Shown: positions 1 through 64,000 of the stretch, piece by piece
Position numbering within the stretch: the stretch's first letter is position 1
Layout of the letters: each line of letters starts with the position of its first letter
Assembly: GCF_036967205.1 (NCBI RefSeq)
Contig: NZ_CP146022.1
Coordinates: 1,736,001-1,800,000, forward strand
Source of the DNA: Streptomyces sp. Q6
GTDB taxonomy: Bacteria > Actinomycetota > Actinomycetes > Streptomycetales > Streptomycetaceae
Length of the DNA stretch: 64,000 nt
Direction: 5' to 3'
Notes under the pieces: model-generated
Seen by the model: the letters and a program-made list of their open reading frames with translations, nothing else
Databases searched by the model: none
What the model was told of the DNA's origin: nothing
Position numbers and translations under genes: made by a program

Positions 1-566
1 CCGACGCCTCGGGCAACAGCTGCGCCCCGGCCTCCTACTCCTGGATCTCCGGCTCCAGCAAGGTCGCCCTGAGTGGTGACGAGGACGCCAAGACCATCTC
101 GCTGCCCTTCCCGGTCTCCCTGTACGGGGTGAAGTACTCCAGCGCCGCGGTCACCACCGACGGTCTGATCAACTTCCTCTCGCCGCGCATCGGCGACTAC
201 GCCAACGAGGCGCTGCCGAGCGCGACCGAGCCGAACGGCATCGTCACCCCGCTCTGGGACGACCTGGCCCTCGACAAGAAGTCCAGCGTGCAGACGGCCA
301 CCACCGGCACCGCCGGCAGCCGTAAGTTCGCCGTCGTCTGGAACAACGTCCTGTTCAGCGGGACCACGGACCGCGCCACCTTCGAGGCCGTCTTCGACGA
401 GGCCACCGGCGCGATCACCTTCCAGTACCAGTCCGTCGCGGGCAAGGGGTCCTCGGCCACGGTCGGCATCGAGAACCAGGCCGGCAGCGACGCCCTCCAG
501 TACTCGTACAACCAGGCCGTGCTGAGCGCCGGTTCGGCGATCCGCATCGCGCAGGGAGCCAAGTGA
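1..566 (+). CDS. secreted protein, C-terminal part (cut by window start)
   Basis: The reading frame is open from base 3 to the TGA at 564-566; the N-terminus lies outside the window. About 187 residues are visible. They have the look of an extracellular all-beta domain: many Ser/Thr/Gly, motifs such as LPFPVSLYGVKYSS, TTDGLINF, PLWDDL, FEAVFDEATGAITFQYQSV and a terminal SATVGIENQAG...LQYSYN. From family knowledge this resembles the beta-sandwich found at the C-terminus of streptomycete secreted S8 peptidases and similar proteins, but no catalytic part is visible so I do not assign an activity. The stop overlaps or abuts the next start, suggesting co-transcription with the FG-GAP protein. Confidence 0.75.
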   Translation, partial: DASGNSCAPASYSWISGSSKVALSGDEDAKTISLPFPVSLYGVKYSSAAVTTDGLINFLSPRIGDYANEALPSATEPNGIVTPLWDDLALDKKSSVQTATTGTAGSRKFAVVWNNVLFSGTTDRATFEAVFDEATGAITFQYQSVAGKGSSATVGIENQAGSDALQYSYNQAVLSAGSAIRIAQGAK

Positions 567-568
567 TC

Positions 569-3478
569 ATGAGAGCCACCACCTCGCGGCGGGCCCTGAC
601 GCTCGCCTCCGCCCTGGTCGCGGCGGGCCTGACGCTGACGGCGGCGCCGCACGCGCTGGCCGACGACTTCTCGACCGAAGCGACGACGCTGAGCAGCGAC
701 GCGGCCAAGACCCTCGCCGACAACGTGAACGTCGACGTGTACGGGGACCAGTTCGCGGCCAAGGCCGACGACTCCGACGAATCCGACGGCTCCGGCGCGG
801 CCTCCTCCACCGAGGCCACCACCGCCGCGAACACGCCGGTCTCCTTCACCAACAAGTCCAAGATGGAGACCGTGCGCGGCCTTGCCGCGACCGTCCCGGC
901 CGGTTCCGACGGCAGCTACTTCACCGTGCACAGCCTGGGCAACATCCAGCTGCACAAGGCCGACGGCTCCACCGCCTGGGCGCGCACCAACGCCTCGTAC
1001 TACACGGACTGGCAGGTCAAGCCGCTGCAGGTCTGGCGAACCGAGCCGTACCCGGCGCGCATCGTGATGGGCTACAACGCGGTCAGCCCGTCCTCGCCCT
1101 ACTCCGACCAGGGTTACGACACCGCCGACCTGACCGGTGACGGAACGAAGGACATCGTCTTCTCCGCGCAGGTCGGCATGTCGCCGACGCCGCGGCCGTT
1201 CACCTCGCCCGGCTCCTCGCTGTCCACCGGCACCTTCGTGACGGTCCTCGACGGCAGGACGGGCAAGACGGTCTGGTCTAAGCTGTACTCGTACGCCACC
1301 AACGTCAAGGTCGTCGACGGCACGCTGCTCATCGCCAACGCGCCGCGCCTGAACTCGAACGCGCCCGCGACGGAGACGGCCACCCTCACAGGTATCCGCT
1401 TCTCCTCCGCCGACGGCAAGCTGACCCCCTCGTCGACGTGGACCTACGACGCCGGTACGGCCCAGGCCAGCTGGGGCGCCCTGGAGTCCGCCGGCAGCGG
1501 CAAGGTCGCCGCGGTCTGGAACCTGCGCAAGTCCGCCACGAACGCCGCGCGCGGCCGCACCCTCGTCCTCGACACGGCCGACGGCACCGTCACGTGGCAG
1601 ACGGACAGCGCCTTCTACGGCCGCCAGCTGCGTCTGGACGCGTCCCGGAGCCGGGTCGTCGCCCTGGAGCAGGCGGACACCTCCGACGCGGTGCAATACG
1701 AGATCGCCGCGTACGACCTGGCCGACGGCAAGCGCACCGAGCTCGACAGCCGCGTCAACGTCCTGCCCACCGCCCTCACGGTCGGTGACGCGGCGTCCGG
1801 CGGCGGCAACGAGATCGCGGTCAGCGAGTCCGCATACTCCGCGGGGTACGTTGTCACCTCCAGCACGATCCGGGTCTTGGACGGCTCGGACGGCTCGACG
1901 GCCAAGTGGACGTACACCACCAAGCGTTCCGCCGAGAACAGCGGCAACGGCGCCAACACCTGGAGCCTGGTCACCAAGGGCGGTCTGCTCTACGCGGCGG
2001 GCCAGGACGACACCGACATGGGCGACGCGCGCAACATCGGAGGTGTGCGCTACGGCTCGCTGACCGCGTTCACCAGCGGTGGCAAGGTCAAGTGGCGCCA
2101 GGACGGCTACGGCTCCTCGCCGTTCTACCAGCAGGTGTTCTCCTCCGGCGGCTCCGACTACGTCCGCACCGTCGACCAGGAACAGAACATCCGCGAGTAC
2201 AGCCTGGGCAACGGGGGACAGAAGAGCCTGACGCCGATGCAGGGCGACCTGTACACCGGCAAGGCCGCCGACTTCGACGGCGACGGCAAGAAGGACGTCG
2301 TCGTCGGCGGCTCCTCGCACGGCGTGTGGGCGTACTCCGGCACGTCGCTGGTCAGCGGCGAACCGAAGCTACTGTGGAAGGCCACCGTCCCCGGCGAGGT
2401 GCACAACATCGCGACCGGTGACGTGAACGGTGACGGCACCAAGGACGTCGCCGTGGCCGCGGACAACGCCACCGCCGTCCTCGACGGGAAGACTGGCAAG
2501 GTCCTCTCGACGATCGACGGCAGGGGCGCCTACGTCCGCTCGGTCACCGTCGCCGACGTGAACGACGACGGCAAGGCCGAGATCCTCGTCCCGACCGACG
2601 CGCTGCGCGTGTACGACGCGAGCGGCTCCCAGCTGTGGTCGTACGCCGCGCCGGCCACCGCCGGTGACGTGGTCTTCTCCGACACGGTGGTCTCCGACGG
2701 GCAGGTGTACACGCAGTACTCCGGCCTCGGCGCGATCAACAAGTCCGACGCCGTCGTCAACGGGGTCGCCCTGAACGGCAAGGGCGCCGTGCAGTGGACC
2801 GCCGACCCGAAGGCCCCGGAGCGCGCGGCCGACGGCAAGCTGCACGGCGCGGTCCTGGTCAACGGCGTCTTCGCCTCGCCGAAGATCCCGTACGCGGACG
2901 GCCACGCGGTCGTCTACACCTGGATCATCAAGGCCGACCCGACGACGGCCGGTGACCTCGACACCGCCTCCCCGAGGGTCGTGACCGAGATCCGGGACGG
3001 ACGCACCGGTGAGCTGATCCGTCAGGCCATCAGCGGCAGCCCCTGGTCGCACGGCAACTACTTCACCGACGACCAGAGCAACGAGCTGTACCAGCTCAGC
3101 TTCGGCACGATGAAGGGCTACGCGGGCGAGGGCAAGGAGGACACGTACGCCTCGGTGATCGCGCCGCTGCGCAACGCCGAGATCGTCAACGGCCCGGGCG
3201 GCCGCAAACTGTTCGCCGGCAGCACCGAGGCCGGCCTGGCCGCGTACGACATCTCGCAGCTGAACAATGGCAACGTGTTCCAGTCCTCCATCGGCAGCGC
3301 CTCGCTCATGGGCGGCCACAACTACATCGCCGCCGACCTCGACGGCGACGGCACCGACGAGATGATCTCGCTCGCCTACGACCACTTCGGCATCCACCGG
3401 ATGGCCGAGCAGCTGGGCGGCGGCCTTCTCTCCGTCGACGACGGCATCCACCAGATGTCGACGTACAAGCTCTCCTGA
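569..3478 (+). CDS. secreted FG-GAP/VCBS-repeat protein
   Basis: About 969 residues, likely exported and possibly cell-surface. The ATG at 569 gives a clean signal peptide (MRATTSRR, then a hydrophobic stretch ending APHALA). A GTG at 563 in the same frame overlaps the preceding stop and is the alternative start. Calcium-binding FG-GAP/VCBS signatures recur as DxxGDGxxD: DLTGDGTKD (about residue 187), DFDGDGKKD (568), DVNGDGTKD (617), DVNDDGKAE (663) and DLDGDGTDE (923). This indicates a beta-propeller fold of the integrin-alpha type. No catalytic motif is visible, so an adhesion or glycan-binding role is inference. It is followed by a strong hairpin terminator. Confidence 0.88.
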   Translation: MRATTSRRALTLASALVAAGLTLTAAPHALADDFSTEATTLSSDAAKTLADNVNVDVYGDQFAAKADDSDESDGSGAASSTEATTAANTPVSFTNKSKMETVRGLAATVPAGSDGSYFTVHSLGNIQLHKADGSTAWARTNASYYTDWQVKPLQVWRTEPYPARIVMGYNAVSPSSPYSDQGYDTADLTGDGTKDIVFSAQVGMSPTPRPFTSPGSSLSTGTFVTVLDGRTGKTVWSKLYSYATNVKVVDGTLLIANAPRLNSNAPATETATLTGIRFSSADGKLTPSSTWTYDAGTAQASWGALESAGSGKVAAVWNLRKSATNAARGRTLVLDTADGTVTWQTDSAFYGRQLRLDASRSRVVALEQADTSDAVQYEIAAYDLADGKRTELDSRVNVLPTALTVGDAASGGGNEIAVSESAYSAGYVVTSSTIRVLDGSDGSTAKWTYTTKRSAENSGNGANTWSLVTKGGLLYAAGQDDTDMGDARNIGGVRYGSLTAFTSGGKVKWRQDGYGSSPFYQQVFSSGGSDYVRTVDQEQNIREYSLGNGGQKSLTPMQGDLYTGKAADFDGDGKKDVVVGGSSHGVWAYSGTSLVSGEPKLLWKATVPGEVHNIATGDVNGDGTKDVAVAADNATAVLDGKTGKVLSTIDGRGAYVRSVTVADVNDDGKAEILVPTDALRVYDASGSQLWSYAAPATAGDVVFSDTVVSDGQVYTQYSGLGAINKSDAVVNGVALNGKGAVQWTADPKAPERAADGKLHGAVLVNGVFASPKIPYADGHAVVYTWIIKADPTTAGDLDTASPRVVTEIRDGRTGELIRQAISGSPWSHGNYFTDDQSNELYQLSFGTMKGYAGEGKEDTYASVIAPLRNAEIVNGPGGRKLFAGSTEAGLAAYDISQLNNGNVFQSSIGSASLMGGHNYIAADLDGDGTDEMISLAYDHFGIHRMAEQLGGGLLSVDDGIHQMSTYKLS

Positions 3479-3516
3479 CTCCGCCCCTGCGGTAGGTCAC
3501 CCGAGAACTGGAGAAC

Positions 3517-3553
3517 CTGAGAACCCCCTGGGCCTGGCCCAGGGGGTTCTCAG
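3517..3553 (+). terminator. hairpin terminator after FG-GAP gene
   Basis: Two perfectly complementary 18-nt arms (3517-3534 and 3536-3553) are separated by one base, so the real loop takes a few bases from the arm tips. It lies 39 bases after the FG-GAP stop and 25 bases before the regulator start. There is no T-tract, which is usual for streptomycete terminators. Confidence 0.85.
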
Positions 3554-3578
3554 CATGCTCGGTTAGAGTTGCGCCCTC

Positions 3579-6500
3579 ATGAACGAGCAGCAGCCACACC
3601 GCACGATTTCAGCCACTCCCCTGCTGCGCCTGCACCTTTTCGGCGGTTTCGCGGCGACACGTGACAATGGGCCCGCGCCCGCCGGACGTTGGACACGGCC
3701 GAGCGCCCGGACCCTGGTGAAGCTGCTCGCCGTGGTGCCGGACCACCAGCTCCACCGCGAGCAGGCCATGGACATCTGCTGGCCGGACGCCGACCAGCAG
3801 TCGGCGACCGGCTCGCTGCGCGTCGCCCTGCACGCCGCGCGCCGCGCCCTGGAACCCGAACTCGCGCCGCGCGCCGCGTCGTCCTACCTGATATCCGACG
3901 GGGCGATGCTGCGGCTCGATCCGGCGACGGTGTGGATCGACGCCGACCAGGCGGAGGCCGCGGCGACCGACGCGCTGGCCTCCGGTGACCCGGACCGCCT
4001 CGCCGCCGCCCTGAACGAGTTCGCCGGGGAACTGCTCCCCGAGGACCGGTACGCGACCTGGGCGCAGCCGCGCCGCGACCGGCTCGCCGGGCTGCGTGAG
4101 GAACTGCTGCTCGGGCTCGCCGTCGCCCACCTGGAGCGTGGCGCGGCGCAGGAGGCCGTGGCCGTGGCCGAGCAGATCCTGACGGCCAGCCCCGCCGAGG
4201 AGGCCGCCCACCAGATCCTCATCGACGCGTACATACGCCAGGGGCTGCGGCGGCGCGCGGTGCGGCAGTACCACGTGTGCCGGGAGGCGCTGGACGCCGA
4301 GCTGGGCGTGCGGCCGAGTCCCGACACGGAGGAACTGCACCGGGCGGCGCTCGCGGCGGAACCCGCTCCGCTCCCCTCGGCGCCCTCGCTTCCCGCACCG
4401 CTGCGGGCCCCCGTGGCGTCCCCGCTCCGTGGCCGTGACAACGTTCTGCGCCGGCTGCTCGCGACGGACGGGCCCCCGGTCAGGCTGCTCGCGGGCGAGG
4501 CGGGCATCGGCAAGACGCGCCTGGTCGGCGAGGCCGCGCGGCAGGCGGCCGGGTCAGGGGCGGCCGTGCTGTGGGGCGGCGGGCACGACGCCGAGGGACA
4601 CACACCGTACGGGGCGTTCGCGGAGGCCCTCGACGGCTGGCTGGCCGAACGGGACGCGGGCGAGCGGGCCAGGGTCGGTGCCGAGCATCCCGAACTGGCC
4701 GCGTTCCTGCCGTCGTTGGGGCGCTCCGGCGGAGGCGGCGGGCGCAGCCCGGAGGAGGAGCGGGACCGGCTGTTCCGCGCCACGGCCGCGCTGCTCGGCG
4801 AACTGGCGTCCGTCCAGCCCGTGCTGGTGGTCCTGGACGATCTGCACGCGGCCGACACGGGCTCCTTCCAACTGCTCAGCCATCTGGCGCGACGGACCGC
4901 GGCCACGGGGGCCCCGCTGCGGTTCCTCGTGACATGGCGCGAGGAGGAACTCCCCGACGGCGATCCGCGCCGCGCGGGCCTGACCTCACTGGTCCGGCAC
5001 CGGCTCGCCGTGCGGGAGGAGTTGGCGCGGCTGGACCGGGAGGCGTGCCTCGCCGTCGCCCGGGACGTCGGCGGCGCCGGGGACCGGGTGTGGGAGCTGT
5101 CCCTCGGCAATCCGCTGTTCGCCGTGGAGCTGGCCCGCACCCCGGCCGAGGGCGACGCCCCCGACGGCGTACGGGAGTTGGTGGCCGAGCGGCTCGGGCG
5201 GCTCGATCCGGACACGCGGCGGGTCGTCGAGGCGCTGTCCGCCGCCGGCAGCGAGGCCGCCCTGTCCGAGCTGCTCGACGTCGCCGCGCACGGGCTGCGG
5301 CCCGCCCTCGACGGAGCCTCGGCCGCCGACGCCCTGGAACGGGCCATCGGCGCCTCACTCGTGGAGGAACGGCAGGTCGTCGTCGACGGACGCCCCGAGT
5401 CCGGGCTCGCCTTCCGGCATCCGCTGGTCCGCCTCACCTGCTACGACCAGCTCACCGCCGTACGCCGCAGGCAGCTGCACGCCGCGTTCGCGCAGGCCGT
5501 GCTGCGCCGCCGCCCCGACGCCGTGGACGCGCTCGCCTCGCACTTCGCGCGCGCCGACGACCCGCGGGCCGCCGAGTATCTGCGCCGGGCCGCCGAACGC
5601 GCCGCCGCCCTCTACGCCAACGACACCGCCGACCGCTACTACCGCGACCTGGTCGCCCGGCTCGACGTGGACGCGGCGCGCGCCCGGCTCGCGCACGCCC
5701 AGGTCCTGCGCCGGATGGGCCACTTCGGGCAGGCGGCGCAGGCGCTCCGCGCGGCGCTGGCCGAGTTCCAGCGGCGCGGCGATCACGACGACACCGTGCT
5801 CGCGGCGGCGCAGCTCGCCGAGACGCTCGTCAAGACGCGCTCCCCGGAAGCCGCCCTCGCCGTGCTGCGCGACCACCCGCCCACCGCGCGGACCGCGCCC
5901 GAGCCGACCGCCACCCACCATCTCGCCCGCGCGGTCACCGACTTCGTGCGCGGCCGGTACGACGCGGGCAGCGCGGCCGCCCGCGCCGCGCTCGACGCGG
6001 CGCGGCGGGTCGCCGGTGCGGCGGGGCACGGCCTGGTGGCGCGCGCGTACGCCCAGCAGGCGGGCAACCTCGGGCTCGCGGGCCGGTTCGGCGAGGCCAG
6101 GGAAGCGGCCGACCGAGCCCTCGCCCCGGCCGAGGCGTACGGGGACCCGACGCTGCTCGGCGGCGTCCTGTCGACGCTGCGGGAGAACGCGCGGCGCGGC
6201 GGCCGGCTGCGCGAGGCCGTCGGCTCCGGGCGGCGCGCCCTGGCCCTCGCCGAACAGTCCGGTGACCCCACGGCCGCCGCGTTCGAGCGGGCCAACCTGG
6301 CCGAACTCCATCTGCTCCTGGAGGAGTTCGAGCAGGCGCGGGAGTTCGCCGAGGCGGCGGTGGCGGGCTCCGAGCCGGACAGCGCGTGGTGCCTGCCGTA
6401 CGCGCTGGCCGCGCTGGCGCGGGTCCTGCTGCGGGACGGCCCCGCGGCGGACCTGACCTCCCTGCTCGACCGCGCGGAGCGGGCCGCCGCCGCGCACGAC

Positions 6501-6863
6501 GACCGGCAGGCCCGCTTCGAGGTCCGCACGGCCCGCGCCGAACTCGCCCTGCACGCGGGCCGCCCCGCGGAGGTGCGGGACGCGCTCGGCGACGCGGTGG
6601 CGCCCACGCTCCAGGCCTGGGCGGACCTGCTGGCCGGCGACCGCGAGGCGGCCCTGCGGGGCGCCGCCGCGGAGGTGGCACGGACGCGGGGTACGGGTGA
6701 GCGGCTCGCGGAAGTGGAGGCGCGGGTCGTCCTGGCGGCGGCTTCGGAGGGGCCCGAGGCGGAGGCCGCGCTCGCGGAGGCGGAACGGGTGGCGACCGCG
6801 CTGCCCTATCCTGCGGGGCTGCGGCGGGTCGCGGAGTTGCGGCGGGGGCTGCGCGGGGGCTGA
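3579..6863 (+). CDS. SARP-like BTAD / AAA ATPase / TPR transcriptional regulator
   Basis: A 1094-residue cytoplasmic regulator. Residues about 15-100 resemble an OmpR-type winged helix (LRLHLFGGFAATRDNG...RTLVKLLAV) and about 105-255 a BTAD domain (YRQ..C.E.LD.ELGV.PSPDTEEL). An AAA/NB-ARC-like ATPase follows, with Walker A GEAGIGKT (about 305-312) and Walker B VLVVLDD (about 414-420). The C-terminal half is Ala-rich helical repeats of TPR type. The order is that of large AfsR/SARP-family activators, which usually control nearby secondary-metabolism or development genes. No biosynthetic cluster adjoins it, so its target is unknown. ATG start at 3579, 25 nt after the terminator. Confidence 0.9.
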   Translation: MNEQQPHRTISATPLLRLHLFGGFAATRDNGPAPAGRWTRPSARTLVKLLAVVPDHQLHREQAMDICWPDADQQSATGSLRVALHAARRALEPELAPRAASSYLISDGAMLRLDPATVWIDADQAEAAATDALASGDPDRLAAALNEFAGELLPEDRYATWAQPRRDRLAGLREELLLGLAVAHLERGAAQEAVAVAEQILTASPAEEAAHQILIDAYIRQGLRRRAVRQYHVCREALDAELGVRPSPDTEELHRAALAAEPAPLPSAPSLPAPLRAPVASPLRGRDNVLRRLLATDGPPVRLLAGEAGIGKTRLVGEAARQAAGSGAAVLWGGGHDAEGHTPYGAFAEALDGWLAERDAGERARVGAEHPELAAFLPSLGRSGGGGGRSPEEERDRLFRATAALLGELASVQPVLVVLDDLHAADTGSFQLLSHLARRTAATGAPLRFLVTWREEELPDGDPRRAGLTSLVRHRLAVREELARLDREACLAVARDVGGAGDRVWELSLGNPLFAVELARTPAEGDAPDGVRELVAERLGRLDPDTRRVVEALSAAGSEAALSELLDVAAHGLRPALDGASAADALERAIGASLVEERQVVVDGRPESGLAFRHPLVRLTCYDQLTAVRRRQLHAAFAQAVLRRRPDAVDALASHFARADDPRAAEYLRRAAERAAALYANDTADRYYRDLVARLDVDAARARLAHAQVLRRMGHFGQAAQALRAALAEFQRRGDHDDTVLAAAQLAETLVKTRSPEAALAVLRDHPPTARTAPEPTATHHLARAVTDFVRGRYDAGSAAARAALDAARRVAGAAGHGLVARAYAQQAGNLGLAGRFGEAREAADRALAPAEAYGDPTLLGGVLSTLRENARRGGRLREAVGSGRRALALAEQSGDPTAAAFERANLAELHLLLEEFEQAREFAEAAVAGSEPDSAWCLPYALAALARVLLRDGPAADLTSLLDRAERAAAAHDDRQARFEVRTARAELALHAGRPAEVRDALGDAVAPTLQAWADLLAGDREAALRGAAAEVARTRGTGERLAEVEARVVLAAASEGPEAEAALAEAERVATALPYPAGLRRVAELRRGLRGG

Positions 6864-6901
6864 TCCCGGAGGACTCGGGCGGGGCCATGGGGGCCGTCTA
6901 G

Positions 6902-7267
6902 ACCGTCGGGTCGATCGGGGCCGTCTCGACCGTCGAGACCCTCGGGGCCGTCGAGACCGTCGGGGCCGTCGGGGCCGTCGGCCCCACCGAGACTCCGAGA
7001 CTGTCGGGACCATCAGGTCCATCGGCCCCACCGAGACCGTCGGGTCCGCCGGGACCGCCGGGTCCGCCGGGACCGTCAGGTCCGCCGGGACCGTCAGGTC
7101 CGCCGGGACCGTCAGGTCCGCCGGGTCCATCAGGTCCGCCGGGACCGTCAGGTCCGCCGGGACCGTCAGGTCCATCGGGACCGTCAGGTCCGTCAAGACC
7201 CTCAGATCCCCCAGATCCCCTAGATCACTCTGATCACTCCGGCCTCACAGGCTCCCCATGCCCCTGA
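6902..7267 (+). repeat. 18-bp tandem repeat array with a collagen-like open frame
   Basis: After the regulator stop lies a G/C-rich tandem array, most regular at 7043-7195, where the unit is close to GGTCCGCCGGGACCGTCA. One plus frame is open from the TAG at 6899-6901 to the TGA at 7265-7267 and reads 17 uninterrupted Gly-Pro-(Pro/Ser) triplets at 7043-7195, like collagen. It has no ATG, GTG or TTG codon in that frame, so I do not call a gene. The array runs up to, and its open frame overlaps, the 3' end of the convergent MFS gene, whose last codons are also repetitive (GHER units). It fills the roughly 370-bp space between convergent genes. Confidence 0.8.
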
Positions 7268-8517
7268 GACCTCTCGTGCCCCGTTGGCCTCTCATGCCCC
7301 GTAGACCTCTCGTGCCTCTTGTGCCCCTCGCGTTCGACCGGCCGGGGCGTGCGGCCGGCTCGGGCGCCGAGGCCCGCTGCCGCCAGGAGCAGACCGCCCA
7401 GCATCACGAACGGCGCCGCCGTCCCCGCCACGCCCGCGATCAGACCCGCCGACGCGGGCGCCGCCACCTGGCCGAGGCGGTTGCCGGTGAGGCGCAGGGC
7501 CAGGGCCGTGGAGCGGGCGTCCGGCGGCGCCGCCTGCACGACCGTCGTCATCGACAGCGGCTGGCCCACCCCCAGGCAGAAGCCGAGCAGCACCAGCATC
7601 ACGCCCAACGCCCAGACGGGTACGGGCAGCGCGATGCCCGCGCAGAGCACCGCCGCCAGCAGGCAGGTCGTCGTGATCAGGAGGGCGCGGCCGAGCCAGT
7701 TGATGAGCGGGGTCATCACGAGGCGGCAGGCGATCGTGGCGCCCGCGCGCAGGCTCAGCAGGATGCCGACGACGGACGGGGCGATGCCGCGGTGTTCGCC
7801 GACGACCGGCAGGTACGCCGTGAGGATGTCCGTGGCGGACAGCACGGCGAGGCTGATGAAGATGCCGCCGGGGACGCCGCGGGTGCGCAGGATGCGGTGG
7901 ACGGGGACCCGTGCCGACGGCGCCGCCGCGCGCGGACCCGCCGCCGTGGAGCGGGACTCGATGCGCCAGAGCGAGGTGAGGGAGACCGCGGACACGGCCG
8001 CCGAGACGAGCAGCGCGAGGGCGCTGGTGCCCGCCATGTCGGGGCCGCCGATCACCGCACCCGCGGCGATGGGGCCGACGAGCTGGCCGAGCGAGGCACC
8101 GATCGTGAAGTGGCCGAAGTTGCGGTCCTGTTCGTCGGGCGCGGACTGCCGGGCCACGATCGACTGGGCGCCGATGACGAAGCAGAGGTGGCCGAGGCCC
8201 ATCACGCCGCTCCACGCGGCCATCCACACGAGGGAGTCGGCGAGGCCGCTCAGGGCGCAGCCGCCGGAGATGAGCACGACCCCGAGCGGCAGCAGGGGCG
8301 CGCATCGCCCGTGATCGGTCCGCCGCCCCAGCGGAACCGCGGCGAACAGTGGCAGCAGCGCGTAGACGCCCGCGATCACACCGACGGCCCGCTCGTCCGC
8401 GCCGAGCGCGAGCGCCCGGTACGAGACGGCGGGCCGCGCCATCGACACCGCCCCCTGCGCGAAGCTGAAGGCGATGACGAGGCGCAGAAGCCAGGTGCGG
8501 CTCATTCGGTCGGTCAC
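7234..8517 (-). CDS. MFS transporter
   Basis: 427 residues with about 12 hydrophobic segments. The loop motif PLGRRTDHGR after the second membrane segment matches the MFS motif A region. The GTG at 8517 overlaps the upstream CitMHS stop by four bases (GTGA), giving VTDRMSRTWLL; the ATG at 8505 is an alternative. The overlap implies one operon with the citrate symporter. The last 30 or so residues are a charged repetitive tail (HERSTGHERPTGHERSQGHG) that looks like slippage DNA, as in the adjacent array. The substrate cannot be told from sequence; the drug or metabolite exporter subfamily is the likely class. Confidence 0.88.
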   Translation of the reverse strand: MTDRMSRTWLLRLVIAFSFAQGAVSMARPAVSYRALALGADERAVGVIAGVYALLPLFAAVPLGRRTDHGRCAPLLPLGVVLISGGCALSGLADSLVWMAAWSGVMGLGHLCFVIGAQSIVARQSAPDEQDRNFGHFTIGASLGQLVGPIAAGAVIGGPDMAGTSALALLVSAAVSAVSLTSLWRIESRSTAAGPRAAAPSARVPVHRILRTRGVPGGIFISLAVLSATDILTAYLPVVGEHRGIAPSVVGILLSLRAGATIACRLVMTPLINWLGRALLITTTCLLAAVLCAGIALPVPVWALGVMLVLLGFCLGVGQPLSMTTVVQAAPPDARSTALALRLTGNRLGQVAAPASAGLIAGVAGTAAPFVMLGGLLLAAAGLGARAGRTPRPVEREGHKRHERSTGHERPTGHERSQGHGEPVRPE

Positions 8518-9935
8518 ACGATTCCGAACAGCAGGCCCGCACCGAGCACGACCAGCGCGGTCAGCGCCGCCCATTTCACGGTGAACCGGGTGTGGTCGCC
8601 GAACTCGACCTTGGCCATGCCGACGAGGACGTACACGGCCGGGACGAGCGGGCTCGACATGTGCAGCGGCTGGCCGACGAGGGAGGCGCGGGCGATCTCC
8701 AGGGAGGAGACGCCGTGCGCGGCGCCCGCCTCGGAGAGGACCGGCAGGATGCCGAAGTAGAAGCCGTCGTTGGACATGAAGTACGTGAACGGGATGGACA
8801 GGACGCCGGTGACCAGGGCCATGTGCGGGCCCATCCAGTCGGGGATGCCGCCCACCACCCACTTCGCCATGTGGTCGACCATGCCGGTGCCCTGGAGGAC
8901 GCCGGTGAAGACGGCGGCGGCGAAGACCATGCCCGCGACGTTGAGGACGTTCTCGGCGTGCGCGCCGATCCGGGCCCGCTGGTCGGGCATGTGCGGGAAG
9001 TTGACGGTGAGGGCGAGCGCGGCGCCGAGCATGAAGAGGACCGGGATCGGCAGCAGCTCCATGATCATGGCGGTCAGGAGCACGACGGTGAGCAGTGCGT
9101 TGAACCAGTACAGCTTGGGGCGCAGGGTGGCGCGGCGCGGGTCGAGTCCGGTGAAGGTCTCGCCGTCCTCGTTCTCGTACGAGGGTGCGCTCGCGGCGGC
9201 GTTCGCGGAGCCTGCGTGGTCGCCGCCGCCGGTGCCCTTGCGCGCGCCGTTGCCGGCGCCGACCAGGACCTTCTCGTCGGCCGTCTCGGTGGCCTCCTCG
9301 GTGACCTCGTCGATCGACAGGTGGCCGAGGCGGGTGCGCTCGCGGCGGCCGAGGACGTAGGCGAGCGCGAAGACGAAGACGAGTCCGACCGCGAGGGCCG
9401 GGATCATCGGCACGAAGATGTCACTGGCGTCGAGCTTGAGCGCGGTGGCCGCGCGGGCGGTGGGGCCGCCCCAGGGCAGCGTGTTCATGACGCCGTTGGC
9501 GGTCGCGGCGACCCCGGTCATGACGACGAGGCTCATCTTCAGGCGCTTGTACAGCGGGTACATCGCCGAGACGGTGATCATGAAGGTGGTGGAGCCGTCG
9601 CCGTCCAGGGAGACGATCGCGGCAAGCACGGCGGTGCCGACGACGATGCGGACCGGGTCGGCCTTCGCGAACTTCAGGATGCCGCGCACGATCGGGTCGA
9701 ACAGGCCGACGTCGATCATCACGCCGAAGTAGACGATCGCGAACATCAGCATCGCGGCGGTGGGCGCGAGGTCGCCGATGCCCGCGATGACGTAGTCACC
9801 GAGGTGGGCGCCCTTGCCCACCAGGACGCAGAACAGTGCGGGGATGAGCACGAGCGCCGCGATGGGCGACACCTTCTTCATCATGATCAGGACCAGGAAG
9901 GTCGCGATCATGGTGAAACCGAGGAGGGTCAACAT
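8514..9935 (-). CDS. CitMHS-family citrate:divalent metal symporter
   Basis: 473 residues, multi-pass membrane protein. The sequence MLTLLGFTMIATFLVLIMMKK, ATANGVMNTLPWGGPTARA and SLDGDGSTTFMITVSA match the CitMHS family, which imports citrate complexed with Mg2+ or Ca2+. A charged Gly/Ala/Glu-rich cytoplasmic loop sits about residues 205-265. It is the first gene of a two-gene unit with the MFS protein. No citrate-sensing two-component pair adjoins it; a dyad in the upstream region (10020-10034) could be a regulator site. Confidence 0.9.
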   Translation of the reverse strand: MLTLLGFTMIATFLVLIMMKKVSPIAALVLIPALFCVLVGKGAHLGDYVIAGIGDLAPTAAMLMFAIVYFGVMIDVGLFDPIVRGILKFAKADPVRIVVGTAVLAAIVSLDGDGSTTFMITVSAMYPLYKRLKMSLVVMTGVAATANGVMNTLPWGGPTARAATALKLDASDIFVPMIPALAVGLVFVFALAYVLGRRERTRLGHLSIDEVTEEATETADEKVLVGAGNGARKGTGGGDHAGSANAAASAPSYENEDGETFTGLDPRRATLRPKLYWFNALLTVVLLTAMIMELLPIPVLFMLGAALALTVNFPHMPDQRARIGAHAENVLNVAGMVFAAAVFTGVLQGTGMVDHMAKWVVGGIPDWMGPHMALVTGVLSIPFTYFMSNDGFYFGILPVLSEAGAAHGVSSLEIARASLVGQPLHMSSPLVPAVYVLVGMAKVEFGDHTRFTVKWAALTALVVLGAGLLFGIV

Positions 9936-10063
9936 GGAGGGGGTCCCTAACGTTCGTTCGCCATCGAACTGCCGCCCGGGGGTGGCGGTCAGCGAGACGT
10001 TAGGGCCCGTCGGATCGCGTTAACAAGATGTTGACACGTGAGCAATAAGAGCAAAACTCCAGG
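9936..10063 (-). promoter_or_regulatory. promoter region of the citrate symporter with a small dyad
   Basis: 128 bp between the CitMHS start and the end of the caspase gene. It holds an AT-richer patch and an imperfect inverted repeat TTAACA-AGA-TGTTGA at 10020-10034 (one mismatch). This could be an operator; no family assignment is possible. Confidence 0.4.
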
Positions 10064-13000
10064 TCACAGGCGGTCGAAGAGCACGACACCGTTACGGGTG
10101 CCCACGGCGAGCTCACCGGTGGGGCCCGCGGCGAGGGCGGTGCAGACGGAGGGCAGGTCGACGGTCGTGCGGACCCGGCCGTCCCTGCTCCCGGCCACGA
10201 CGAGGGTGCGTCCGAGGGCGACGGCGTACCGGTCCGCGCCGGCCAGGACCGTCGCGTGCCGGACCCCGGGGAGCACGGCGCGGTGCCGGTGGACGGGCTG
10301 TGGTTCCTCGCTCGCCGCCCGTTTCCACGGCCGGACGCCCCCCGCGGCCGACCGGTCGAGGGCCTCGACCAGCGGGGCGAGCGGCAGGAGGAGGGTCTCC
10401 TCGACGCCGACGAGCAGGAGTTCGGCCCCCGCGGCGCCCGGCACGGCGGCCACCGCCCGCACCCCGCCCGTCAGCACCCGCACCCTGGCCCCGGTCGCTC
10501 CGTCGAGCACGAAGAGGCCGCGTCGCCGGGTCGGCACCGCGTAGAGGGTGCGGTCCCCGCACCGCAGGATGTCCGCCGGGTAGAAGTCGGGGTCGGTGCC
10601 CGGGTCGAAGCAGGGCTCGTCGAAGACGGGGCCGCGTGCCACGTCGTGCACCGCGAGCCGTGCGCGGCCCCGCGCGTTCCACACGGTGAGCGAGTGCGCC
10701 GACTGCCCGGCGCCCGGCTCCTGTTCGGGCAGCGTCCGCAGCCAGACGGGTTCGCCCTCGCGGCCGCAGTGCGGCACCGGCGTGCGCAGCGGTCGGCCGC
10801 TCTCGCGCGGTGCGGGCCGCTCCGCCAGGTCCCAGTACTCCAGGACACCGGAGCCGCACCGGGCCAGGACGAGTGGGCGCGGTCGTCTGCCCGGCACCGG
10901 CCAGTCGAGGGCGACCACCGAGTCGACGGGGCCGTCCGTCAGGGGCCGCAGCCGGTGCCGCAGTGCGCCGTCGGCTCCCGCGCGCACCTGGACGAGCCCG
11001 TTCGTGGCGCCGACGACGACGTCCGCGCCGAAGTCCCGTACGGACCAGGCGGCGGTCGTCACCGACGACACCGTGTCGAGGGCCTCGGTGAGTTCCAGCT
11101 CCGCGCCGGTACGGGTCAGCCGCCACACCTCACCCGCCCCGGTGCCGCACAGCAGCCCGTCGTCGGCGTCGCCCAACGAGGCCACGGCCTCGGGCAGCCG
11201 GCGCTCCCAGCTGCCGTCCAGGGCGACGAGCCGGTGGTCGTTGCCGCCGCTGACGGCCTGCCCGGCGAGGAAGCGGACGGCCTGGACCGCACCGTGATGC
11301 ACGGGCCGGGGTGCTCCGACGGGCCGGAACGTGGGCAGCGTCCACTCCTGTACGCGGCCGTCGTCGAAGCCGACGAAGAGCTGCCCGGTGTCCGGTCCGA
11401 GACCGAGCGCCGTCGCCCAGGCGGGGTCTGCGGGTGCGGGACCCAGCGCGTACATCCGCCCATGGGTCACGTCCCAGCAGGCGATCCGGCCGGTGGCGGT
11501 CGCGACGGCCACGACGTCACGGCCCCTGACCCGACCGGTGGTGACGGCCGTGACGATGCCGGTGACGGTGAACTCCTGTTCCGCGACGGGCAGTCCGCGG
11601 TCCAGGACGAGGACGCGGACCCGGCCGCCGTGCTCGCCGGTCACGACCGCGTCGCGTTGCCCGGTCAGTCGCCCCACCGCGGCGCAGGACAGCAGCGGCA
11701 CCTGCCAGGGCCAGGGGCGGGGGACGTCGCGCCGCCAGATCTCCCGCGAGTCCGCCGCGTCCCAGCAGCGCACCGCGTGGTCCTCGCCGACGCTGACCAG
11801 GGCCCGGCGCCCGTCGGGACGTCGCACCGGGCCCACCGCCAGGATCCGGGCGCCCTGGTGCCCGGTGACCTGCGTGGAGTCGGCGGCGCGCGGAGTGGGC
11901 CAGATCCGTACGATGCCGTCGCTGCCGCCGACGCACACGGTGCCGTCGACCGTGCAGACGGCCGCCGCCTCGTGGTACCTGCTCTGGCCGCCGACCCGGT
12001 CGCCGGTGACGAGGTCGTACAGCTGGAGCCCGTACAGGTCGCCCTGCACCGAGACGCAGGGCAGCGTGCCGAGATCGAAGGCCGCGACGCGCACACCCGG
12101 GCTGCGGTCGATGCGCAGAGGCAGCCCGATGGGCCGGCCGCTGTCGAGGTCGATCCGGTGCAGTCGGCCCTCTGCGGTGGCGACGGCGACGATCCACTGC
12201 CGGCCGGCGCGGTGCACGGCGAGGGAGACGGGGGCCTCACCGGCGAGGAGGGTGCGGACCGGCTTCCCGGTGGAGAGGGAGGTGAGCCGTACGGTGTCGT
12301 CGCCGAGGCTCGCGGTGACGGCGAGACGGCCGGAGGCGTGTCCGGTGACGAGGCCGAGGAGGCCGACGCGGGTGGCATGGCCGGTCGGCTGGTCCGGCTC
12401 CGCGCGTCCCAGGCCCCCGTCGGCGAAGCCGCACACCGTCCCGAACGCGGGCGCGGCGGCGATCACGGTGACGCGTGGCGCGTCGCGGTCCCCGCGCTGC
12501 CACATCACGCACTCCGACGAACGCTGGGTGTCGAGTTCCCGCTGGATGTCCCGGTCGTAGTCGTCCAGGGCGCGCCGGGACCGCCGGGACAGCCGGGGAG
12601 CCGTGTTCCCGTTCCCCAGGGAGTAGCCGAGCAGCGTGCCGTCGGCGAAGCGCAAGGTGGCGGCGTCCAGCATGGCGGCGTCCCCCCGCACCACGACCTG
12701 GTCCGGCCAGCGCATTCCGGTGCGGTCGTGTCCCGCGTCGGCCTCCTCGTGCAGCGGCAGTTTCCAGCACAGGTACCGGCCGGTGGGGATGTGCCAGGCG
12801 TGCAGCACCCGCCAGTTCATCCGGATGTCCCGGCCGCCGCGGTACCAGTAGCGCGAGTAGTGCGACAGCGCGGCGGCCCAGCCCGGCAGTTCGGGCTCGG
12901 TCGACCAGGTGTCCCGGTCCAGCGCCCCGCGCTGTGCGGGGAGTTCGACGCGCTCCCCCGTGTCCAGGTCCCAGGCGGCGGCCGTCCCGCGCCACGGCCG

Positions 13001-15426
13001 CTTCTCCAGGAACCAGGCCTGGCCGCGCGTACCGGGCACCACGACCCCCTCCTGGGCCCCGGACCCCAAGCCCCCGTAGCCGCGCGAGCCCCCGTAGGGG
13101 TCCACGCCGCCCACCGGGCCCGCCACGGCAGGGGCTCCTCGCCCGCCGTGTCGCAGGAGTCGGCGAGCCGGGTCGCGGTGCGGCAGACCGCGGCGAGCCG
13201 CAGCCGGGCGCGGACGTCCTGGTCGCCGGGGCCCGGCGTCCTGCCGCGCAGCACCGCCTCGACGTCCCTGACGGCACGCCCGGCTCTGCGGCCTTCGGCG
13301 GTACGCAACCGCGGCAGGGCAGCGAGGAGTTGGCCGGCGTCGGCGGCGAGCACGAACGCGGCGTCCCGCACCAGCGGGTCGAGCACCCCGCCCTCGCCCG
13401 CGTGCAGCGCCAGGTAGTGCCGTACGTACGGGTGGTCGAGGTCGCGCAGGGCCTCGGTCACCGTGCGCTGCACCCGCTCGGCGTCCCGGCTCTCGCGGAG
13501 GTACTCGATGAGGGCCCGGTGGTAGATCCGGTACACGGAGCCGCCGTCCTCGACGCCTTCGACGACGTACGAGCCCGCGGCCTGGCGCAGCCAGACGATG
13601 TCCTCGTCGCCGTAGCGGCGGCCGCTGATCGCCGTCGCCAGCCGGGGCCACACACCGGCCCACGGCAGTCCGGCGCCCTGTGCGTAGGCGAGGGGGCGCA
13701 GCAGGTCGCGGGCCCGGTCGGCGAGCGGGCCGAGGCGCTGGTCGAGGTCGCGCTCCATGGCCTCACCGGGCAGTCGCGGCAGCCGCTCGCACCAGGTGTG
13801 CCAGCCGGGGTCGCCGGGGTGCGGCAGCCGGGGTTCGCGGGCGGTGGTGCGGGCGGTGATGCGGGCGACGAGGAAGGAGCGCCCGGCCGCGGCGGCGATG
13901 GCCTCGGCCACGGCGTCGACGACGGCGGGTGGTGCGGTCAGGAGCGGGGAGCCGGGCGCGGTCAGGAGGGTGCGGGCGTAGGCGCGGACCGCGGGCGGGT
14001 CGCCGTACCGCTCGTCGTCGAGGTCCATCACGGTGGCGTCGGCGGACAGTCGGCGGGCGATGTGCGGCCGTGCGCCCACCAGCAGCCTGAGCGGGAGCTG
14101 GCGTTCGGGGTCGGTGAGCGGGGTGATCAGTTCGTCGACGACCTCGTGCGGGGCGAGGGTCTCGTCGAGGCCGTCGACGAGGACGACGAGGGGCGAGGTG
14201 CGGGTCTGGAGGTGCGCGGTGAGCGCGCCGAGCGACTCGGCGGCGCTGCCCGCGGCGGCGGCGAACGCGTCGAGGAGCTGCCGGGTCGACTTGTGGCTCG
14301 CGTTGACCGCGACGTGCACGGTGCCGGGGCCGGGCAGCACGGACGGCAGTCCGGCGCGCGGGACGGCGGCACCGCGGTCCGGGTCGGTGAGCACGGCGAC
14401 CATGCCGAGCAGTGAGGACTTGCCCGAGCCCGGGTCACCGGTGACGACGCAGAGCCGGTCCGCGGCGCGGGCGGGAGCGAGCCAGCCGGTGAGGTCGGTG
14501 AGCGCGGTGTGGCGTCCGGTGAAGTCCCACACCTCGTCGGTGGGGACATCGGTGCCGCGCGCCCTGGGCAGGAAGAAGTCGGTCAACTCTCTTTCGCGGG
14601 CGAGGCGTTCGCGGCAGCCGAGGGCGATGATCCGGTCGATCTCGTCGAGCTTGCGGCCGGTGGCCTCGGGAACGTGGCGCGGGTTCGGCAGGAACGCGGG
14701 GATGCCGCCGGTGGCGTGCGAGAGGGACCAGACGGGGCGCTGGGCGGGCGGCACCTCGGGGTCGGCGGCGATGGCGGCCATGACGTGTTCGACGCTGATG
14801 TGGGCGGGCGCGTGCCCGGCGGTGGCCTGGCGGCGCACGGCCCGGTCGAACGCGGCGGACAGGGCACCGACGTACGACTCCTCCTTGCGCCGCGAGGAGG
14901 CGACGAGGACGAGGCCGGTGGGGCCGTGCTCGGTGACGGGTTCTCTGAACTGCCGTGCTTTCAGCGCGGAGCGCAGGGCGGTGTCGGTGCCCGCCTCGGC
15001 GTAGCAGCAGTCGACGAGGACGAGGAGCCGCTCGATGGAGGTGCCCTCCCACAGGAGCGCGACGAGTTCCTCGGTGGGCAGGGCGGTGCCGTGCGGGTCG
15101 CGGGCGTCGCTGTCGGAGAGCAGGAGGTAGTGCCGCCCGCTGTCCTCGGCGGTGACGCCGTGCGCGGCGAGGTAGAGGACGACGTGGTCGTCGGGGCGTC
15201 GCTCGGGCGCGGTGGCGAACGCCCGCAGCGCTTTGGTGAGTTGCTCGCGGCTGGGGTCGAGGCCGAGGTCGGCGCCGCGGGTGTGGTCCAGTTCGCCGAG
15301 GAAGAGCCGCTCGATGCGGCGGACGTCCTCGGCGAGTTCGGGGCGGGCCGCGTCGGGGTGGGCCGCCACCTGGGTGACGGCCGCGCTCAGCACGTACCTG
15401 CGGCCGTCAGCCGCTCTGCCGTCCAT
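10064..15426 (-). CDS. caspase-like peptidase / P-loop NTPase / WD40 protein (one frameshift)
   Basis: Giant protein of about 1,787 residues. Residues 1-200 are a caspase (C14) fold with His89 in YLAAHG and the DCC motif at 139-141 (Cys141 probable nucleophile). An NTPase follows with Walker A GDPGSGKS (330-337) and Walker B VVLVDGLDE (about 414-422), then a helical region. The second half is WD40-type beta-propeller (SVGEDHAVRCWDAADSREIW, VGGSDGIVRIW, AVATATGRIACWD, FVGFDDGRVQEW). The frame breaks at the CCCC run 13097-13100; one extra C joins RWAAW to TPYGGSRGYGG in the downstream frame, so an indel error is likely. The ATG overlaps the alpha/beta-hydrolase end by 20 bases. By family this is a protease-effector, STAND-like NTPase and sensor propeller; a conflict or cell-death role is inference. 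Confidence 0.85.
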
Positions 15427-16261
15427 CGTCCACCGCCCGCCCCGCCTGGGGCGTGTTCAGGTATCTGGTGGCGTCGTGCGCCCGCGCCCCGTTGCGTACG
15501 AGTCGGCTCTCGACGCGGTCGCCGAACAGGGGGCGCAGGTCCTTGGTCAGCGCTACGACGTCACCTTCGTCGGCGATGTTGGTCCACCGCTCGACGGAGC
15601 CCGGCCAGTCCCCCGGTCTGCCGCCGGGGACGCGCAGCCGCTCGAAGACGAGGCCGTGGATGCCGAGCGGGGAGCCGAGGGTGACGAGGGTGCGCACCGG
15701 CCATTCGGGGTGGGCGCACAGCGCTTCGTAGGCGACGACCGTGCCCAGGGAGTGGGCGACGAGGATCCGGGTGTCGGGCGTGATCCGGTCGGCGAGGCGC
15801 TGCTGCACGGCGGCGTGGACGGCGGGGTCGGTGAGGTAGGCGCGGACCTGTTTGAGGTCGGCGACGAGGGCGCGCAGGGCGACACCGGCGAAGAACCGGG
15901 AGCGGCTGAGGGCGTTGAGGGCGCGCTGGACGGTGCGCGGGGTGCGGGCGAGGGTGCGGGCGTCGGGCGCGAGGACCGCGTCGTCGGTGCGGGCCGCCTC
16001 CGCCCACAGCGCGAGCAGCAGGTCGCTCTCCAGTCCCTCGGCGACGTCCGAGGCGTCGAGCGGCGGGTCCTGTACGGCGAGGGTGCGGCCCGGGGCGCGG
16101 AACAGGTCGCCGTAGAAGGCGCAGTGGAGGTCGCCCTCGGCGAGGTCCGGGGCGCCCGCGCGGGTCAGGCCGTCGGCGAGCGCCGGGTACCACGTCGCGT
16201 GCAACTGCCGCTCGCCCGCGTACTGTTGGCCGATCCCGTGCACGCCCACCGCTCGCACCAT
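15407..16261 (-). CDS. alpha/beta-hydrolase paired with the caspase-NTPase
   Basis: 284 residues, no signal peptide. The fold is indicated by an N-terminal GVHGIGQQYAG (oxyanion-loop type HG motif), the nucleophile elbow VAHSLGTVVAYEAL and TLGSPLGIHGL after it, as in PGAP1-like or serine lipases/esterases. ATG 16261 has GGGGGA five bases upstream; a TTG at 16318 in the same frame is less likely. The 3' end overlaps the start of the caspase gene, so the two are translationally coupled and probably work together. The substrate is unknown; lipid or membrane damage is one possibility by analogy with hydrolase effectors in conflict systems. Confidence 0.82.
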   Translation of the reverse strand: MVRAVGVHGIGQQYAGERQLHATWYPALADGLTRAGAPDLAEGDLHCAFYGDLFRAPGRTLAVQDPPLDASDVAEGLESDLLLALWAEAARTDDAVLAPDARTLARTPRTVQRALNALSRSRFFAGVALRALVADLKQVRAYLTDPAVHAAVQQRLADRITPDTRILVAHSLGTVVAYEALCAHPEWPVRTLVTLGSPLGIHGLVFERLRVPGGRPGDWPGSVERWTNIADEGDVVALTKDLRPLFGDRVESRLVRNGARAHDATRYLNTPQAGRAVDDGRQSG

Positions 16262-16358
16262 GACGTCCCCCGCCGTCCGGTTCACAGGTTGTGACGGGCC
16301 GTGGCCCGGCGTGGCCAATGTATCAACGGCCGTCCGTCCGGGCGCCGTTCATGCCGTT

Positions 16359-16976
16359 TCAGTCCAACACGCGCGCCAGATAGGCCCGCAACAGCTCCCG
16401 GGTCTCCCCGATGATCGCCGCGTCCCCCGCCGCGTCGAGCCGGAACGCGAGCCGGACCAGGGTGTCCGCCGCTTCGACGGCGACGAGGAACGTGCGGCGC
16501 AGGGCGGCGTCGGGGGTGCGGCCGAGGTGCGGGGCGAGGAGGTCCGTGAGGGTGTCGGCGACGCGGCGGTTGGGGTCGGCGTCCGGGTCGCCGACGGGGA
16601 TCTGGGTGCCGAAGTCGACGAGGGAGAAGCCGGGTGCGGTGCGCTTCATGGCGAGGTACTCGTCGAGGACGGCGTCCATCGCGGCGCGCCAGTCGTCCGC
16701 CCCGATCGCGGCGAGGCGTGCGGTGACGCGTTCCGCGTAGCGCTCCAGGTTGCGCTGGGCGAGGGCGTCGACCATGGCGCGCTTGTTGCCGAAGAAGCGG
16801 TAGACGGAGCCGATGGGGACGTCGGCGCGGCTCGCCACGGCGCGGGTGCTCAGCTCGTCGTAGCCGCTCTCGTCGAGGAGCCCGGCGCAGGCGTCGAGGA
16901 TCCGGGTCAGGCGCTCGGCGCTGCGCTGCTGGACGGGGGCGCGGCGCAGGGACGTCGGGTGCGGCATGCGGGTCAC
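16359..16976 (-). CDS. TetR-family regulator
   Basis: About 205 residues. The N-terminal helix-turn-helix reads RILDACAGLLDESGYDELSTRAVASRADVPIGSVYRFFGNKRAMVDAL, a textbook TetR domain. The GTG at 16976 starts one base after the lipoprotein stop; the ATG at 16967 is an alternative. It sits 97 bp upstream of the hydrolase-caspase pair on the same strand and may be co-transcribed with it or repress it. The ligand is not predictable. Confidence 0.9.
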   Translation of the reverse strand: MTRMPHPTSLRRAPVQQRSAERLTRILDACAGLLDESGYDELSTRAVASRADVPIGSVYRFFGNKRAMVDALAQRNLERYAERVTARLAAIGADDWRAAMDAVLDEYLAMKRTAPGFSLVDFGTQIPVGDPDADPNRRVADTLTDLLAPHLGRTPDAALRRTFLVAVEAADTLVRLAFRLDAAGDAAIIGETRELLRAYLARVLD

Positions 16977-16977
16977 C

Positions 16978-17487
16978 CTACGGCGCGTCCATGTCGGGGG
17001 CGGGTGAGGCGGTCTCGGCCCCCGAGGCGGTGAGGTCGGCGGTCGCCTCGACGGGTTCGCCGTCGACCGCCCAGACGGTGTGGTCGTCGGCGTACAGGCG
17101 CACGGTGACGTGGTGGGTGCCGCGGCCGACGCGGGAGCCGGGCAGCCGGTGGTCGAGGGTGCGCAGCAGGGCCAGGCGGCGGCCGTCGAGGTAGAGCTGG
17201 GCGTAGCCGCGGCCGTGGACGGCGCGGGACCCGGTGCCGGGCGGGCTGAGGCGGAAGTGGCGCAGGCGGATCCGGATGTCCCAGCCGGCGCTCGGGTCGG
17301 CGTCGGGCTGGACGACGATGCCGGCCTCCGGGGCGTCCTTCTCCGGGACCTGCCGGAAGTGCCGGCCCTCGTCGTCGGTGCGGTCGAGGACGGTGCCGAC
17401 CCGGCGCGGACCGCCGTCGTCGTCACCGCACCCGACGAGGCCCGCCAGAAGGGCGGCGGCTGTTCGGACCCGTGGCGACCTCGACAT
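16978..17487 (-). CDS. small lipoprotein of unknown function
   Basis: 169 residues. The signal region [21 protein letters not shown] carries a lipobox (LVGC, Cys20), so it is likely lipid-anchored outside the membrane. The rest is polar, with beta-strand-like segments ([33 protein letters not shown]), and no catalytic motif is evident. It is transcribed just ahead of the TetR gene (one base between stop and start), and divergently from hmgA. I do not recognise the family. Confidence 0.72.
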
Positions 17488-17637
17488 GGACGCGACAGTA
17501 GAGGAACGCTCACGTTCCCGGATCCGCCTCGGGGAGGAGGACTCAGGAGGGAGCCCCTCGGGGTTCCCCGGCCCTCTTGCGCGGGGTCCGGTCGAATCCT
17601 ACGGTTGTCCATAGGAATCATGGACGAGGGAGCGACG

Positions 17638-18960
17638 ATGAGCGGGGACGCACACAAGACGGCGGAGGGGCTCGCCTATCTGTCGGGGTTCGGGAACGAG
17701 CACGCCTCGGAGGCGGTGCCCGGCGCCCTGCCCGAGGGGCGCAACTCGCCGCAGCGCGCCCCGCTCGGCCTCTACGCGGAACAGCTCAGCGGCTCGGCGT
17801 TCACCGAGCCCCGCGCGCACAACCGCCGCTCGTGGCTGTACCGGATCCGCCCGTCGGCCGCGCACCCGCGGTTCACGCGCGTCGACAACGGCGCGATCCG
17901 CACGGCCCCCTTCACCGAGTCGGTCCCCGACCCCAACCGGTTGCGCTGGGACCCGCTGCCGGATCCGGCGCCCGGCACGGACTGGCTGGCGGGCCTGTGG
18001 ACCCTCGGGGGGAACGGGGACGCGACACAGCGCTCCGGCATGGCCGTGCACCTGTACCACGCCAACTCCCCCATGAGGGACCGGGTGTTCAGCGACGCCG
18101 ACGGCGAACTGCTGATCGTCCCCGAGCACGGCGGCCTGCTGCTGCGCACCGAGTTCGGGCTGCTCGCGGCGGGCCCCGGCGAAGTCGCGCTGATCCCGCG
18201 CGGCGTCCGCTTCCGGGTGGAGCTCCTCGACGAGAGCGCCCGCGGGTACGTGTGCGAGAACTACGGCGCCCCGTTCCAGCTGCCCGACCTCGGTCCGATC
18301 GGCGCGAACGGCCTGGCGAACGCACGGGACTTCAGGGCTCCCGTCGCCTCCTACGAGGACGACGACCGCCCGGTCGAGGTCGTCAACAAGTTCTGCGGCA
18401 ACCTCTGGACCGCGACCTACGACCACTCGCCGCTCGACGTCGTCGCCTGGCACGGCAACCACGTCCCGTACGTGTACGACCTGCGGCGTTTCAACGTCAT
18501 CGGGACGATCTCGTACGACCACCCCGACCCGTCGATCTTCACGGTCCTCACGTCGCCGTCCGACACCCCGGGCCTGGCCGGGGTCGACTTCGTGGTGTTC
18601 GCGCCGCGCTGGCTGGTGGGCGAGGACACGTTCCGGCCGCCGTACTTCCACCGGAACGTGATGAGCGAGTACATGGGCCTCGTCGAGGGCGCGTACGACG
18701 CGAAGACCGCCGGAAAGGGGGGCTTCGTGCCGGGCGGCGGCTCGCTGCACAACATGATGTCGGCGCACGGGCCCGACCGGGAGACGTTCGACCGGGCCAG
18801 CGCGGCGGAGCTGAAGCCGCAGCGGGTGGACGACGGCCTCGCCTTCATGTTCGAGACGCGCTGGCCGGTGACGCTCGCTCCGCAGGCCGCGGCGGCGGAG
18901 CACCTGCAGCGCGGCTACGACGAGGTGTGGCGGGGCCTTGAGCGGCATTTCCGGAGCTAG
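17638..18960 (+). CDS. hmgA: homogentisate 1,2-dioxygenase
   Basis: 440 residues, the usual length. The enzyme opens the ring of homogentisate to maleylacetoacetate in tyrosine and phenylalanine catabolism, using Fe(II). Recognisable segments include [26 protein letters not shown] near the N-terminus. The metal-ligand pattern HRNVMSE (His and Glu six apart) and the later His in MMSAHGPD correspond to the known ligands. ATG 17638 is preceded by GAGGGAG; an in-frame ATG at 17620 would add only six residues. The rest of the pathway is not in the window. Confidence 0.97.
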
Positions 18961-19059
18961 GGGCTGTCCGGCCCGTCCCGCGGGCCGCGGCGCGGTCGTC
19001 CCGTCCGCGCCGCACCCGCCGCATTGCATCCCCGCCCCGCGACCGATACGGATAGCCCC

Positions 19060-19809
19060 GTGACGTCATTCGCCCCGGACTCGATCGTCCTGAACCGCAA
19101 ACTGCCGCTCTGGTATCAGGTGTCGCAGTCTCTGCGCGCCTCCATACTGGGGCGCTCCCCGCAGGACCCGCTGCGGCTGCCCACCGAGGAGCGGCTCGCG
19201 GCCCACTACGGGGTCTCCGTGCTCACGATGCGGCAGGCGCTGAAGGAGCTGGAGGACGAGGGGCTCATCACGCGGCACCGCCGTCGCGGCACGTTCATCG
19301 AACCGGACGCCCGGCGCGGGACGCCCGTGCGGCTGCTCGGCTCCGTGGACGCCATCGTCGCGCAGCAGTCCGGCATGACGACCGAGGTCCTCGCGCACGG
19401 GCCCGCCCCGCTGCCCGCGGCCTACGCCGACCTGTTCCCGGGGACGACGACCGCCCCCACGTACCACCGGCTGCGCAGCGACGAGAAGACCGGCGAGCCG
19501 ACCAACCACGCCCGCAACTACCTGCGGCCCGACCTCGGTGAGCGGGTCGACGTCGCCGACCTCGCGCGCTGGCCCATGACGAAGGTGCTGCGCGACGTGG
19601 TCGGGGTGCGGATCAGCCGGATCACGGACTCGGTGGAGGCGCGGCTGGCCGACCCGGAGACGGCCCGGCTCCTGAACGTGCCGCTGCTCAGCCCGATCCT
19701 GCACTACACGGGGATCACGTACGACGAGGACGGCCAGGTCCTCGACGTGGCGGTGATCCACTACCGCGGCGACCGCTTCTCGTTCACGGTGACGCTGGAA
19801 GCGCACTGA
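19060..19809 (+). CDS. GntR-family regulator with UTRA ligand domain
   Basis: 249 residues. The winged helix is LPLWYQVSQSLRASIL...LPTEERLAAHYGVSVLTMRQALKELEDEGLITRHRRRGTFI. The rest is a UTRA-type effector domain of the HutC subfamily. GTG 19060 is chosen because it starts just before the conserved region; the longer TTG at 19024 adds unconserved residues. It lies 99 bp after hmgA on the same strand and may regulate it, which is inference. Confidence 0.92.
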   Translation: MTSFAPDSIVLNRKLPLWYQVSQSLRASILGRSPQDPLRLPTEERLAAHYGVSVLTMRQALKELEDEGLITRHRRRGTFIEPDARRGTPVRLLGSVDAIVAQQSGMTTEVLAHGPAPLPAAYADLFPGTTTAPTYHRLRSDEKTGEPTNHARNYLRPDLGERVDVADLARWPMTKVLRDVVGVRISRITDSVEARLADPETARLLNVPLLSPILHYTGITYDEDGQVLDVAVIHYRGDRFSFTVTLEAH

Positions 19810-19822
19810 GTACGATGCCCTG

Positions 19823-21018
19823 GTGACGCCCGACACCGACGCTCCGCTGCTCGCGGACCTCATGCCGTGGTCCGTCGCCCCGCTGCGGCTCGGCCGCGGC
19901 TGGCCCGTGGCACCCGATCCCGCCTCGCTCAAGGCCCGTTGGGCCGCGTTCGTCCGCGCGGAGACGGGCGAGCGCGAGGCCCTGCTCGAACCCTCGCGCA
20001 CCCGCACGCTGTACGCCGCCGCGGCCCAACTCCCCGGTCAGCGCGCGGGTACGGAACCGCTGGCGCACGCCGACGGACCGTGTCCGGAGCCGGTGCGCGT
20101 GCTGCACGGCCCCTTCGACGAACAGTGGCTCATCCCGGACCAGCGGCTGCTCGACGCGGCCCGGCCCGAACTGTGGCGGGTCGCCGACGAGCGGCAGTCG
20201 TACCTGGTGGAGCAGGGCCACGTGCCGGACGCCGGCGGCCCCGTGGTCCTGGCCAGCGCCGTCCTGCCCGAGGGCCGCTCCCCGCGGGCCGGCCCGGCCG
20301 GATCCGCCCGCTGTACCGCCGCCCGCACGGCGTCGAGCCGAACGTGGCGCCGGGACTGCTCACCCACCTGTCCGGCCTCTACGACCACGAGGTCACCGCC
20401 GACGACCTGTTCGCCTGGGTGACGGCCCTGGCCGTGCGCGACGGCAAGGACGTCCGCGTGCCGCTGCCCGACGACGCGGACGTCTGGGCGCGCGGGGTCG
20501 AACTGGGCCGCCGCGCCGTGTGGTTGCAGCGGCGCGCCCCCGGCAGCGAGCGGCCGAAGCTGCCCGGCGGGCGCCGCCCGTACGTGCGCGCCCCGCTGCC
20601 GCCCCGCCCCACCGAGCTGCTCTACGACCGCAAGGAGGAGGCCCTGTTCCTCGGCGACGGCCGCATCTCGCCGGTCCCGGAGGCGGCCTGGGACTTCCAG
20701 GTCAGCGGGGTGCGCGTCCTCGAGCAGTGGTTCGCGCGCAGGACCGCTCCCGCCGAGCCGGGCACCCTGGCGGCGGTGCGTCCGTCCGCCTGGCCGCAGC
20801 CGTGGACGTCGGAGCTCCTGGAGATCGTGACGGTGCTCGCGCTCCTCGCCGAACTGCGGCCGCTCCTGGACGGGCTGCGGGACGCCCTCGGCGATCGGCT
20901 CACGCAGGACGCGCTGCGGCGCGCGCGCATCCTGCCCGTACCGGCCGGCGCGCGCCGGCCCGCCTCCGTGCTCGACCACCAGGAGGAGGGTCCGGGCGGG
21001 CAGTTCGCGATCCTCTGA
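19823..21018 (+). CDS. stand-alone type ISP restriction-modification C-terminal protein (one frameshift)
   Basis: About 398 residues when repaired. The sequence (LMPWSVAPLRLGRGWPVAPDP, VRVLHGPFDEQWLIPDQRLLDAARPELWRVADERQ, GRPGRIRPLYRRP, SERPKLPGGRRPYVRAPLP, RPASVLDHQEEGPGGQFAIL) matches streptomycete proteins annotated as type ISP enzymes, whose similarity is to the C-terminal specificity region. No methyltransferase, helicase or nuclease motif is present here or nearby, so restriction activity is doubtful. The frame shifts at the TCCCC at 20279-20283; one more C restores SPAGRPGRIRPLY. GTG start 13 bp after the GntR stop, suggesting co-transcription. Confidence 0.78.
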
Positions 21019-21037
21019 CCCGCGCGGCCGCCGGGCG

Positions 21038-21748
21038 TCATCCGGCGGCGAAGCCTTCCAGGGTCCGTCGCAGGGCCCGCTCGAAGACCGCCTCCAGGTC
21101 GATCGGCCCCGAGTCCTCCATGAACGCCGCGGCGAGCCGCGGGTACCGGCCCGACGCCACCTGCGCGCCCAGGTAGGCGATCCGCGCGGCCTGCTCCTGC
21201 TCGGCGCTCCACGGCAGGGACCGGGTGCGTTCGGCGGTGGCGATCTCGTTGGCGACGTACGTGGTCACCACACTGGTCACGGCCGCGATCAGCTCCATCT
21301 TGGTGCCGTACGGGAGTTCCAGCGGGTCCAGGCAGGCCATGCAGTGCTCCAGGTACCGCAGCGCGTTGGGGCTGAAGCCGTAGACCGGTGACATGAGGCG
21401 GGGCAGCCACGGGTGCCGGTGCATCAACGCCCGTGCCTGCCGGGCGAGTCCCAGGACGTCCGCGCGCCAGTCGCCGCTCGGGTCCCGGTAGACGTACTCG
21501 CCGCTGACGGCGTCGACCATCAGCTCGTACAGGTCCTCCTTGCGCGGGACGTAGTTGTAGAGCGACATCGTGCCCATGCCGAGCTCGGCCGCCATCTTGC
21601 GCATGGACACCGCCTCGATGCCCTCGGCGTCGGCCACGCGGACGGCCGCCGCCGCGATGTCGGCCCGGCTGTGGGCCGGCCTGGGGCCCCTCCCGGCGCG
21701 CTCGGGGCGCGCCCAGATCACTTCGGGTTCGGCCGCTCGGCCCGCCAT
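21038..21748 (-). CDS. TetR-family repressor of the adjacent ABC exporter
   Basis: 236 residues. The N-terminal HTH is IAAAAVRVADAEGIEAVSMRKMAAELGMGTMSLYNYVPRKEDLYELMVDAV. The C-terminal part resembles the TetR_C domain used by drug-binding repressors. It is transcribed divergently from the ABC transporter across a 63-bp gap holding one perfect operator-like palindrome. Autoregulation and control of the exporter are therefore likely. Confidence 0.92.
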   Translation of the reverse strand: MAGRAAEPEVIWARPERAGRGPRPAHSRADIAAAAVRVADAEGIEAVSMRKMAAELGMGTMSLYNYVPRKEDLYELMVDAVSGEYVYRDPSGDWRADVLGLARQARALMHRHPWLPRLMSPVYGFSPNALRYLEHCMACLDPLELPYGTKMELIAAVTSVVTTYVANEIATAERTRSLPWSAEQEQAARIAYLGAQVASGRYPRLAAAFMEDSGPIDLEAVFERALRRTLEGFAAG

Positions 21749-21776
21749 GGATCATCACCTCGCGCACCATCCTAGT

Positions 21777-21793
21777 TACGTACACCGTACGTA
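21777..21793. promoter_or_regulatory. TetR operator 1
   Basis: Perfect inverted repeat TACGTAC-ACC-GTACGTA between the divergent TetR and ABC genes. A second near-copy lies 43 bp downstream. Confidence 0.78.
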
Positions 21794-21811
21794 GTGCGCT
21801 ACGGTGTCGCC

Positions 21812-22780
21812 ATGACTTCTACGTACGCTGTACTTAGTGAAGGTCTGGAGAAGCGATTCGGTTCGGGTGCCAACGCCGTGCACGCGCTGCGCGGCCTCGA
21901 TCTGGCCGTACGGGAGGGCTCGGTGTGCGGCCTGCTCGGGCCGAACGGAGCGGGCAAGACGACGGCCGTACGGGTGCTGACAACGCTGCTGCGCCCGGAC
22001 GCCGGGACGGCGCGGGTGGCGGGGCACGACCTCGCGCGGGACCCCGGCGGCGTGCGCCGCCGCATCGGCGTCACCGGTCAGTACGCCTCGGTCGACGGCG
22101 ACCTCACCGGCCGCGAGAACCTGCGTCTGTTCGGGCGGCTGCTGCGGGCGCCGCGCGGCAGGGCCGAGGAACTCCTGGAGCGGTTCGGCCTGGTCGAGGC
22201 CGCCGACCGCACCGCGCGCACCTACTCCGGCGGCATGCGGCGCCGCCTCGACCTCGCCGCGAGCCTGCTCACCCGGCCCGCCGTGCTCTTCCTCGACGAG
22301 CCGACGACCGGCCTCGACCCGCACAGCAGGAACGAGATCTGGGACGCGGTGCGCGAGCTGGCCCACGAGGGCACCACGGTGCTCCTGACCACGCAGTACC
22401 TCGACGAGGCCGACCGGCTGGCCGACGAGATCGTGCTGATCGACGGCGGCCGCGCCGCCCACGCGGGCACCCCCGCCGAACTCAAGGGCCGGCTCGGCAG
22501 CTACGCGGAGGTCGTCGTCACCGAGGAGGCGGGCGAGCCGGGGCTGCACGCCGCCGCCGTCGTCCTCGACCAACTCACCGGCTCACGGCCGGTGCTGTCC
22601 CCCGAGCGGCGCACGGTCGGCGCGGTCGTCCTCGATCCGGCCGTCACGCTCCCCCGTGTCGTCCGCGAACTCGACGCGTGCGGCGTCCCGTTGATGGACG
22701 CGAGTCTGCGCCCGCCGACCCTCGACGAGGTGTTCCTGCGGCTGACCGCGGCCCGGACCACGAAGGAGGTCGCCGCGTGA
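21812..22780 (+). CDS. ABC exporter ATP-binding protein (DrrA type)
   Basis: 322 residues. Walker A GPNGAGKT, signature YSGGMRRRLDLAASLL and Walker B VLFLDEPTTGLDP are all intact, with the H-loop replaced by the Q-loop-like TTQYLDEADRLAD as in DrrA-type ATPases. The C-terminal extension (TLDEVFLRLTA) is typical of DrrA drug-resistance exporters. It overlaps the permease start by GTGA. Drug or antibiotic export is likely; the substrate is unknown. Confidence 0.95.
   Translation: MTSTYAVLSEGLEKRFGSGANAVHALRGLDLAVREGSVCGLLGPNGAGKTTAVRVLTTLLRPDAGTARVAGHDLARDPGGVRRRIGVTGQYASVDGDLTGRENLRLFGRLLRAPRGRAEELLERFGLVEAADRTARTYSGGMRRRLDLAASLLTRPAVLFLDEPTTGLDPHSRNEIWDAVRELAHEGTTVLLTTQYLDEADRLADEIVLIDGGRAAHAGTPAELKGRLGSYAEVVVTEEAGEPGLHAAAVVLDQLTGSRPVLSPERRTVGAVVLDPAVTLPRVVRELDACGVPLMDASLRPPTLDEVFLRLTAARTTKEVAA
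21820..21836. promoter_or_regulatory. TetR operator 2, inside the ABC gene start
   Basis: TACGTACGCTGTACTTA matches operator 1 in 14 of 17 positions and overlaps codons 3-9 of the ABC ATPase gene. Centre-to-centre distance is 43 bp, about four helical turns, which would place two dimers on one DNA face. Confidence 0.62.
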
Positions 22781-23553
22781 GCGCGATCCTGTACGACGGC
22801 GGCGCCGTCCTCGGCCGTCACCTCCAGCGGCTGCGGCACGCCCCGGCGATCCTGATCATGACGCAGACGATGCCGATCGTCTTCCTGCTGTTCTTCGGCT
22901 ACGTCTTCGGCGGCGCGCTCGCGATGCCGGGAGCCGAGTACCGGGCGTTCCTGGTGCCCGGGATGCTGGTGGCGACCGCGGCCAACGGCATCATGACGGG
23001 CATGTTCACCGCCGCGCAGGACGCGCACCGCGGTGTGATGGACCGCTTCCGTACGCTGCCGATGAGCCGGTCGGCGGTCCCGCTCGGGCAGGCCGTCGCC
23101 GATCTCGTGACGACGACGGTGGGCATGGTGCCGCTGGTGCTCGTCGGGCTCGCGATGGGGTGGCGGATCGAGGGCGGGGCGGCGGGGGCCGTGGCCGCGT
23201 TCGGGCTGCTGCTGCTCTTCCGGTTCACGGCGACGTGGGTCGGGATCCTGCTCGGGCTGCTGTCGCGCAGCGAGGAGGCGGCCAGTCAACTGGCGGGCGT
23301 CACCTTCATGTTGCCGCTCCTGTCGAACGCGTACATCCCGACCGACGGCATGCCCGCCGTGGCCCGCACCCTGGCCGAGTGGAACCCGATCAGCGCCGTG
23401 AGCACGGCCCTGCGCGACCTGTGCGGCAACGCGGCGGTGCCGCACGGCTCCGCCTGGCCGGTGACGCACCCGGTGGCCGGTTCGCTGACCTGGTGCGCGG
23501 TGCTGCTCGCGGTGTGTGTCCCGCTCGCCGTCCGCCGCTGCACGCGCGGCTGA
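22777..23553 (+). CDS. ABC-2 exporter permease (DrrB type)
   Basis: 258 residues with about six membrane segments (ILIMTQTMPIVFLLFFGYVFGGAL, AVADLVTTTVGMVPLVLVGLAMGW, GLLLLFRFTATWVGILLGLLS, others). It matches DrrB-type ABC-2 permeases, with the conserved FRTLPMSRSAVPLGQ and NPISAVSTALRDLCGN. The GTG start overlaps the ATPase stop, so the two form one transporter. Confidence 0.94.
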   Translation: MSAILYDGGAVLGRHLQRLRHAPAILIMTQTMPIVFLLFFGYVFGGALAMPGAEYRAFLVPGMLVATAANGIMTGMFTAAQDAHRGVMDRFRTLPMSRSAVPLGQAVADLVTTTVGMVPLVLVGLAMGWRIEGGAAGAVAAFGLLLLFRFTATWVGILLGLLSRSEEAASQLAGVTFMLPLLSNAYIPTDGMPAVARTLAEWNPISAVSTALRDLCGNAAVPHGSAWPVTHPVAGSLTWCAVLLAVCVPLAVRRCTRG

Positions 23554-23580
23554 CGGCGAGCGGGACGCCGACGGCTCGAC

Positions 23581-23610
23581 CTGCCTGGACCTGCCTGGAC
23601 CTGCCTAGAC
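23581..23610. repeat. 10-bp tandem repeat, three copies
   Basis: Three contiguous copies of CTGCCTGGAC (the third is CTGCCTAGAC). On the minus strand the base change in copy three creates the TAG stop of the M20 gene at 23605-23607. It lies between convergent genes. Confidence 0.85.
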
Positions 23611-25386
23611 CTGCGGGGACAGCTCCGGGCCCAGGGACGAGAACTTCTCCTGGGAGACGACCCTCTTCGGTGGCCAGGTGATGTTGCTCGGCGGCCACTT
23701 CTGGCCGGTCTTCTTCAGGAACCAGGCCGGCGGCTCGTACATCGGCGGCTCATAGCCGTCCGGCAGGGCCGTCTTCCACCGCACGCCCTTCGTGCGCTCC
23801 TTGAACTCGTCCTTGACCGCCTTCAGGCGAGCGGGCTGCGTGATCAGGTCGACCGCCGTCGCCGCCAGGTACTTCGCGGCGGCCACGACCGCCGCCTGGC
23901 CGGGTGCGGCCGCCGCGCAGGAGGCGGTGGACCAGGTGTGCATCTTGGTGCCGATCGGGGCGAGCGCCGCGCCCATCGACACGGTCGGCACGTTCCAGCT
24001 GATGTCGGCGACATCGGTCGAACCGCCGCCCAGGAAGGCCGGGTTGGGCGGGGTGAGGTCGGCGACCTTGGCGTGCATGCCCTGCTGCGGCAGGCCGAGC
24101 GACTCCTGGAGCTGCTTCGCCAGGGTGTGCGCCTCGTCACTGAACCGCGGCGGGCCGATCTGCCGCATGTTCTCGTGGAGCAGCTCCGCGAAGGACTTGG
24201 AGGGCAGCTGGTTCCAGCAGGCGGAGGTGATCCGGTGCTGCACCTTGGTCTGCGAGGCCTTGGCGGCGGCCTCGGAGACGGCGATCACCTTGTCGAGCAG
24301 GACCTGGACGCGGGCCGGGCTGCCTTCGCGTACGTAGTAACTGATCTCCGCGATCTCCGGAGTGACATTCGGTATGTCGCCGCCGTTGTTGATGACCCAG
24401 TGCAGGCGGCCGGACGGCGCGAGGTTCTCCTCGCGCAGGAACTCCGACATGGTCGCCATCATCACGGCGGCGTCGAGCGCCGACTTGTTGCCGAGCGGGG
24501 TGCCGCCGTGGCCCGCGACGCCGAGGAAGGTGAAGGTCACGGCGGTCATGGCCGTGGTCGTGCCCCAGCCGGTGGCGTTGGCCGTGGAGGGGTGCCAGTC
24601 GAGGAAGGCGTCCAGGCCCTCGTACACGCCCTTGCTGACCGCGTACGTCTTGCCGATCAGGGTCTCCTCGGCGGTCGAGCCGAAGAACTTCACGGTGACG
24701 GGGAGCTTGTGCTTCTTGGCTGCCTGGGCGACGGCGGCGGCCGCTGCCGCCGCGGCGGTGCCGAGTGCGCTGTGACCGCAGCCGTGGCCCGGCCCGTAGC
24801 TCGGGGCGAACGGGTCGTGGACGTACTCGCGCGGATCGTGGTGTCCGACGCCCTTGCTCTGCGACAGGCCGGGCAGGGCGTCGTACTCGCCGCTGAAGCC
24901 GAGGACCGGGCCGCCCTTGCCGTACGTGAAGGTCGCGGTGAACGCGGTCGGGAAGCCGGCCGTGCCGAACTGGACGTCGAATCCGGCCCGTTCGAGGAAG
25001 CCGGCCTCGGCGAGCGAGGAGTTCCACTCGCGCAGGGACAGTTCGGCGTGCTCCCAGATCTCGGCGTTCAGGCCGGTGATCCGGGAGGCGTTGGAGCCGA
25101 TCCAGTCGAGGGCCGAGGACTTGGCGGGGCTGTCCTCCGCGAGGCCCTCGGGGGCTCGGTAGGCGGCGGGGTCGGTGTCCACGGCGTCGTCGGCCGCGGC
25201 CATCGCCGGGTCGGCCTCCGCCGTCATGGCGGCCGCGGTCACGCCGGCCGCGCCGAGCAGTTGCATGATCCGGCGTCTGCTGAGCCGGGGGCCCGAGGCG
25301 ATCAGGGCTTCGTTGTGCTCGTGCTGGTCGTGCAGGTCACACACGCGCACCTCCGGGGGTGAGGTTGGTGTAGCTGTATCGGCCAT
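23605..25386 (-). CDS. Tat-exported M20-family amidohydrolase (AbgB-like)
   Basis: 593 residues. ATG 25386 has GGGAGGTG upstream; an upstream in-frame extension is not supported. After about 45 residues comes a twin-arginine motif SRRRIMQLLGAAGVTAAA, so export through Tat is likely. The core matches M20 peptidases of the aminobenzoyl-glutamate utilisation type: GFSGEYDALPG, GPGHGCGHSALG and TAEETLIGK supply the expected metal-site region. A dimerisation segment and C-terminal extension follow. The substrate (peptide or acyl-amino acid) is not predictable. Confidence 0.9.
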   Translation of the reverse strand: MADTATPTSPPEVRVCDLHDQHEHNEALIASGPRLSRRRIMQLLGAAGVTAAAMTAEADPAMAAADDAVDTDPAAYRAPEGLAEDSPAKSSALDWIGSNASRITGLNAEIWEHAELSLREWNSSLAEAGFLERAGFDVQFGTAGFPTAFTATFTYGKGGPVLGFSGEYDALPGLSQSKGVGHHDPREYVHDPFAPSYGPGHGCGHSALGTAAAAAAAAVAQAAKKHKLPVTVKFFGSTAEETLIGKTYAVSKGVYEGLDAFLDWHPSTANATGWGTTTAMTAVTFTFLGVAGHGGTPLGNKSALDAAVMMATMSEFLREENLAPSGRLHWVINNGGDIPNVTPEIAEISYYVREGSPARVQVLLDKVIAVSEAAAKASQTKVQHRITSACWNQLPSKSFAELLHENMRQIGPPRFSDEAHTLAKQLQESLGLPQQGMHAKVADLTPPNPAFLGGGSTDVADISWNVPTVSMGAALAPIGTKMHTWSTASCAAAAPGQAAVVAAAKYLAATAVDLITQPARLKAVKDEFKERTKGVRWKTALPDGYEPPMYEPPAWFLKKTGQKWPPSNITWPPKRVVSQEKFSSLGPELSPQV

Positions 25387-25521
25387 AGGGGCACCTCCCG
25401 CCCGAGCCTGGCGAAGCCTGGTTCGAGGGTGGGGGAGATCAATTGCACAGTGGCCCCTGAAGGTTGCTCCGTCAACATCCGTGCATGACAAGGCTGTTAC
25501 GGGCGCGGGCGCGGGCGCGGT

Positions 25522-25546
25522 GTGCGGGCATGACAAAGGCCCGCAC
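25522..25546 (-). terminator. hairpin in the gap after the small gene
   Basis: GTGCGGGC and GCCCGCAC form 8-bp arms around a 9-base loop, about 125 bp downstream of the small gene's stop on the minus strand and upstream of the M20 gene. The rest of 25387-25670 contains a GCGGGC triple repeat (25500-25518) and M20 promoter DNA but no gene. Confidence 0.5.
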
Positions 25547-25670
25547 CCGACTCTCCTGCCGTGACGTCCGCCGCATGCCGTGGGGATGACGGTCGCGGAA
25601 ATGCGCAGCGGTACGCCGGACGGCGCGGAGATCGGATACGGGCCTCGGCCCTGCTGGACGGGCGGCCGGG

Positions 25671-25940
25671 TTAGTGGCCGCCGAACAACGAGCGGCGCAG
25701 GCGCCGCAGTGGTGCGAAGAGCGAGACCCGTCGCATCCGTGCACGGCTTCCGCCGCGCTCGTGCGCGGTGTCACGCGCGGTGAGCTCACGCATCAGCGTC
25801 GTCGCCTCGGCCACCTCGCGCTGCGGGACGGCAGGACCGCCGAGCACCGAGAGATGGCGGTCGAGGCGCGAGCTTGTCGCGCTGCTCCCGCAGGTGATCG
25901 CAGGCACTCGAGGCCTGCTGCGCACTGTTATCTGTTCCAT
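25671..25940 (-). CDS. small hypothetical protein, basic C-terminus
   Basis: 89 residues beginning MEQITVRSRPRVPAITCGSSATSSRLDRHLSVLGGPAVPQREVAEATTLMRELTARDTAHERG and ending in an Arg-rich tail (LFAPLRRLRRSLFGGH). ATG 25940 has GGGGAGTGAC just upstream. It has good codon bias for a small gene, lacks a signal or membrane segment, and I recognise it only as a conserved streptomycete type without a known role. Confidence 0.65.
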   Translation of the reverse strand: MEQITVRSRPRVPAITCGSSATSSRLDRHLSVLGGPAVPQREVAEATTLMRELTARDTAHERGGSRARMRRVSLFAPLRRLRRSLFGGH

Positions 25941-26066
25941 GTCACTCCCCACCCATACGAGGGCACCCGGCCCGGGCAGGTTAACCCTATCGCCCCCGCG
26001 TGACACTCGTGTATCCCGGTCACAGGATTCACCTCCCTCATAAGGAGGTTGACGCCGTCTCGACGG

Positions 26067-26825
26067 TTACTCTCCGAATCCGACTGATTCCAGGGCGAGT
26101 TGGACAACTGGGGCAGTTGTGGGCCGCTTCGAGCCGCCGTCAGGTTCGGTCGTCACAGCGAGTGAAGAAACGTGGGACGTCAAGCCGGAGGCCAGGATCG
26201 GCGTGTCGGGCCCCCCATCGGGCAGCACGCCGAGCGAGCGCGGCGGCCTCGCCTCGGAGATCACCCAGAGTTGATGGTCGCTTCCGCGCGGCGGGGCGGA
26301 AAGATCCTTGACGGTGATCACGGCGCTGCGCAGCGTGGGCGAGGCGACGACGGACATGCCCTCGTCATGCGTCACGCGCGCGTCCGGGGCGGCGAGAACG
26401 TGGGCGATCTCACGTGCCTCGGACTTCTGTGCGGCCAGCCGGTCCTGAGTGCGGGTCAGCTCCACGCCGAGCAGGGCGGCGGCGACGAGCGCGAGCACGG
26501 CGGCGCCCGCGGCGAGCGGCACGAGCAGGGGGCGGCGGCGCGCGGGCGCGGGCCGCGGCGGTTCGCGGAGCGGCGCGTTCGGCTCCTGTTCCAGCGTGCG
26601 GACGGCGCTCAGAACGCGCTCGCGCAGGCCGGGCGGCGCGGGCACCGAGGCCGCGCGGGCGAGCCGCAGGGTGTCGACGGAGTGGGCGCGGACCTCGGCG
26701 GCACAGCGTTCGCAGCGGGCCAAGTGCCGTTCGAATCGTGCGTGTTCGCGCGGCCCGAGGGCGTCGAGGGCGTACGCGACCGCGAGCGAGTGGACGGTGC
26801 CCGCCGACCACGGGAAGCGGCTCAC
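26067..26825 (-). CDS. rskA: RskA-type anti-sigma factor
   Basis: 252 residues. The N-terminal zinc-finger anti-sigma motif [12 protein letters not shown] (H-x3-C-x2-C) is present, then one membrane segment ([24 protein letters not shown], about 98-122), and an extracytoplasmic RskA C-terminal domain ([23 protein letters not shown]). Its start overlaps the sigK stop (ATGA). From family knowledge it holds SigK at the membrane until regulated proteolysis. Confidence 0.93.
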
Positions 26826-27378
26826 GCGGAGGCCCCGTCCAGACAGGACCGCAGCCGCAGCAGGCCGTCGCGCATCCGGGTCTTGACGGTGCCGAGCGGC
26901 ACGGACAGGCGGCGGGCGACCTCGCGGTAGGTGTAGCCGTCGTAGTAGGCGAGGGTGACGGCCTGGCGCTGGAGGTCGGTGAGGCGGCCCAGGCAGCGGC
27001 GCACCCAGTCCCGTTCGAGCCCGCTCTCGACCTCCTCGGCGACCTGGTCGAAGGCCGGCGGGTCGGCCCGCCGGGCGGCGCGCTGTTCCCGCTCCCCGCG
27101 GCCCGCACGCTGCGCACCCGGTCGACGGCCCTGCGGTGGGCGAGCGTGAGGACCCAGGAGAGGGCGCCGCCGCGGGCCGGGTCGTAGCGAGCCGCGGTGC
27201 GCCACAGTTCGAGAAGCACCTCCTGGGTCACCTCCTCGGACTGCGCGGGGTCCCGCAGCACGCGGCGCACCAGCCCGTACACCGGGCCCGACACCTGCCC
27301 GTACAGCTCCTCGAAGGCCCGCTGGTCACCGCGCCCCACCCGGGTGAGCAGTACGTCGGCGCTGTCCACGACTTCCAT
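26822..27378 (-). CDS. sigK: ECF sigma factor SigK (one frameshift)
   Basis: About 186 residues when repaired. Region 2 reads [71 protein letters not shown] and region 4 [45 protein letters not shown]. The frame breaks at the CCCC (plus strand) 27094-27097; one extra base gives [19 protein letters not shown], the normal SigK linker. ATG 27378 has GGGAGA close upstream, preferred over the ATG at 27405. It is preceded by a sequence matching the SigK promoter consensus, so autoregulation is likely. It is paired with RskA. Confidence 0.9.
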
Positions 27379-27421
27379 CCGGTCTCCCGTTCTCGGCCCG
27401 CTCATTGTGCTGCGGGAGGTC

Positions 27422-27449
27422 ATTCGGAGACAGGGGTGCGCGCGGATGG
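27422..27449 (-). promoter_or_regulatory. probable SigK-dependent promoter of sigK
   Basis: On the minus strand it reads CCATCC, 16 bases, CCGAAT, which fits the mycobacterial SigK consensus CCATCC-N16/17-CCGAAT. It lies about 44 bp upstream of the chosen sigK start, a normal distance for transcription start plus leader. Confidence 0.72.
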
Positions 27450-27479
27450 GTCGCGCGCGGATGTCCCGGAATCCCGGAC

Positions 27480-27506
27480 CAATCCGCCGGGCCCCGTGCC
27501 CCGAAA
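27480..27506 (+). promoter_or_regulatory. possible SigK-type promoter of the DUF4331 operon
   Basis: CAATCC, 15 bases, CCGAAA: one mismatch in each box to the SigK consensus and a spacer one base short. It lies about 55 bp before the DUF4331 ATG. Weaker than the minus-strand match. Confidence 0.4.
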
Positions 27507-27561
27507 GCAGGGGCAAGAGGCTCGCGCGGTGCGGGCACCGACGGACAGAGGGACGGACGCG

Positions 27562-29115
27562 ATGACAGCAACTGCCAGGAACCGCCGGGGAGTTCGCTCC
27601 CTGGCCGCGCTCATCAGTGGCGCGCTGGCCGCAGGGGGGCTCGCAGCCGCCGGAGCGACCGCGCTGCAACCCGGGCAGGCCCGGGCCTCCAGCCACCGGG
27701 AGGCGCCGCTCATCTCGGGGGATCCGCAGCACGACAACACGGACGTGTACGCGTTCGTCAGCCCCGACAAGCCGGACACGACGACGATCGTCGCGAACTG
27801 GATCCCGTTCGAGGAGCCGGCGGGCGGGCCGAACTTCTTCCCGTTCGCCGAGGACTCGCAGCACGACGTGCACATCGACAGCGACGGCGACGGGCAGGGC
27901 GACCTGCTGTACCGCTGGACCTTCGACACGCACACCAAGAACGGCGACACGTTCCTCTACAACACGGGCCCGGTGAGCAGCCTCGACGACCCGGACCTGA
28001 ACGTGACGCAGACCTACGACATCGACCTGCTGAAGCTGGACCACCAGAAGGTGGTGTCCACCACGAAGATCGCGCACCAGGTTCCGGTCGCGCCGTCGAA
28101 CGTGGGCAAGGCGTCGATGCCCGACTACAAGAAGCTGCGCGACCAGGCGATACATCCCCTGGCGGGCGGGGGGACGGCGTTCGCCGGTCAGGCCGACGAT
28201 CCGTTCTTCCTCGATCTGCGCGTCTTCGACCTGCTCTACGGCGGCGATCTGTCGGAGGTCGGCCGGGACACGCTGGCCGGTTACAACGTGAACACCCTGG
28301 CGCTCCAGGTGCCGACGTCGACGATCCGGCAGTCGGCGGAGCAGCCGATCGTCGGCATCTGGTCCACGACCCAGCGCAAGAACGCCAAGGGCGGCTGGAC
28401 ACAGGTATCGCGGCTGGGTTCACCGCTGGTCAACGAGGTGGTGGTGCCGCGGAAGGACAAGGACAGGTTCAACGCCTCGCACCCGTGGAACGACGCGGAC
28501 TTCCTGCCGTACGTCACCGAGCCGGAGCTGCCGAAGCTCCTGGAGGCGATCTACAAACTGCCCGCGCCGAAGGAGCCCCGGGGCGACCTGGTGTCGGTGT
28601 TCCTGACCGGTGTGAAGGGTCTGACGAAGCCGCCGAACGTACGGCCCGCGGAGATGCTGCGTCTCAACACGTCGGTCAAGCCGACGAGTTCACCGAAGCG
28701 GCTGGGTGTCCTCGACGGGGACAACGCCGGGTTCCCCAACGGGCGCCGGCTCACGGACGACGTCGTCGACATCGAGTTGCAGGCCGTCGAGGGTGAACTC
28801 CTGGGCAACAAGAACGACCTGGGTGACGCGGTGAACGCGAACGACCAGAAGTTCGGCGACACCTTCCCGTACGTGGCGCTGCCCACGGCGGGCTCGCGCG
28901 GCCCGCTCGCCAAGAAGCAGGGCGGCGGCGACAGCGCGGCGCGGAGCGCGCTCAACGGAGGTGCGCTGAGCGGCAGTTCGGACGCGACCGGGTCCGGTGA
29001 CGCGACCGACACGGTGCTGGTCGCGTCGGCATCGGCCGGTTTCGCCGGAGTGCTGCTCGTCGGGCTCGGCCTGGCGTGGTGGCGGTCGCGCGGCCGGCGC
29101 CGTGGGGTCCTGTGA
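27562..29115 (+). CDS. DUF4331 secreted, membrane-anchored protein
   Basis: 517 residues. The signal peptide is about residues 1-40 (RSLAALISGALAAGGLAAAGATAL...ARA), then SSHREAPLISGDPQHDNTDVYAFVSPD, the hallmark start of DUF4331 proteins. The domain runs to about 450, and a C-terminal hydrophobic stretch followed by Arg-rich residues (ASAGFAGVLLVGLGLAWWRSRGRRR) anchors it in the membrane. Function is unknown for the family. It is the first gene after the divergent sigK, so it is probably in the SigK regulon with the TPR and Ni/Co-type genes. Confidence 0.9.
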   Translation: MTATARNRRGVRSLAALISGALAAGGLAAAGATALQPGQARASSHREAPLISGDPQHDNTDVYAFVSPDKPDTTTIVANWIPFEEPAGGPNFFPFAEDSQHDVHIDSDGDGQGDLLYRWTFDTHTKNGDTFLYNTGPVSSLDDPDLNVTQTYDIDLLKLDHQKVVSTTKIAHQVPVAPSNVGKASMPDYKKLRDQAIHPLAGGGTAFAGQADDPFFLDLRVFDLLYGGDLSEVGRDTLAGYNVNTLALQVPTSTIRQSAEQPIVGIWSTTQRKNAKGGWTQVSRLGSPLVNEVVVPRKDKDRFNASHPWNDADFLPYVTEPELPKLLEAIYKLPAPKEPRGDLVSVFLTGVKGLTKPPNVRPAEMLRLNTSVKPTSSPKRLGVLDGDNAGFPNGRRLTDDVVDIELQAVEGELLGNKNDLGDAVNANDQKFGDTFPYVALPTAGSRGPLAKKQGGGDSAARSALNGGALSGSSDATGSGDATDTVLVASASAGFAGVLLVGLGLAWWRSRGRRRGVL

Positions 29116-29149
29116 CCCGTCGCGGGGTCGGCTGACCCCTCCCTCGGAC

Positions 29150-29185
29150 GGCGCGGTCCGCTTGAGGTCCCCGGCGGACCGCGCC
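29150..29185 (+). terminator. hairpin after the DUF4331 gene
   Basis: GGCGCGGTCCGC and GCGGACCGCGCC form perfect 12-bp arms around a 12-base loop, 34 bp after the stop and 52 bp before the TPR gene. It could be a terminator or partial attenuator within the operon. Confidence 0.65.
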
Positions 29186-29237
29186 TTCACCCTCCCCGTT
29201 CCGCGCACCACGTTCCGCTCACAGAAAGGCACCGCTC

Positions 29238-30556
29238 ATGGCTCCGCGCTTCTCAGGACGGACCGCCGTCGCCGCCTGCGCGCTGGCGCTCGCCCTCACC
29301 GGGGGTGCGGTCGTGACCGGCGGGAGCGGGGGCGGTGGCCCCGATCCCGCGCCGGCCGCCGTCGCGCCCGCCGCACCGCCGCCGGGGCCAGGGCTGGGCA
29401 GCGCCGGCCTCGACCGGGGCGTGCGCGCCCTCCAGTCCCGTCTCCGCTCCCAGCCGAAGGACTTCACGGCCTGGGCGACGCTCGGCACCGCGTACGTGGA
29501 ACAGGCCCGCACGCTCGGCGACCCGTCCCGGTACGCCGAGGCGCAGCGGGCCCTCGACCGCTCGTTGAAGCTGCGCCCCGACGGCAACGACGCGGCTCTC
29601 GCCGGACGCGCCGCGCTCGCCGCCGCACGGCACGACTTCCGGGGTGCGCTGCGTGACGCCCGCCGCGCGCTCGCCGTGAACCCGTACGGCGAGCGCGCCC
29701 TCGCCGTACGGATCGACGCGCTCGTCGAGCTCGGCCGGTACGCCGACGCCGCCCGCGCCGCCGACGAGGCGGACGCCCGGCGCCCCGGCGTACCGGTCTT
29801 CACGCGGTTCTCGTACGTACGTGAACTGCGCGGCGACGTCACGGGCGCCCGCCGCGTCCTCGAACAGGCGCTGGCGGGATCGTCGGCGTCCGGCGACGTC
29901 GCGTACGTGACGACGGCACTCGGTCAACTGGCGTGGCGCCAGGGCGACGTCAAGGGCGCGATGAAGTGGTGCGGGCGGGCGCTGCGCGCGGACGCGGGGT
30001 CCGTGGCGGCCCTGGAGTGCCGGGGGCGGGCGCGGGCCGGGAAGGGCGATCTGGCGGGAGCCGTCCGGGATCTGCGGGACGTGGTGGCGCGGTATCCGCT
30101 GCCGGGTCCGCTGGTCGCGCTCGGCGAACTGTACGACGCCCGGGGCGAGTCGAAGGCGGCCCGTGAGCAGTACGGCCTGGTCGCGGCGTGGACCCGGCTG
30201 GCCCGCGCCAACGGGGTCGACGTGGACCTCGACACCGCGCTGGCCGCGGCGGACCACGGGGACCGGGCGGCGGCGCTGCGGGCGGCGCGGGCCGAGTGGG
30301 GGCGGCGGCACACCGTGCACACGGCGGACGCGCTGGCGTGGGCGCTGCACGTGAACGGCCGCGACGCCCAGGCGCTGCGCTACGCGCGGTTCGCGACGCG
30401 CACGGGGTTCCCCGACGCGTCCTTCTTCTACCACCGGGGGTCGTCGCGCGGGGCGCGGAGCGGCGGGAGTGGCTGGGCCGCGCGCTCCGCCTGAACCCGG
30501 GGTTCTCGCCCACGGGGGCGGCCGCGGCGCGTGCGCTGCTGCGGGAGGCGTCATGA
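29238..30556 (+). CDS. secreted TPR-repeat protein (one frameshift)
   Basis: About 439 residues when repaired, with a signal peptide (FSGRTAVAACALALALTGGAVVTG) and several TPR-like repeats (FTAWATLGTAYVEQARTLGDPSRYAEAQRALDRSL, AALAAARHDFRGALRDARRALAVNP). The frame breaks in the GGGGG at 30436-30440; one extra G gives YHRGVVARGAERREWLGRALRLNPGF and a stop overlapping the next ATG (ATGA). It is probably co-transcribed with DUF4331 and the downstream transporter, despite a hairpin between the first two. Role: probable protein-protein scaffold outside the membrane. Confidence 0.82.
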
Positions 30557-32062
30557 GGTACCCGGCCCGTCTCGCGCGCCGGGGCGTCGTGCTGCTGCTC
30601 GGCGTCGCGGCCGCGCTCGCCCTGCCCACCGGTGCCGCGTCCGCGCACCCCTCGGCAACTTCACCACCAACACGTACGACGGTCTCGTCGCCGGTCCGGG
30701 GCGGCTGCGGATCACGCACGTCGAGGACCTCGCCGAGATCCCCGCGACGCAGGCCGAACCGGCCGTCGCGCGTGCGGGGGCGGCGCGGTGGGCCGCGGAG
30801 CGGTGTCGTGCCGCGGCTCGTGGGACACAGGTCGACGTCGACGGGACCCGCGTCGGCGTCACCCCCGGCCGCAGCCACGCGGAGCGGCGGCCGGGCCAGG
30901 CGGGGCTGCACACGCTGCGCCTGGAGTGCGCGTTCGGCGTCCCGCTCCCCGGGGCGCCGACGTGACCGCCGTGGCGTTCCACAGCCCCGCCCGGCAGGGG
31001 CCCGGCTGGCACGAGGTCACCGCGCAGGGCGATCGCACCACGCTGACCCGCAGCGACGTGCCCCGCGCCTCCGTCTCCGAGCGGCTCACCCGTTACCCGC
31101 GCCCTCTCCTCGGCTCACCGCCGGACACGACGACCGCCTCCCTGCGCGTCGCCCCCGGCGGACCGGCGCTCGGCGCCACGGAACGCACGCCGTCGCCCGC
31201 CGCCGGGATCCTGCCGCGCGGCGCCGACCGGTGGACCGGCGCGCTGACCGGGCTCGTGGGGCGGCACCACCTCACGCCGGGGTTCGCCGCGCTCGCCCTG
31301 GCCACGTCCTTGCTGCTCGGCGCCCTGCACGCCCTGGCCCCCGGCCATGGGAAGACGCTGATGGCGGCGACGGCGGCCGCGCGCGGCGGGGCCCGGATGC
31401 GGGACGTCATGCCGCTGGCCGCGTCGGTGACGGTGACGCACACCCTGGGCGTGATCGCCCTCGGCGCCCTGGTCGTCGCGGGGTCGGCGGCGGCGCCGTC
31501 GGTGGTGGCCTGGCTCGGCGTGGCCAGCGGCGTCCTGGTGACGGGCGCCGGCGTGGTGCTCGTACGCAAGGCGTGGCAGCGCCGCCACCACGCACACACG
31601 CACGACCACGGGCGCGAGCGCAGTCACGGACACGAGCACAGTCACGGACACGAGCACGAGCACGGACACTCCCACGGGGGCCGTCACCCTCACCACCCAC
31701 CCCTCACGAGCCTGCGCGGCACCCTCTTCCTGGGATTCGCCGGCGGGCTCGTCCCGAGCCCTTCCGCCGTCGTCGTGCTCGTCGGCGCCGCCGCGCTCGG
31801 CAAGGCGTGGTTCGGACTGCTGCTCGTCGTGGGCTACGGGGCCGGGCTCGCCCTCACCCTCACCGCCGTCGGGCTCGCCGTGGTGCGGGTCGGCGGACGG
31901 ATCGCGCGGGCGCTCGCCGAACGCCCGCGGCGGGAGGGGGGCCGGTTCGGGGCGCTGCTGCGCCGGGGCGTGAGCCGCACGGTGCCGTTCGGTTCGGCCT
32001 GTGTCGTCCTCGCCCTGGGGTGCGGATTGGTGGTCAAGGGGGCCGCAACGGCGCTCGGTTGA
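30553..32062 (+). CDS. His-rich membrane transporter, Ni/Co-type (two frameshifts)
   Basis: About 503 residues when repaired. A signal peptide (ARRGVVLLLGVAAALALPTGAASAHP) leads into an extracellular domain (NFTTNTYDGLVAGPGRLRITHVEDLAEIPATQAEP), then about six membrane segments with the metal-transporter motif LHALAPGHGKTL and the second motif GLVPSPSAVVVL. Between them lies a His-rich loop (HHAHTHDHGRERSHGHEHSHGHEH). This is the architecture of nickel/cobalt efflux or uptake proteins of the RcnA/HupE type. Frame breaks lie at CCCC 30648-30651 and GGGG 30951-30954; one base in each restores the reading. Metal specificity is inferred. Confidence 0.82.
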
Positions 32063-32067
32063 GCTAC

Positions 32068-32101
32068 TTTTGTTCTGACTTGTCTTTTGTTCTGACTTGT
32101 C
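32068..32101 (+). repeat. 17-bp tandem duplication upstream of the kinase
   Basis: Two exact, adjacent copies of TTTTGTTCTGACTTGTC fill the short gap between the transporter stop and the kinase GTG at 32130. The segment is strikingly AT-rich compared with its surroundings. It probably lies in the kinase promoter or leader and could be a double regulator site. Confidence 0.8.
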
Positions 32102-32129
32102 TCGTAGGACATCGGGGCTTGGGGGCACC

Positions 32130-33812
32130 GTGAGCACAGGGCCGGGCAGTGAGCGGTTGGTCGCGGGCCGGTACCGGCTGCTCGATCCGCTCGGCGAGGG
32201 CGGCATGGGCACCGTGTGGCGGGCGCGCGACGAGGTGCTCGGCCGCGAGGTCGCCGTGAAGGAGGTTCGGGCCCCGGCCGGGCTCATGACGGCCGATGTG
32301 GAGCGGATGTACGCGCGGCTCGAACGCGAGGCGTGGGCCGCGGCCCGTATCGCGCACCGGAACGTGATCACGCTGTACGACGTGGCCACCGACGAACAAC
32401 GCCCCTGGGTGGTCATGGAGTTGATCCGCGGCATCTCGCTCGCGGACCAGCTCGACGCCGAGGGACCCCTGTCGCCGCAGCGTGCCGCGCACATCGGCGC
32501 CGAGGTCCTCGCGGCGCTGCGTGCGGCGCACGAGGCAGGAGTGCTGCACCGCGACGTGAAGCCGGGGAACGTCCTCCTGTCGAACGAGGGCCGGGTCGTC
32601 CTGACCGACTTCGGCATCGCGATGGTGGAGGGCACGCAGGCGCTCACGATGACCGGCGAGGTCATCGGATCGCCCGAATTCCTCGCCCCGGAGCGGGCGT
32701 TGGGACGCAGGCCCGGCCCCGAGTCGGACCTGTGGTCGCTCGGGGTGCTGCTGTACGCGGCCGTGGAGGGGCACTCGCCGTTCCGGCAGGACACCCCGCT
32801 GAGCACGCTGCGCGCGGTCGTGGACGAGGAGTTGCCGCCGCCGCGCCGGGCGGGCCCGCTGACCCCGATCATCGAGGGGCTGCTGCGCAAGGATCCGGCC
32901 GAGCGCACGTCCGCGGCGGACGCCGAGCGCGATCTGCGGATCGTGGGCGCGGGCGGCACGTTGCGCGGGGAGCCGGTGCGGGGCGCCCCGCTCGCCGCGC
33001 TGCCGACGATGACGTCGCAGCAGCCGGCCACGCCCACGCCGCCGCTGTCCGGCGCGGCGTTCGGCGCCGGTCCCGCGTCGACCGCGACGACCGTCCCCGC
33101 CGACACCGGCGAGCGTCAGGCCCGCCGCGCCTCGCTCGCGCTGATGGCGGGGATCGTCGCCCTGCTCCTGGCCATCGGCGGTCTCACGTACGCGCTGCTC
33201 AACCGGGACGACGGCGGTGGCTCCTCCGGTGGCGGCAACGGCGGCTCCAGCGGCGGCAGTGCGAACAACGGGGGCGGAGCGGGTTCGTCGGGCGGCGGCT
33301 CGGGATCCGGTGACGGCGGGAACAGCACGGGCGGCACCGACGGGAACGGCACCAGCGGGAGCGGCGGTTCCGGCAACGGGAACGGGAACGGGAACGGCGG
33401 CAACAGCGGCGGGCACACCACCACGCCCGCCCAGTCCGTGCGGGTGAGCGTGCGGGCGGTGCGCGGCAGTTACTCGGGGGCGTGTCCGCCGCCCGCGGCC
33501 GAGGCCCCCGCGTTCGCGGCGACGATCACCGTGGGGCGCACTCCGGTCAAGGTCGAGTACCGGTGGGTGACGCGGAGCGGGGAGCCGTCGGACCCGGGGT
33601 GGAAGACGCTGAGCTTCGGCTCGGGTGACGCGAAGAGCCGTACGGTCAACACCACGCAGACGGCGTACGACGAGGGCGGGACGCTGCACAACGAGATCGC
33701 GGTCGAGGTCCGCAGCCCGGTCGCCGTCACCTCGAACTACGTGGCCTATGCGGTCACGTGCGAGGTGGTGACCCCGACGACGGGGGCCACCACCGGTTCA
33801 CCGACGTACTGA
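32130..33812 (+). CDS. transmembrane Ser/Thr protein kinase
   Basis: 560 residues. The kinase domain (about 15-285) has the Gly-rich loop GEGGMGTVW, Lys44 in VAVKEV, catalytic Asp142 in HRDVKPGN, DFG at 160-162 and APE. A Pro/Thr-rich linker is followed by one membrane segment (ASLALMAGIVALLLAIGGLTYALL, about 330-353), an extracellular low-complexity Gly/Ser/Asn region, and a C-terminal beta-type domain (about 440-560). All catalytic residues are intact, so it should be active. GTG 32130 is chosen over the upstream TTG. The signal sensed outside is unknown. Confidence 0.95.
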   Translation: MSTGPGSERLVAGRYRLLDPLGEGGMGTVWRARDEVLGREVAVKEVRAPAGLMTADVERMYARLEREAWAAARIAHRNVITLYDVATDEQRPWVVMELIRGISLADQLDAEGPLSPQRAAHIGAEVLAALRAAHEAGVLHRDVKPGNVLLSNEGRVVLTDFGIAMVEGTQALTMTGEVIGSPEFLAPERALGRRPGPESDLWSLGVLLYAAVEGHSPFRQDTPLSTLRAVVDEELPPPRRAGPLTPIIEGLLRKDPAERTSAADAERDLRIVGAGGTLRGEPVRGAPLAALPTMTSQQPATPTPPLSGAAFGAGPASTATTVPADTGERQARRASLALMAGIVALLLAIGGLTYALLNRDDGGGSSGGGNGGSSGGSANNGGGAGSSGGGSGSGDGGNSTGGTDGNGTSGSGGSGNGNGNGNGGNSGGHTTTPAQSVRVSVRAVRGSYSGACPPPAAEAPAFAATITVGRTPVKVEYRWVTRSGEPSDPGWKTLSFGSGDAKSRTVNTTQTAYDEGGTLHNEIAVEVRSPVAVTSNYVAYAVTCEVVTPTTGATTGSPTY

Positions 33813-33820
33813 GGCGCTGA

Positions 33821-34642
33821 TCAGGCGGCGGACGTGAAGACGGGCAGGTAGCCGCCCGACTGTCCGGCGGCGGTCGGGTGGTACGACTCGCCGATGTTGG
33901 TCCAGTTGACGCTGTGCAGCCAGGACGAGCCGGAGCAGATCTCGTGGCCGGTGAACGTGGTCGTCACGTCGCCGAAGGTGAAGCCGTGGTCGGCGGCGCG
34001 CTTGGCGGTGGTGGAGTTGAGCAGGTCCGCGGCGCTGTTGATGGCGGAGCGCTCGGTGTCGGAGAGTCCCGCGATGCAGGACCCGCCGATCTTGTAGAAG
34101 CGGGGGTAGCCGAGGACCACCACATGGGCGGCCGGAGCCTTCGCGCTGATCGCCGAGTACACCTGGTCGAGCTTGCCGGGCAGGGTCGAAGTGACGTACG
34201 CGCGAGCCTCGTTGACGCGGGACACGCACGTGGACTCGGAGTAGAGGACACAGGTCGTCATGACGTCGGCGAAGCCCGCGTCATTGCCTCCGACGCTGAG
34301 GGACACCAGCCCGGTTCCCGCGCCGAGCGGGCCGAGCTGACCGGAGAGGACATCACCCGTACGAGCACCCGAGCACGCGGTGAAATGGAAGCTTGAGGGT
34401 GAGTGGGCCGCCGCCCACAAGGCCGGGTACGCCTTCGTGGAGCGCTTGCAGTCGCCGCTGGCGCTGTCGTAGCTACCGGCGCCGACCCCGGAGGAGTACG
34501 AGTCGCCGAGGGCCACATAGCCGGTGGCCGCCAAGGTCGAGGGGGTGTTGTCCGCTGCCTGCGCGGCGCCTGCCCCGGTGAGGGCCGCTGTCGCCGCGAA
34601 GAGGAACGAGGTCACGTATGCCGCAAGTCGGAAACGTCTCAT
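33821..34642 (-). CDS. secreted GDSL (SGNH) lipase
   Basis: 273 residues. The signal peptide ends about AGAAQA. Block I is VALGDSYSSGVGAG (Ser nucleophile), block III GGNDAGFADV and block V SYHPTAAGQSG (His), the SGNH triad layout of streptomycete extracellular lipases/esterases. ATG 34642 has GGGAGGTT upstream. It converges tail-to-tail with the kinase gene, eight bases apart. Confidence 0.95.
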   Translation of the reverse strand: MRRFRLAAYVTSFLFAATAALTGAGAAQAADNTPSTLAATGYVALGDSYSSGVGAGSYDSASGDCKRSTKAYPALWAAAHSPSSFHFTACSGARTGDVLSGQLGPLGAGTGLVSLSVGGNDAGFADVMTTCVLYSESTCVSRVNEARAYVTSTLPGKLDQVYSAISAKAPAAHVVVLGYPRFYKIGGSCIAGLSDTERSAINSAADLLNSTTAKRAADHGFTFGDVTTTFTGHEICSGSSWLHSVNWTNIGESYHPTAAGQSGGYLPVFTSAA

Positions 34643-34982
34643 GGAACCTCCCTTAGCAGGATCTCTGCCACAACTGTGGTAGCACGCCACAGAGTTACCG
34701 GGAAGTACCGGAGCCCGACATTCGCCCGAGGTTCATTGCAGGTGCATGTCAGAACTGACATACCCTCATCTCTTGTGATCTACGCCCGTAGAGAGCGCGG
34801 CGCGGAGGTACGGCCGATGTCGCGAGGGGACATTGAGGCGGAAGCTGATCATCCATCAACTCAGCTGGAGCGAACGGCAGTTACCACAGATCCCCGCCCA
34901 TACCCGCCGCATCTTGACGCCGCCCCCGCCACTGCGCGACATTGAAGCCCGGCATCCGGCGCGTCGGGGGGCAAAGTCGCCA
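34643..34982. promoter_or_regulatory. divergent intergenic region with a 16-bp palindrome
   Basis: 340 bp between the lipase start and the small membrane protein. It holds a perfect palindrome ATGTCAG-AA-CTGACAT at 34746-34761, 104 bp upstream of the lipase start, plus duplicated GTACCGG near 34697. No gene is supported. The palindrome is a likely regulator-binding site. Confidence 0.6.
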
Positions 34983-35408
34983 ATGCAGACCATAGGCATC
35001 AAGCCGTCGTCATCCGGCGGTCCGGGAGACGGCCCGGCGGACGCACCGTCCGGCAGAGACGTGTGGTACCTGCTCGCGGGGGCGGGCGTCGTCGCGGGGG
35101 CGGCGGGTCTCGCCCTCGCGCTCTCGGGTGCCGGCTCTCCGCTGCGCGGACCACTCGCGCTCTTCTTCCTGCTCGCCGCGCCCGGTGCCGCGTTCGCCGC
35201 GGCCCTGCGCGGCCTCGACCCATGGGCCCGCCTCCTCACCTCGGCCGCCGGCGCGGTCGCCGTGGTGATGCTGGTGGCCCAGGGCATGCTCGCCACCCAC
35301 CGCTGGTCGGTGAACGGCGGGGTCATCGCCGTGGGGGCGCTCAGCGCCCTCGCCTTCCTTCTTCAGTGGGCGATCCGATTCGGTAAACGGATGGGCAAAA
35401 TCCGCTAG
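34983..35408 (+). CDS. small membrane protein at the start of the polysaccharide region
   Basis: 141 residues with a short polar N-terminus and four predicted membrane segments (VWYLLAGAGVVAGAAGLALAL, GPLALFFLLAAPGAAFAAAL, LLTSAAGAVAVVMLVAQGM, GGVIAVGALSALAFLLQWAI) and a basic C-terminus. ATG 34983 chosen; a TTG 150 bp upstream would add unconserved residues. No known domain. It lies on the same strand ahead of the glycosyltransferase cluster, which suggests a role there. Confidence 0.75.
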   Translation: MQTIGIKPSSSGGPGDGPADAPSGRDVWYLLAGAGVVAGAAGLALALSGAGSPLRGPLALFFLLAAPGAAFAAALRGLDPWARLLTSAAGAVAVVMLVAQGMLATHRWSVNGGVIAVGALSALAFLLQWAIRFGKRMGKIR

Positions 35409-35801
35409 AGGGGCACCAGTTCAGGTAAAGCCCAAAACAACAAAAACGTGAGGCCTCGTTCCAGGTCTTGCCATACAGTCACAATCATCAATACCGTCGT
35501 ACATCCACCCGCATCGGTCCATCACGCAATGCGATCTAGGGGAGGGCTCAAGATCGCGACGGATCGAGGCGGGGCGCGGTAGGGGGGTGCCGTGCTCGGT
35601 GAGCCGCTCATTTCTTTGTCATGGGTCGCCGAGTCGCGTTCCGCGCGGCCGGTCCAACCAACCGGTGTGTATTGCCAGCTCACCCGGCCTGTACGGAGAT
35701 CCATTCCGTCATGTCCGTAAGTGAGAACCCCCCTTTCGAACCGGATATCCAGCCGGACCGCCCGGGGGCGGGCGGTCCACCGGACGAGAGGGACCAGACT
35801 C
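35409..35801 (+). promoter_or_regulatory. leader and promoter region of the glycosyltransferase operon
   Basis: 393 bp with no gene supported. An AT-rich stretch starts it (35430-35450), then a vegetative-type promoter candidate TTGCCA (35468-35473), 18 bases, TACCGT (35492-35497). The remaining roughly 300 bp would be a long 5' leader. I see no riboswitch structure I can name. Confidence 0.4.
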
Positions 35802-36629
35802 ATGAGCAGCTCCGTTGTGCGCCCGGTGTTTCCCGATGACGGGACGACGCCGGCGCGAATACCCGGCCAGTACCGGGCGATCTCCACGCACCTCGCCATT
35901 GCGCCACGGGTGAGCGTGGTCATTCCCGCCATGAACGAGGCGGAGAATCTTCCGTACGTCTTCAAGACGCTGCCGGAATGGATCCACGAAGTCGTTCTCG
36001 TCGACGGGAATTCCACCGACGACACCGTCGAAGTGGCCCGCGAACTGTGGCCCGAAGTGGTGGTCGTGCCGCAGCACGGAAAGGGCAAGGGGGATGCCCT
36101 GATCACCGGATTCGAGGCGTGCTCGGGCGACATCATCGTGATGGTCGACGCGGACGGTTCGGCCGACGGCCAGGAGATCGTCAGTTATGTGTCGGCGCTC
36201 GTCTCCGGGGCCGATTTCGCCAAGGGCTCGCGCTTCGCGAACGGCGGCGGAACGGACGACATGACCCCGATCCGCAAACTCGGCAACTGGGCGCTGTGCT
36301 CGGTCGTCAACGCCAAGTTCGGCGCCCGCTACACGGACCTGTGCTACGGGTACAACGCGTTCTGGCGGCACTGCCTCGACGAGATCGACCTCGACTGCAC
36401 CGGGTTCGAGGTGGAGACCCTGATGAACATCCGGGTCGTCAAGGCGGGCCTGAAGGTCCAGGAGATCCCGAGCCACGAGTACCTGCGCATCCACGGGGCG
36501 AGCAATCTGCGCGCCGTGCGGGACGGGCTGCGGGTGCTCAGGGTGATCCTCGCCGAGCGCTCGAACCGGCGCGCGCGCCGCCGCTCCGCTCCGGCCCGGC
36601 TCAACCTGGTGCGGGGGGACAAGTCTTGA
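35802..36629 (+). CDS. GT2 glycosyltransferase (dolichyl-phosphate mannose synthase type)
   Basis: 275 residues, soluble. GT-A features: VSVVIPAMNEAENLPYVFKTLP, the acidic VLVDGNSTDDTVEVARELWP and the metal-binding VMVDADGSADGQEI. It resembles polyprenyl-phosphate sugar transferases. ATG 35802 has GAGAGGGA upstream. Its stop overlaps the next start (TTGA). It probably transfers the first sugar to a lipid carrier in the cluster's polymer; the sugar is not predictable. Confidence 0.92.
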   Translation: MSSSVVRPVFPDDGTTPARIPGQYRAISTHLAIAPRVSVVIPAMNEAENLPYVFKTLPEWIHEVVLVDGNSTDDTVEVARELWPEVVVVPQHGKGKGDALITGFEACSGDIIVMVDADGSADGQEIVSYVSALVSGADFAKGSRFANGGGTDDMTPIRKLGNWALCSVVNAKFGARYTDLCYGYNAFWRHCLDEIDLDCTGFEVETLMNIRVVKAGLKVQEIPSHEYLRIHGASNLRAVRDGLRVLRVILAERSNRRARRRSAPARLNLVRGDKS

Positions 36630-37714
36630 CGGATCGTCATGGGCAGGGGTTCCGGGGCGCCGCTCCGGGCCCCGCTCCCCGATCGCCCGAAGGGCTCGCG
36701 GGGGCGGGCTCCGAGGTGGGTGTCTCCGTCGTCATCTGCGTGTACACCGAGGACCGGTGGCAGGACATCCTCGACGCCGTCTCCTCCGTACGCGCGCAGT
36801 CGTACCCGGCCCTGGAGACACTGCTCGTCGTCGACCACAACCCGGTGCTCCTCGGGCGGCTCTCCGCGGAGTTCACGGAGGCGTCGGACGTCCTGGTGCT
36901 CGCCAACGCCGGGCCGCGCGGGCTGTCCGCCGGGCGGAACACGGGGATCGCGGCCTCGCGCGGCGAGGTGATCGCGTTCCTCGACGACGACGCTGTCGCG
37001 GAGCGGGACTGGCTGCGGCATTTCGCCGCCGCCTACGCCGACCCCCAGGTGATGGCGGTCGGCGGGCGCACCGAGCCGATCTGGGCGTCGGGGCGCCGGC
37101 CCGTCTGGTTCCCCGAGGAGTTCGACTGGGTGGTGGGCTGCACGTACAAGGGACTGCCGCCCGGCAAGGTGAAGGTGCGCAACGTCCTCGGGGGCAACGC
37201 CTCGTTCCGGCGGACCGCCTTCGACGCCGCGGGCGGCTTCGCGACCGGGATCGGCCGGGACGGCGACAAGCGCCCGCTGGGCTGCGAGGAGACGGAGCTG
37301 TGCATCCGCCTGAGCCGCGCCAGACCGGACGCGGTGCTGCTCATCGACGACCGGGCGGTCATCCACCACCGGGTGCCGGCCGGACGCGAGCGGTTCGCCT
37401 ACTTCCGTACGCGGACGTACGCGGAAGGGCTCTCCAAGGCGCTGGTCGCCCGCAGTGTCGGTGCGGACAAGGGACTTGAGAGCGAGCGCGCCTACACCAG
37501 CCGGGTCCTGCCCGCCGGTGTGGCGCGGGGCCTGCGGGACTTCGTGCGCGGCAGGCCGGGCGGCGCGGGACGGGCCGGGGCCATCGTGGCCGGAGTGACG
37601 GCGGCGGCGGGTGGGTACGTTCTCGGGAGTTTCCGGGCGCGGAGCGGGGGCTCCGCGACGTTCTCCGTGGTGGAGATCGACCGGAGCGAGGGGGAGACGG
37701 GGGCGGCGGCATGA
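36626..37714 (+). CDS. GT2 glycosyltransferase
   Basis: 362 residues. GT-A core: VSVVICVYTEDRWQDILDAVSSVRAQSYPALETLLVVDHN, SAGRNTGIAASRGEVIAFLDDDA (metal-binding DDD) and VLGGNASFRRTAFDAAGGF. The C-terminus has a weak hydrophobic helix (AGAIVAGVTAAAGGYVLGSF), perhaps membrane association. The TTG at 36626 overlaps the previous stop and suits the operon; no ATG is nearby. Its stop overlaps the deacetylase start. Confidence 0.92.
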   Translation: MTDRHGQGFRGAAPGPAPRSPEGLAGAGSEVGVSVVICVYTEDRWQDILDAVSSVRAQSYPALETLLVVDHNPVLLGRLSAEFTEASDVLVLANAGPRGLSAGRNTGIAASRGEVIAFLDDDAVAERDWLRHFAAAYADPQVMAVGGRTEPIWASGRRPVWFPEEFDWVVGCTYKGLPPGKVKVRNVLGGNASFRRTAFDAAGGFATGIGRDGDKRPLGCEETELCIRLSRARPDAVLLIDDRAVIHHRVPAGRERFAYFRTRTYAEGLSKALVARSVGADKGLESERAYTSRVLPAGVARGLRDFVRGRPGGAGRAGAIVAGVTAAAGGYVLGSFRARSGGSATFSVVEIDRSEGETGAAA

Positions 37715-38535
37715 GCGCGCGGCAGGGGACGTCCGACGGGGTGCCGGTCCCCATCCTGATGTACCACTCGGTCGCCCACGAGCCGAGCGAGGCGACCCGC
37801 CGGCTGTCCGTGGCCCCGGGGCAGTTCGCCGAGCAGATGGAGCTGCTCGGCGCACGGGGGTACACCCCGCTGACCACCGCCGACCTCGCCGGGATCTGGC
37901 GCGGCGGCGGCCGGGTGCTGCCCGACCGGCCCGTCCTGATCACCTTCGACGACGGCTACGAGGGCGTGCACCGGTACGCCCTGCCGGCCCTCACCGCGCA
38001 GGGCTTCCCCGCCACCGTGTTCGTCTCGACGGGGTGGCTGCGCGGCCCGTACGACACCGGGGGCGGGCTCGACACGATGCTCGACTGGACGCAGGTGCGG
38101 GCGCTCGCCGCGCACGGCGTCGAGATCGGGGGTCACACGCACACGCATCCGCAGCTCGACCAACTCGGCGACAAGGAGCTGGAGTTCGAGCTGTTGCACT
38201 GCCGGGAGATCGTCGCCGCGGAGCTGGGCGGGCAGCCCGTCTCCTTCGCCTACCCGTACGGTCACTCCGACCGGCGGGTGCGGCGGGCGGTGCGCGCGGC
38301 CGGGTTCGCCCAGTCGCTCGCCGTCGGCAACGACCTCGCCCGCCGCCGCCAGGGCCCGTACGCCCTGCGGCGCGTCACCGTGCGCCGCTCGACCGGCATC
38401 GCCGAGTTCGAGCGGCTGGTCGAGGGCCGCGCGATCGGCCGTCATTTCGCCAGGGAACGTGCCCTGACCAAGGGGTACGCCGTGGTCCGCAGAGCCCGAC
38501 AGGCCCGCCGGAAGGCAATCCGTACCCGTGTCTGA
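37711..38535 (+). CDS. polysaccharide deacetylase (NodB fold)
   Basis: 274 residues. NodB-homology motifs: PVLITFDDGYEG (metal and catalytic Asp pair) and EIGGHTHTHPQLDQL (the two-His metal site), followed by SFAYPYG. No signal peptide. The ATGA overlap with the preceding gene and an 8-bp overlap with the next show tight operon structure. It should remove N- or O-acetyl groups from the polymer made by the cluster. Confidence 0.92.
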   Translation: MSARQGTSDGVPVPILMYHSVAHEPSEATRRLSVAPGQFAEQMELLGARGYTPLTTADLAGIWRGGGRVLPDRPVLITFDDGYEGVHRYALPALTAQGFPATVFVSTGWLRGPYDTGGGLDTMLDWTQVRALAAHGVEIGGHTHTHPQLDQLGDKELEFELLHCREIVAAELGGQPVSFAYPYGHSDRRVRRAVRAAGFAQSLAVGNDLARRRQGPYALRRVTVRRSTGIAEFERLVEGRAIGRHFARERALTKGYAVVRRARQARRKAIRTRV

Positions 38536-41500
38536 CACGACCACCACTCCCCAGGCCGCACCGACCGACGCCGCGACCGGGCAGGCGACAGCGCCGCCCC
38601 GCCGCAGACTCAGGCTGCCCGGCATGGGCCGCGGCAGGAAGGGCAGCGAAGACGGCATGGGGTCCGGGGGTCGGAATCAGCTGTTCCGTAACGCCTACGC
38701 GCTGATGCTGAACACCGGCATCTCCGGTGTCCTCGGCGTCGGCTTCTGGCTGGCCGCCGCGCACTACTACACGGCGGACGCGGTCGGGCAGGGCTCGGCG
38801 GCGATCGCGGCGATGAAGTTCCTCGCGGGACTCACCGCCGTGACGCTCACCGGGGCCCTGGCCCGCTTCATCCCGATCGCCGGGCGCGCCACCGGGCGCT
38901 TCATCTTCCGCACCTACGCGGGGAGTTCGGTCGCGGTCGCGTGCGCCGCGCTGGTCTTCCTCCTCACGCTCGACGTGTGGGGGCCCTCGTACCGGTTCCT
39001 GCACGGGCCGCTGAACGGGCTCGGGTTCATCGCGGCCGTCGTGGCCTGGTCGCTGCTCACGCTCCAGGACGGTGTCCTGACCGGGCTGCGCAGCGCGCTG
39101 TGGGTGCCGGTCGGCAACACCGTGTTCTCGCTGGTCAAGCTGGGGCTCCTGGTCGCCTTCGCGACGGCGCTCGCGACGACCGGCGTGTTCGTGTCGTGGG
39201 TCGTGGCGATCGCGTTCTCGGTGCTGCCGCTGGGCTGGCTCGTGTTCCGCCGCCTCGTGCCGCGGCACATCGCGACCACGGACGGCAAGGCGGATCCGCC
39301 GACGCTGCGCGAGATGGGCCGCTTCCTGGCGGGCGACTACACGGGCTCGCTGTTCTCGCTGGCCGTCGTCTACCTCGTGCCGGTGATCATCGCCTCGCAG
39401 GTCAGTTCCTCCGACAACGCGTACTTCTACATCACCACCACGATCGGCGGCACGGTCAATCTGCTGGCGATCAACATGGGCGCCTCCCTGACCGTCGAGG
39501 GCTCGCACGACCCGGCACAGCTCGCGGCCAACACCCGTGCGGCGCTGCGCCGGATGGCCCGCATCATGATCCCGATCTGTGGCCTCCTCTTCCTCCTCGC
39601 GCCGTACGTGCTGCACGTCTTCGGGCAGGACTACGCGGACGCGGCGACGCCGCTGCTGCGCTGGTTCGCGGTCGGGGCGGCGCTGCGCGTGGTCATGGAG
39701 ACGTACTTCGCGGTGCTGCGCGCGCAGAGCCGGACGTCCGGACTCGCTTGGCTCCAGGGCCTGTTGTGCGTCCTGGTGCTCGGTCTGACGCTGCTCCTGC
39801 TGCCCCGGATGGGGCTGACGGGCGCGGGCGTCGCCGAGATCTCCTCCCTCGCGGTGATCGTGGCGATCGCCGCGCCGAAGCTGTGGCGCGTGGTGCGCAC
39901 CTCTCCCCCGTCGCCGGCCGTGGACGGCGCCGCCCCCGACGGCGACCTGGCCGATCTGGGCACGCCGAAGGTGTCGGCGGGTGCGCGGGAGAAGCAGGGC
40001 CCGAAGTGGGCGCTGCGCGACGCGATGGATTCCGACACGCTGCATCTCGCGGTGCAGCTCAATCTGGACCACCAGGAGCGGAGGCCCGACATGCGGCTCG
40101 GTCCTGTGACGCCGCCGCGCGGTGAGCACCTGCCGACGTGGGCGCTGAAATCGCCGCTGCCGGGACAGCGCTCGGCGCCGCCCGAGCCGGATCCCGATGC
40201 CCCGGACGCCGCCGCGTCCGCGTCCGCCTCGGCCTCGCAGGCGTCGAGCGACGGGCACGCGGAGGGCGGCTCCGGAGTGCCCGGCGCGCGCGACACGGTC
40301 GATCTGTCGCCGGGCCCGGCCGCCGCCGCGGAGGAATCCGACTCCGCCGTCGAGACGCCCGTACCGGAGCCGGAGCTCGAACCGGAGCCGGAGCTCGAAC
40401 CGGAGCCGGAGCTCGAACCGGACCCTGAGCCGGACCAGGAGCACGAGCCGCACCCGTCCGGGGTCGCCTGGCGCGCCGCCGCCGCGGTGCGCGAGCACGA
40501 ACCACCGCTCCCCCTGAGCGACGCGGACCTCGCGTCCGCACCGCGGGAGCGGGGCCGTCTGACCCCGACCGTCGTCGTCCTCGCCCTGCTGCTCGTCGCG
40601 GCCCTCGGCCTGTACTGGGGACCCGTCCTCGGGATGAGCGACACCGATCTGGAGGACATGGGGGGCCTCGGCCTGATCTCGGTCCTGCCGCCGATGACCC
40701 TGTTCGGCGCGGCCCTGCTGATCGGCGTCTTCGCGTCCCTGCTGTGGCTCGAACGCCCGCACAAACGGCTGCTGTTGCTCACCCTGCTCGCCACGGTCGT
40801 GTCGCTGCACGCGCTGCCCGCCGTCATCGAGACGGAGCCCCGGTTCGCCACGGCCTGGCAGCACCTGGGCTTCATGGACTACATCGACCGTACGGGCTCC
40901 GCGGTCCCCGACCTGGACGCCCGCTGGAGCTGGCCGGGCTTCTTCGCGGCGGCCACGTTCCTCGCGAAGGCCTGCGGGGTCAGCGACCTCCGCGAGGTCA
41001 TCCGCTGGTGGCCGCTGGCCATCCAACTCCTCTACCTGGCACCGATGTTCCTGCTGCTGCGCTCGGTGCGGGCGAGCTGGAAGGCCAAGTGGACCGGGCT
41101 GTGGATCTTCGTCCTCAGCGGCTGGGTGGGTCAGGACTACTTCTCGCCGCAGGGCTTCACGTACCTGCTCTATCTCGTCTTCGTGGCGATCCTGCTGGTC
41201 TGGTTCCGGGCGCCGCGCGTGCTGTGGACCACGCGGCGCCCCGGCGAGGCGGAGGTCGAGCCGACGGACCGCCGGCAGCGCGCGGTGCTCCTCGTGGTCC
41301 TGATCGCCCTGTTCGCGGCGACGGTCCCGGCGCACCAGCTGACCCCGTTCGTGATGCTGGGCGTCCTCGCCGTCCTCGTCCTGGTCGGCCGCTCCGAACT
41401 GCGCGGCCTGCCGCTCCTGTTCGGTGTCCTCGTCGCCGTCTGGCTGGGCTTCCTCGCCGAGCCGTACTGGTCGGGCCATTTCAACGATCTGTTCGGCGGT

Positions 41501-42574
41501 GTCGGCGGTGTCGGCGGCAACGTCTCGTCGTCGGTCTCCGGCCGTATCCAGGACGGCAGTTCGACCCACAAGCTCGTCCTCTACGTCCGCGTGCTGCTGG
41601 CCGGCGGTGTGATGGCGTTCGCCTGCTGGGGCTGGTGGCGCCGCCGCGACTGGAAGTACCGCGAGCGGTCCCTGATCGTCCTGACCTTCGTCCCGTTCCT
41701 CGGCTTCGGCATGCAGTCGTACGGCGGCGAGATGGCGCTGCGGGTCTTCATGTTCGCCCTGCCGGGCGCCGCCCTGCTGGCCGGGCTCGCGCTGTTCCCG
41801 CGGACCGGTGTCACCGCGAAGGAGCGCGACAAGGACCGCATCAGCCTGGCCCCGCTGGCCGCGCTCATGGCGGGGCTGCTGCTCATGGGCGGCTTCCTGG
41901 TGGCCCGCTGGGGCAACGAGCCGTTCGAGCGGATCCGGCCCGGCGAGGTCGCCGCGATGGAGTACGTGTACGCCCACGACAAGCCGACGGTGCGCCTGCT
42001 GTGGATGAGCAACGACACGGTCGACAACGTGACGCCGGCGATGCCGTGGGGCGCCCGCGACATGGAGAAGGTCCAGTACGTGCCGACGCTCGCGCCGGCC
42101 GACCCGGTCCTGGTCGGCAGCCTCGTCAAGGCGCTCAAGGACGCGGGCCCGAACTCGTACCTGATGATCAACAAGAGTCAGGTCGTCTATCTGGAGATGG
42201 ACGTCGGCTACTCCAGGACGTGGGAGACGCGGCTCGTCCAGAACCTCGACGCGCGCCAGGAGCTGAAGAAGGTCTACGTCAACGAGGACGTGACCATGTA
42301 CCAGCTGCGCAAGGAGCCGTCCGGCAAGGTGGCGCAGGCGGACCCGGGCCCGATCGGTCCGCAGGTCACCTGGACGCCGTGGTCGGTGGTGGGCGCGCTC
42401 GCCGCGCTCGCGCTGATCGTGCTGCTCACGGCCCGCGAGGTGGTGCGGGTGGCGACGCGGCCCAGCGTGCGCCAACTGCGCTGGTTGCAGAGCACGTTCT
42501 GGTTCTCGCTGCCGCTGCTCGCGGTGGTCCTCGCGTCGCTCATCCAGCGGTTCATCACGATGGGTCTGCAGTAG
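38528..42574 (+). CDS. fusion of a Wzx-like flippase and a membrane glycosyltransferase/ligase-like domain
   Basis: 1348 residues. N-terminal about 40-450 is a polysaccharide flippase (12-14 segments; GFWLAAAHYYTADAVGQGSAAIAAMKFLAGL, LLRWFAVGAALRVVMETYFAVLRAQSRTSG). A roughly 170-residue acidic, Pro-rich linker follows (three copies of PEPELE). C-terminal about 675-1345 has about ten more segments (LISVLPPMTLFGAALLIGV, PLAIQLLYLAPMFLLLR, GMQSYGGEMALRVFMFALPGAALLAGLAL) of the GT-C/polymerase type, with an extracytoplasmic domain near the end. One protein thus combines export and probably polymerisation or sugar transfer. GTG start overlaps the deacetylase end by 8 bp. Confidence 0.88.
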   Translation: MSDTTTTPQAAPTDAATGQATAPPRRRLRLPGMGRGRKGSEDGMGSGGRNQLFRNAYALMLNTGISGVLGVGFWLAAAHYYTADAVGQGSAAIAAMKFLAGLTAVTLTGALARFIPIAGRATGRFIFRTYAGSSVAVACAALVFLLTLDVWGPSYRFLHGPLNGLGFIAAVVAWSLLTLQDGVLTGLRSALWVPVGNTVFSLVKLGLLVAFATALATTGVFVSWVVAIAFSVLPLGWLVFRRLVPRHIATTDGKADPPTLREMGRFLAGDYTGSLFSLAVVYLVPVIIASQVSSSDNAYFYITTTIGGTVNLLAINMGASLTVEGSHDPAQLAANTRAALRRMARIMIPICGLLFLLAPYVLHVFGQDYADAATPLLRWFAVGAALRVVMETYFAVLRAQSRTSGLAWLQGLLCVLVLGLTLLLLPRMGLTGAGVAEISSLAVIVAIAAPKLWRVVRTSPPSPAVDGAAPDGDLADLGTPKVSAGAREKQGPKWALRDAMDSDTLHLAVQLNLDHQERRPDMRLGPVTPPRGEHLPTWALKSPLPGQRSAPPEPDPDAPDAAASASASASQASSDGHAEGGSGVPGARDTVDLSPGPAAAAEESDSAVETPVPEPELEPEPELEPEPELEPDPEPDQEHEPHPSGVAWRAAAAVREHEPPLPLSDADLASAPRERGRLTPTVVVLALLLVAALGLYWGPVLGMSDTDLEDMGGLGLISVLPPMTLFGAALLIGVFASLLWLERPHKRLLLLTLLATVVSLHALPAVIETEPRFATAWQHLGFMDYIDRTGSAVPDLDARWSWPGFFAAATFLAKACGVSDLREVIRWWPLAIQLLYLAPMFLLLRSVRASWKAKWTGLWIFVLSGWVGQDYFSPQGFTYLLYLVFVAILLVWFRAPRVLWTTRRPGEAEVEPTDRRQRAVLLVVLIALFAATVPAHQLTPFVMLGVLAVLVLVGRSELRGLPLLFGVLVAVWLGFLAEPYWSGHFNDLFGGVGGVGGNVSSSVSGRIQDGSSTHKLVLYVRVLLAGGVMAFACWGWWRRRDWKYRERSLIVLTFVPFLGFGMQSYGGEMALRVFMFALPGAALLAGLALFPRTGVTAKERDKDRISLAPLAALMAGLLLMGGFLVARWGNEPFERIRPGEVAAMEYVYAHDKPTVRLLWMSNDTVDNVTPAMPWGARDMEKVQYVPTLAPADPVLVGSLVKALKDAGPNSYLMINKSQVVYLEMDVGYSRTWETRLVQNLDARQELKKVYVNEDVTMYQLRKEPSGKVAQADPGPIGPQVTWTPWSVVGALAALALIVLLTAREVVRVATRPSVRQLRWLQSTFWFSLPLLAVVLASLIQRFITMGLQ
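40364..40417 (+). repeat. 18-bp in-frame tandem repeat in the flippase linker
   Basis: Three exact copies of CCGGAGCCGGAGCTCGAA encode PEPELE, part of the acidic spacer between the two membrane halves. Copy number is likely to vary between strains. Confidence 0.95.
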
Positions 42575-42591
42575 CGGTTCATCACGATGGG
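42546..42591 (+). repeat. 19-bp direct duplication spanning the flippase stop
   Basis: AGCGGTTCATCACGATGGG occurs at 42546-42564 and again at 42573-42591. The first copy encodes the last residues (QRFITMG); the second begins at the A of the stop codon, so it lies beyond it. It looks like a recent local duplication. Confidence 0.9.
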
Positions 42592-42638
42592 CGCTCAGCA
42601 GCGGGCGCGGGGCGGCGGCGGAATCGGTGCGGCCCCGT

Positions 42639-42664
42639 GGGGCGCCCCCGGTCGGGGGCGCCCC
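42639..42664. terminator. bidirectional hairpin terminator
   Basis: GGGGCGCCCCCG and CGGGGGCGCCCC, 12-bp perfect arms with a two-base loop, between the convergent flippase and GH39 genes. The right arm ends two bases from the GH39 stop. Confidence 0.85.
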
Positions 42665-42665
42665 G

Positions 42666-44087
42666 TCACCGCTTGAGCCACTTCACCTCGTAGCCCTGCA
42701 TCTGGAACCGCTTGCCGTCGATCTTCGCGCTGATGGGCCGGTTGAGCGTGTTGACCACGAGGACGGCCTTGTCGTCGGCGATCACCCGGACGTTCGGCAC
42801 GTCGTCCGTCGCCACGGCGACCGTCTCGAACTGCGTGCCGGGCCCGAACTCCTCGTTGAACCGCGACACCAGGTCGTACATCGGCAGCGCCCCGCCGCCC
42901 GACGCGGCGTCCGTGGGCCGCCACAGGCACCCGGCGCACGAGGTGCCCTTCTCGTCCTCGGGGTTCCAGTAGAACCCGGACGTGGCGCCGCCCTTCGCCA
43001 TCGCGATCATCCCGGAGGCCTGGACGGCGACGCGGTGCGGCTCGCTCCAGCCGTCGCGCTCGTCGTCGCTGTCGGCGGGCTCGACGTAGTACTCGGACCA
43101 CCACAGGGGCAGATCGCCGGTCTGCCGCTCGATCCACCTGCCGACGGCCGTGAACTTGTCGGTCGCCTTGAACTCGTCCGGCAGCATCTCGTCGTCGTTC
43201 GTGTAGCTGGAGCCGTCCACGACGACGAAGTCGGCGCCCGCCTTGTTCTTGTTCCAGTAGGTGAAGGCGTCGAGGATCCGCTGGTCCATGCGCCCCCACG
43301 GGCCCTTGACCGTGTCGGACGTGCCGTCGGTCTGCTTCGGGTCGAGGCTGTCCATCACCAGGTAGGGGCCGCCGACCATGATGTCCTTGTCGACCTTCTT
43401 CAGGGCCTTGTAGACGAGGTTGTAGAGCCGCGTGTAGCCCTCGTAGTCCCAGCGGCCCTCGGCGTCGTTCCAGAACCCCTTGAACTCGTTCCAGACGATG
43501 AAGTGCCGTACGTACGGGTACCGCTTGGCGACCGTCGCGGCGAGGTTCGCGTAGTCCTGGAAGTGCTCGGGGTCCGGGGCCTTCTCCAGGCTCGGCTGAC
43601 TCCAGTCCGTGTTGCCGACGCCGGCCTTGCCGCCCTTCATCCAGTCGGGCGCGCAGCACAGCGTGACGACCGGGGTGCCGCCCGACTTGCGGATGAAGTC
43701 GATCCGGCGGTCCATCTCGTCGAACTGGTAACGCCCCTTGACCGGTTCGGGGTTGCTCGACCCCCAGCCCATGACGTGCTGGATCTGCGGCATCGGCCGC
43801 TTGCCGATGAGCTGTTCCGCGCGCTCGACGGCGGCGGACGCGCCCTCGTCGGCGGAGTACTGGGTGTGCGTGAACCCCCAACCCACCTGCGGCCCCAGCT
43901 TCTTGGGGGGCTCGGCGGGTGTGCCGTGCACCTTGTCGCCGTCCGGCGTCGTACCGGCGGTTCTCGCCTTGTCGTTCGGAAGCGTGCTGATCACGGTCAG
44001 CACCAGGGCCAGTACGGCCATCCCCACGCCGAGCAGGGCGATGAGCCGCCATCGCCGTGCCCCCGAATCCCACCCATGACGTCCCAT
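42666..44087 (-). CDS. membrane-anchored GH39-type glycoside hydrolase
   Basis: 473 residues. An uncleaved N-terminal anchor (WRLIALLGVGMAVLALVLTVIST, about 15-37) places the enzyme outside. The TIM-barrel acid/base is in VWNEFKG (Glu201) and the nucleophile in LWWSEYYV (Glu332), the Clan GH-A pattern of GH39-like xylosidases. ATG 44087 is preferred to the TTG at 44096. It faces the polysaccharide operon and probably trims or releases its polymer. Confidence 0.88.
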   Translation of the reverse strand: MGRHGWDSGARRWRLIALLGVGMAVLALVLTVISTLPNDKARTAGTTPDGDKVHGTPAEPPKKLGPQVGWGFTHTQYSADEGASAAVERAEQLIGKRPMPQIQHVMGWGSSNPEPVKGRYQFDEMDRRIDFIRKSGGTPVVTLCCAPDWMKGGKAGVGNTDWSQPSLEKAPDPEHFQDYANLAATVAKRYPYVRHFIVWNEFKGFWNDAEGRWDYEGYTRLYNLVYKALKKVDKDIMVGGPYLVMDSLDPKQTDGTSDTVKGPWGRMDQRILDAFTYWNKNKAGADFVVVDGSSYTNDDEMLPDEFKATDKFTAVGRWIERQTGDLPLWWSEYYVEPADSDDERDGWSEPHRVAVQASGMIAMAKGGATSGFYWNPEDEKGTSCAGCLWRPTDAASGGGALPMYDLVSRFNEEFGPGTQFETVAVATDDVPNVRVIADDKAVLVVNTLNRPISAKIDGKRFQMQGYEVKWLKR

Positions 44088-44241
44088 CAAGGACAAGGTT
44101 AACCAGGCCAGTTGGCGGAGGGACAGGCTCCGTTGCCACAGGCTCGTAACGAGCCGCGTGACCTGACGCGTCGCGTGATACGGGCGTGACGCGCTCCGGA
44201 AATCCCGTGCGGGCGGGGGCGTCGTGCCGGATCATGGCGGC

Positions 44242-45351
44242 ATGTCTGCGAACCCATTCGACGCGCTGCCGATCCGGCTGGGCGTCGACGACAGCGACTC
44301 GCCCTCCGATGTCGTCGACGCGCTGTTCCTCGGCCGCTTCGCCACGGGCGAGCAGCCGCACTCGCACGCCGTCACCATCGACCGGGTCCGCTCCGCCGCC
44401 ACCCTGCTGCCGCCGGACGCCCGCATCCTGCGCTCCGCGCGCGACGACGACCGCAGCGCGACGCTCGCCGAGGGCGAGGGGTGGACGGTGCTGATCTCCC
44501 GCTGGAACCGGGGCGCGGACGTCACGGTCACGGCGACCACGGCCGAGCTGGCCGAGCGGATCCTCACGTCGGCGACGGACGGCGCGACCGACGAGCCGGA
44601 ACCCCAGCCGGACAACGTGACGATGGGCTTCTGGTACGTGTCGCCGCGGCGCGGCCCGCACCGGACGACCCGGCAGATCTCGGCCGGTACGTGGGAGGAG
44701 GTGCGGCCCAACTACACGGCGCCGGTGGCCGACGCCATGGACCACCTGATGAAGACGCGGCCCGACGACATCGCGGGCCGCCTCCTGCTGCTGCACGGCC
44801 CGCCCGGCACCGGAAAGACCTCCGCGCTGCGCACGCTGGCCCGCTCGTGGCGGGACTGGTGCCAGGTCGACTGCGTCCTCGACCCGGAGCGCCTCTTCTC
44901 CGACGTCGGCTACCTGATGGACATCGCGATCGGCGAGGACGACGGCTCGGCCAAGGGCCGCTGGCGACTGCTGCTCCTGGAGGACTGCGACGAGCTGATC
45001 CGCGGGGAGGCCAAGCACACGGCGGGTCAGGCGCTCTCGCGGCTGCTCAATCTGACCGACGGTCTGCTCGGCCAGGGCCGGAACGTTCTGGTGGGCGTGA
45101 CGACCAACGAGGACCTGGAACGCCTCCACCCGGCCGTGGTCCGCCCCGGCCGCTGCCTCGCCCGGATCGAGGTGGGCCCGCTGACGCACCGCGAGTCGGT
45201 GGACTGGCTCGGCGAGGAGGTCGCCGGCCGCGAGGAGGCCGTGAGCCGCGAGGGAGCGACGCTGGCGGAGCTGTACGCCCTGCGCCGCGGGGTGTCTCCG
45301 ACGGCGGTGCCGGATCAGCGGGGGTCGGCGGACGCGGGGTTGTATCTGTAG
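44242..45351 (+). CDS. DUF5925 / AAA ATPase
   Basis: 369 residues, soluble. The N-terminal half (about 1-160) matches the actinobacterial DUF5925 region; the C-terminal half is an AAA ATPase with Walker A GPPGTGKTS, Walker B LLLEDCDEL, sensor GVTTNED and the Arg-containing HPAVVRPGRC. This resembles single-copy AAA proteins whose targets are unknown. ATG 44242 fits the conserved start. Confidence 0.88.
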   Translation: MSANPFDALPIRLGVDDSDSPSDVVDALFLGRFATGEQPHSHAVTIDRVRSAATLLPPDARILRSARDDDRSATLAEGEGWTVLISRWNRGADVTVTATTAELAERILTSATDGATDEPEPQPDNVTMGFWYVSPRRGPHRTTRQISAGTWEEVRPNYTAPVADAMDHLMKTRPDDIAGRLLLLHGPPGTGKTSALRTLARSWRDWCQVDCVLDPERLFSDVGYLMDIAIGEDDGSAKGRWRLLLLEDCDELIRGEAKHTAGQALSRLLNLTDGLLGQGRNVLVGVTTNEDLERLHPAVVRPGRCLARIEVGPLTHRESVDWLGEEVAGREEAVSREGATLAELYALRRGVSPTAVPDQRGSADAGLYL

Positions 45352-45370
45352 CGGGCTGTCGGCATCGGGG

Positions 45371-45495
45371 GCGGGTGCGGGTCCGGTGGGGGCCGGTCAC
45401 GCTGCTCCCCGCGCCTCTGGAGGCATGCGCCGCGCGCGGCCTGCCTCGAAGGGGCGGGGAACCACGCGACCGGCCACGACCGGACCCGCACCCGC
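45371..45495. repeat. long imperfect inverted repeat (Streptomyces intergenic palindromic element)
   Basis: The arms of roughly 50 nt (about 45371-45425 and 45440-45495) are mostly complementary, with identical outer 17 bases and a core CTCCCCGCGCC / GGCGGGGAACC. Similar elements are scattered between convergent streptomycete genes. It lies between the AAA and GntR genes, so a bidirectional terminator is likely. Confidence 0.78.
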
Positions 45496-45508
45496 GGCGG
45501 CGTGAGGT

Positions 45509-45883
45509 CTACGCGTACGCGGCCCGCACCGCGTCGCGGACCGCGTCCATCGCCGCCTCCTCCGACAGCCCGAGCCGTCGCACCCGCTCGGCGAACGCCT
45601 GAGCCGCCGCGGACGCCTCCCGGGACGCCGCGTCCCGAGCGGACGCGATGAGCGTGCCGTTGCGCCCCCGCGTCTCGATCACCCCGTCCGCCTCCAGCGC
45701 CCGGTACGCCTTGGCCACCGTGTTCGCGGCCAGCCCCAGCTGCTCCGCGAGGCCGCGCACCGTGGGCAACTTGTAGCCGACCGGGAGCGCCCCCGAGCGG
45801 GCCTGCTCGGAGATCTGCGCCCGCACCTGCTCGTACGGCGCGGCACTGTCGGCACTGTCTGCAATGCGGATCTTCAAGGTCAC
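45509..45883 (-). CDS. GntR-family regulator (YtrA subfamily)
   Basis: 124 residues. The winged helix (PYEQVRAQISEQARSGALPVGYKLPTVRGLAEQLGLAANTVAKAYRALEADGVIETRGRNGTLIA) is followed only by a short helical tail, the YtrA type lacking a large effector domain. GTG 45883 gives VTLKIRIADSADS; it is divergent from the GNAT gene. Targets unknown. Confidence 0.9.
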   Translation of the reverse strand: MTLKIRIADSADSAAPYEQVRAQISEQARSGALPVGYKLPTVRGLAEQLGLAANTVAKAYRALEADGVIETRGRNGTLIASARDAASREASAAAQAFAERVRRLGLSEEAAMDAVRDAVRAAYA

Positions 45884-45954
45884 GCGGACGATTGTCCCGC
45901 AGCACCGGAAAATGAGAGGCACCCGGGCGCGGACGGCGCGTAGCGTGCGGCGAC

Positions 45955-46890
45955 ATGACCGTGATCGTCCGCACCCTGAGCCCCACCGACCCGGCGGACG
46001 CCGAAGGATTCGCCCGGGTGCGCCGCGCCTGCCTCCCGGCGATGCTCGCGACGCCGGCGTCCGTCGCGTACGACGCGGCGCGGGCCCATCCCGACGCCCA
46101 CTACCGCCCGTTGGTGGCCGTGGACGACGCGGGCACCGTCATCGGCACGGCGCAGGTCGGTATCGCGTACGACAGCCCGCGGCCCGGCCAGGGCTACGCG
46201 AACGTGTACGTGCACCCGGACCACGTCGGCCGGGGCGGCGGCACGCTCCTGCTCCGCACCGCCGAGGCGCACCTCGCCCAGCACGGTGCGACGGAGGTGT
46301 TCTGCTGGGCCCTGGACGGCCCGCGGAACCTGGCGTGGGCGGCGGCCCGCGGCTACCGGCGCAGCCGCAGCGCCCACTTCCTGCGCCTGGAGCTGACGGC
46401 GGACGCGCTGCCTCCGATGCCCGCCCCGCCGTCCGGTGTCGCGTTGCGCACGGCGGCGGACTTCGCGGCCGATCCGCGCCCGCTGTTCGCCGTGTTCGCG
46501 CAGACGGTGGCGGACGAGCCGAGCGACATCGTCGCCGAACTCCGGGACTACGAGCAGTGGTTGACGGACACCTGGCGGAACCCGCTCCTCGACCAGGGCC
46601 TGACGTCGGTCGCGGTGGTCGACGGCGTCCCCGCCGCGTTCTCCCTCGCGCAGACGGACGGCGACGGCCGCTACTGGTCGGGCATGACCGGGACGGCGCG
46701 CGCCTTCCGGGGCCGTGGCCTGGCCAAGCTCGCCAAGAACGACTCGCTGCACCGGGCCCGCGCGGCCGGTGTCTCGGTGGCGTACACGGGCAACGACGCG
46801 GACAACGCGCCGATGCTCGCGATCAACGAATGGTTCGGTTACACGCTCGACGCGACGGAGGTCCGCCATGTCCGCACCCTCGACTCCTGA
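45955..46890 (+). CDS. tandem GNAT acetyltransferase
   Basis: 311 residues with two GNAT folds. The first has the acetyl-CoA loop in YVHPDHVGRGGGTLLL, the second the weaker RAFRGRGLAKLAKNDSL. Two fused GNAT domains are common in actinobacterial N-acetyltransferases. It is upstream of, and overlaps, the DUF402 gene. Substrate unknown. Confidence 0.9.
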   Translation: MTVIVRTLSPTDPADAEGFARVRRACLPAMLATPASVAYDAARAHPDAHYRPLVAVDDAGTVIGTAQVGIAYDSPRPGQGYANVYVHPDHVGRGGGTLLLRTAEAHLAQHGATEVFCWALDGPRNLAWAAARGYRRSRSAHFLRLELTADALPPMPAPPSGVALRTAADFAADPRPLFAVFAQTVADEPSDIVAELRDYEQWLTDTWRNPLLDQGLTSVAVVDGVPAAFSLAQTDGDGRYWSGMTGTARAFRGRGLAKLAKNDSLHRARAAGVSVAYTGNDADNAPMLAINEWFGYTLDATEVRHVRTLDS

Positions 46891-47368
46891 CCTCGTACAG
46901 GTCCGCCTGGTCAAGGCGGGCCGCACGAAGATCGGTTACCCGGCGCGGCCGCTGCACGACGACGGCACGCACGTCGCGGTGCGCGCCGAGTGGGCGGGCG
47001 CGGGCGTACGCGACTTCGGCTTCGTCCGCTTCGAGCCCGGTGACGTGTTCACCGAGCACTACTGGCGCGACCGCTGGTACGCGATCAAGGAGGTGCGGGC
47101 GGGCGACGGCACGCTGAAGGGCTGGTACTGCGACATCACGCGCCCGGTGGTCCGCGACACCGACGGTCACCTCCGCTCCGAGGACCTCGATCTCGATCTG
47201 TGGGTGTCCGCGGACGGATCGCGGGTGATCCGCCTGGACGAGGACGAGTTCGCCGAGAGCGGGCTCGCCGACCGCGACCCGGCCGCCGCGCTGGCGGCGA
47301 CGCGGGCCCTGGACGAGCTCGAACTCCTGGCGCGCCGGGGCGGGTTCGCGGCGCTGCTCACGCTGTAG
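46868..47368 (+). CDS. DUF402-family protein
   Basis: 166 residues. The segment DVFTEHYWRDRWYAIKEVRAGDGTLKGWYCDITRPV and later DLDLDLWVSADG match DUF402, a small beta-rich domain found in nucleotide-phosphatase-like proteins. The ATG lies 23 bases inside the GNAT gene, so translation is coupled. Confidence 0.88.
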   Translation: MSAPSTPDLVQVRLVKAGRTKIGYPARPLHDDGTHVAVRAEWAGAGVRDFGFVRFEPGDVFTEHYWRDRWYAIKEVRAGDGTLKGWYCDITRPVVRDTDGHLRSEDLDLDLWVSADGSRVIRLDEDEFAESGLADRDPAAALAATRALDELELLARRGGFAALLTL

Positions 47369-47627
47369 GCGCGCTCAGCGACTTTCCGCACGGCGACGGC
47401 GGTGACGCGGCGTCGTCGAGAAGGAACGGCGCGTCATATGCCGCAGGTGCCGCGGCCGCCGCGCCCCGGTCGGCCGCTCTGTTTCCGGCCTCGTCTCGTG
47501 CTCCTTCCTCGTGCCTCATTCCCCCATCGTGACAACCGCCACTGACAATTGCGCTTCGATGAGCGACGCTCCGGGAACAGGTCTACAACGGCACCACGTT
47601 GGAACCCGTGTAGGTACAGGAGGCACC

Positions 47628-47774
47628 ATGCGCCGAGTGACCACGCACAAGCGGACCGGAGCGAGCGCCATCACGCGGCGGCTGCGGGACTTGCAGGACG
47701 AAGCGGCCGAGCGCGGGCGCGAACGTCCCGAAGTGCGCAAGGACGTGCGCAAGACGTGGTGGCCGGACGAGTAG
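47628..47774 (+). CDS. small basic protein, 48 residues
   Basis: MRRVTTHKRTGASAITRRLRDLQDEAAERG leads to a charged C-terminus (RKTWWPDE). AGGAGG lies at the ideal distance before ATG 47628, a strong sign that it is translated. No domain is recognised; the helix-like charged sequence suggests a nucleic-acid or protein binder. The 259 bp before it hold no gene. Confidence 0.6.
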   Translation: MRRVTTHKRTGASAITRRLRDLQDEAAERGRERPEVRKDVRKTWWPDE

Positions 47775-47783
47775 GAGGGCCGC

Positions 47784-48314
47784 TCACATGCTGTCCAGAC
47801 CCAGTCGCTTGCGGTAGTGGACGCGGTCGTAGGGCCCGTCGACCCGGCGTTCCACGACCTCGTATCCGTACCGCGGATAGATCTTCTGGTTCTCCCACAT
47901 CAACGCGTTGGTGTAGAGCCGGACCTCCGGCAGCCCCAGGGCGCGCGCGTGCTCGTCGACGAAGCCGAGCAGGCGGCGGCCCACCCCTCGCCCATGGGCG
48001 TCGGGACGCACCGCGATGCTGTCGAGGAAGAGATGGTCGGGCCGCGCCTCGACGACGACCAGGCCGACCACCGCCGCCCCACCCTCGCGCCCCTCGTCCT
48101 CCGCGTGCTCCCCGTGCCCCCCGTGCCCCCCGTCTTCGGTGACGTACACCAGACCCGCCGCCACGTTCGCGGCGTGGTCGGCCTCCATGGGTTGTGGCAC
48201 GACCCCTATGCGGTCGATGTAGTGCCGGTACGCCGCATCGGTGACGGCCTTGACGGCCGGCACGTCGCCGGCGACCGCCAGGCGGACCTCGTCCCCCACT
48301 GACTCGCTGTTCAT
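47784..48314 (-). CDS. GNAT acetyltransferase with a His/Glu-rich insert
   Basis: 176 residues. Acetyl-CoA loop VRPDAHGRGVGRRLL, upstream beta strand LFLDSIAV and NALMWENQKIYPRYGYEVVER are typical GNAT. Residues 60-78 carry a low-complexity HGGHGEHAEDEGREGG insert before the core strand, which may be a flexible loop. Converges on the small gene. Confidence 0.88.
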   Translation of the reverse strand: MNSESVGDEVRLAVAGDVPAVKAVTDAAYRHYIDRIGVVPQPMEADHAANVAAGLVYVTEDGGHGGHGEHAEDEGREGGAAVVGLVVVEARPDHLFLDSIAVRPDAHGRGVGRRLLGFVDEHARALGLPEVRLYTNALMWENQKIYPRYGYEVVERRVDGPYDRVHYRKRLGLDSM

Positions 48315-48701
48315 GCCGCCTTTCTACGACACTCCCCCTCCCCCCGCACCACCGGCCCGCGCACCCGACCCCGGACGCACCCGAGGACGCGCCTGCGGGC
48401 GTTCCCGGCAGCGGTCGCTCCCGTGACCCGCTTGTCGTGGTCGGTCCGTCGCTCGACACCGACGGCGGGCTGACGTACCAGCGGCACTTCACGGCGGACA
48501 GTCGCCGCCGAGGGGTGCGGGAGGGGCTCTCTGATCAGAGTCTGAGCCCGGCCTTAAGTGCGCCATAAAGATCGACTCAGGGCGCCCGCGGGGGCCGTGC
48601 CGGGCGTTCTCGCGGGCTAACTTCCTTGTCACCGGGGCCCGTTCGCCGCTGCGGACGCAGGCTTCCCCCCACCCCTGTGCCCTCGATCAAGGAGTACTTC
48701 C
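48315..48701 (+). promoter_or_regulatory. promoter region of the LPMO gene
   Basis: 387 bp without a supported gene. It holds the palindromic CTCTGATCAGAG (48532-48543) and, about 120 bp upstream of the start, an AT-richer stretch (CTTAAGTGCGCCATAAAG). An AAGGAG ribosome site ends it. I see no named regulator site. Confidence 0.45.
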
Positions 48702-49685
48702 ATGCCCGCACGCCGCAGCCGCAAGCTCGCCGCCCTCGCCGCGACCGGCGTCGCCCCGCTCGCCCTGACCGCCCTGTCCGCGACGCCCGCCGCGGCGCAC
48801 GGCACGCTCGGCGACCCGGTCAGCCGGGTCGCCGCCTGCTACGCCGAGGGCGCCGAGAACCCCACGTCGGCGGCGTGCAAGGCGGCGGTCGCCGCGGGCG
48901 GCTCACAGGCCCTGTACGACTGGAACGGCATCCGCGACGGCGAGGCGGCAGGCAAGCACCAGGAGAACATCCCCGACGGCAAGCTCTGCTCGGCGAACTC
49001 CGACGAGTTCAAGGGCATGGACCTGGCCCGCGACGACTGGCCCGCGACGAAGGTCTCGGCGGGCTCGTACACGTTCTCGTACAAGGTGACCGCCCCGCAC
49101 AAGGGCACCTTCAACCTCTACCTGACGAAGCAGGGCTACGACCCGTCGAAGCCCCTGGCCTGGTCCGACCTCGACCTGAAGCACCCCGTCGCGACGAAGA
49201 CGGACCCGGTGGCGGAGGGCGGCTACTACACGTTCTCCGGCACGCTCCCGGACCGCACGGGCCGCCAGTTGATCTACGGGATCTGGCAGCGCTCGGACAG
49301 CACGGAGGCGTTCTACTCCTGCTCGGACGTGACGTACGGCGACAGCGCGGCGTCTGCCGGGTCCACGGCGGCCGCGTCCCCGTCGGCGCCGTCCGACGAG
49401 CAGATCGCCGAGGACGCCGACAAGTCGACGGTCGACCACAGCGGTATGGACATGAGCGGCGACGAGACCGCGGGGGCCGACGCGAGCGCCGACCCGAGTC
49501 CGGTCGCGGAGGACGACAACTCCCCCGCCGCGCAGGGTGGTTCGGAGAATCTCGCGGAGACCGGCGGCGACTCCACGACCCCGTACATCGCGGTCGGCGG
49601 CGCGGCCGCCCTGGCGATCGGCGCGGCGGGTCTGTTCGCCTCGGTGCGCCGCCGTGCGATGACGGGCGGGCGGCGCGGCCGCTGA
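48702..49685 (+). CDS. sortase-anchored AA10 lytic polysaccharide monooxygenase
   Basis: 327 residues. The signal peptide ends at Ala32, leaving His33 (HGTLGDP) as the new N-terminus, the first ligand of the copper histidine brace. The second His is in VTAPHKGTFNLYL. AFYSCSDVTYG closes the AA10 domain near residue 210. An Ala/Ser/Pro linker has DHSGMDMSG, like the copper-binding DHSxM motifs of CopA/PcoA proteins. The tail LAETGGDS, a hydrophobic stretch and RRR is a sortase signal (class E LAxTG), so the enzyme should sit on the cell wall. It oxidatively cleaves chitin or cellulose. Confidence 0.94.
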   Translation: MPARRSRKLAALAATGVAPLALTALSATPAAAHGTLGDPVSRVAACYAEGAENPTSAACKAAVAAGGSQALYDWNGIRDGEAAGKHQENIPDGKLCSANSDEFKGMDLARDDWPATKVSAGSYTFSYKVTAPHKGTFNLYLTKQGYDPSKPLAWSDLDLKHPVATKTDPVAEGGYYTFSGTLPDRTGRQLIYGIWQRSDSTEAFYSCSDVTYGDSAASAGSTAAASPSAPSDEQIAEDADKSTVDHSGMDMSGDETAGADASADPSPVAEDDNSPAAQGGSENLAETGGDSTTPYIAVGGAAALAIGAAGLFASVRRRAMTGGRRGR

Positions 49686-49709
49686 CCCGGCCCGCCCGTC
49701 GCGTGCGGA

Positions 49710-50606
49710 TCAGTTGAAGCAGTCGGTCCGGGTGGCGTGCGCGGGATCGAGGGCGTTCGCCACCTCGTGGTAGGCGACGAGGTCCACGGTCCCGACCGTC
49801 ACGTGCTCCGAGAGGTCGACGGGGCACAGGTCCTGCACCACGACGTTGCGCACGTCGGGTCCGTCGAGGAACTGGGTGCGGTACGGGGTGACGACCTCGT
49901 CGTACTTGGTGGCGATGACGGTGTAGTGGACGCCCGGCACGGTGTCCCCGCCGGCGTTCAGCTTGGTGATGAAGTCGGACCCGGCGACCTGGTCGGCGAG
50001 CGACGGTGTGGCGAGGGTGAGCAGGTCGCCGACGCCCGGGAAGTAGGGCAGCAGTTTGGTGAGCCCGCTCAGGGTGGTGCCGTGGTTGTCGGGTGCGATG
50101 CCGACGAGGGCGTTCACCTCGGCGGCGCCGCCGAGGAACTTGAGGTAGTAGCGCGGCATCATGCCGCCCTGCGAGTGTCCGACGAGGTCGACCTTGGCGG
50201 CGCCGGTGGCGCCCCGCACCTTGCCGACGAAGGCGTCGAGCTGTTCGGCGGAGCGTGCGATGGGTCCGAGCCCGTTGAAGAGGGGGACGCCGGGCAGTTG
50301 CCCGTAGTCCAGCGAGAAGACGCAGTAGCCGCGCTTCACCAGGTAGGGCGCGAGGACGAGCCAGTTGTCGACGGAGTTGCCGAAGGTGCCGTGGACCAGG
50401 ACGACGGGCCGCGGGTGGGCGGCGGACGGCTTGCAGGAGTAGTCGTTCCAGCCGCTGCTGGTGGCCGCGGTCTGCGCGTGGGCGGTGGTGGCCGGCAGTG
50501 CGGTGGCGGTGAGGAGCGTGGCGGCGACGGCCGCGGCGCGCAGCCCCCGCTGCCATCTGCTTCCGGACGGCCCTCTGCTTCCGGACGGCTTGTTTCTGGG
50601 CAGCAT
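49710..50606 (-). CDS. secreted triacylglycerol lipase / esterase
   Basis: 298 residues. A long Arg/Ser-rich n-region then a hydrophobic core (AAAVAATLLTATALPATTAHA) gives a signal peptide. VVLVHGTFGNSVDNW forms the oxyanion loop and LVGHSQGGMMPRYYLKFL the Ser elbow, followed by TKYDEVVTPY (Asp) and AYHEV (His). It matches streptomycete extracellular lipases of the PF01674 type. ATG 50606 has AAGGAGATA upstream. Converges on the LPMO gene. Confidence 0.9.
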   Translation of the reverse strand: MLPRNKPSGSRGPSGSRWQRGLRAAAVAATLLTATALPATTAHAQTAATSSGWNDYSCKPSAAHPRPVVLVHGTFGNSVDNWLVLAPYLVKRGYCVFSLDYGQLPGVPLFNGLGPIARSAEQLDAFVGKVRGATGAAKVDLVGHSQGGMMPRYYLKFLGGAAEVNALVGIAPDNHGTTLSGLTKLLPYFPGVGDLLTLATPSLADQVAGSDFITKLNAGGDTVPGVHYTVIATKYDEVVTPYRTQFLDGPDVRNVVVQDLCPVDLSEHVTVGTVDLVAYHEVANALDPAHATRTDCFN

Positions 50607-50755
50607 CGTGTATCTCCTTGCGGCTCAAGGGAGTTGCAGGAGTGTGCCGTGACGTGCTGTGCCCAGGAGAAGTTACGCGCGAGTAGTAGAGACGTGAAGT
50701 TACGCGTCAGTAAAAATTTCCGGGCGCGGTTGCGCCGGGCCGGACTGACGGGATG

Positions 50756-51202
50756 TCACCAGGTGGGCCGCAGCGGCCCGTTGGGCGCGAGGGCCAGCAG
50801 TCGCTCGCCCAGTTCGCGGGCCTCGCGCTCCCCGATCCGCTCGACCCAGGGCCGCACGGCGTCCGCCGCGGCCTCCTCGGCGGCCCGGGTGCAGGCCCAT
50901 CCGCGCTCGGTCAGCACGACGAGCCGGGCCCGCGCGTCGCTCGGATGCGGCTGCCGCTCGACGTACCCCTTGCGCACCAGCTCGTCGACGAGCTGACTCG
51001 CGGCCTGCTTGGTCACGCCGAGGTGCGCGGCGAGATCCGTCGCGGTGGCGCCACCGAAGGAGATCCGCGAGAAGGCGAAGCCGTGAGCGGGCCGCACCCC
51101 CTCGAACCCCCTGGCCAGCACGCCTTCGTGGATGCGTTGCGTCAGCTCGCCGGCGGCGGCGAGCAGGGCGGCGGACAGGGCCATGGCATCGGAGTTCTGC
51201 AC
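50756..51202 (-). CDS. MarR-family regulator
   Basis: 148 residues. The winged helix ATATDLAAHLGVTKQAASQLVDELVRKGYVERQPHPSDARARLVVLTERG is a standard MarR domain. GTG 51202 gives VQNSDAMALS; ATG 51184 is an alternative. It is divergent from the cupin gene with a repeated TTGACCA-type operator between them, so it probably represses that gene and itself. Confidence 0.92.
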   Translation of the reverse strand: MQNSDAMALSAALLAAAGELTQRIHEGVLARGFEGVRPAHGFAFSRISFGGATATDLAAHLGVTKQAASQLVDELVRKGYVERQPHPSDARARLVVLTERGWACTRAAEEAAADAVRPWVERIGEREARELGERLLALAPNGPLRPTW

Positions 51203-51219
51203 GCGGACATTGAAACACC

Positions 51220-51272
51220 CTTGACGAGGTGGTCAAGCAGCCTGACCATATAGACAAGCCGCTTGACCATAT
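51220..51272. promoter_or_regulatory. probable MarR operator region
   Basis: An inverted repeat CTTGAC-N6-GTCAAG (51220-51237), overlapping TGGTCA-N7-TGACCA (51230-51248), and a third half-site CTTGACCATAT (51262-51272). TGACCATAT occurs twice in direct orientation. All lie in the 100-bp gap between the divergent MarR and cupin genes. Confidence 0.65.
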
Positions 51273-51302
51273 TCGCGATTCTCCGGCCTCGAAGGAGCTC
51301 CC

Positions 51303-51680
51303 ATGCCCGTAGTCCGCGCATCCGAAGCACTCGTCCACGACCTGCACGGCACCCGCTTCGTCTCGTACGCCGCTCCCCGCACCGGCAGCAAGGAACTGGC
51401 GGCCTGGCGGGGCGAGGTGCCGGCCGGCACCCGGGCCCCGGCCCACACGGTGACCCGCGAGGAGATACTCCACCTGCTGACCGGCTCGCTGCGCCTCACG
51501 CTCGACGGCGAGACGCACACCCTCACGGCGGGTGACACGGCGATCGTGAACGCGGGCTCGACCCTCTCGGTCGAGAACCCGACAGCCGAGCGGGCGACGA
51601 TGTGGGTCACGACGTCGGTGGGCCTCCAGGCCGAACTGGCGGACGGCACCCGCATCACCCCGCCGTGGGCGAACGCCTGA
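51303..51680 (+). CDS. small cupin protein
   Basis: 125 residues, a single cupin barrel: PAHTVTREEILHLLTGSLRLTLDGETHTLTAGDTAIVNAGSTLSVENP. The usual metal-binding motif is partly kept (His, Glu, His positions in HTVTREEILH). The ATG is preceded by GAAGGAGCTCCC. It is controlled by the divergent MarR; function unknown. Confidence 0.88.
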   Translation: MPVVRASEALVHDLHGTRFVSYAAPRTGSKELAAWRGEVPAGTRAPAHTVTREEILHLLTGSLRLTLDGETHTLTAGDTAIVNAGSTLSVENPTAERATMWVTTSVGLQAELADGTRITPPWANA

Positions 51681-51710
51681 GCCCTCCCGACCGGTGGCGG
51701 CGCGCGGCCG

Positions 51711-52706
51711 CTACGCCGCCAGCGCCCCCGGCACGATCGCTCCGGCCCCGAACCGCGCGCGGGCCCGGTCGGCCACGGCCTCCAGCACCCGCCCCCGCTC
51801 GTCCACCGGGTCGAAGGTCAGCTGCCGAGCCGCCGCTTCGGCGGTTCCGAGCCCTTCCGCCCGCAGCGAGACCCCCCGCACACGGGCCCGCTGCAACCCC
51901 AGCGCCTCGTACATCCGGTACACCGCCGAAGCCAGCGCGGCGGAGTGCGCGGTGGGCTCCGCGAGCACCCGGCTGCGTACGGTCGACGACCGGTCGGCGT
52001 AGCGCACGGTGAGGCTCAGCGAGCGGCACACCTGCCCTTCGTCCCGCATCCGGGCGCCCAGTTCGTCGGCCACGGCGAGCAGGGCGCGCCGATGCCGGTA
52101 GGGATCCAACTCATCGCGCACGAAGGCGCGTTCGGCGGCGACGGACCGCGCGGCGCCGTTCGGCACGACCCGTGCGCGGTCCACGCCGCGGGCCTTCTCG
52201 TGCAGCTCCCTCCCGGCCCGTGCCGTGGTCAGCCGTTGCAGGGTGGACAGGGGCGCGGCGGCCACCCGGCCGACCGTGTCGAGCCCGTACTCGCACAGGG
52301 TGCGGGCGGTCGCGGCGCCCACCCCGGGCAGGGCGGCGACGGGCTGACCGTCGAGGAACTCCCGTACGTCGTCGACCACTTCGGTCACCCCGGTCCGGGC
52401 GCGGCGCGCTGCCATCCGCGCGATCATCGGTCCGGGCCCGGCGCCGATGACGCACTCGACCCCGTACAGGGCGACGGCCCGCACCCGGACGACCGAGGCG
52501 ATCTTGCGCGCGTCCCATCCGAAGTACCGTACGGCGCCGCGCAGTTCGACCAGGGCGGTGTCGGGCGGCAGCGCCTCGACGACGGGGCTGAACTCGCCGA
52601 GCAGTTCCAGGAGCCGGGGCAGCTCGGCCTCCCGGGCGGGCTCCAGCAGAAAGCGTACGCACAACACGTCCGCTCCCCTCGTGTCCCTCGTGATGTCCGG
52701 TTCCAT
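51711..52706 (-). CDS. Y-family polymerase-like protein lacking the catalytic palm (ImuB-like)
   Basis: 331 residues. The sequence has the Y-family thumb and little-finger regions (PGVGAATARTLCEYGLDTVGRVAA and ARSVAAERAFVRDELDPYRHRRALLAVADELGARMRDEGQVCRSLSLTVRYADRSS) but starts VLCVRFLLEPAREAELPRLLELL, without the DxD/E catalytic acids normal for DinB-like enzymes. This is the state of inactive ImuB. It starts five bases after dnaE2, so the two are one SOS operon; it probably tethers DnaE2 to the clamp. No separate ImuA homologue is visible. Confidence 0.85.
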   Translation of the reverse strand: MEPDITRDTRGADVLCVRFLLEPAREAELPRLLELLGEFSPVVEALPPDTALVELRGAVRYFGWDARKIASVVRVRAVALYGVECVIGAGPGPMIARMAARRARTGVTEVVDDVREFLDGQPVAALPGVGAATARTLCEYGLDTVGRVAAAPLSTLQRLTTARAGRELHEKARGVDRARVVPNGAARSVAAERAFVRDELDPYRHRRALLAVADELGARMRDEGQVCRSLSLTVRYADRSSTVRSRVLAEPTAHSAALASAVYRMYEALGLQRARVRGVSLRAEGLGTAEAAARQLTFDPVDERGRVLEAVADRARARFGAGAIVPGALAA

Positions 52707-52711
52707 CGCGC

Positions 52712-55700
52712 TCACCCCGCACTTCCTGGACTCTGGTGCCACAATTTCCTTCGCCCGCCCGGCACTCCGTCGCCGGCGGGCCTGAGGTCGGCCCACGGGT
52801 TCATCTCGTACCCGGTGGGCAGCGTGATCCGGCGCCCGTTGTCCGTGCTCGCGCCGGAGTCCTCCGGTGCGGGCTCGGCCAGTCGCCGTGCCACTTCGTC
52901 GAGCCCCTGCTCCCGGTGGACCTCCACCAGCTCGGCCAGGTTCCAGGCGGCCTTGCCCACGACGCTGAGGCTGCGCGGTCCGCGCCGCTGGACCTCGCCC
53001 CGGACGAGCAGCAGCCACGAGTGGAAGACGGTGTGCGCGCACGCCGCGTGCGCCTCGTCGAAGAACGCGAGGTCCACGAGGCCCGTACCGTCGTCCAGGG
53101 TCGTGAAGACGACCCGCTTGCCCGACCGGATCGGCGGGGTCTGCGTGGCCGCCTTCGCCCCGGCCACCAGGACCGTCCGCCCGTGCTCGGCGTCCCGCAG
53201 CCGTCGTGCGGAGACGACGCCGAGCTCGCGCAGGAACTCCTCGTGGTCGCCCATGAGATGGCGGGAGGCGTCCATGCCGAGCACGCCGAGTTCGGCGCTG
53301 AGCCGCTCCGCGTCGCCGAGGTCGGGCAGCCCGGCCGGGGCCGTGCTCCGCCCGCCGGCCAGCGGCAGTTGCTCGCCGCCGGAGCCCCCGTCCCGCGCCC
53401 CGACCGCTGAAGCTCCGTCAGGTGCAGTTGCAGATCACGCCGGTTGGCGCCGAACGCGTCGAGCCCGCCGACCTGCGCGAGCCGGGTCGCGAGCGGGCGG
53501 CTGGGCCGGGCCCGCTGCCAGAAGTCGAGCAGGGAGGCGTACGGCTGTCCGGCCTCGATCCGCGCGGCCTCCGCCTCGCTGATCCCGTACACGTCGGAGA
53601 GCGCGAGCCGCACACCCCACACGGCCGGGCCCGCACCAGTCGCATCGGACACCAGTTCGATCCGATGGGCGACCGCGGACCGGTTCACGTCCAGTGGGAG
53701 CACCGGCACCCCCCGCCGCCGCGCGTCCGCCAGGAGCAGCCGCTTCGGGTACATCCCGGGGTCGTGCGTGAGCAGCCCCGCGTAGAACGCCGCCGGATGG
53801 TGCGCCTTCAGCCAGGCCGACTGGTAGGTGGGCACGGCGAAGGCCACGGCGTGCGCCTTGCAGAAGCCGTAGCTGCCGAACGCCTCGACGATCTCCCAGG
53901 TCCGTCCGATGGTGTCGGCGTCGTAGCCGCGCGCGGCCGCGTGCTGGGCGAACCAGAACCGGATACGGCCCTGCTCCTGGGGGTCGGACAGGCCTCGGCG
54001 CACCCGGTCGGCCTCGTCGCGCCCGCAGCCCGTCATGATGTCGACGATCTTGATGATCTGCTCGTGGAAGACGACGACGCCGTACGTCTCCTTGAGCGCG
54101 TCCGCGAGGTCGGGGTGCGGGTAGCGGATCGGCGCGCGGCCGTGCCGCGCCTCGATGAACGGCCGGACCATGTCGGCGGCGACCGGCCCCGGCCGGAACA
54201 GCGAGATGTCGACGACCAGGTCGTGGAAGGTCGCGGGTTGCAGCCGCCCGACCAGGTCGCGCTGGCCCGGCGACTCGATCTGGAAGCAGCCCAGCGTCTC
54301 GGCGGACTTGATGAGCCGGTACGTCGCCGGGTCGCCCTGCGGCACCTGGGCCGGGTCGTCGAGGTCGAGGGACGCGCCGGTCGTCCGCGCGATCTCGGTG
54401 ACCGCGTGCGCCATCGCCGACTGCATCCGCACTCCGAGCACGTCCAGCTTGAGCAGCCCGAGGTCCTCCACGTCCTCCTTGTCGAACTGGGACATGGGAA
54501 AGCCCTCGCCGCTGGTCGGGACGACGGGGGTGCGGGCGAGCAGCGAGGCGTCGGAGAGCAGCACGCCGCACGGGTGCATGGCGACCCCGCGGGGCAGCGC
54601 GTCGAGCGCCTCGACGAGCTCCCACAGCCGGCTCTTGTCCGCGAACTCCTGGGCGATGGCGCGCAGTTCGGGCAGTTCCTCCATCGCCGAGCGGGCGTCA
54701 CGGGCGCGGATGTGCGGGAACGCCTTGGCGATGCGGTCGATGTCGGCGGGGTCCATGGACAGGGCCGCGCCGACGTCCCGTATCGCATGGCGCACCCGGT
54801 ACGTCTCCGGCATCGCGACGGTGGCGACGCGTTCGGCGCCGAAGCGGTCGAGGATCGCGCGGTAGACCTCCAGCCGGCGCGCGGACTCGACGTCGATGTC
54901 GATGTCGGGCAGGACGGAGCGGCGCTTGGACAGGAAGCGCTCCATGAGCAGGCCGTGCTCGACGGGGTCGGCGGCCGCGATGCCGAGCAGGTAGTTGACG
55001 AGTGATCCCGCACCCGAGCCGCGGGCGGCGACGCGGATGCCCATCCCCTTCACGTCGTCGACGACCTGAGCGACCGTCAGGAAGTAGGAGGCGAAGTCGT
55101 AGTGGCCGATGATGTCCAGTTCGCGGTGGAGCCGCTCCCAGTACGCGCGCTCACCGCCGTGGCCGCGGCGGACCATGCCGGCCGCCGCGCGGGAGGCGAG
55201 GACGCGCTGCGCGGTGCGGCGGTCGGCGCCGACGAGACGGGGTTCGGGGAAGCGCACGGAGCCGATGCCGAGGTCGTCCTCGGGGTCGACGAGGCACTCG
55301 GCGGCGGTCGCCTGCGTCTGCTCCAGCAGCCGGTACGCGGTCTCGCGGCGGAACCCGGCGGCCTCCACGACCTTCTCGGCCTCGCGCAGCATGGTGGCGG
55401 CGTCCTTCAACCACCGCTCCCCGCTGTCGAGTTCCTTGGTCGGGTCGACGGGCACGAGGCGGCGCGCGGCGTCCAGGACGTCGGCGACGGGGCCCGCGCC
55501 CCCGTCGGCGTACCGGACGTCGTTGCTCAGGACGGGACGCACGCCCTGCTCGGCGGCGAAGCCGACGGTACGGGCGGCGAGCCGCAGCGAGCCGTGTCCC
55601 GTGCCCGTGCGCCCGTGGTGGACGGCTTCGAGGCGCAGGGCGTCGCCGTAGATCTCGCGCCAGGGCGCGAGCAGCTTGGCGGCCTTGTCGGGGCGTCCGG

Positions 55701-56156
55701 CCGCGAGCGCGCGGCCCACGTCGGAGGCGGGTCCGAGCAGCACGGTCAGCCCTTCGCCGTGGTTCTCCTCCCACGGCAGCCGTACGTCCTGCGCCCCGCC
55801 GGCGTGCGCGGCGGTGATCATGCGGCACAGCTCGGCCCAGCCGCGGGCGCCGTCCCGGGCGAGGAAGGTCACCCGGGGTGTCGACTCGTCGATGAAGGCG
55901 CCGCCGCGCACGGGCGGCCGTCGCCGGTCGCCCCGGACGGGGTCCCGACCGCGAGCTCGGTGCCGAACAGCGGCCGCACCCCGTGCCTGGCGCACGCCTT
56001 GGCGAACCGCACGGCACCGGCGACGGTGTCCCGGTCGGTGAGCGCGAGGGCGTCCATGCCCCGCACGGCGGCGCGCTCGGCCAGCCGCTCCGGGTGGGTG
56101 GCGCCGTAGCGCACGGAGAACCCGGACACGGTGTGCAGATGCGTGAAGCCCGGCAC
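52712..56156 (-). CDS. dnaE2: error-prone DNA polymerase DnaE2 (two frameshifts)
   Basis: About 1,148 residues when repaired. GTG 56156 starts VPGFTHLHTVSGFSVRYGATHPERLAERA, the PHP domain, after GGAGG. The polymerase palm has SVLPDIDIDVESARRLEVYRA with the metal-binding PDID, and GSYGFCKAHAVAFA; the C-terminal OB-fold region follows (GKRVVFTTLDDGTGLVDLAFFDE). Breaks lie at CCCC 55931-55934 (restoring TPSGGDRRRPPVRGGAF) and CCCCC 53385-53389 (restoring GTGGSGGEQLPLAGG). The polymerase performs mutagenic lesion bypass. A LexA-type box lies 67 bp upstream of the start. Confidence 0.9.
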
Positions 56157-56222
56157 ACGCACCTCCAGCACACCTCGAGCCAATCGGATCTCACCTCCCC
56201 CACCACCACCATAGACCAAGTT

Positions 56223-56238
56223 TCGAACGCATGTACGA
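56223..56238 (-). promoter_or_regulatory. LexA-type SOS box upstream of dnaE2
   Basis: TCGAACGCATGTACGA matches the actinobacterial SOS palindrome TCGAAC-N4-GTTCGA at all but one position. On the minus strand a -10-like TATGGT lies at 56213-56208. This supports SOS control of the dnaE2 operon. Confidence 0.75.
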
Positions 56239-56308
56239 CACCGTGCGAAGGGCACCCGTTCGGGCCACCCCACCTGCACGAACAGGGGCTCCGCCGGACC
56301 GTGGGGAC

Positions 56309-57325
56309 ATGAAGTTCGCCGATGAGTTCAGGAATGCCGTCACTCCGAGAGCCGCGCTGCTGGTCATCGGCGTCCTCGCCCTCCAGTTGCTCTTCATCGC
56401 CTCGTACGTGGGCGCGCTGCACAACCCGAAACCGAAGGACGTGCCGTTCGGTGTCGTCGCGCCGGCGGCCGCCGTGGCGCAGCAGACGGTGCAACAACTG
56501 GAGAAGCTGCCGGGCTCGCCGGTGGACCCGAGGACGGTCGCCGACGAGAGGACGGCGCGGCAGCAGATCCTGGACCGGAAGATCGACGGCGCCCTGGTCC
56601 TCGACCCGCGGGGCACCTCGGACACCCTGCTCGTCGCCTCCGGCGGCGGCACCGTCCTCGCGGAGGCGCTGCACACCCTGGCCACCGAGGTCGACGGGGC
56701 GCAGCAGCGCACGGTGAAAACCGTCGACGTGGCCCCGGCCTCGCCCCAGGACTTCGACGGCCTCTCGTCCTTCTACCTGGTCGTCGGCTGGTGCGTCGGC
56801 GGCTATCTGTGCGCCTCGATCATGTCGATCAGCGCCGGGTCCAAGCCCGCGAGCCCGCAGCGCGCGGCGATCCGGCTCGGCACGATGGCGCTGGTCTCGA
56901 TCGCGGGCGGCATCGGCGGCTCGCTCATCATCGGCGACTCCATCCTGGGCGCGCTGCCCGGTTCGTTCTGGGGCCTCGCGGGGCTCGGCGCGCTGGTCAC
57001 GTTCGCGGTCGGCGCGATCACGCTGGCCCTGGAGGAGCTCACCGGCATCGTCGGCATCGGCATCGCGGTCCTGCTGATCGTCGTCGCGGGCAACCCGAGC
57101 GCGGGCGGCGCGTTCCCGCTCCCGATGCTGCCCCCGTTCTGGCAGGCGATCGGCCCCTGGCTGCCGCCGGGCGCCGGCACCTGGGCGGCCCGCTCCATCG
57201 CCTACTTCCAGGGCAACGACATGACGCGGTCCCTGCTCGTCCTCTCCGCGTGGGCGGTGGTCGGTGTCGTGGTGACCCTGCTGGTCTCCGGGGTACGGGA
57301 GAAGAAGCGGAGCGCCGCGGCATGA
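56309..57325 (+). CDS. YhgE/Pip-like membrane protein
   Basis: 338 residues. One N-terminal segment (AALLVIGVLALQLLFIASYVGAL), then a roughly 130-residue extracytoplasmic part (NPKPKDVPFGVVAPAAAVAQQTVQQLEKLPGSPVDPRTVADERTARQQILDRKIDGALVL), then five more segments. This layout matches the YhgE/Pip and ABC-2-like exporter group. It overlaps the next gene (ATGA), so the two are co-transcribed. The substrate is unknown. Confidence 0.82.
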   Translation: MKFADEFRNAVTPRAALLVIGVLALQLLFIASYVGALHNPKPKDVPFGVVAPAAAVAQQTVQQLEKLPGSPVDPRTVADERTARQQILDRKIDGALVLDPRGTSDTLLVASGGGTVLAEALHTLATEVDGAQQRTVKTVDVAPASPQDFDGLSSFYLVVGWCVGGYLCASIMSISAGSKPASPQRAAIRLGTMALVSIAGGIGGSLIIGDSILGALPGSFWGLAGLGALVTFAVGAITLALEELTGIVGIGIAVLLIVVAGNPSAGGAFPLPMLPPFWQAIGPWLPPGAGTWAARSIAYFQGNDMTRSLLVLSAWAVVGVVVTLLVSGVREKKRSAAA

Positions 57326-57975
57326 ACCTCCCGCACCGGTCGGGCCCGGCCGCGCAGGCCGTCTCCGTCAAGCGCATGGAACCGACCGCCCAGGCCCAGC
57401 TCGGGCCGCTGGGACTGACCGGCTTCATCGTCGTCACCATGATCGCCACCGGTATCGACGCGGGCGTCTTCCCGGAGAAACTGGCGGCCGCCGACGTCCC
57501 CACGGTCGGCTTCCTCATCGGTGGCCTCGCCCAGCTCCTCGCGGGCCTCTTCCAGACGCAGCGCGGCGACACCTGGCACGCCACGGTCTTCGGCGGCTTC
57601 GGTCTGTTCTGGATGGCGAAGGCGCTGATGCTCCAGTGGGTGCTCCCCGGCCTCGACCCGTCGGTCCGCGGCGACGCGATGGGCCTGTTCACGCTGCCCT
57701 GGGTGTTCGTGGTCTTCGTCCTGTGGCTGGCCAGCTGGCGCATCCACCTGGTCCTGCTGCTCACCTTCAGCTGCGTCCTCGTCGTGTTCGTCGCGATGAC
57801 GTGCCACGGGTTCACGGGCGTGGTCGGCTGGAACCGGGTCGCGGGCTGGTTCGGCCTCGGCGCGACGGCCGGCGCCCTGTATCTGCTCGCCGGCCAGGTG
57901 ATGGCGTCGACCTGGGGCCGCACGGTCCTCCCGATGGGCCGCTTCCTGGCCCCGCCGGAGCCGTCGGAGACCTGA
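57322..57975 (+). CDS. GPR1/FUN34/YaaH-family transporter
   Basis: 217 residues, six membrane segments. The family signature is LGPLGLTGFIVVTMIATGIDAGVFP at the start and GGLAQLLAGLFQTQRGDTWHATVFGGFGLFWMAKAL after it, as in acetate/succinate transporters (SatP type). It converges on the adhE gene, though with a strong terminator between. A link to overflow acetate metabolism is inference. Confidence 0.9.
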   Translation: MNLPHRSGPAAQAVSVKRMEPTAQAQLGPLGLTGFIVVTMIATGIDAGVFPEKLAAADVPTVGFLIGGLAQLLAGLFQTQRGDTWHATVFGGFGLFWMAKALMLQWVLPGLDPSVRGDAMGLFTLPWVFVVFVLWLASWRIHLVLLLTFSCVLVVFVAMTCHGFTGVVGWNRVAGWFGLGATAGALYLLAGQVMASTWGRTVLPMGRFLAPPEPSET

Positions 57976-57988
57976 TCACGCCCAGTCG

Positions 57989-58038
57989 CCCGCGCCCCGT
58001 CACCCCTGTCCGGCGGGACAGGGGTGACGGGGCGCGGG
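57989..58038. terminator. bidirectional terminator between YaaH and adhE
   Basis: Perfect 23-bp arms (57989-58011 and 58016-58038) around a four-base loop in the 79-bp gap between convergent genes. One of the strongest hairpins in the window. Confidence 0.92.
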
Positions 58039-58054
58039 GGTCTGCCGGGCGGAC

Positions 58055-60658
58055 TCAGGCGGCGCGGTCGCCGTAGTACGCCTGCCGCATCAGCCGCTTC
58101 ATGTCGTCGATCATCGGCATCCGCGGGTTGGCGGGCGCGCACTGGTCGGCGTAGGCGTTCATGGCCTGCTGCGGCAGGGCCTCCATGAAGGCCGCCTCAT
58201 CGACGCCCTCCGCCTGGAACGAGGCCGGGATCCCGCAGCGGTCGCGCAGCTCCTCCACGGCCCTGGCGTACGACTCCACGCCCTCCTCCGGGGTCGCGGC
58301 GGGCAGCCCGAGCATCTTCGCGATCTCCTGGAGCCGCTCCGGCGCGCGGTACGTCTCGGCCTTCGGCCACGGGGTCGCCTTGTACGAGACGGTGCCGTTG
58401 TGCCGGATGACGTGCGGCAGGAGCAGGGCGTTCGTGCGGCCGTGGGCGACGTGGAAGGTGTTGCCGAGGGTGTGCGCCATCGCGTGGACGAGGCCCAGGA
58501 AGGCGTTGGCGAAGGCCATGCCCGCGATCGTCGACGCGTTGTGCATCTTCTCGCGCGCCTCGGGGGCCTTGGCGCCCTCCGTCACACAGGCTTCCAGGTT
58601 CTCGAAGATGAGCTTGATGGCCTGGAGGCACTGGCCGTCGGTGAAGTCGTTCGCGTAGACGGAGACGTACGCCTCGGTGGCGTGGGTCAGCGCGTCGAAG
58701 CCGGAGTCCGCCGTCACGGTCGGCGGCAGGTTCATCGGCAGCATCGGGTCGATGATCGCGACGTTCGGGGTGAGCGCGTAGTCGGCGAGGGGGTACTTCT
58801 GGGCGGCGGCCGGGTCCGAGATGACCGCGAAGGGGGTGACCTCCGAGCCCGTACCGGACGTGGTCGGGATCGCGACGAGCTTCGCCTTCTCCCCCAGCTG
58901 CGGGAACTTGTACGCGCGCTTGCGGATGTCGAAGAACTTCTCCTTCGTGTCCGCGAACTCGATCTCCGGGTGCTCGTACATCAGCCACATGATCTTCGCG
59001 GCGTCCATCGGCGAGCCGCCGCCGAGCGCGACGATCGTGTCGGGCCGGAAGTCGCGCATCGCCGCGGCGCCCGCCTGCACGGTGGCCAGCTCCGGGTTCG
59101 GCTCGACGTTGTCGATGACCTGCACGGTGACCGGCTCGGGCCGCGCGTGGAGGATGTCGGTGATCCGCTGGACGAAGCCGATGTCGCTCATCGTCCGGTC
59201 GGTCACGAGGGTGACGCGGCCGACGCCGTCCATCTCGCCCAGGTACTTGACGGCGTTGCGCTCGAAGTAGATCTTCGGCGGGATCTTGTACCACTGCATG
59301 TTGGTGTTGCGCCGCCCGATCCGCTTGACGTTGACGAGGTTGACGGCCGAGACGTTGTTGGAGACGGAGTTGTGGCCGTAGCTGCCGCAGCCCAGGGTCA
59401 GCGAGGGCAGGAAGGAGTTGTAGACGTCGCCGATGCCGCCGAAGGTGGAGGGCGAGTTCACGATGACGCGGACCGCCTTGACCCGGCGCCCGAACTCCTC
59501 GGCCAGCTCCTCCGACTCGGTGTGGATGGCGGCGGAGTGCCCGAGGCCGTTGAACTCGACCATCCGCGCGGCGAGTTCGAGCCCGTGCTCGGTGTCGCGC
59601 GCCGTGAGGGCGGCGAGGACCGGCGACAGCTTCTCGCGGGTGAGCGGCTCGCCGGGGCCCACCTCGGCGCACTCGGCGACGAGGATCGAGGTGTCGGCCG
59701 GAACCTCGAACCCGGCCTGCTCGGCGATCCAGGTGGCCGGCTTGCCGACGACGGACGCGTTCAGCTTCGCGCCCGCGCAGTCCTTGCCGTACGCCGTGGT
59801 CCCGAAGACGAACTCCTCCAGCTTGGTCTTCTCGGCGGCGGTCACGACGTGCGCGCCGAGCCGCTGCATCTCGGCGATCCCGTCCTCGTAGACCTCCTGG
59901 TCGAAGATGACGGCCTGCTCGGAGGCGCAGATCATGCCGTTGTCGAAGGCCTTGGACAGGACGATGTCGTGGACGGCGCGGCCCAGCTTGGCGTCCTTCG
60001 CGACGTACGCGGGGACGTTTCCCGCGCCGACGCCGAGGGCGGGCTTGCCGCACGAGTAGGCGGCCTTGACCATGGCGTTGCCGCCGGTGGCGAGGATGGT
60101 GGAGACGCCGGGGTGGTTCATGAGGAGGCCGGTCGCCTCCATGGACGGCTCCTCGATCCACTGCACGCAGTTCTCCGGGGCACCGGCCTCGATCGCGGCG
60201 TCGCGCACGATACGGGCGGCCTCGGCGGAGCACTTCTGGGCGCTGGGGTGGAAGGCGAAGACGATCGGGTTACGGGTCTTCAGGGCGATCAGCGCCTTGA
60301 AGACGGTCGTCGAGGTGGGGTTGGTGACGGGGGTCATCGCGCAGATGACACCGACCGGCTCGGCGATCTCGGTGATGCCGTTGATCTCGTCGCGGGAGAT
60401 GACGCCGGCCGTCTTCAGGCCGCGCATCGAGTTCACGACGTGCTCGGACGCGAAGAGGTTCTTGACCGCCTTGTCCTCGAAGAGACCGCGCCCGGTCTCC
60501 TCGACGGCGGCCTTCGCCAGGTCACCGTGGTGGCTGAGGGCCGCGAGCGAGGCCTTCTTGACGATGTGGTCGACCTGCTCCTGGTCGTACGTCTCGAATG
60601 CGGAAAGCGCCGTCAGCGCCCCCGCGACCAGTCCCTCGACCGTGCCCTCGGCATCCAT
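58055..60658 (-). CDS. adhE: bifunctional acetaldehyde-CoA / alcohol dehydrogenase
   Basis: 867 residues, full AdhE length. The N-terminal half is a CoA-dependent aldehyde dehydrogenase with catalytic Cys244 in GMICASEQA and SGKPALGVGAGNVPAYV-like NAD segments; the C-terminal half is an iron alcohol dehydrogenase (GGGSPMDAAKIMW, ALTHATEAYVSV, GLVHAMAHTLGNTFHVAHGRTN). It converts acetyl-CoA to ethanol, regenerating NAD+. An aerobe keeping this enzyme fits low-oxygen redox relief; the Rex operator upstream fits that. ATG 60658 has AGGGAG upstream. Confidence 0.97.
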   Translation of the reverse strand: MDAEGTVEGLVAGALTALSAFETYDQEQVDHIVKKASLAALSHHGDLAKAAVEETGRGLFEDKAVKNLFASEHVVNSMRGLKTAGVISRDEINGITEIAEPVGVICAMTPVTNPTSTTVFKALIALKTRNPIVFAFHPSAQKCSAEAARIVRDAAIEAGAPENCVQWIEEPSMEATGLLMNHPGVSTILATGGNAMVKAAYSCGKPALGVGAGNVPAYVAKDAKLGRAVHDIVLSKAFDNGMICASEQAVIFDQEVYEDGIAEMQRLGAHVVTAAEKTKLEEFVFGTTAYGKDCAGAKLNASVVGKPATWIAEQAGFEVPADTSILVAECAEVGPGEPLTREKLSPVLAALTARDTEHGLELAARMVEFNGLGHSAAIHTESEELAEEFGRRVKAVRVIVNSPSTFGGIGDVYNSFLPSLTLGCGSYGHNSVSNNVSAVNLVNVKRIGRRNTNMQWYKIPPKIYFERNAVKYLGEMDGVGRVTLVTDRTMSDIGFVQRITDILHARPEPVTVQVIDNVEPNPELATVQAGAAAMRDFRPDTIVALGGGSPMDAAKIMWLMYEHPEIEFADTKEKFFDIRKRAYKFPQLGEKAKLVAIPTTSGTGSEVTPFAVISDPAAAQKYPLADYALTPNVAIIDPMLPMNLPPTVTADSGFDALTHATEAYVSVYANDFTDGQCLQAIKLIFENLEACVTEGAKAPEAREKMHNASTIAGMAFANAFLGLVHAMAHTLGNTFHVAHGRTNALLLPHVIRHNGTVSYKATPWPKAETYRAPERLQEIAKMLGLPAATPEEGVESYARAVEELRDRCGIPASFQAEGVDEAAFMEALPQQAMNAYADQCAPANPRMPMIDDMKRLMRQAYYGDRAA

Positions 60659-60838
60659 GGCAGGCTCCCTTTTCTACGGCCATTTCGTGATGCCTCAATT
60701 CCACACCTTTACGCTCCAACCAGGGGGCGGAGAAAGACCCCGGCCCGAGGGCCGAAGGTCCCTAAGGAGCTCAAGGGAAGACCTAGAGACAACCTCTCAC
60801 CTGCGAGAACAGGGAAGGCCCTTAGCCCCTTGCGCGCT

Positions 60839-60856
60839 TGTGAAACTTTTCACAAG
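60839..60856 (-). promoter_or_regulatory. Rex operator upstream of adhE
   Basis: TTGTGAA-ACTT-TTCACAA is an exact match to the Rex operator pattern TTGTGAA-N4-TTCACAA. It lies about 180 bp upstream of the adhE ATG and just upstream of the protease terminator, so adhE is its likely target. Rex is a redox repressor released by high NADH. Confidence 0.85.
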
Positions 60857-60869
60857 AATTTCGCGCACA

Positions 60870-60901
60870 TGTCCCGCCCCACTATTCCGGGGCGGGACAT
60901 A
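60870..60901 (-). terminator. terminator of the streptogrisin D gene
   Basis: ATGTCCCGCCCC and GGGGCGGGACAT, perfect 12-bp arms with an eight-base loop, ten bases after the stop of the protease gene on the minus strand. Confidence 0.9.
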
Positions 60902-60911
60902 AAGGTGCGGA

Positions 60912-61994
60912 TCAGCCGATCTGCGCCCCTGTGGCCGACAGTGCTTCCGTCACCGGCTGGAAGAACGTCTCCCCGCCGGACGTGCAGTCGCCGCTGCCGC
61001 CCGAGGTGAGACCGATCGCCGTGTCGCCGGAGAAGAGCGAACCGCCGCTGTCACCGGGCTCGGCGCACACGTCGGTCTGGATGAGGCCGTTGACGATGTC
61101 GCCGTTGCCGTAGTTCACGGTGGCGTCCAGTCCGGTCACCGTGCCGTCGTGGACCTGGGTCGTGGAGCCGGAGCGCGTGACCTTCATCCCGACGGTCGCG
61201 TCACCGGCCTGGGTGATCGCCTGCGCGGAGCCGTTGTAGAGGTTGACCTCGCTCGGGTGGTCGACCTCCGCGGTGTACTTCACGAGCCCGAAGTCGTTGT
61301 CCGGGAAGCTGGACTGCTCGTTGGTGCCGATCTCCTGGCCGCTGGAGTCGGACCAGGTGGAGATCGCCTCGGTGCAGTGGCCCGCCGTGATGAAGTACGG
61401 CTGGCCGTCCTTGACCACGTTGAAGCCGAGGGAACAGCGGCCGCCGCCCCCGGTGATGGCGTCGCCGCCCGCGACCAGAGGCTTGAACTCGCCCTGGCTG
61501 CGCTTGAGTTCGGCCTTCCCGCCGAGCCCGTCGACGACCCGGTTCAGCTTGGCCCAGGCGGCGCCCTCGACCGTGCGGTCGGCGGTGACGACCACCTTGT
61601 TGGTGGCGGGGTCGGTGGCCCAGGACGTACCGGGGATGGTGGCGTCGCTCTTCAGCGTCGTCCGGGCGCTCTTGAGCGCGGCGAGGGAGTTCTGGACGAC
61701 TCTGGCCTTGGCGCCGGCCGCCTCGACGGCCTGTGCCGCGTCCTCGTTCAGCACGTTGACGACGAGGTGCTTCGCCGAGGCGTCGTAATAGCTGCCCGCC
61801 GCGTCCGCGCCGAGGTCCTTGTGCAGCGTCGAGGCGAGGTTTCCGGCCGTGGCCGCGGAGAGCGTCCTCAGCTCCACGTCCGGGGTGTCGGTGCTGGCGT
61901 TCGCAGTCTGGAAGGTGATACCCGCGGCGATCAGAGCGGCGATTCCCGCTCCGGCCGCGGCGGCGCGCCGCTTGGGTATGCGTCGGTGCTTCAA
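60912..61994 (-). CDS. sprD: streptogrisin D-type secreted serine protease
   Basis: 360 residues. [32 protein letters not shown] is the signal peptide, followed by a pro-region (about 35-165) and a mature trypsin-fold protease of the alpha-lytic type starting near [13 protein letters not shown]. The triad is His in TAGHCT, Asp in [10 protein letters not shown] and Ser in [10 protein letters not shown]. The N-terminal sequence closely recalls S. griseus SprD. The start is TTG (61994) with GGAGG eight bases upstream. Pro-region acts as folding chaperone. Confidence 0.92.
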
Positions 61995-62250
61995 CTCACG
62001 TCCTCCTGTGGGGGGTGAGGAACGGACCCGATGTGGGGGTGGGCCGGTTCCGTGAGGCTGACGCGCCCACTATCCCGACCGTCACAGGGGGCACACAAGG
62101 TCGACTTCAGGACGCGCGTACGCCAACTCCCGTACGCCTCAGACCCGCTGCGCGCGCCCCTCGCACCGCACGTCGATCCCCTTTGCAAACACCCAGTGCA
62201 CAGGCCGGACAGCGGGGGGTGAGGACTAGTCCTGTCCTGAAACCGATGCC
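61995..62250. promoter_or_regulatory. region between the protease and slipin genes
   Basis: 256 bp with no gene supported. It contains a perfect 12-bp palindrome AGGACTAGTCCT at 62222-62233, just downstream of the slipin stop, and the sprD promoter and leader. No sigma-factor match is obvious. Confidence 0.45.
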
Positions 62251-63087
62251 CTATGGCGCGGTTCCGCTCTCCTTGTCCCGCTCCGACAGCTCAGGGGCGG
62301 CGGCCTGCGGGGCACGCCCCGCCTCGCCCGGAGTGGCCCGTTCCAGGAACCGCAGCAGTTCCACCGGGAACGGCAGGACCAGCGTCGAGTTCTTCTCGGC
62401 GGCGACCGCCACCACGGTCTGGAGGAGGCGGAGTTGCAGCGCGGCCGGGGTGTCCTCCATCTGCTGCGCCGCCTCCGCGAGCTTCTTCGAGGCCTGGAGC
62501 TCCGCGTCGGCGTTGATGACCCGGGCCCGCCGCTCCCGGTAGGCCTCGGCCTGCCGGGCCATCGACCGCTTCATGGTCTCCGGCAGCGACACGTCCTTGA
62601 TCTCGACCCGGTCGATCTGCACGCCCCACCCGACGGCCGGGCTGTCGATCATCAGCTCCAGGCCCTGGTTGAGCTTCTCGCGGTTCGACAGCAGGTCGTC
62701 GAGCTCGCTCTTGCCGATGATCGAGCGCAGCGAGGTCTGCGCCATCTGCGAGACGGCGAACCGGTAGTCCTCCACCTGCACCACGGCCTCGGCCGCGTCG
62801 ACCACCTTGAAGTAGATGACGGCGTCCACCCGGACCGTGACGTTGTCCCGCGTGATGCCGTCCTGCGCGGGCACCGGCATCGTCACGATCTGCATGTTGA
62901 CCTTACGGAGCCGGTCCACGAACGGCACGATCATGGTGAACCCGGGCCCGCGCACCGACGATTTGAGCCGGCCGAGCCGGAACACCACCCCGCGCTCGTA
63001 CTGTTTGACGACCCGTGCCGCCGCCATCCCGTACACCGCACCGGCACACACGACGGCCACTCCCGCCGTCACCAGTTCCTCGACCAT
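62251..63087 (-). CDS. slipin (SPFH / band 7 stomatin-like protein)
   Basis: 278 residues. One N-terminal membrane segment (LVTAGVAVVCAGAVYGMAAAR), then the SPFH domain: YERGVVFRLGRLKSSVRGPGFTMIVPFVDRLRKVNMQIVTMPVPAQDGITRDNVTVRVDAVIYFKVVDAAEAVVQVEDYRFAVSQMAQTSLRSIIGKSELDDLLSNRE is the slipin signature. It forms membrane scaffolds, often with a NfeD protease partner that is not found here. ATG 63087 was chosen over an upstream extension. Confidence 0.93.
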   Translation of the reverse strand: MVEELVTAGVAVVCAGAVYGMAAARVVKQYERGVVFRLGRLKSSVRGPGFTMIVPFVDRLRKVNMQIVTMPVPAQDGITRDNVTVRVDAVIYFKVVDAAEAVVQVEDYRFAVSQMAQTSLRSIIGKSELDDLLSNREKLNQGLELMIDSPAVGWGVQIDRVEIKDVSLPETMKRSMARQAEAYRERRARVINADAELQASKKLAEAAQQMEDTPAALQLRLLQTVVAVAAEKNSTLVLPFPVELLRFLERATPGEAGRAPQAAAPELSERDKESGTAP

Positions 63088-63164
63088 CTCACGGCCCCCC
63101 AGGGTCCGAAGTGGGCGCATCAGGCGTGCGCTTCGACGGTAACCCCGCCCCTCCCTCAAGGGGA

Positions 63165-63200
63165 GGGCCCCCGCCCGGTGCGTTCACCGGACGGGGGCCC
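63165..63200 (-). terminator. terminator of the streptogrisin B-like gene
   Basis: Two 16-bp arms (63165-63180 and 63185-63200) match at 15 positions around a four-base loop, 50 bp after the protease stop. Confidence 0.85.
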
Positions 63201-63249
63201 CTACTGCTGGCTGCGTTTCACCGACGTACCACGACGGACGGACCGGGGG

Positions 63250-64000
63250 TCAGTAGACGTGCACCCCGTACGCGCTGAGCGCCTCGGTCACCGGCTGGAA
63301 GAAGGTCGTGCCGCCGGAGGAGCAGTTGCCGCTGCCGCCGGAGGTGAGACCGTACGCCTTCGTGCCGCCGTACAGCGGACCGCCCGAGTCGCCGGGCTCC
63401 GCGCACACGGTGGTCTGGATGAGACCGGAGACGATGTCGCCGCCCCCGTAGTTGACCGTGGCGTTGAGGGCCGTGACCCGGCCGCTGTGCGTGCCGGTGG
63501 TGGAGCCGCGCCGGTACACGGTCGTGCCCACGGAAGGCGTGGCCGCGCTGGTGATGTCCTGGCTGCCGACGGTGCCGGACTTGGTCACGGAACTGTTCGT
63601 GTAGCGGACCAGGCCGTAGTCGTTGCCCGGGAAGCTGGAGCCCGCGGTGGAGCCGAGCGTCGTCGAGTGCGCCGAGTTCGACCACCAGGTGCCCGCGCCG
63701 TCGGTGCAGTGACCAGCGGTCAGGAAGTAGTAGTTCCCGCTGTTGTCCTGGACGTTGAAGCCGAGCGAGCAGCGCCAGCTACTCGCATAGATGGCGTCGC
63801 CGCCGGAGATCAGCTTCTTGAAGGTGCCCGCCGTGCGCTCGATCTTGAGGGCGCCCGCGTTGTCGCCGGCTTCCTTCCTGATCTGGTTGATCTCGGCCTG
63901 CGAGACCGTGCTGTCGACGGTGACGACGACCTGCTTGGTCTTCGCGTCGACGGTCCACGCGGTACCGGCGATGTCGGCGCCGCGCACCGCGTCACTGGTC
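63250..64000 (-). CDS. streptogrisin A/B-like serine protease (cut by window end)
   Basis: The frame is open to base 64000, so the signal and most of the pro-region lie outside. Visible is part of the pro-region and the mature trypsin-fold enzyme starting at [20 protein letters not shown]. Triad: [13 protein letters not shown] (His), [14 protein letters not shown] (Asp) and [12 protein letters not shown] (Ser). It ends [17 protein letters not shown]. It closely resembles S. griseus protease B (SprB). It is the second protease of this family in 3 kb and shares the pattern of the first, so the pair likely arose by duplication. Confidence 0.92.

Follow-up and report, generated by a model that had tools for sequence, protein, structure and literature searches.

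Two overlapping genes on the minus strand of Streptomyces sp. Q6 encode an α/β-hydrolase and a large protein in which a caspase domain is joined to a STAND-type NTPase domain and a WD40-type propeller. They lie in a window of 64,000 nucleotides (contig NZ_CP146022.1), the whole stretch of DNA that was analyzed, and the features of the locus are as follows:

10064..15426, minus strand: caspase–nSTAND NTPase–WD40 propeller gene, in two frames owing to a frame break
10064..13102, minus strand: WD40-type propeller region, matched by β-propeller models that all score below cut-off
13072..13126, minus strand: stretch holding the frame break, placed by GC by codon position and by comparison with intact relatives
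13753..14529, minus strand: STAND-type NTPase domain, with Walker A at about 14413-14439 and a Walker B-like motif at about 14158-14187 (limits from HMM on locus L122)
14668..15402, minus strand: caspase domain, with His89 (15160-15162) and Cys141 (15004-15006) (limits from HMM on locus L122)
15407..16261, minus strand: α/β-hydrolase gene, 284 aa, lipase-like, predicted triad Ser171/Asp234/His262
16359..16967, minus strand, upstream: TetR-family regulator gene (Pfam TetR_N, TetR_C_22)
16978..17487, minus strand: gene for a lipoprotein-like small protein, called by eye

The hydrolase reading frame runs from an ATG at 16261 to a stop ending at 15407 and carries an intact AHSLG nucleophile motif at residues 169-173. 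An ATG at 15426 opens the caspase gene, whose first 20 nt overlap the end of the hydrolase gene, as the first-pass annotation of this DNA had described. A nucleophile, an acid and a histidine are placed on an α/β-hydrolase fold by both the structure model and the alignment, and Ser171, Asp234 and His262 are invariant in 93 aligned hydrolases, hand-picked from the 120 matches listed and from the loci. The best Pfam score (PGAP1, 17.2 bits) falls below its cut-off of 24.3, and solved structures searched by sequence gave no match better than E 0.08. In terms of structure, the model resembles phospholipases and lipases, with TesA and acyl protein thioesterases nearly as good among its matches; a lipase-type fold is thereby predicted, and lipase or phospholipase activity is itself a prediction, as likeness of fold does not show function.

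The first domain of the larger protein harbors HG at residues 89-90 and DCC at residues 139-141, and matches Peptidase_C14 at 27.6 bits, above the cut-off of 21.4. Y85, H89, D139 and C141 are invariant in 58 caspase sequences, aligned without that of L068, which is cut by its contig end. The AlphaFold2 model (pLDDT 94.1) has a caspase fold, its best Foldseek match being MALT1 (E 1.5e-9), with metacaspases and caspases also matched. The model shares with MALT1 an Asp at the second position ahead of the catalytic Cys, which suggests cleavage after a basic residue, the specificity of MALT1. The NTPase domain scores above cut-off with nSTAND1 (33.3 bits against 27.1) and with AAA_22 (30.5 bits), and contains the Walker A motif GDPGSGKSS at residues 330-338 and VVLVDGLDE from residue 414. 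Solved structures searched by sequence with the 766-aa caspase–NTPase piece returned mostly antibody matches, taken as chance. Several β-propeller models match the C-terminal region, all below cut-off in this divergent copy (WD40 24.9 bits against 27), whereas WD40 reaches 228 bits in relative L041 and 334 bits in L054. The caspase and the P-loop NTPase that had been read from the letters alone are borne out, and the propeller probably is as well. The propeller is also the fastest-evolving part, with a mean identity of 48-52% across seven close relatives against 71-74% for the caspase, the NTPase and the hydrolase; the genome holds no second copy of the region, the only other matches being two short ones (30 and 52 bases).

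This second gene is split over two frames (15426..12817 and 13663..10064), and the codon-position GC signal switches from one to the other near 13,100. When aligned with L039 (Streptomyces sp. TRM68416) and L040, its closest intact relatives, the first frame agrees as far as residue 785 (13072), and agreement resumes in the second at residue 188 (13102). Since seven relatives (L033, L034, L036-L040) read through in one frame of 1788-1853 aa between stops, a programmed frameshift is ruled out, and the break is local to this record, either a mutation or a sequencing error; unless it is a sequencing error, it would leave this genome with a caspase protein devoid of its propeller. Among the nine closest loci, the other two are L035, which is cut by a contig end, and L057, a damaged draft locus with its hydrolase in two frames and a caspase–NTPase frame of 823 aa ending just before CitMHS. 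The window copy could accordingly be read as a decaying, non-functional system, broken ahead of its propeller near 13,070-13,130 while the seven compared relatives are intact, and with L057 looking damaged too. Both halves nevertheless retain a marked codon-position bias and are free of additional stops, as they would be if the break were very recent or were a sequencing error in DNA of 75-76% GC; decay is held to be a serious but somewhat improbable explanation.

Eight window proteins were scanned against Pfam, giving TetR (two), CitMHS, MFS, HgmA, GntR, BTAD-AAA_16 and one unmatched protein; the lipoprotein-like small protein has no Pfam match. In the closest clade, the TetR gene stands upstream in 9/9 loci, the order TetR–hydrolase–caspase is kept in 9/9, and the lipoprotein gene is present in 7/9. 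Neither gene occurs in any of the 52 other loci, within the flanks examined. As they are not found outside the closest clade in these flanks, these genes are clade-specific neighbors and not parts of the module, contrary to the earlier suggestion that they may belong to the unit; the TetR protein is perhaps a regulator.

The recurrence of the hydrolase–caspase pair, for which a comparison of neighborhoods had been proposed, is clear: across Actinomycetota, Cyanobacteriota and Pseudomonadota, a caspase gene adjoins 58 of 61 related hydrolase genes (53 after the hydrolase, 5 before it), which chance does not explain. The caspase domain starts within 60 nt of the hydrolase stop in 49 of the 53 loci, with a median of 20. 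In the reverse direction, a hydrolase lies within 1.5 kb in 21 of 30 caspase loci (one of these matches, in L137, being partial at 50 bits), and one more lies nearby on the other strand, for a total of 22/30; these 30 loci, the ones given as such among 38 places, do not form an independent set because the window locus is one of them and others already belong to the first set. In eight of the 30 caspase-type loci the stretch retrieved contains no hydrolase, against 3 of the 61 hydrolase genes without a caspase, and the caspase therefore has other roles. Only 9 of 20 more distant hydrolase loci have a caspase-profile match; the wider hydrolase superfamily has other members as well. A hydrolase tree of 58 of the 61 loci (without L057, L092 and L093) places Cyanobacteriota in one group and Pseudomonadota in one group; the three phyla need the minimum possible number of changes, so that transfer between phyla is unsupported. 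Two candidates were set aside: none of three small upstream genes tested in hydrolase-less loci matches EACC1, which might have replaced the hydrolase, and a natural hydrolase–caspase fusion, P0075 (462 aa), in which both parts are present, is not counted as evidence because it reads like a garbled gene.

At a finer scale the distribution is patchy, a caspase at E<=1e-10 being present in 36 of 199 same-genus genomes, the window's own included. Relatives are plasmid-borne in 51 records; all eight that were opened have a caspase-profile match next door, which in L095 and L101 reaches only about E 0.008, although both carry a caspase-family annotation. The plasmid-encoded caspases of L095 and L100 give no caspase domain with Pfam, nor does L018. 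As for phages, no homologue occurs in 50,697 INPHARED records, and of six IMG/VR loci a caspase match adjoins two (L162, L163) and not the other four; phage carriage was rejected on these counts. In PADLOC-DB 2.0.0, the window matches no full system, its hydrolase matches no model at E<=0.1, and its caspase protein is not matched by the "caspase" model; what it does give is one partial HEAT-ARM_XIII hit (38.7 bits) and three hits at E 0.033-0.067. Among the relatives, the "caspase" model matches L041, L099 and L101 (18.5-31.2 bits), and PDC-S27 matches L043 weakly. These searches give no direct evidence of defence. The locus might be a TetR-controlled device by which hyphal bacteria die during development or under stress, not one aimed at phages or plasmids: the fixed TetR–hydrolase–caspase order and the frequent lipoprotein gene of the closest clade do look like a stable chromosomal locus. 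The patchiness, the plasmid relatives and the fast propeller nonetheless fit a conflict role better, which makes such a device distinctly unlikely.

How the two proteins work together is best approached through their co-variation, measured over 48 of the 58 loci (L057, L067 and L077, which are split, and L061, cut by a contig end, were left out, as were L043, L048, L068, L069, L071 and L081, which have no NTPase match). Mantel correlations are 0.84 between hydrolase and caspase and 0.77 between hydrolase and NTPase. With the other domain held constant, the partial r over 47 loci is 0.53 for the caspase (0 of 2000 permutations as high) and 0.03 for the NTPase (812/2000), and over the 40 loci outside the close clade 0.47 (0/2000) and 0.13 (168/2000), by permutations that ignore shared ancestry. 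Hydrolase distances hence follow those of the caspase domain rather than those of its fused NTPase. Because the genes are adjacent, linkage may account for part of this co-variation; the five loci with flipped order, L045 among them, show the same trend (0.33 against 0.06, 215 pairs), few as these loci are. In a Streptomyces locus, L043, the hydrolase is 70-71% and the caspase 51-52% identical to those of L053/L062, and the hydrolase falls within the L053/L062 clade with support of 100/99, the caspase being equally close to L055 (53%). The 700 aa after its caspase are unlike those of L062 (best E 1.6), whereas L053 and L062 share 72% identity there, over 637 aa. L043 keeps the hydrolase–caspase pair with a different rear half, an apparent swap of the sensor.

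These observations bear on the roles given to the two enzymes. The earlier reading had a propeller sensing a trigger, an NTPase setting a threshold, and the protease and the hydrolase acting as effectors; its components are supported, but a chain fits the data better than two parallel effectors. An unlikely arrangement close to that reading is that one assembly recruits both enzymes, the caspase cutting proteins and the hydrolase lipids or another ester with no mutual cleavage. It agrees with two invariant active sites, with the 8/30 caspase–STAND loci that lack a hydrolase, where the caspase can have other targets, and with the failure to find a universal cleavage site. From the alignment of 93 homologues and the cap loops of the model, no caspase site could be fixed in the hydrolase, a point against its cleavage: the cap has two low-confidence loops (about residues 55-70 and 101-110), and Arg106 in the second is conserved in 82% of the 93; its motif is missing in the caspase-paired L079, L086, L088 and L089 and in rhizobial members. 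Much of the cap is well conserved, unlike a disordered gate. However, parallel recruitment sits poorly with a hydrolase that tracks the caspase domain instead of the NTPase that would recruit it, and that remains with the caspase where the rear half differs. Alternatively, the hydrolase could be the regulator, a deacylase or esterase that restrains or licenses the caspase, or makes the sensor's signal, with the caspase as the killer. Its gene does come first in 53 of 58 loci, and thioesterases (TesA, acyl protein thioesterases) are among its structural matches; yet this scheme predicts that hydrolase-less caspases should be rare, whereas they make up 8/30 against 3/61 caspase-less hydrolases, and it is very unlikely.

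A chain in which the caspase activates the hydrolase is preferred over parallel effectors because of the asymmetry between 58/61 and 22/30 and of a co-variation confined to the caspase domain. In this chain a trigger would be detected by the propeller, and the STAND NTPase would bring the protein together as an oligomer; once assembled, the caspase would cut the predicted lipase encoded by the overlapping gene and so switch it on, and the activated lipase would damage the cell's own membrane lipids. We infer the trigger, the oligomerization, the cleavage of the hydrolase, its action on lipids and its use in phage defence or hyphal death, and the whole chain, as a conflict or cell-death module, is given an even chance. 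In nuclease–protease pairs, a trypsin or a caspase has been shown to activate the partner hydrolase (excerpted text of PMC12799240). More tentatively, and somewhat short of even, the pair may be a mobile cassette, a caspase-gated lipase repeatedly plugged into STAND-WD40, AAA, AAA-TPR, VMAP and minimal two-gene chassis.

Bacterial caspases activate pore formers and nucleases, and in bacterial gasdermin operons, as in the apoptosome and NLRs, a protease triggered by a sensor NTPase activates a membrane-damaging partner. The proposed logic of the window pair is the same, its partner being, by contrast, a predicted enzyme and not a pore former; the partner model is an α/β-hydrolase with no gasdermin (bacterial gasdermin is mentioned in the excerpted text of PMC13236601). 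Among described systems, those closest to the pair are the NTP-dependent conflict systems to which the first-pass annotation had pointed (excerpts of PMC7159879). In the vWA-MoxR-VMAP ternary systems, according to the same excerpts, the caspase-bearing component always has an adjoining α/β-hydrolase gene (Kaur et al. 2020, PMC7159879), as does the caspase in the window and in most of its relatives. The hydrolase families overlap: in L114, a locus found with the window hydrolase, the relative (224 bits with the hydrolase profile) adjoins a VMAP-M2 protein (166.9 bits). Unlike in these systems, no VMAP model matches either window frame at E<=0.1, neither MoxR nor vWA is among the eight window proteins scanned, and the caspase is fused to a STAND NTPase and a propeller, for two genes in all. 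In the two-gene EACC1-caspase System 4, according to the excerpted description, a short gene precedes one in which the caspase is joined to interchangeable modules, STAND and repeats among them (PMC7159879); the window pair shares this layout and its caspase scores 57 bits with NF047832, below the cut-off of 140, but its short gene is a hydrolase. The single EACC1 match of the genome (C1:2431699) lies outside the window, beside another caspase gene about 680 kb away. In nuclease–protease pairs and canu, as excerpted, an effector with its own gene is paired with a protease, in several systems fused to a core defence protein, that activates it (PMC12799240). The window likewise pairs a separate hydrolytic gene with a protease that would activate it, with a lipase-type α/β-hydrolase where those pairs (canu, Avs1/Hachiman type) have an MBL-fold nuclease. 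Metacaspase–NACHT–WD40 proteins are widely distributed and have the same order of caspase, NTPase and WD40; a paired hydrolase gene is not mentioned in the excerpted text (Asplund-Samuelsson et al. 2012, PMC3501461). A search of open-access literature, with few subscription journals and no preprints, gave no description of the two-gene hydrolase–caspase–STAND–WD40 form. Known already are therefore the hydrolase–caspase pairing of vWA-MoxR-VMAP systems and the metacaspase–NACHT–WD40 proteins; new are the STAND-WD40 form with its two genes, a co-variation specific to the caspase and the apparent sensor swap. The α/β-hydrolase–caspase pairing reported in 2020 for VMAP systems, its mechanism left unexplained, thus becomes a direct biochemical question, with a partner that is small and expressible and with order-flipped and sensor-swapped loci as natural controls. 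If true, the cassette would be the lipid-cutting counterpart of caspase–gasdermin and caspase–nuclease pairs, an enzymatic route to caspase-triggered membrane death.

The hydrolase-caspase pair lies on the minus strand of a source genome of 8.95 Mb in two contigs, with a GC content of 75-76% around the caspase gene:

16261-15407, minus strand: alpha/beta-hydrolase gene, 284 aa
15426-10064, minus strand: caspase - STAND NTPase - propeller gene, its start overlapping the hydrolase gene by 20 nt

Its hydrolase relatives place the genome in Streptomyces, with a 94% identical protein in Streptomyces sp. NPDC052225. The caspase gene is spread over two frames; GC at the three codon positions and the sequences of the closest intact relatives both locate the break in the stretch from about 13,070 to 13,130. 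As seven of the nine closest loci carry one continuous frame, the break is a mutation or sequencing error specific to this record; of the remaining two, L035 ends with its contig and L057, a draft Streptomyces atriruber sequence, is damaged too. In L057 (5997-10813), the hydrolase occupies two frames and the 823-aa caspase-NTPase frame stops about 70 nt ahead of a CitMHS frame; the bulk of the propeller thus seems to be absent there.

The first-pass annotation suggested looking for recurrence of the pair in other gene neighbourhoods, and it does recur. A hydrolase scan of a collection described as comprising 84,980 species genomes returned 61 loci, among them Nitrosospira, Methylomonas, Lyngbya and Microcoleus; because exact peptide words are required, the scan favours near relatives. 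A caspase-domain gene, recognized with profiles built from these loci, adjoins the hydrolase in 58 of them. The caspase follows the hydrolase in 53 paired loci and precedes it in five; in 49 of the 53, the caspase domain begins at most 60 nt from the hydrolase stop (median 20). Of these 58 loci, 52 also match an NTPase of this type and 49 a propeller. The three loci without a caspase neighbour are L082, L092 and L093, the hydrolase matches of the last two being partial. Conversely, the caspase domain was found at E <= 1e-10 in 36 of 199 same-genus genomes, including the source genome. From 38 places, 30 loci were examined, counting that of the window itself; the hydrolase lies within 1.5 kb in 21, nearby on the opposite strand in one, and is absent from the fetched stretch in eight. 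Within the hydrolase family, the caspase partner is nearly constant, whereas the caspase can occur without the hydrolase; dependence is thus one-way.

Plasmids extend this reach: 51 plasmid records matched the hydrolase, while none of 50,697 phage records did. In the eight plasmid records examined (two each from Streptomyces and Sinorhizobium, one each from Rhodococcus, Leptolyngbya, Agrobacterium and Hymenobacter) a caspase-profile match adjoins the hydrolase, weakly in L095 and L101; the caspase proteins of L095 and L100 have no Pfam support. The rhizobial, Agrobacterium and Hymenobacter plasmids have the pair in minimal form, with the hydrolase coming after a protein of about 590-660 aa. 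On one plasmid locus (L099, 1-3085), a gene annotated as a DEAD/DEAH helicase starts with a caspase-profile match (71.7 bits) about 2 kb from such a minimal pair. On the Rhodococcus ruber megaplasmid (L096, 8935-18846), genes for integrase/recombinase, helicase, PIN and SIR2 proteins occur close to the hydrolase and the WD40 caspase paired with it, surroundings that look like a defence island. On a Streptomyces plasmid (L098, 7001-14849), an HD-domain gene stands between a divergent hydrolase-caspase-NTPase pair and the type I-E CRISPR gene Cse1, 1.1 kb away. Among 20 more distant hydrolase loci, the stretch fetched contains a caspase match in nine and none in 11. Four of these homologues without a caspase match (L106-L109), in another family of the order, share common chromosomal surroundings and probably represent a housekeeping relative; the wider superfamily thus also has other roles.

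Across 48 loci, tree distances for the hydrolase show a correlation of 0.84 with caspase-domain distances and of 0.77 with NTPase distances. With the NTPase held constant, the partial correlation between hydrolase and caspase is 0.53 (0/2000 permutations as high; 47 loci); with the caspase held constant, that between hydrolase and NTPase is 0.03 (812/2000). Without the close clade (40 loci), the values are 0.47 (0/2000) and 0.13 (168/2000). The stretch behind the NTPase retains a small share, 0.19 (47/2000). All these permutation tests ignore shared ancestry, and linkage of adjacent genes could contribute to the hydrolase-caspase correlation; the five loci with the hydrolase behind the propeller display the same pattern more weakly (0.33 for the caspase against 0.06 for the NTPase).

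At one paired locus, L043, the hydrolase shares 70-71% identity and the caspase 51-52% with their counterparts in L053 and L062; the hydrolase is placed in the clade of these two loci (support 100/99), and the caspase is equally near that of L055 (53%). Behind the L043 caspase stands an AAA domain, with no nSTAND or WD40 matches, and this region has no similarity to that of L062, whereas L053 matches L062 over it at 72% identity. From these comparisons, L043 looks like a natural swap of the rear part behind a kept pair. Elsewhere, the cyanobacterial locus L069 has an AAA-TPR protein, L114 a VMAP-M2 protein, and L028, L120 and L121 have EAD2.

Among seven close relatives, mean identity is 71% for the caspase, 72% for the NTPase, 74% for the hydrolase and 48-52% for the propeller, a fast divergence that would be expected if the propeller faced a changing trigger. 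The propeller DNA of the related locus L054 (12137-13732) carries tandem repeats of 132-135 bases with 67-74% matches, whereas that of the window has repeat units of only 6-9 bases; blade amplification thus varies among relatives.

In the mechanism we propose, the propeller would sense a trigger and the STAND NTPase would then assemble the protein; the caspase, active after assembly, would cleave and switch on the predicted lipase (the hydrolase), which would damage the membrane and kill the cell. This protease-substrate chain is favoured because such a pair would be expected to leave three traces seen here: one-way dependence, co-variation with the caspase only, and the sensor swap. Pro-nucleases activated by trypsin or caspase partners have been described, and the authors of that account mention further enzyme classes as possible (PMC12799240). 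Counting against the cleavage step, a large part of the hydrolase cap is well conserved. No universal cleavage site was found in 93 aligned homologues; Arg106, in a cap loop modelled with low confidence, is conserved in 82% of them and missing from some caspase-paired members.

Among the neighbours of the pair, a TetR gene lies upstream in 9/9 closest loci, where it may regulate the pair; a lipoprotein gene is found in 7/9 and, within the flanks covered, CitMHS in 4/9. None of the three was found in the flanks covered of the other 52 loci. In the window, the plus-strand stretch 3579-7233 contains a BTAD-AAA_16 regulator of 1094 aa followed by a plus-strand frame (6697-7233) with a highly repetitive translation. 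Outside the window, at G000:C1:2431699-2432699 of the source genome (L001, L167), an EACC1 gene (81.5 bits) is immediately followed by a second caspase gene (407-aa frame, 44.4 bits); the two are a candidate EACC1-caspase system.

Parts of this arrangement have precedents. Metacaspase-NACHT-WD40 proteins were described in 2012 (PMC3501461), and the account of Kaur et al. 2020 (PMC7159879) names a related hydrolase in GAP1-N1 systems and states that caspase-bearing VMAP proteins are always accompanied by an adjoining alpha/beta-hydrolase gene. The present pair resembles these VMAP systems in having such a gene beside a caspase, but its caspase is instead joined to a STAND NTPase and propeller. 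What is added here is this two-gene STAND-WD40 form and its spread, the invariance of both active sites, the caspase-specific co-variation, the asymmetry between hydrolase and caspase, the loci with flipped gene order and the swapped sensor.
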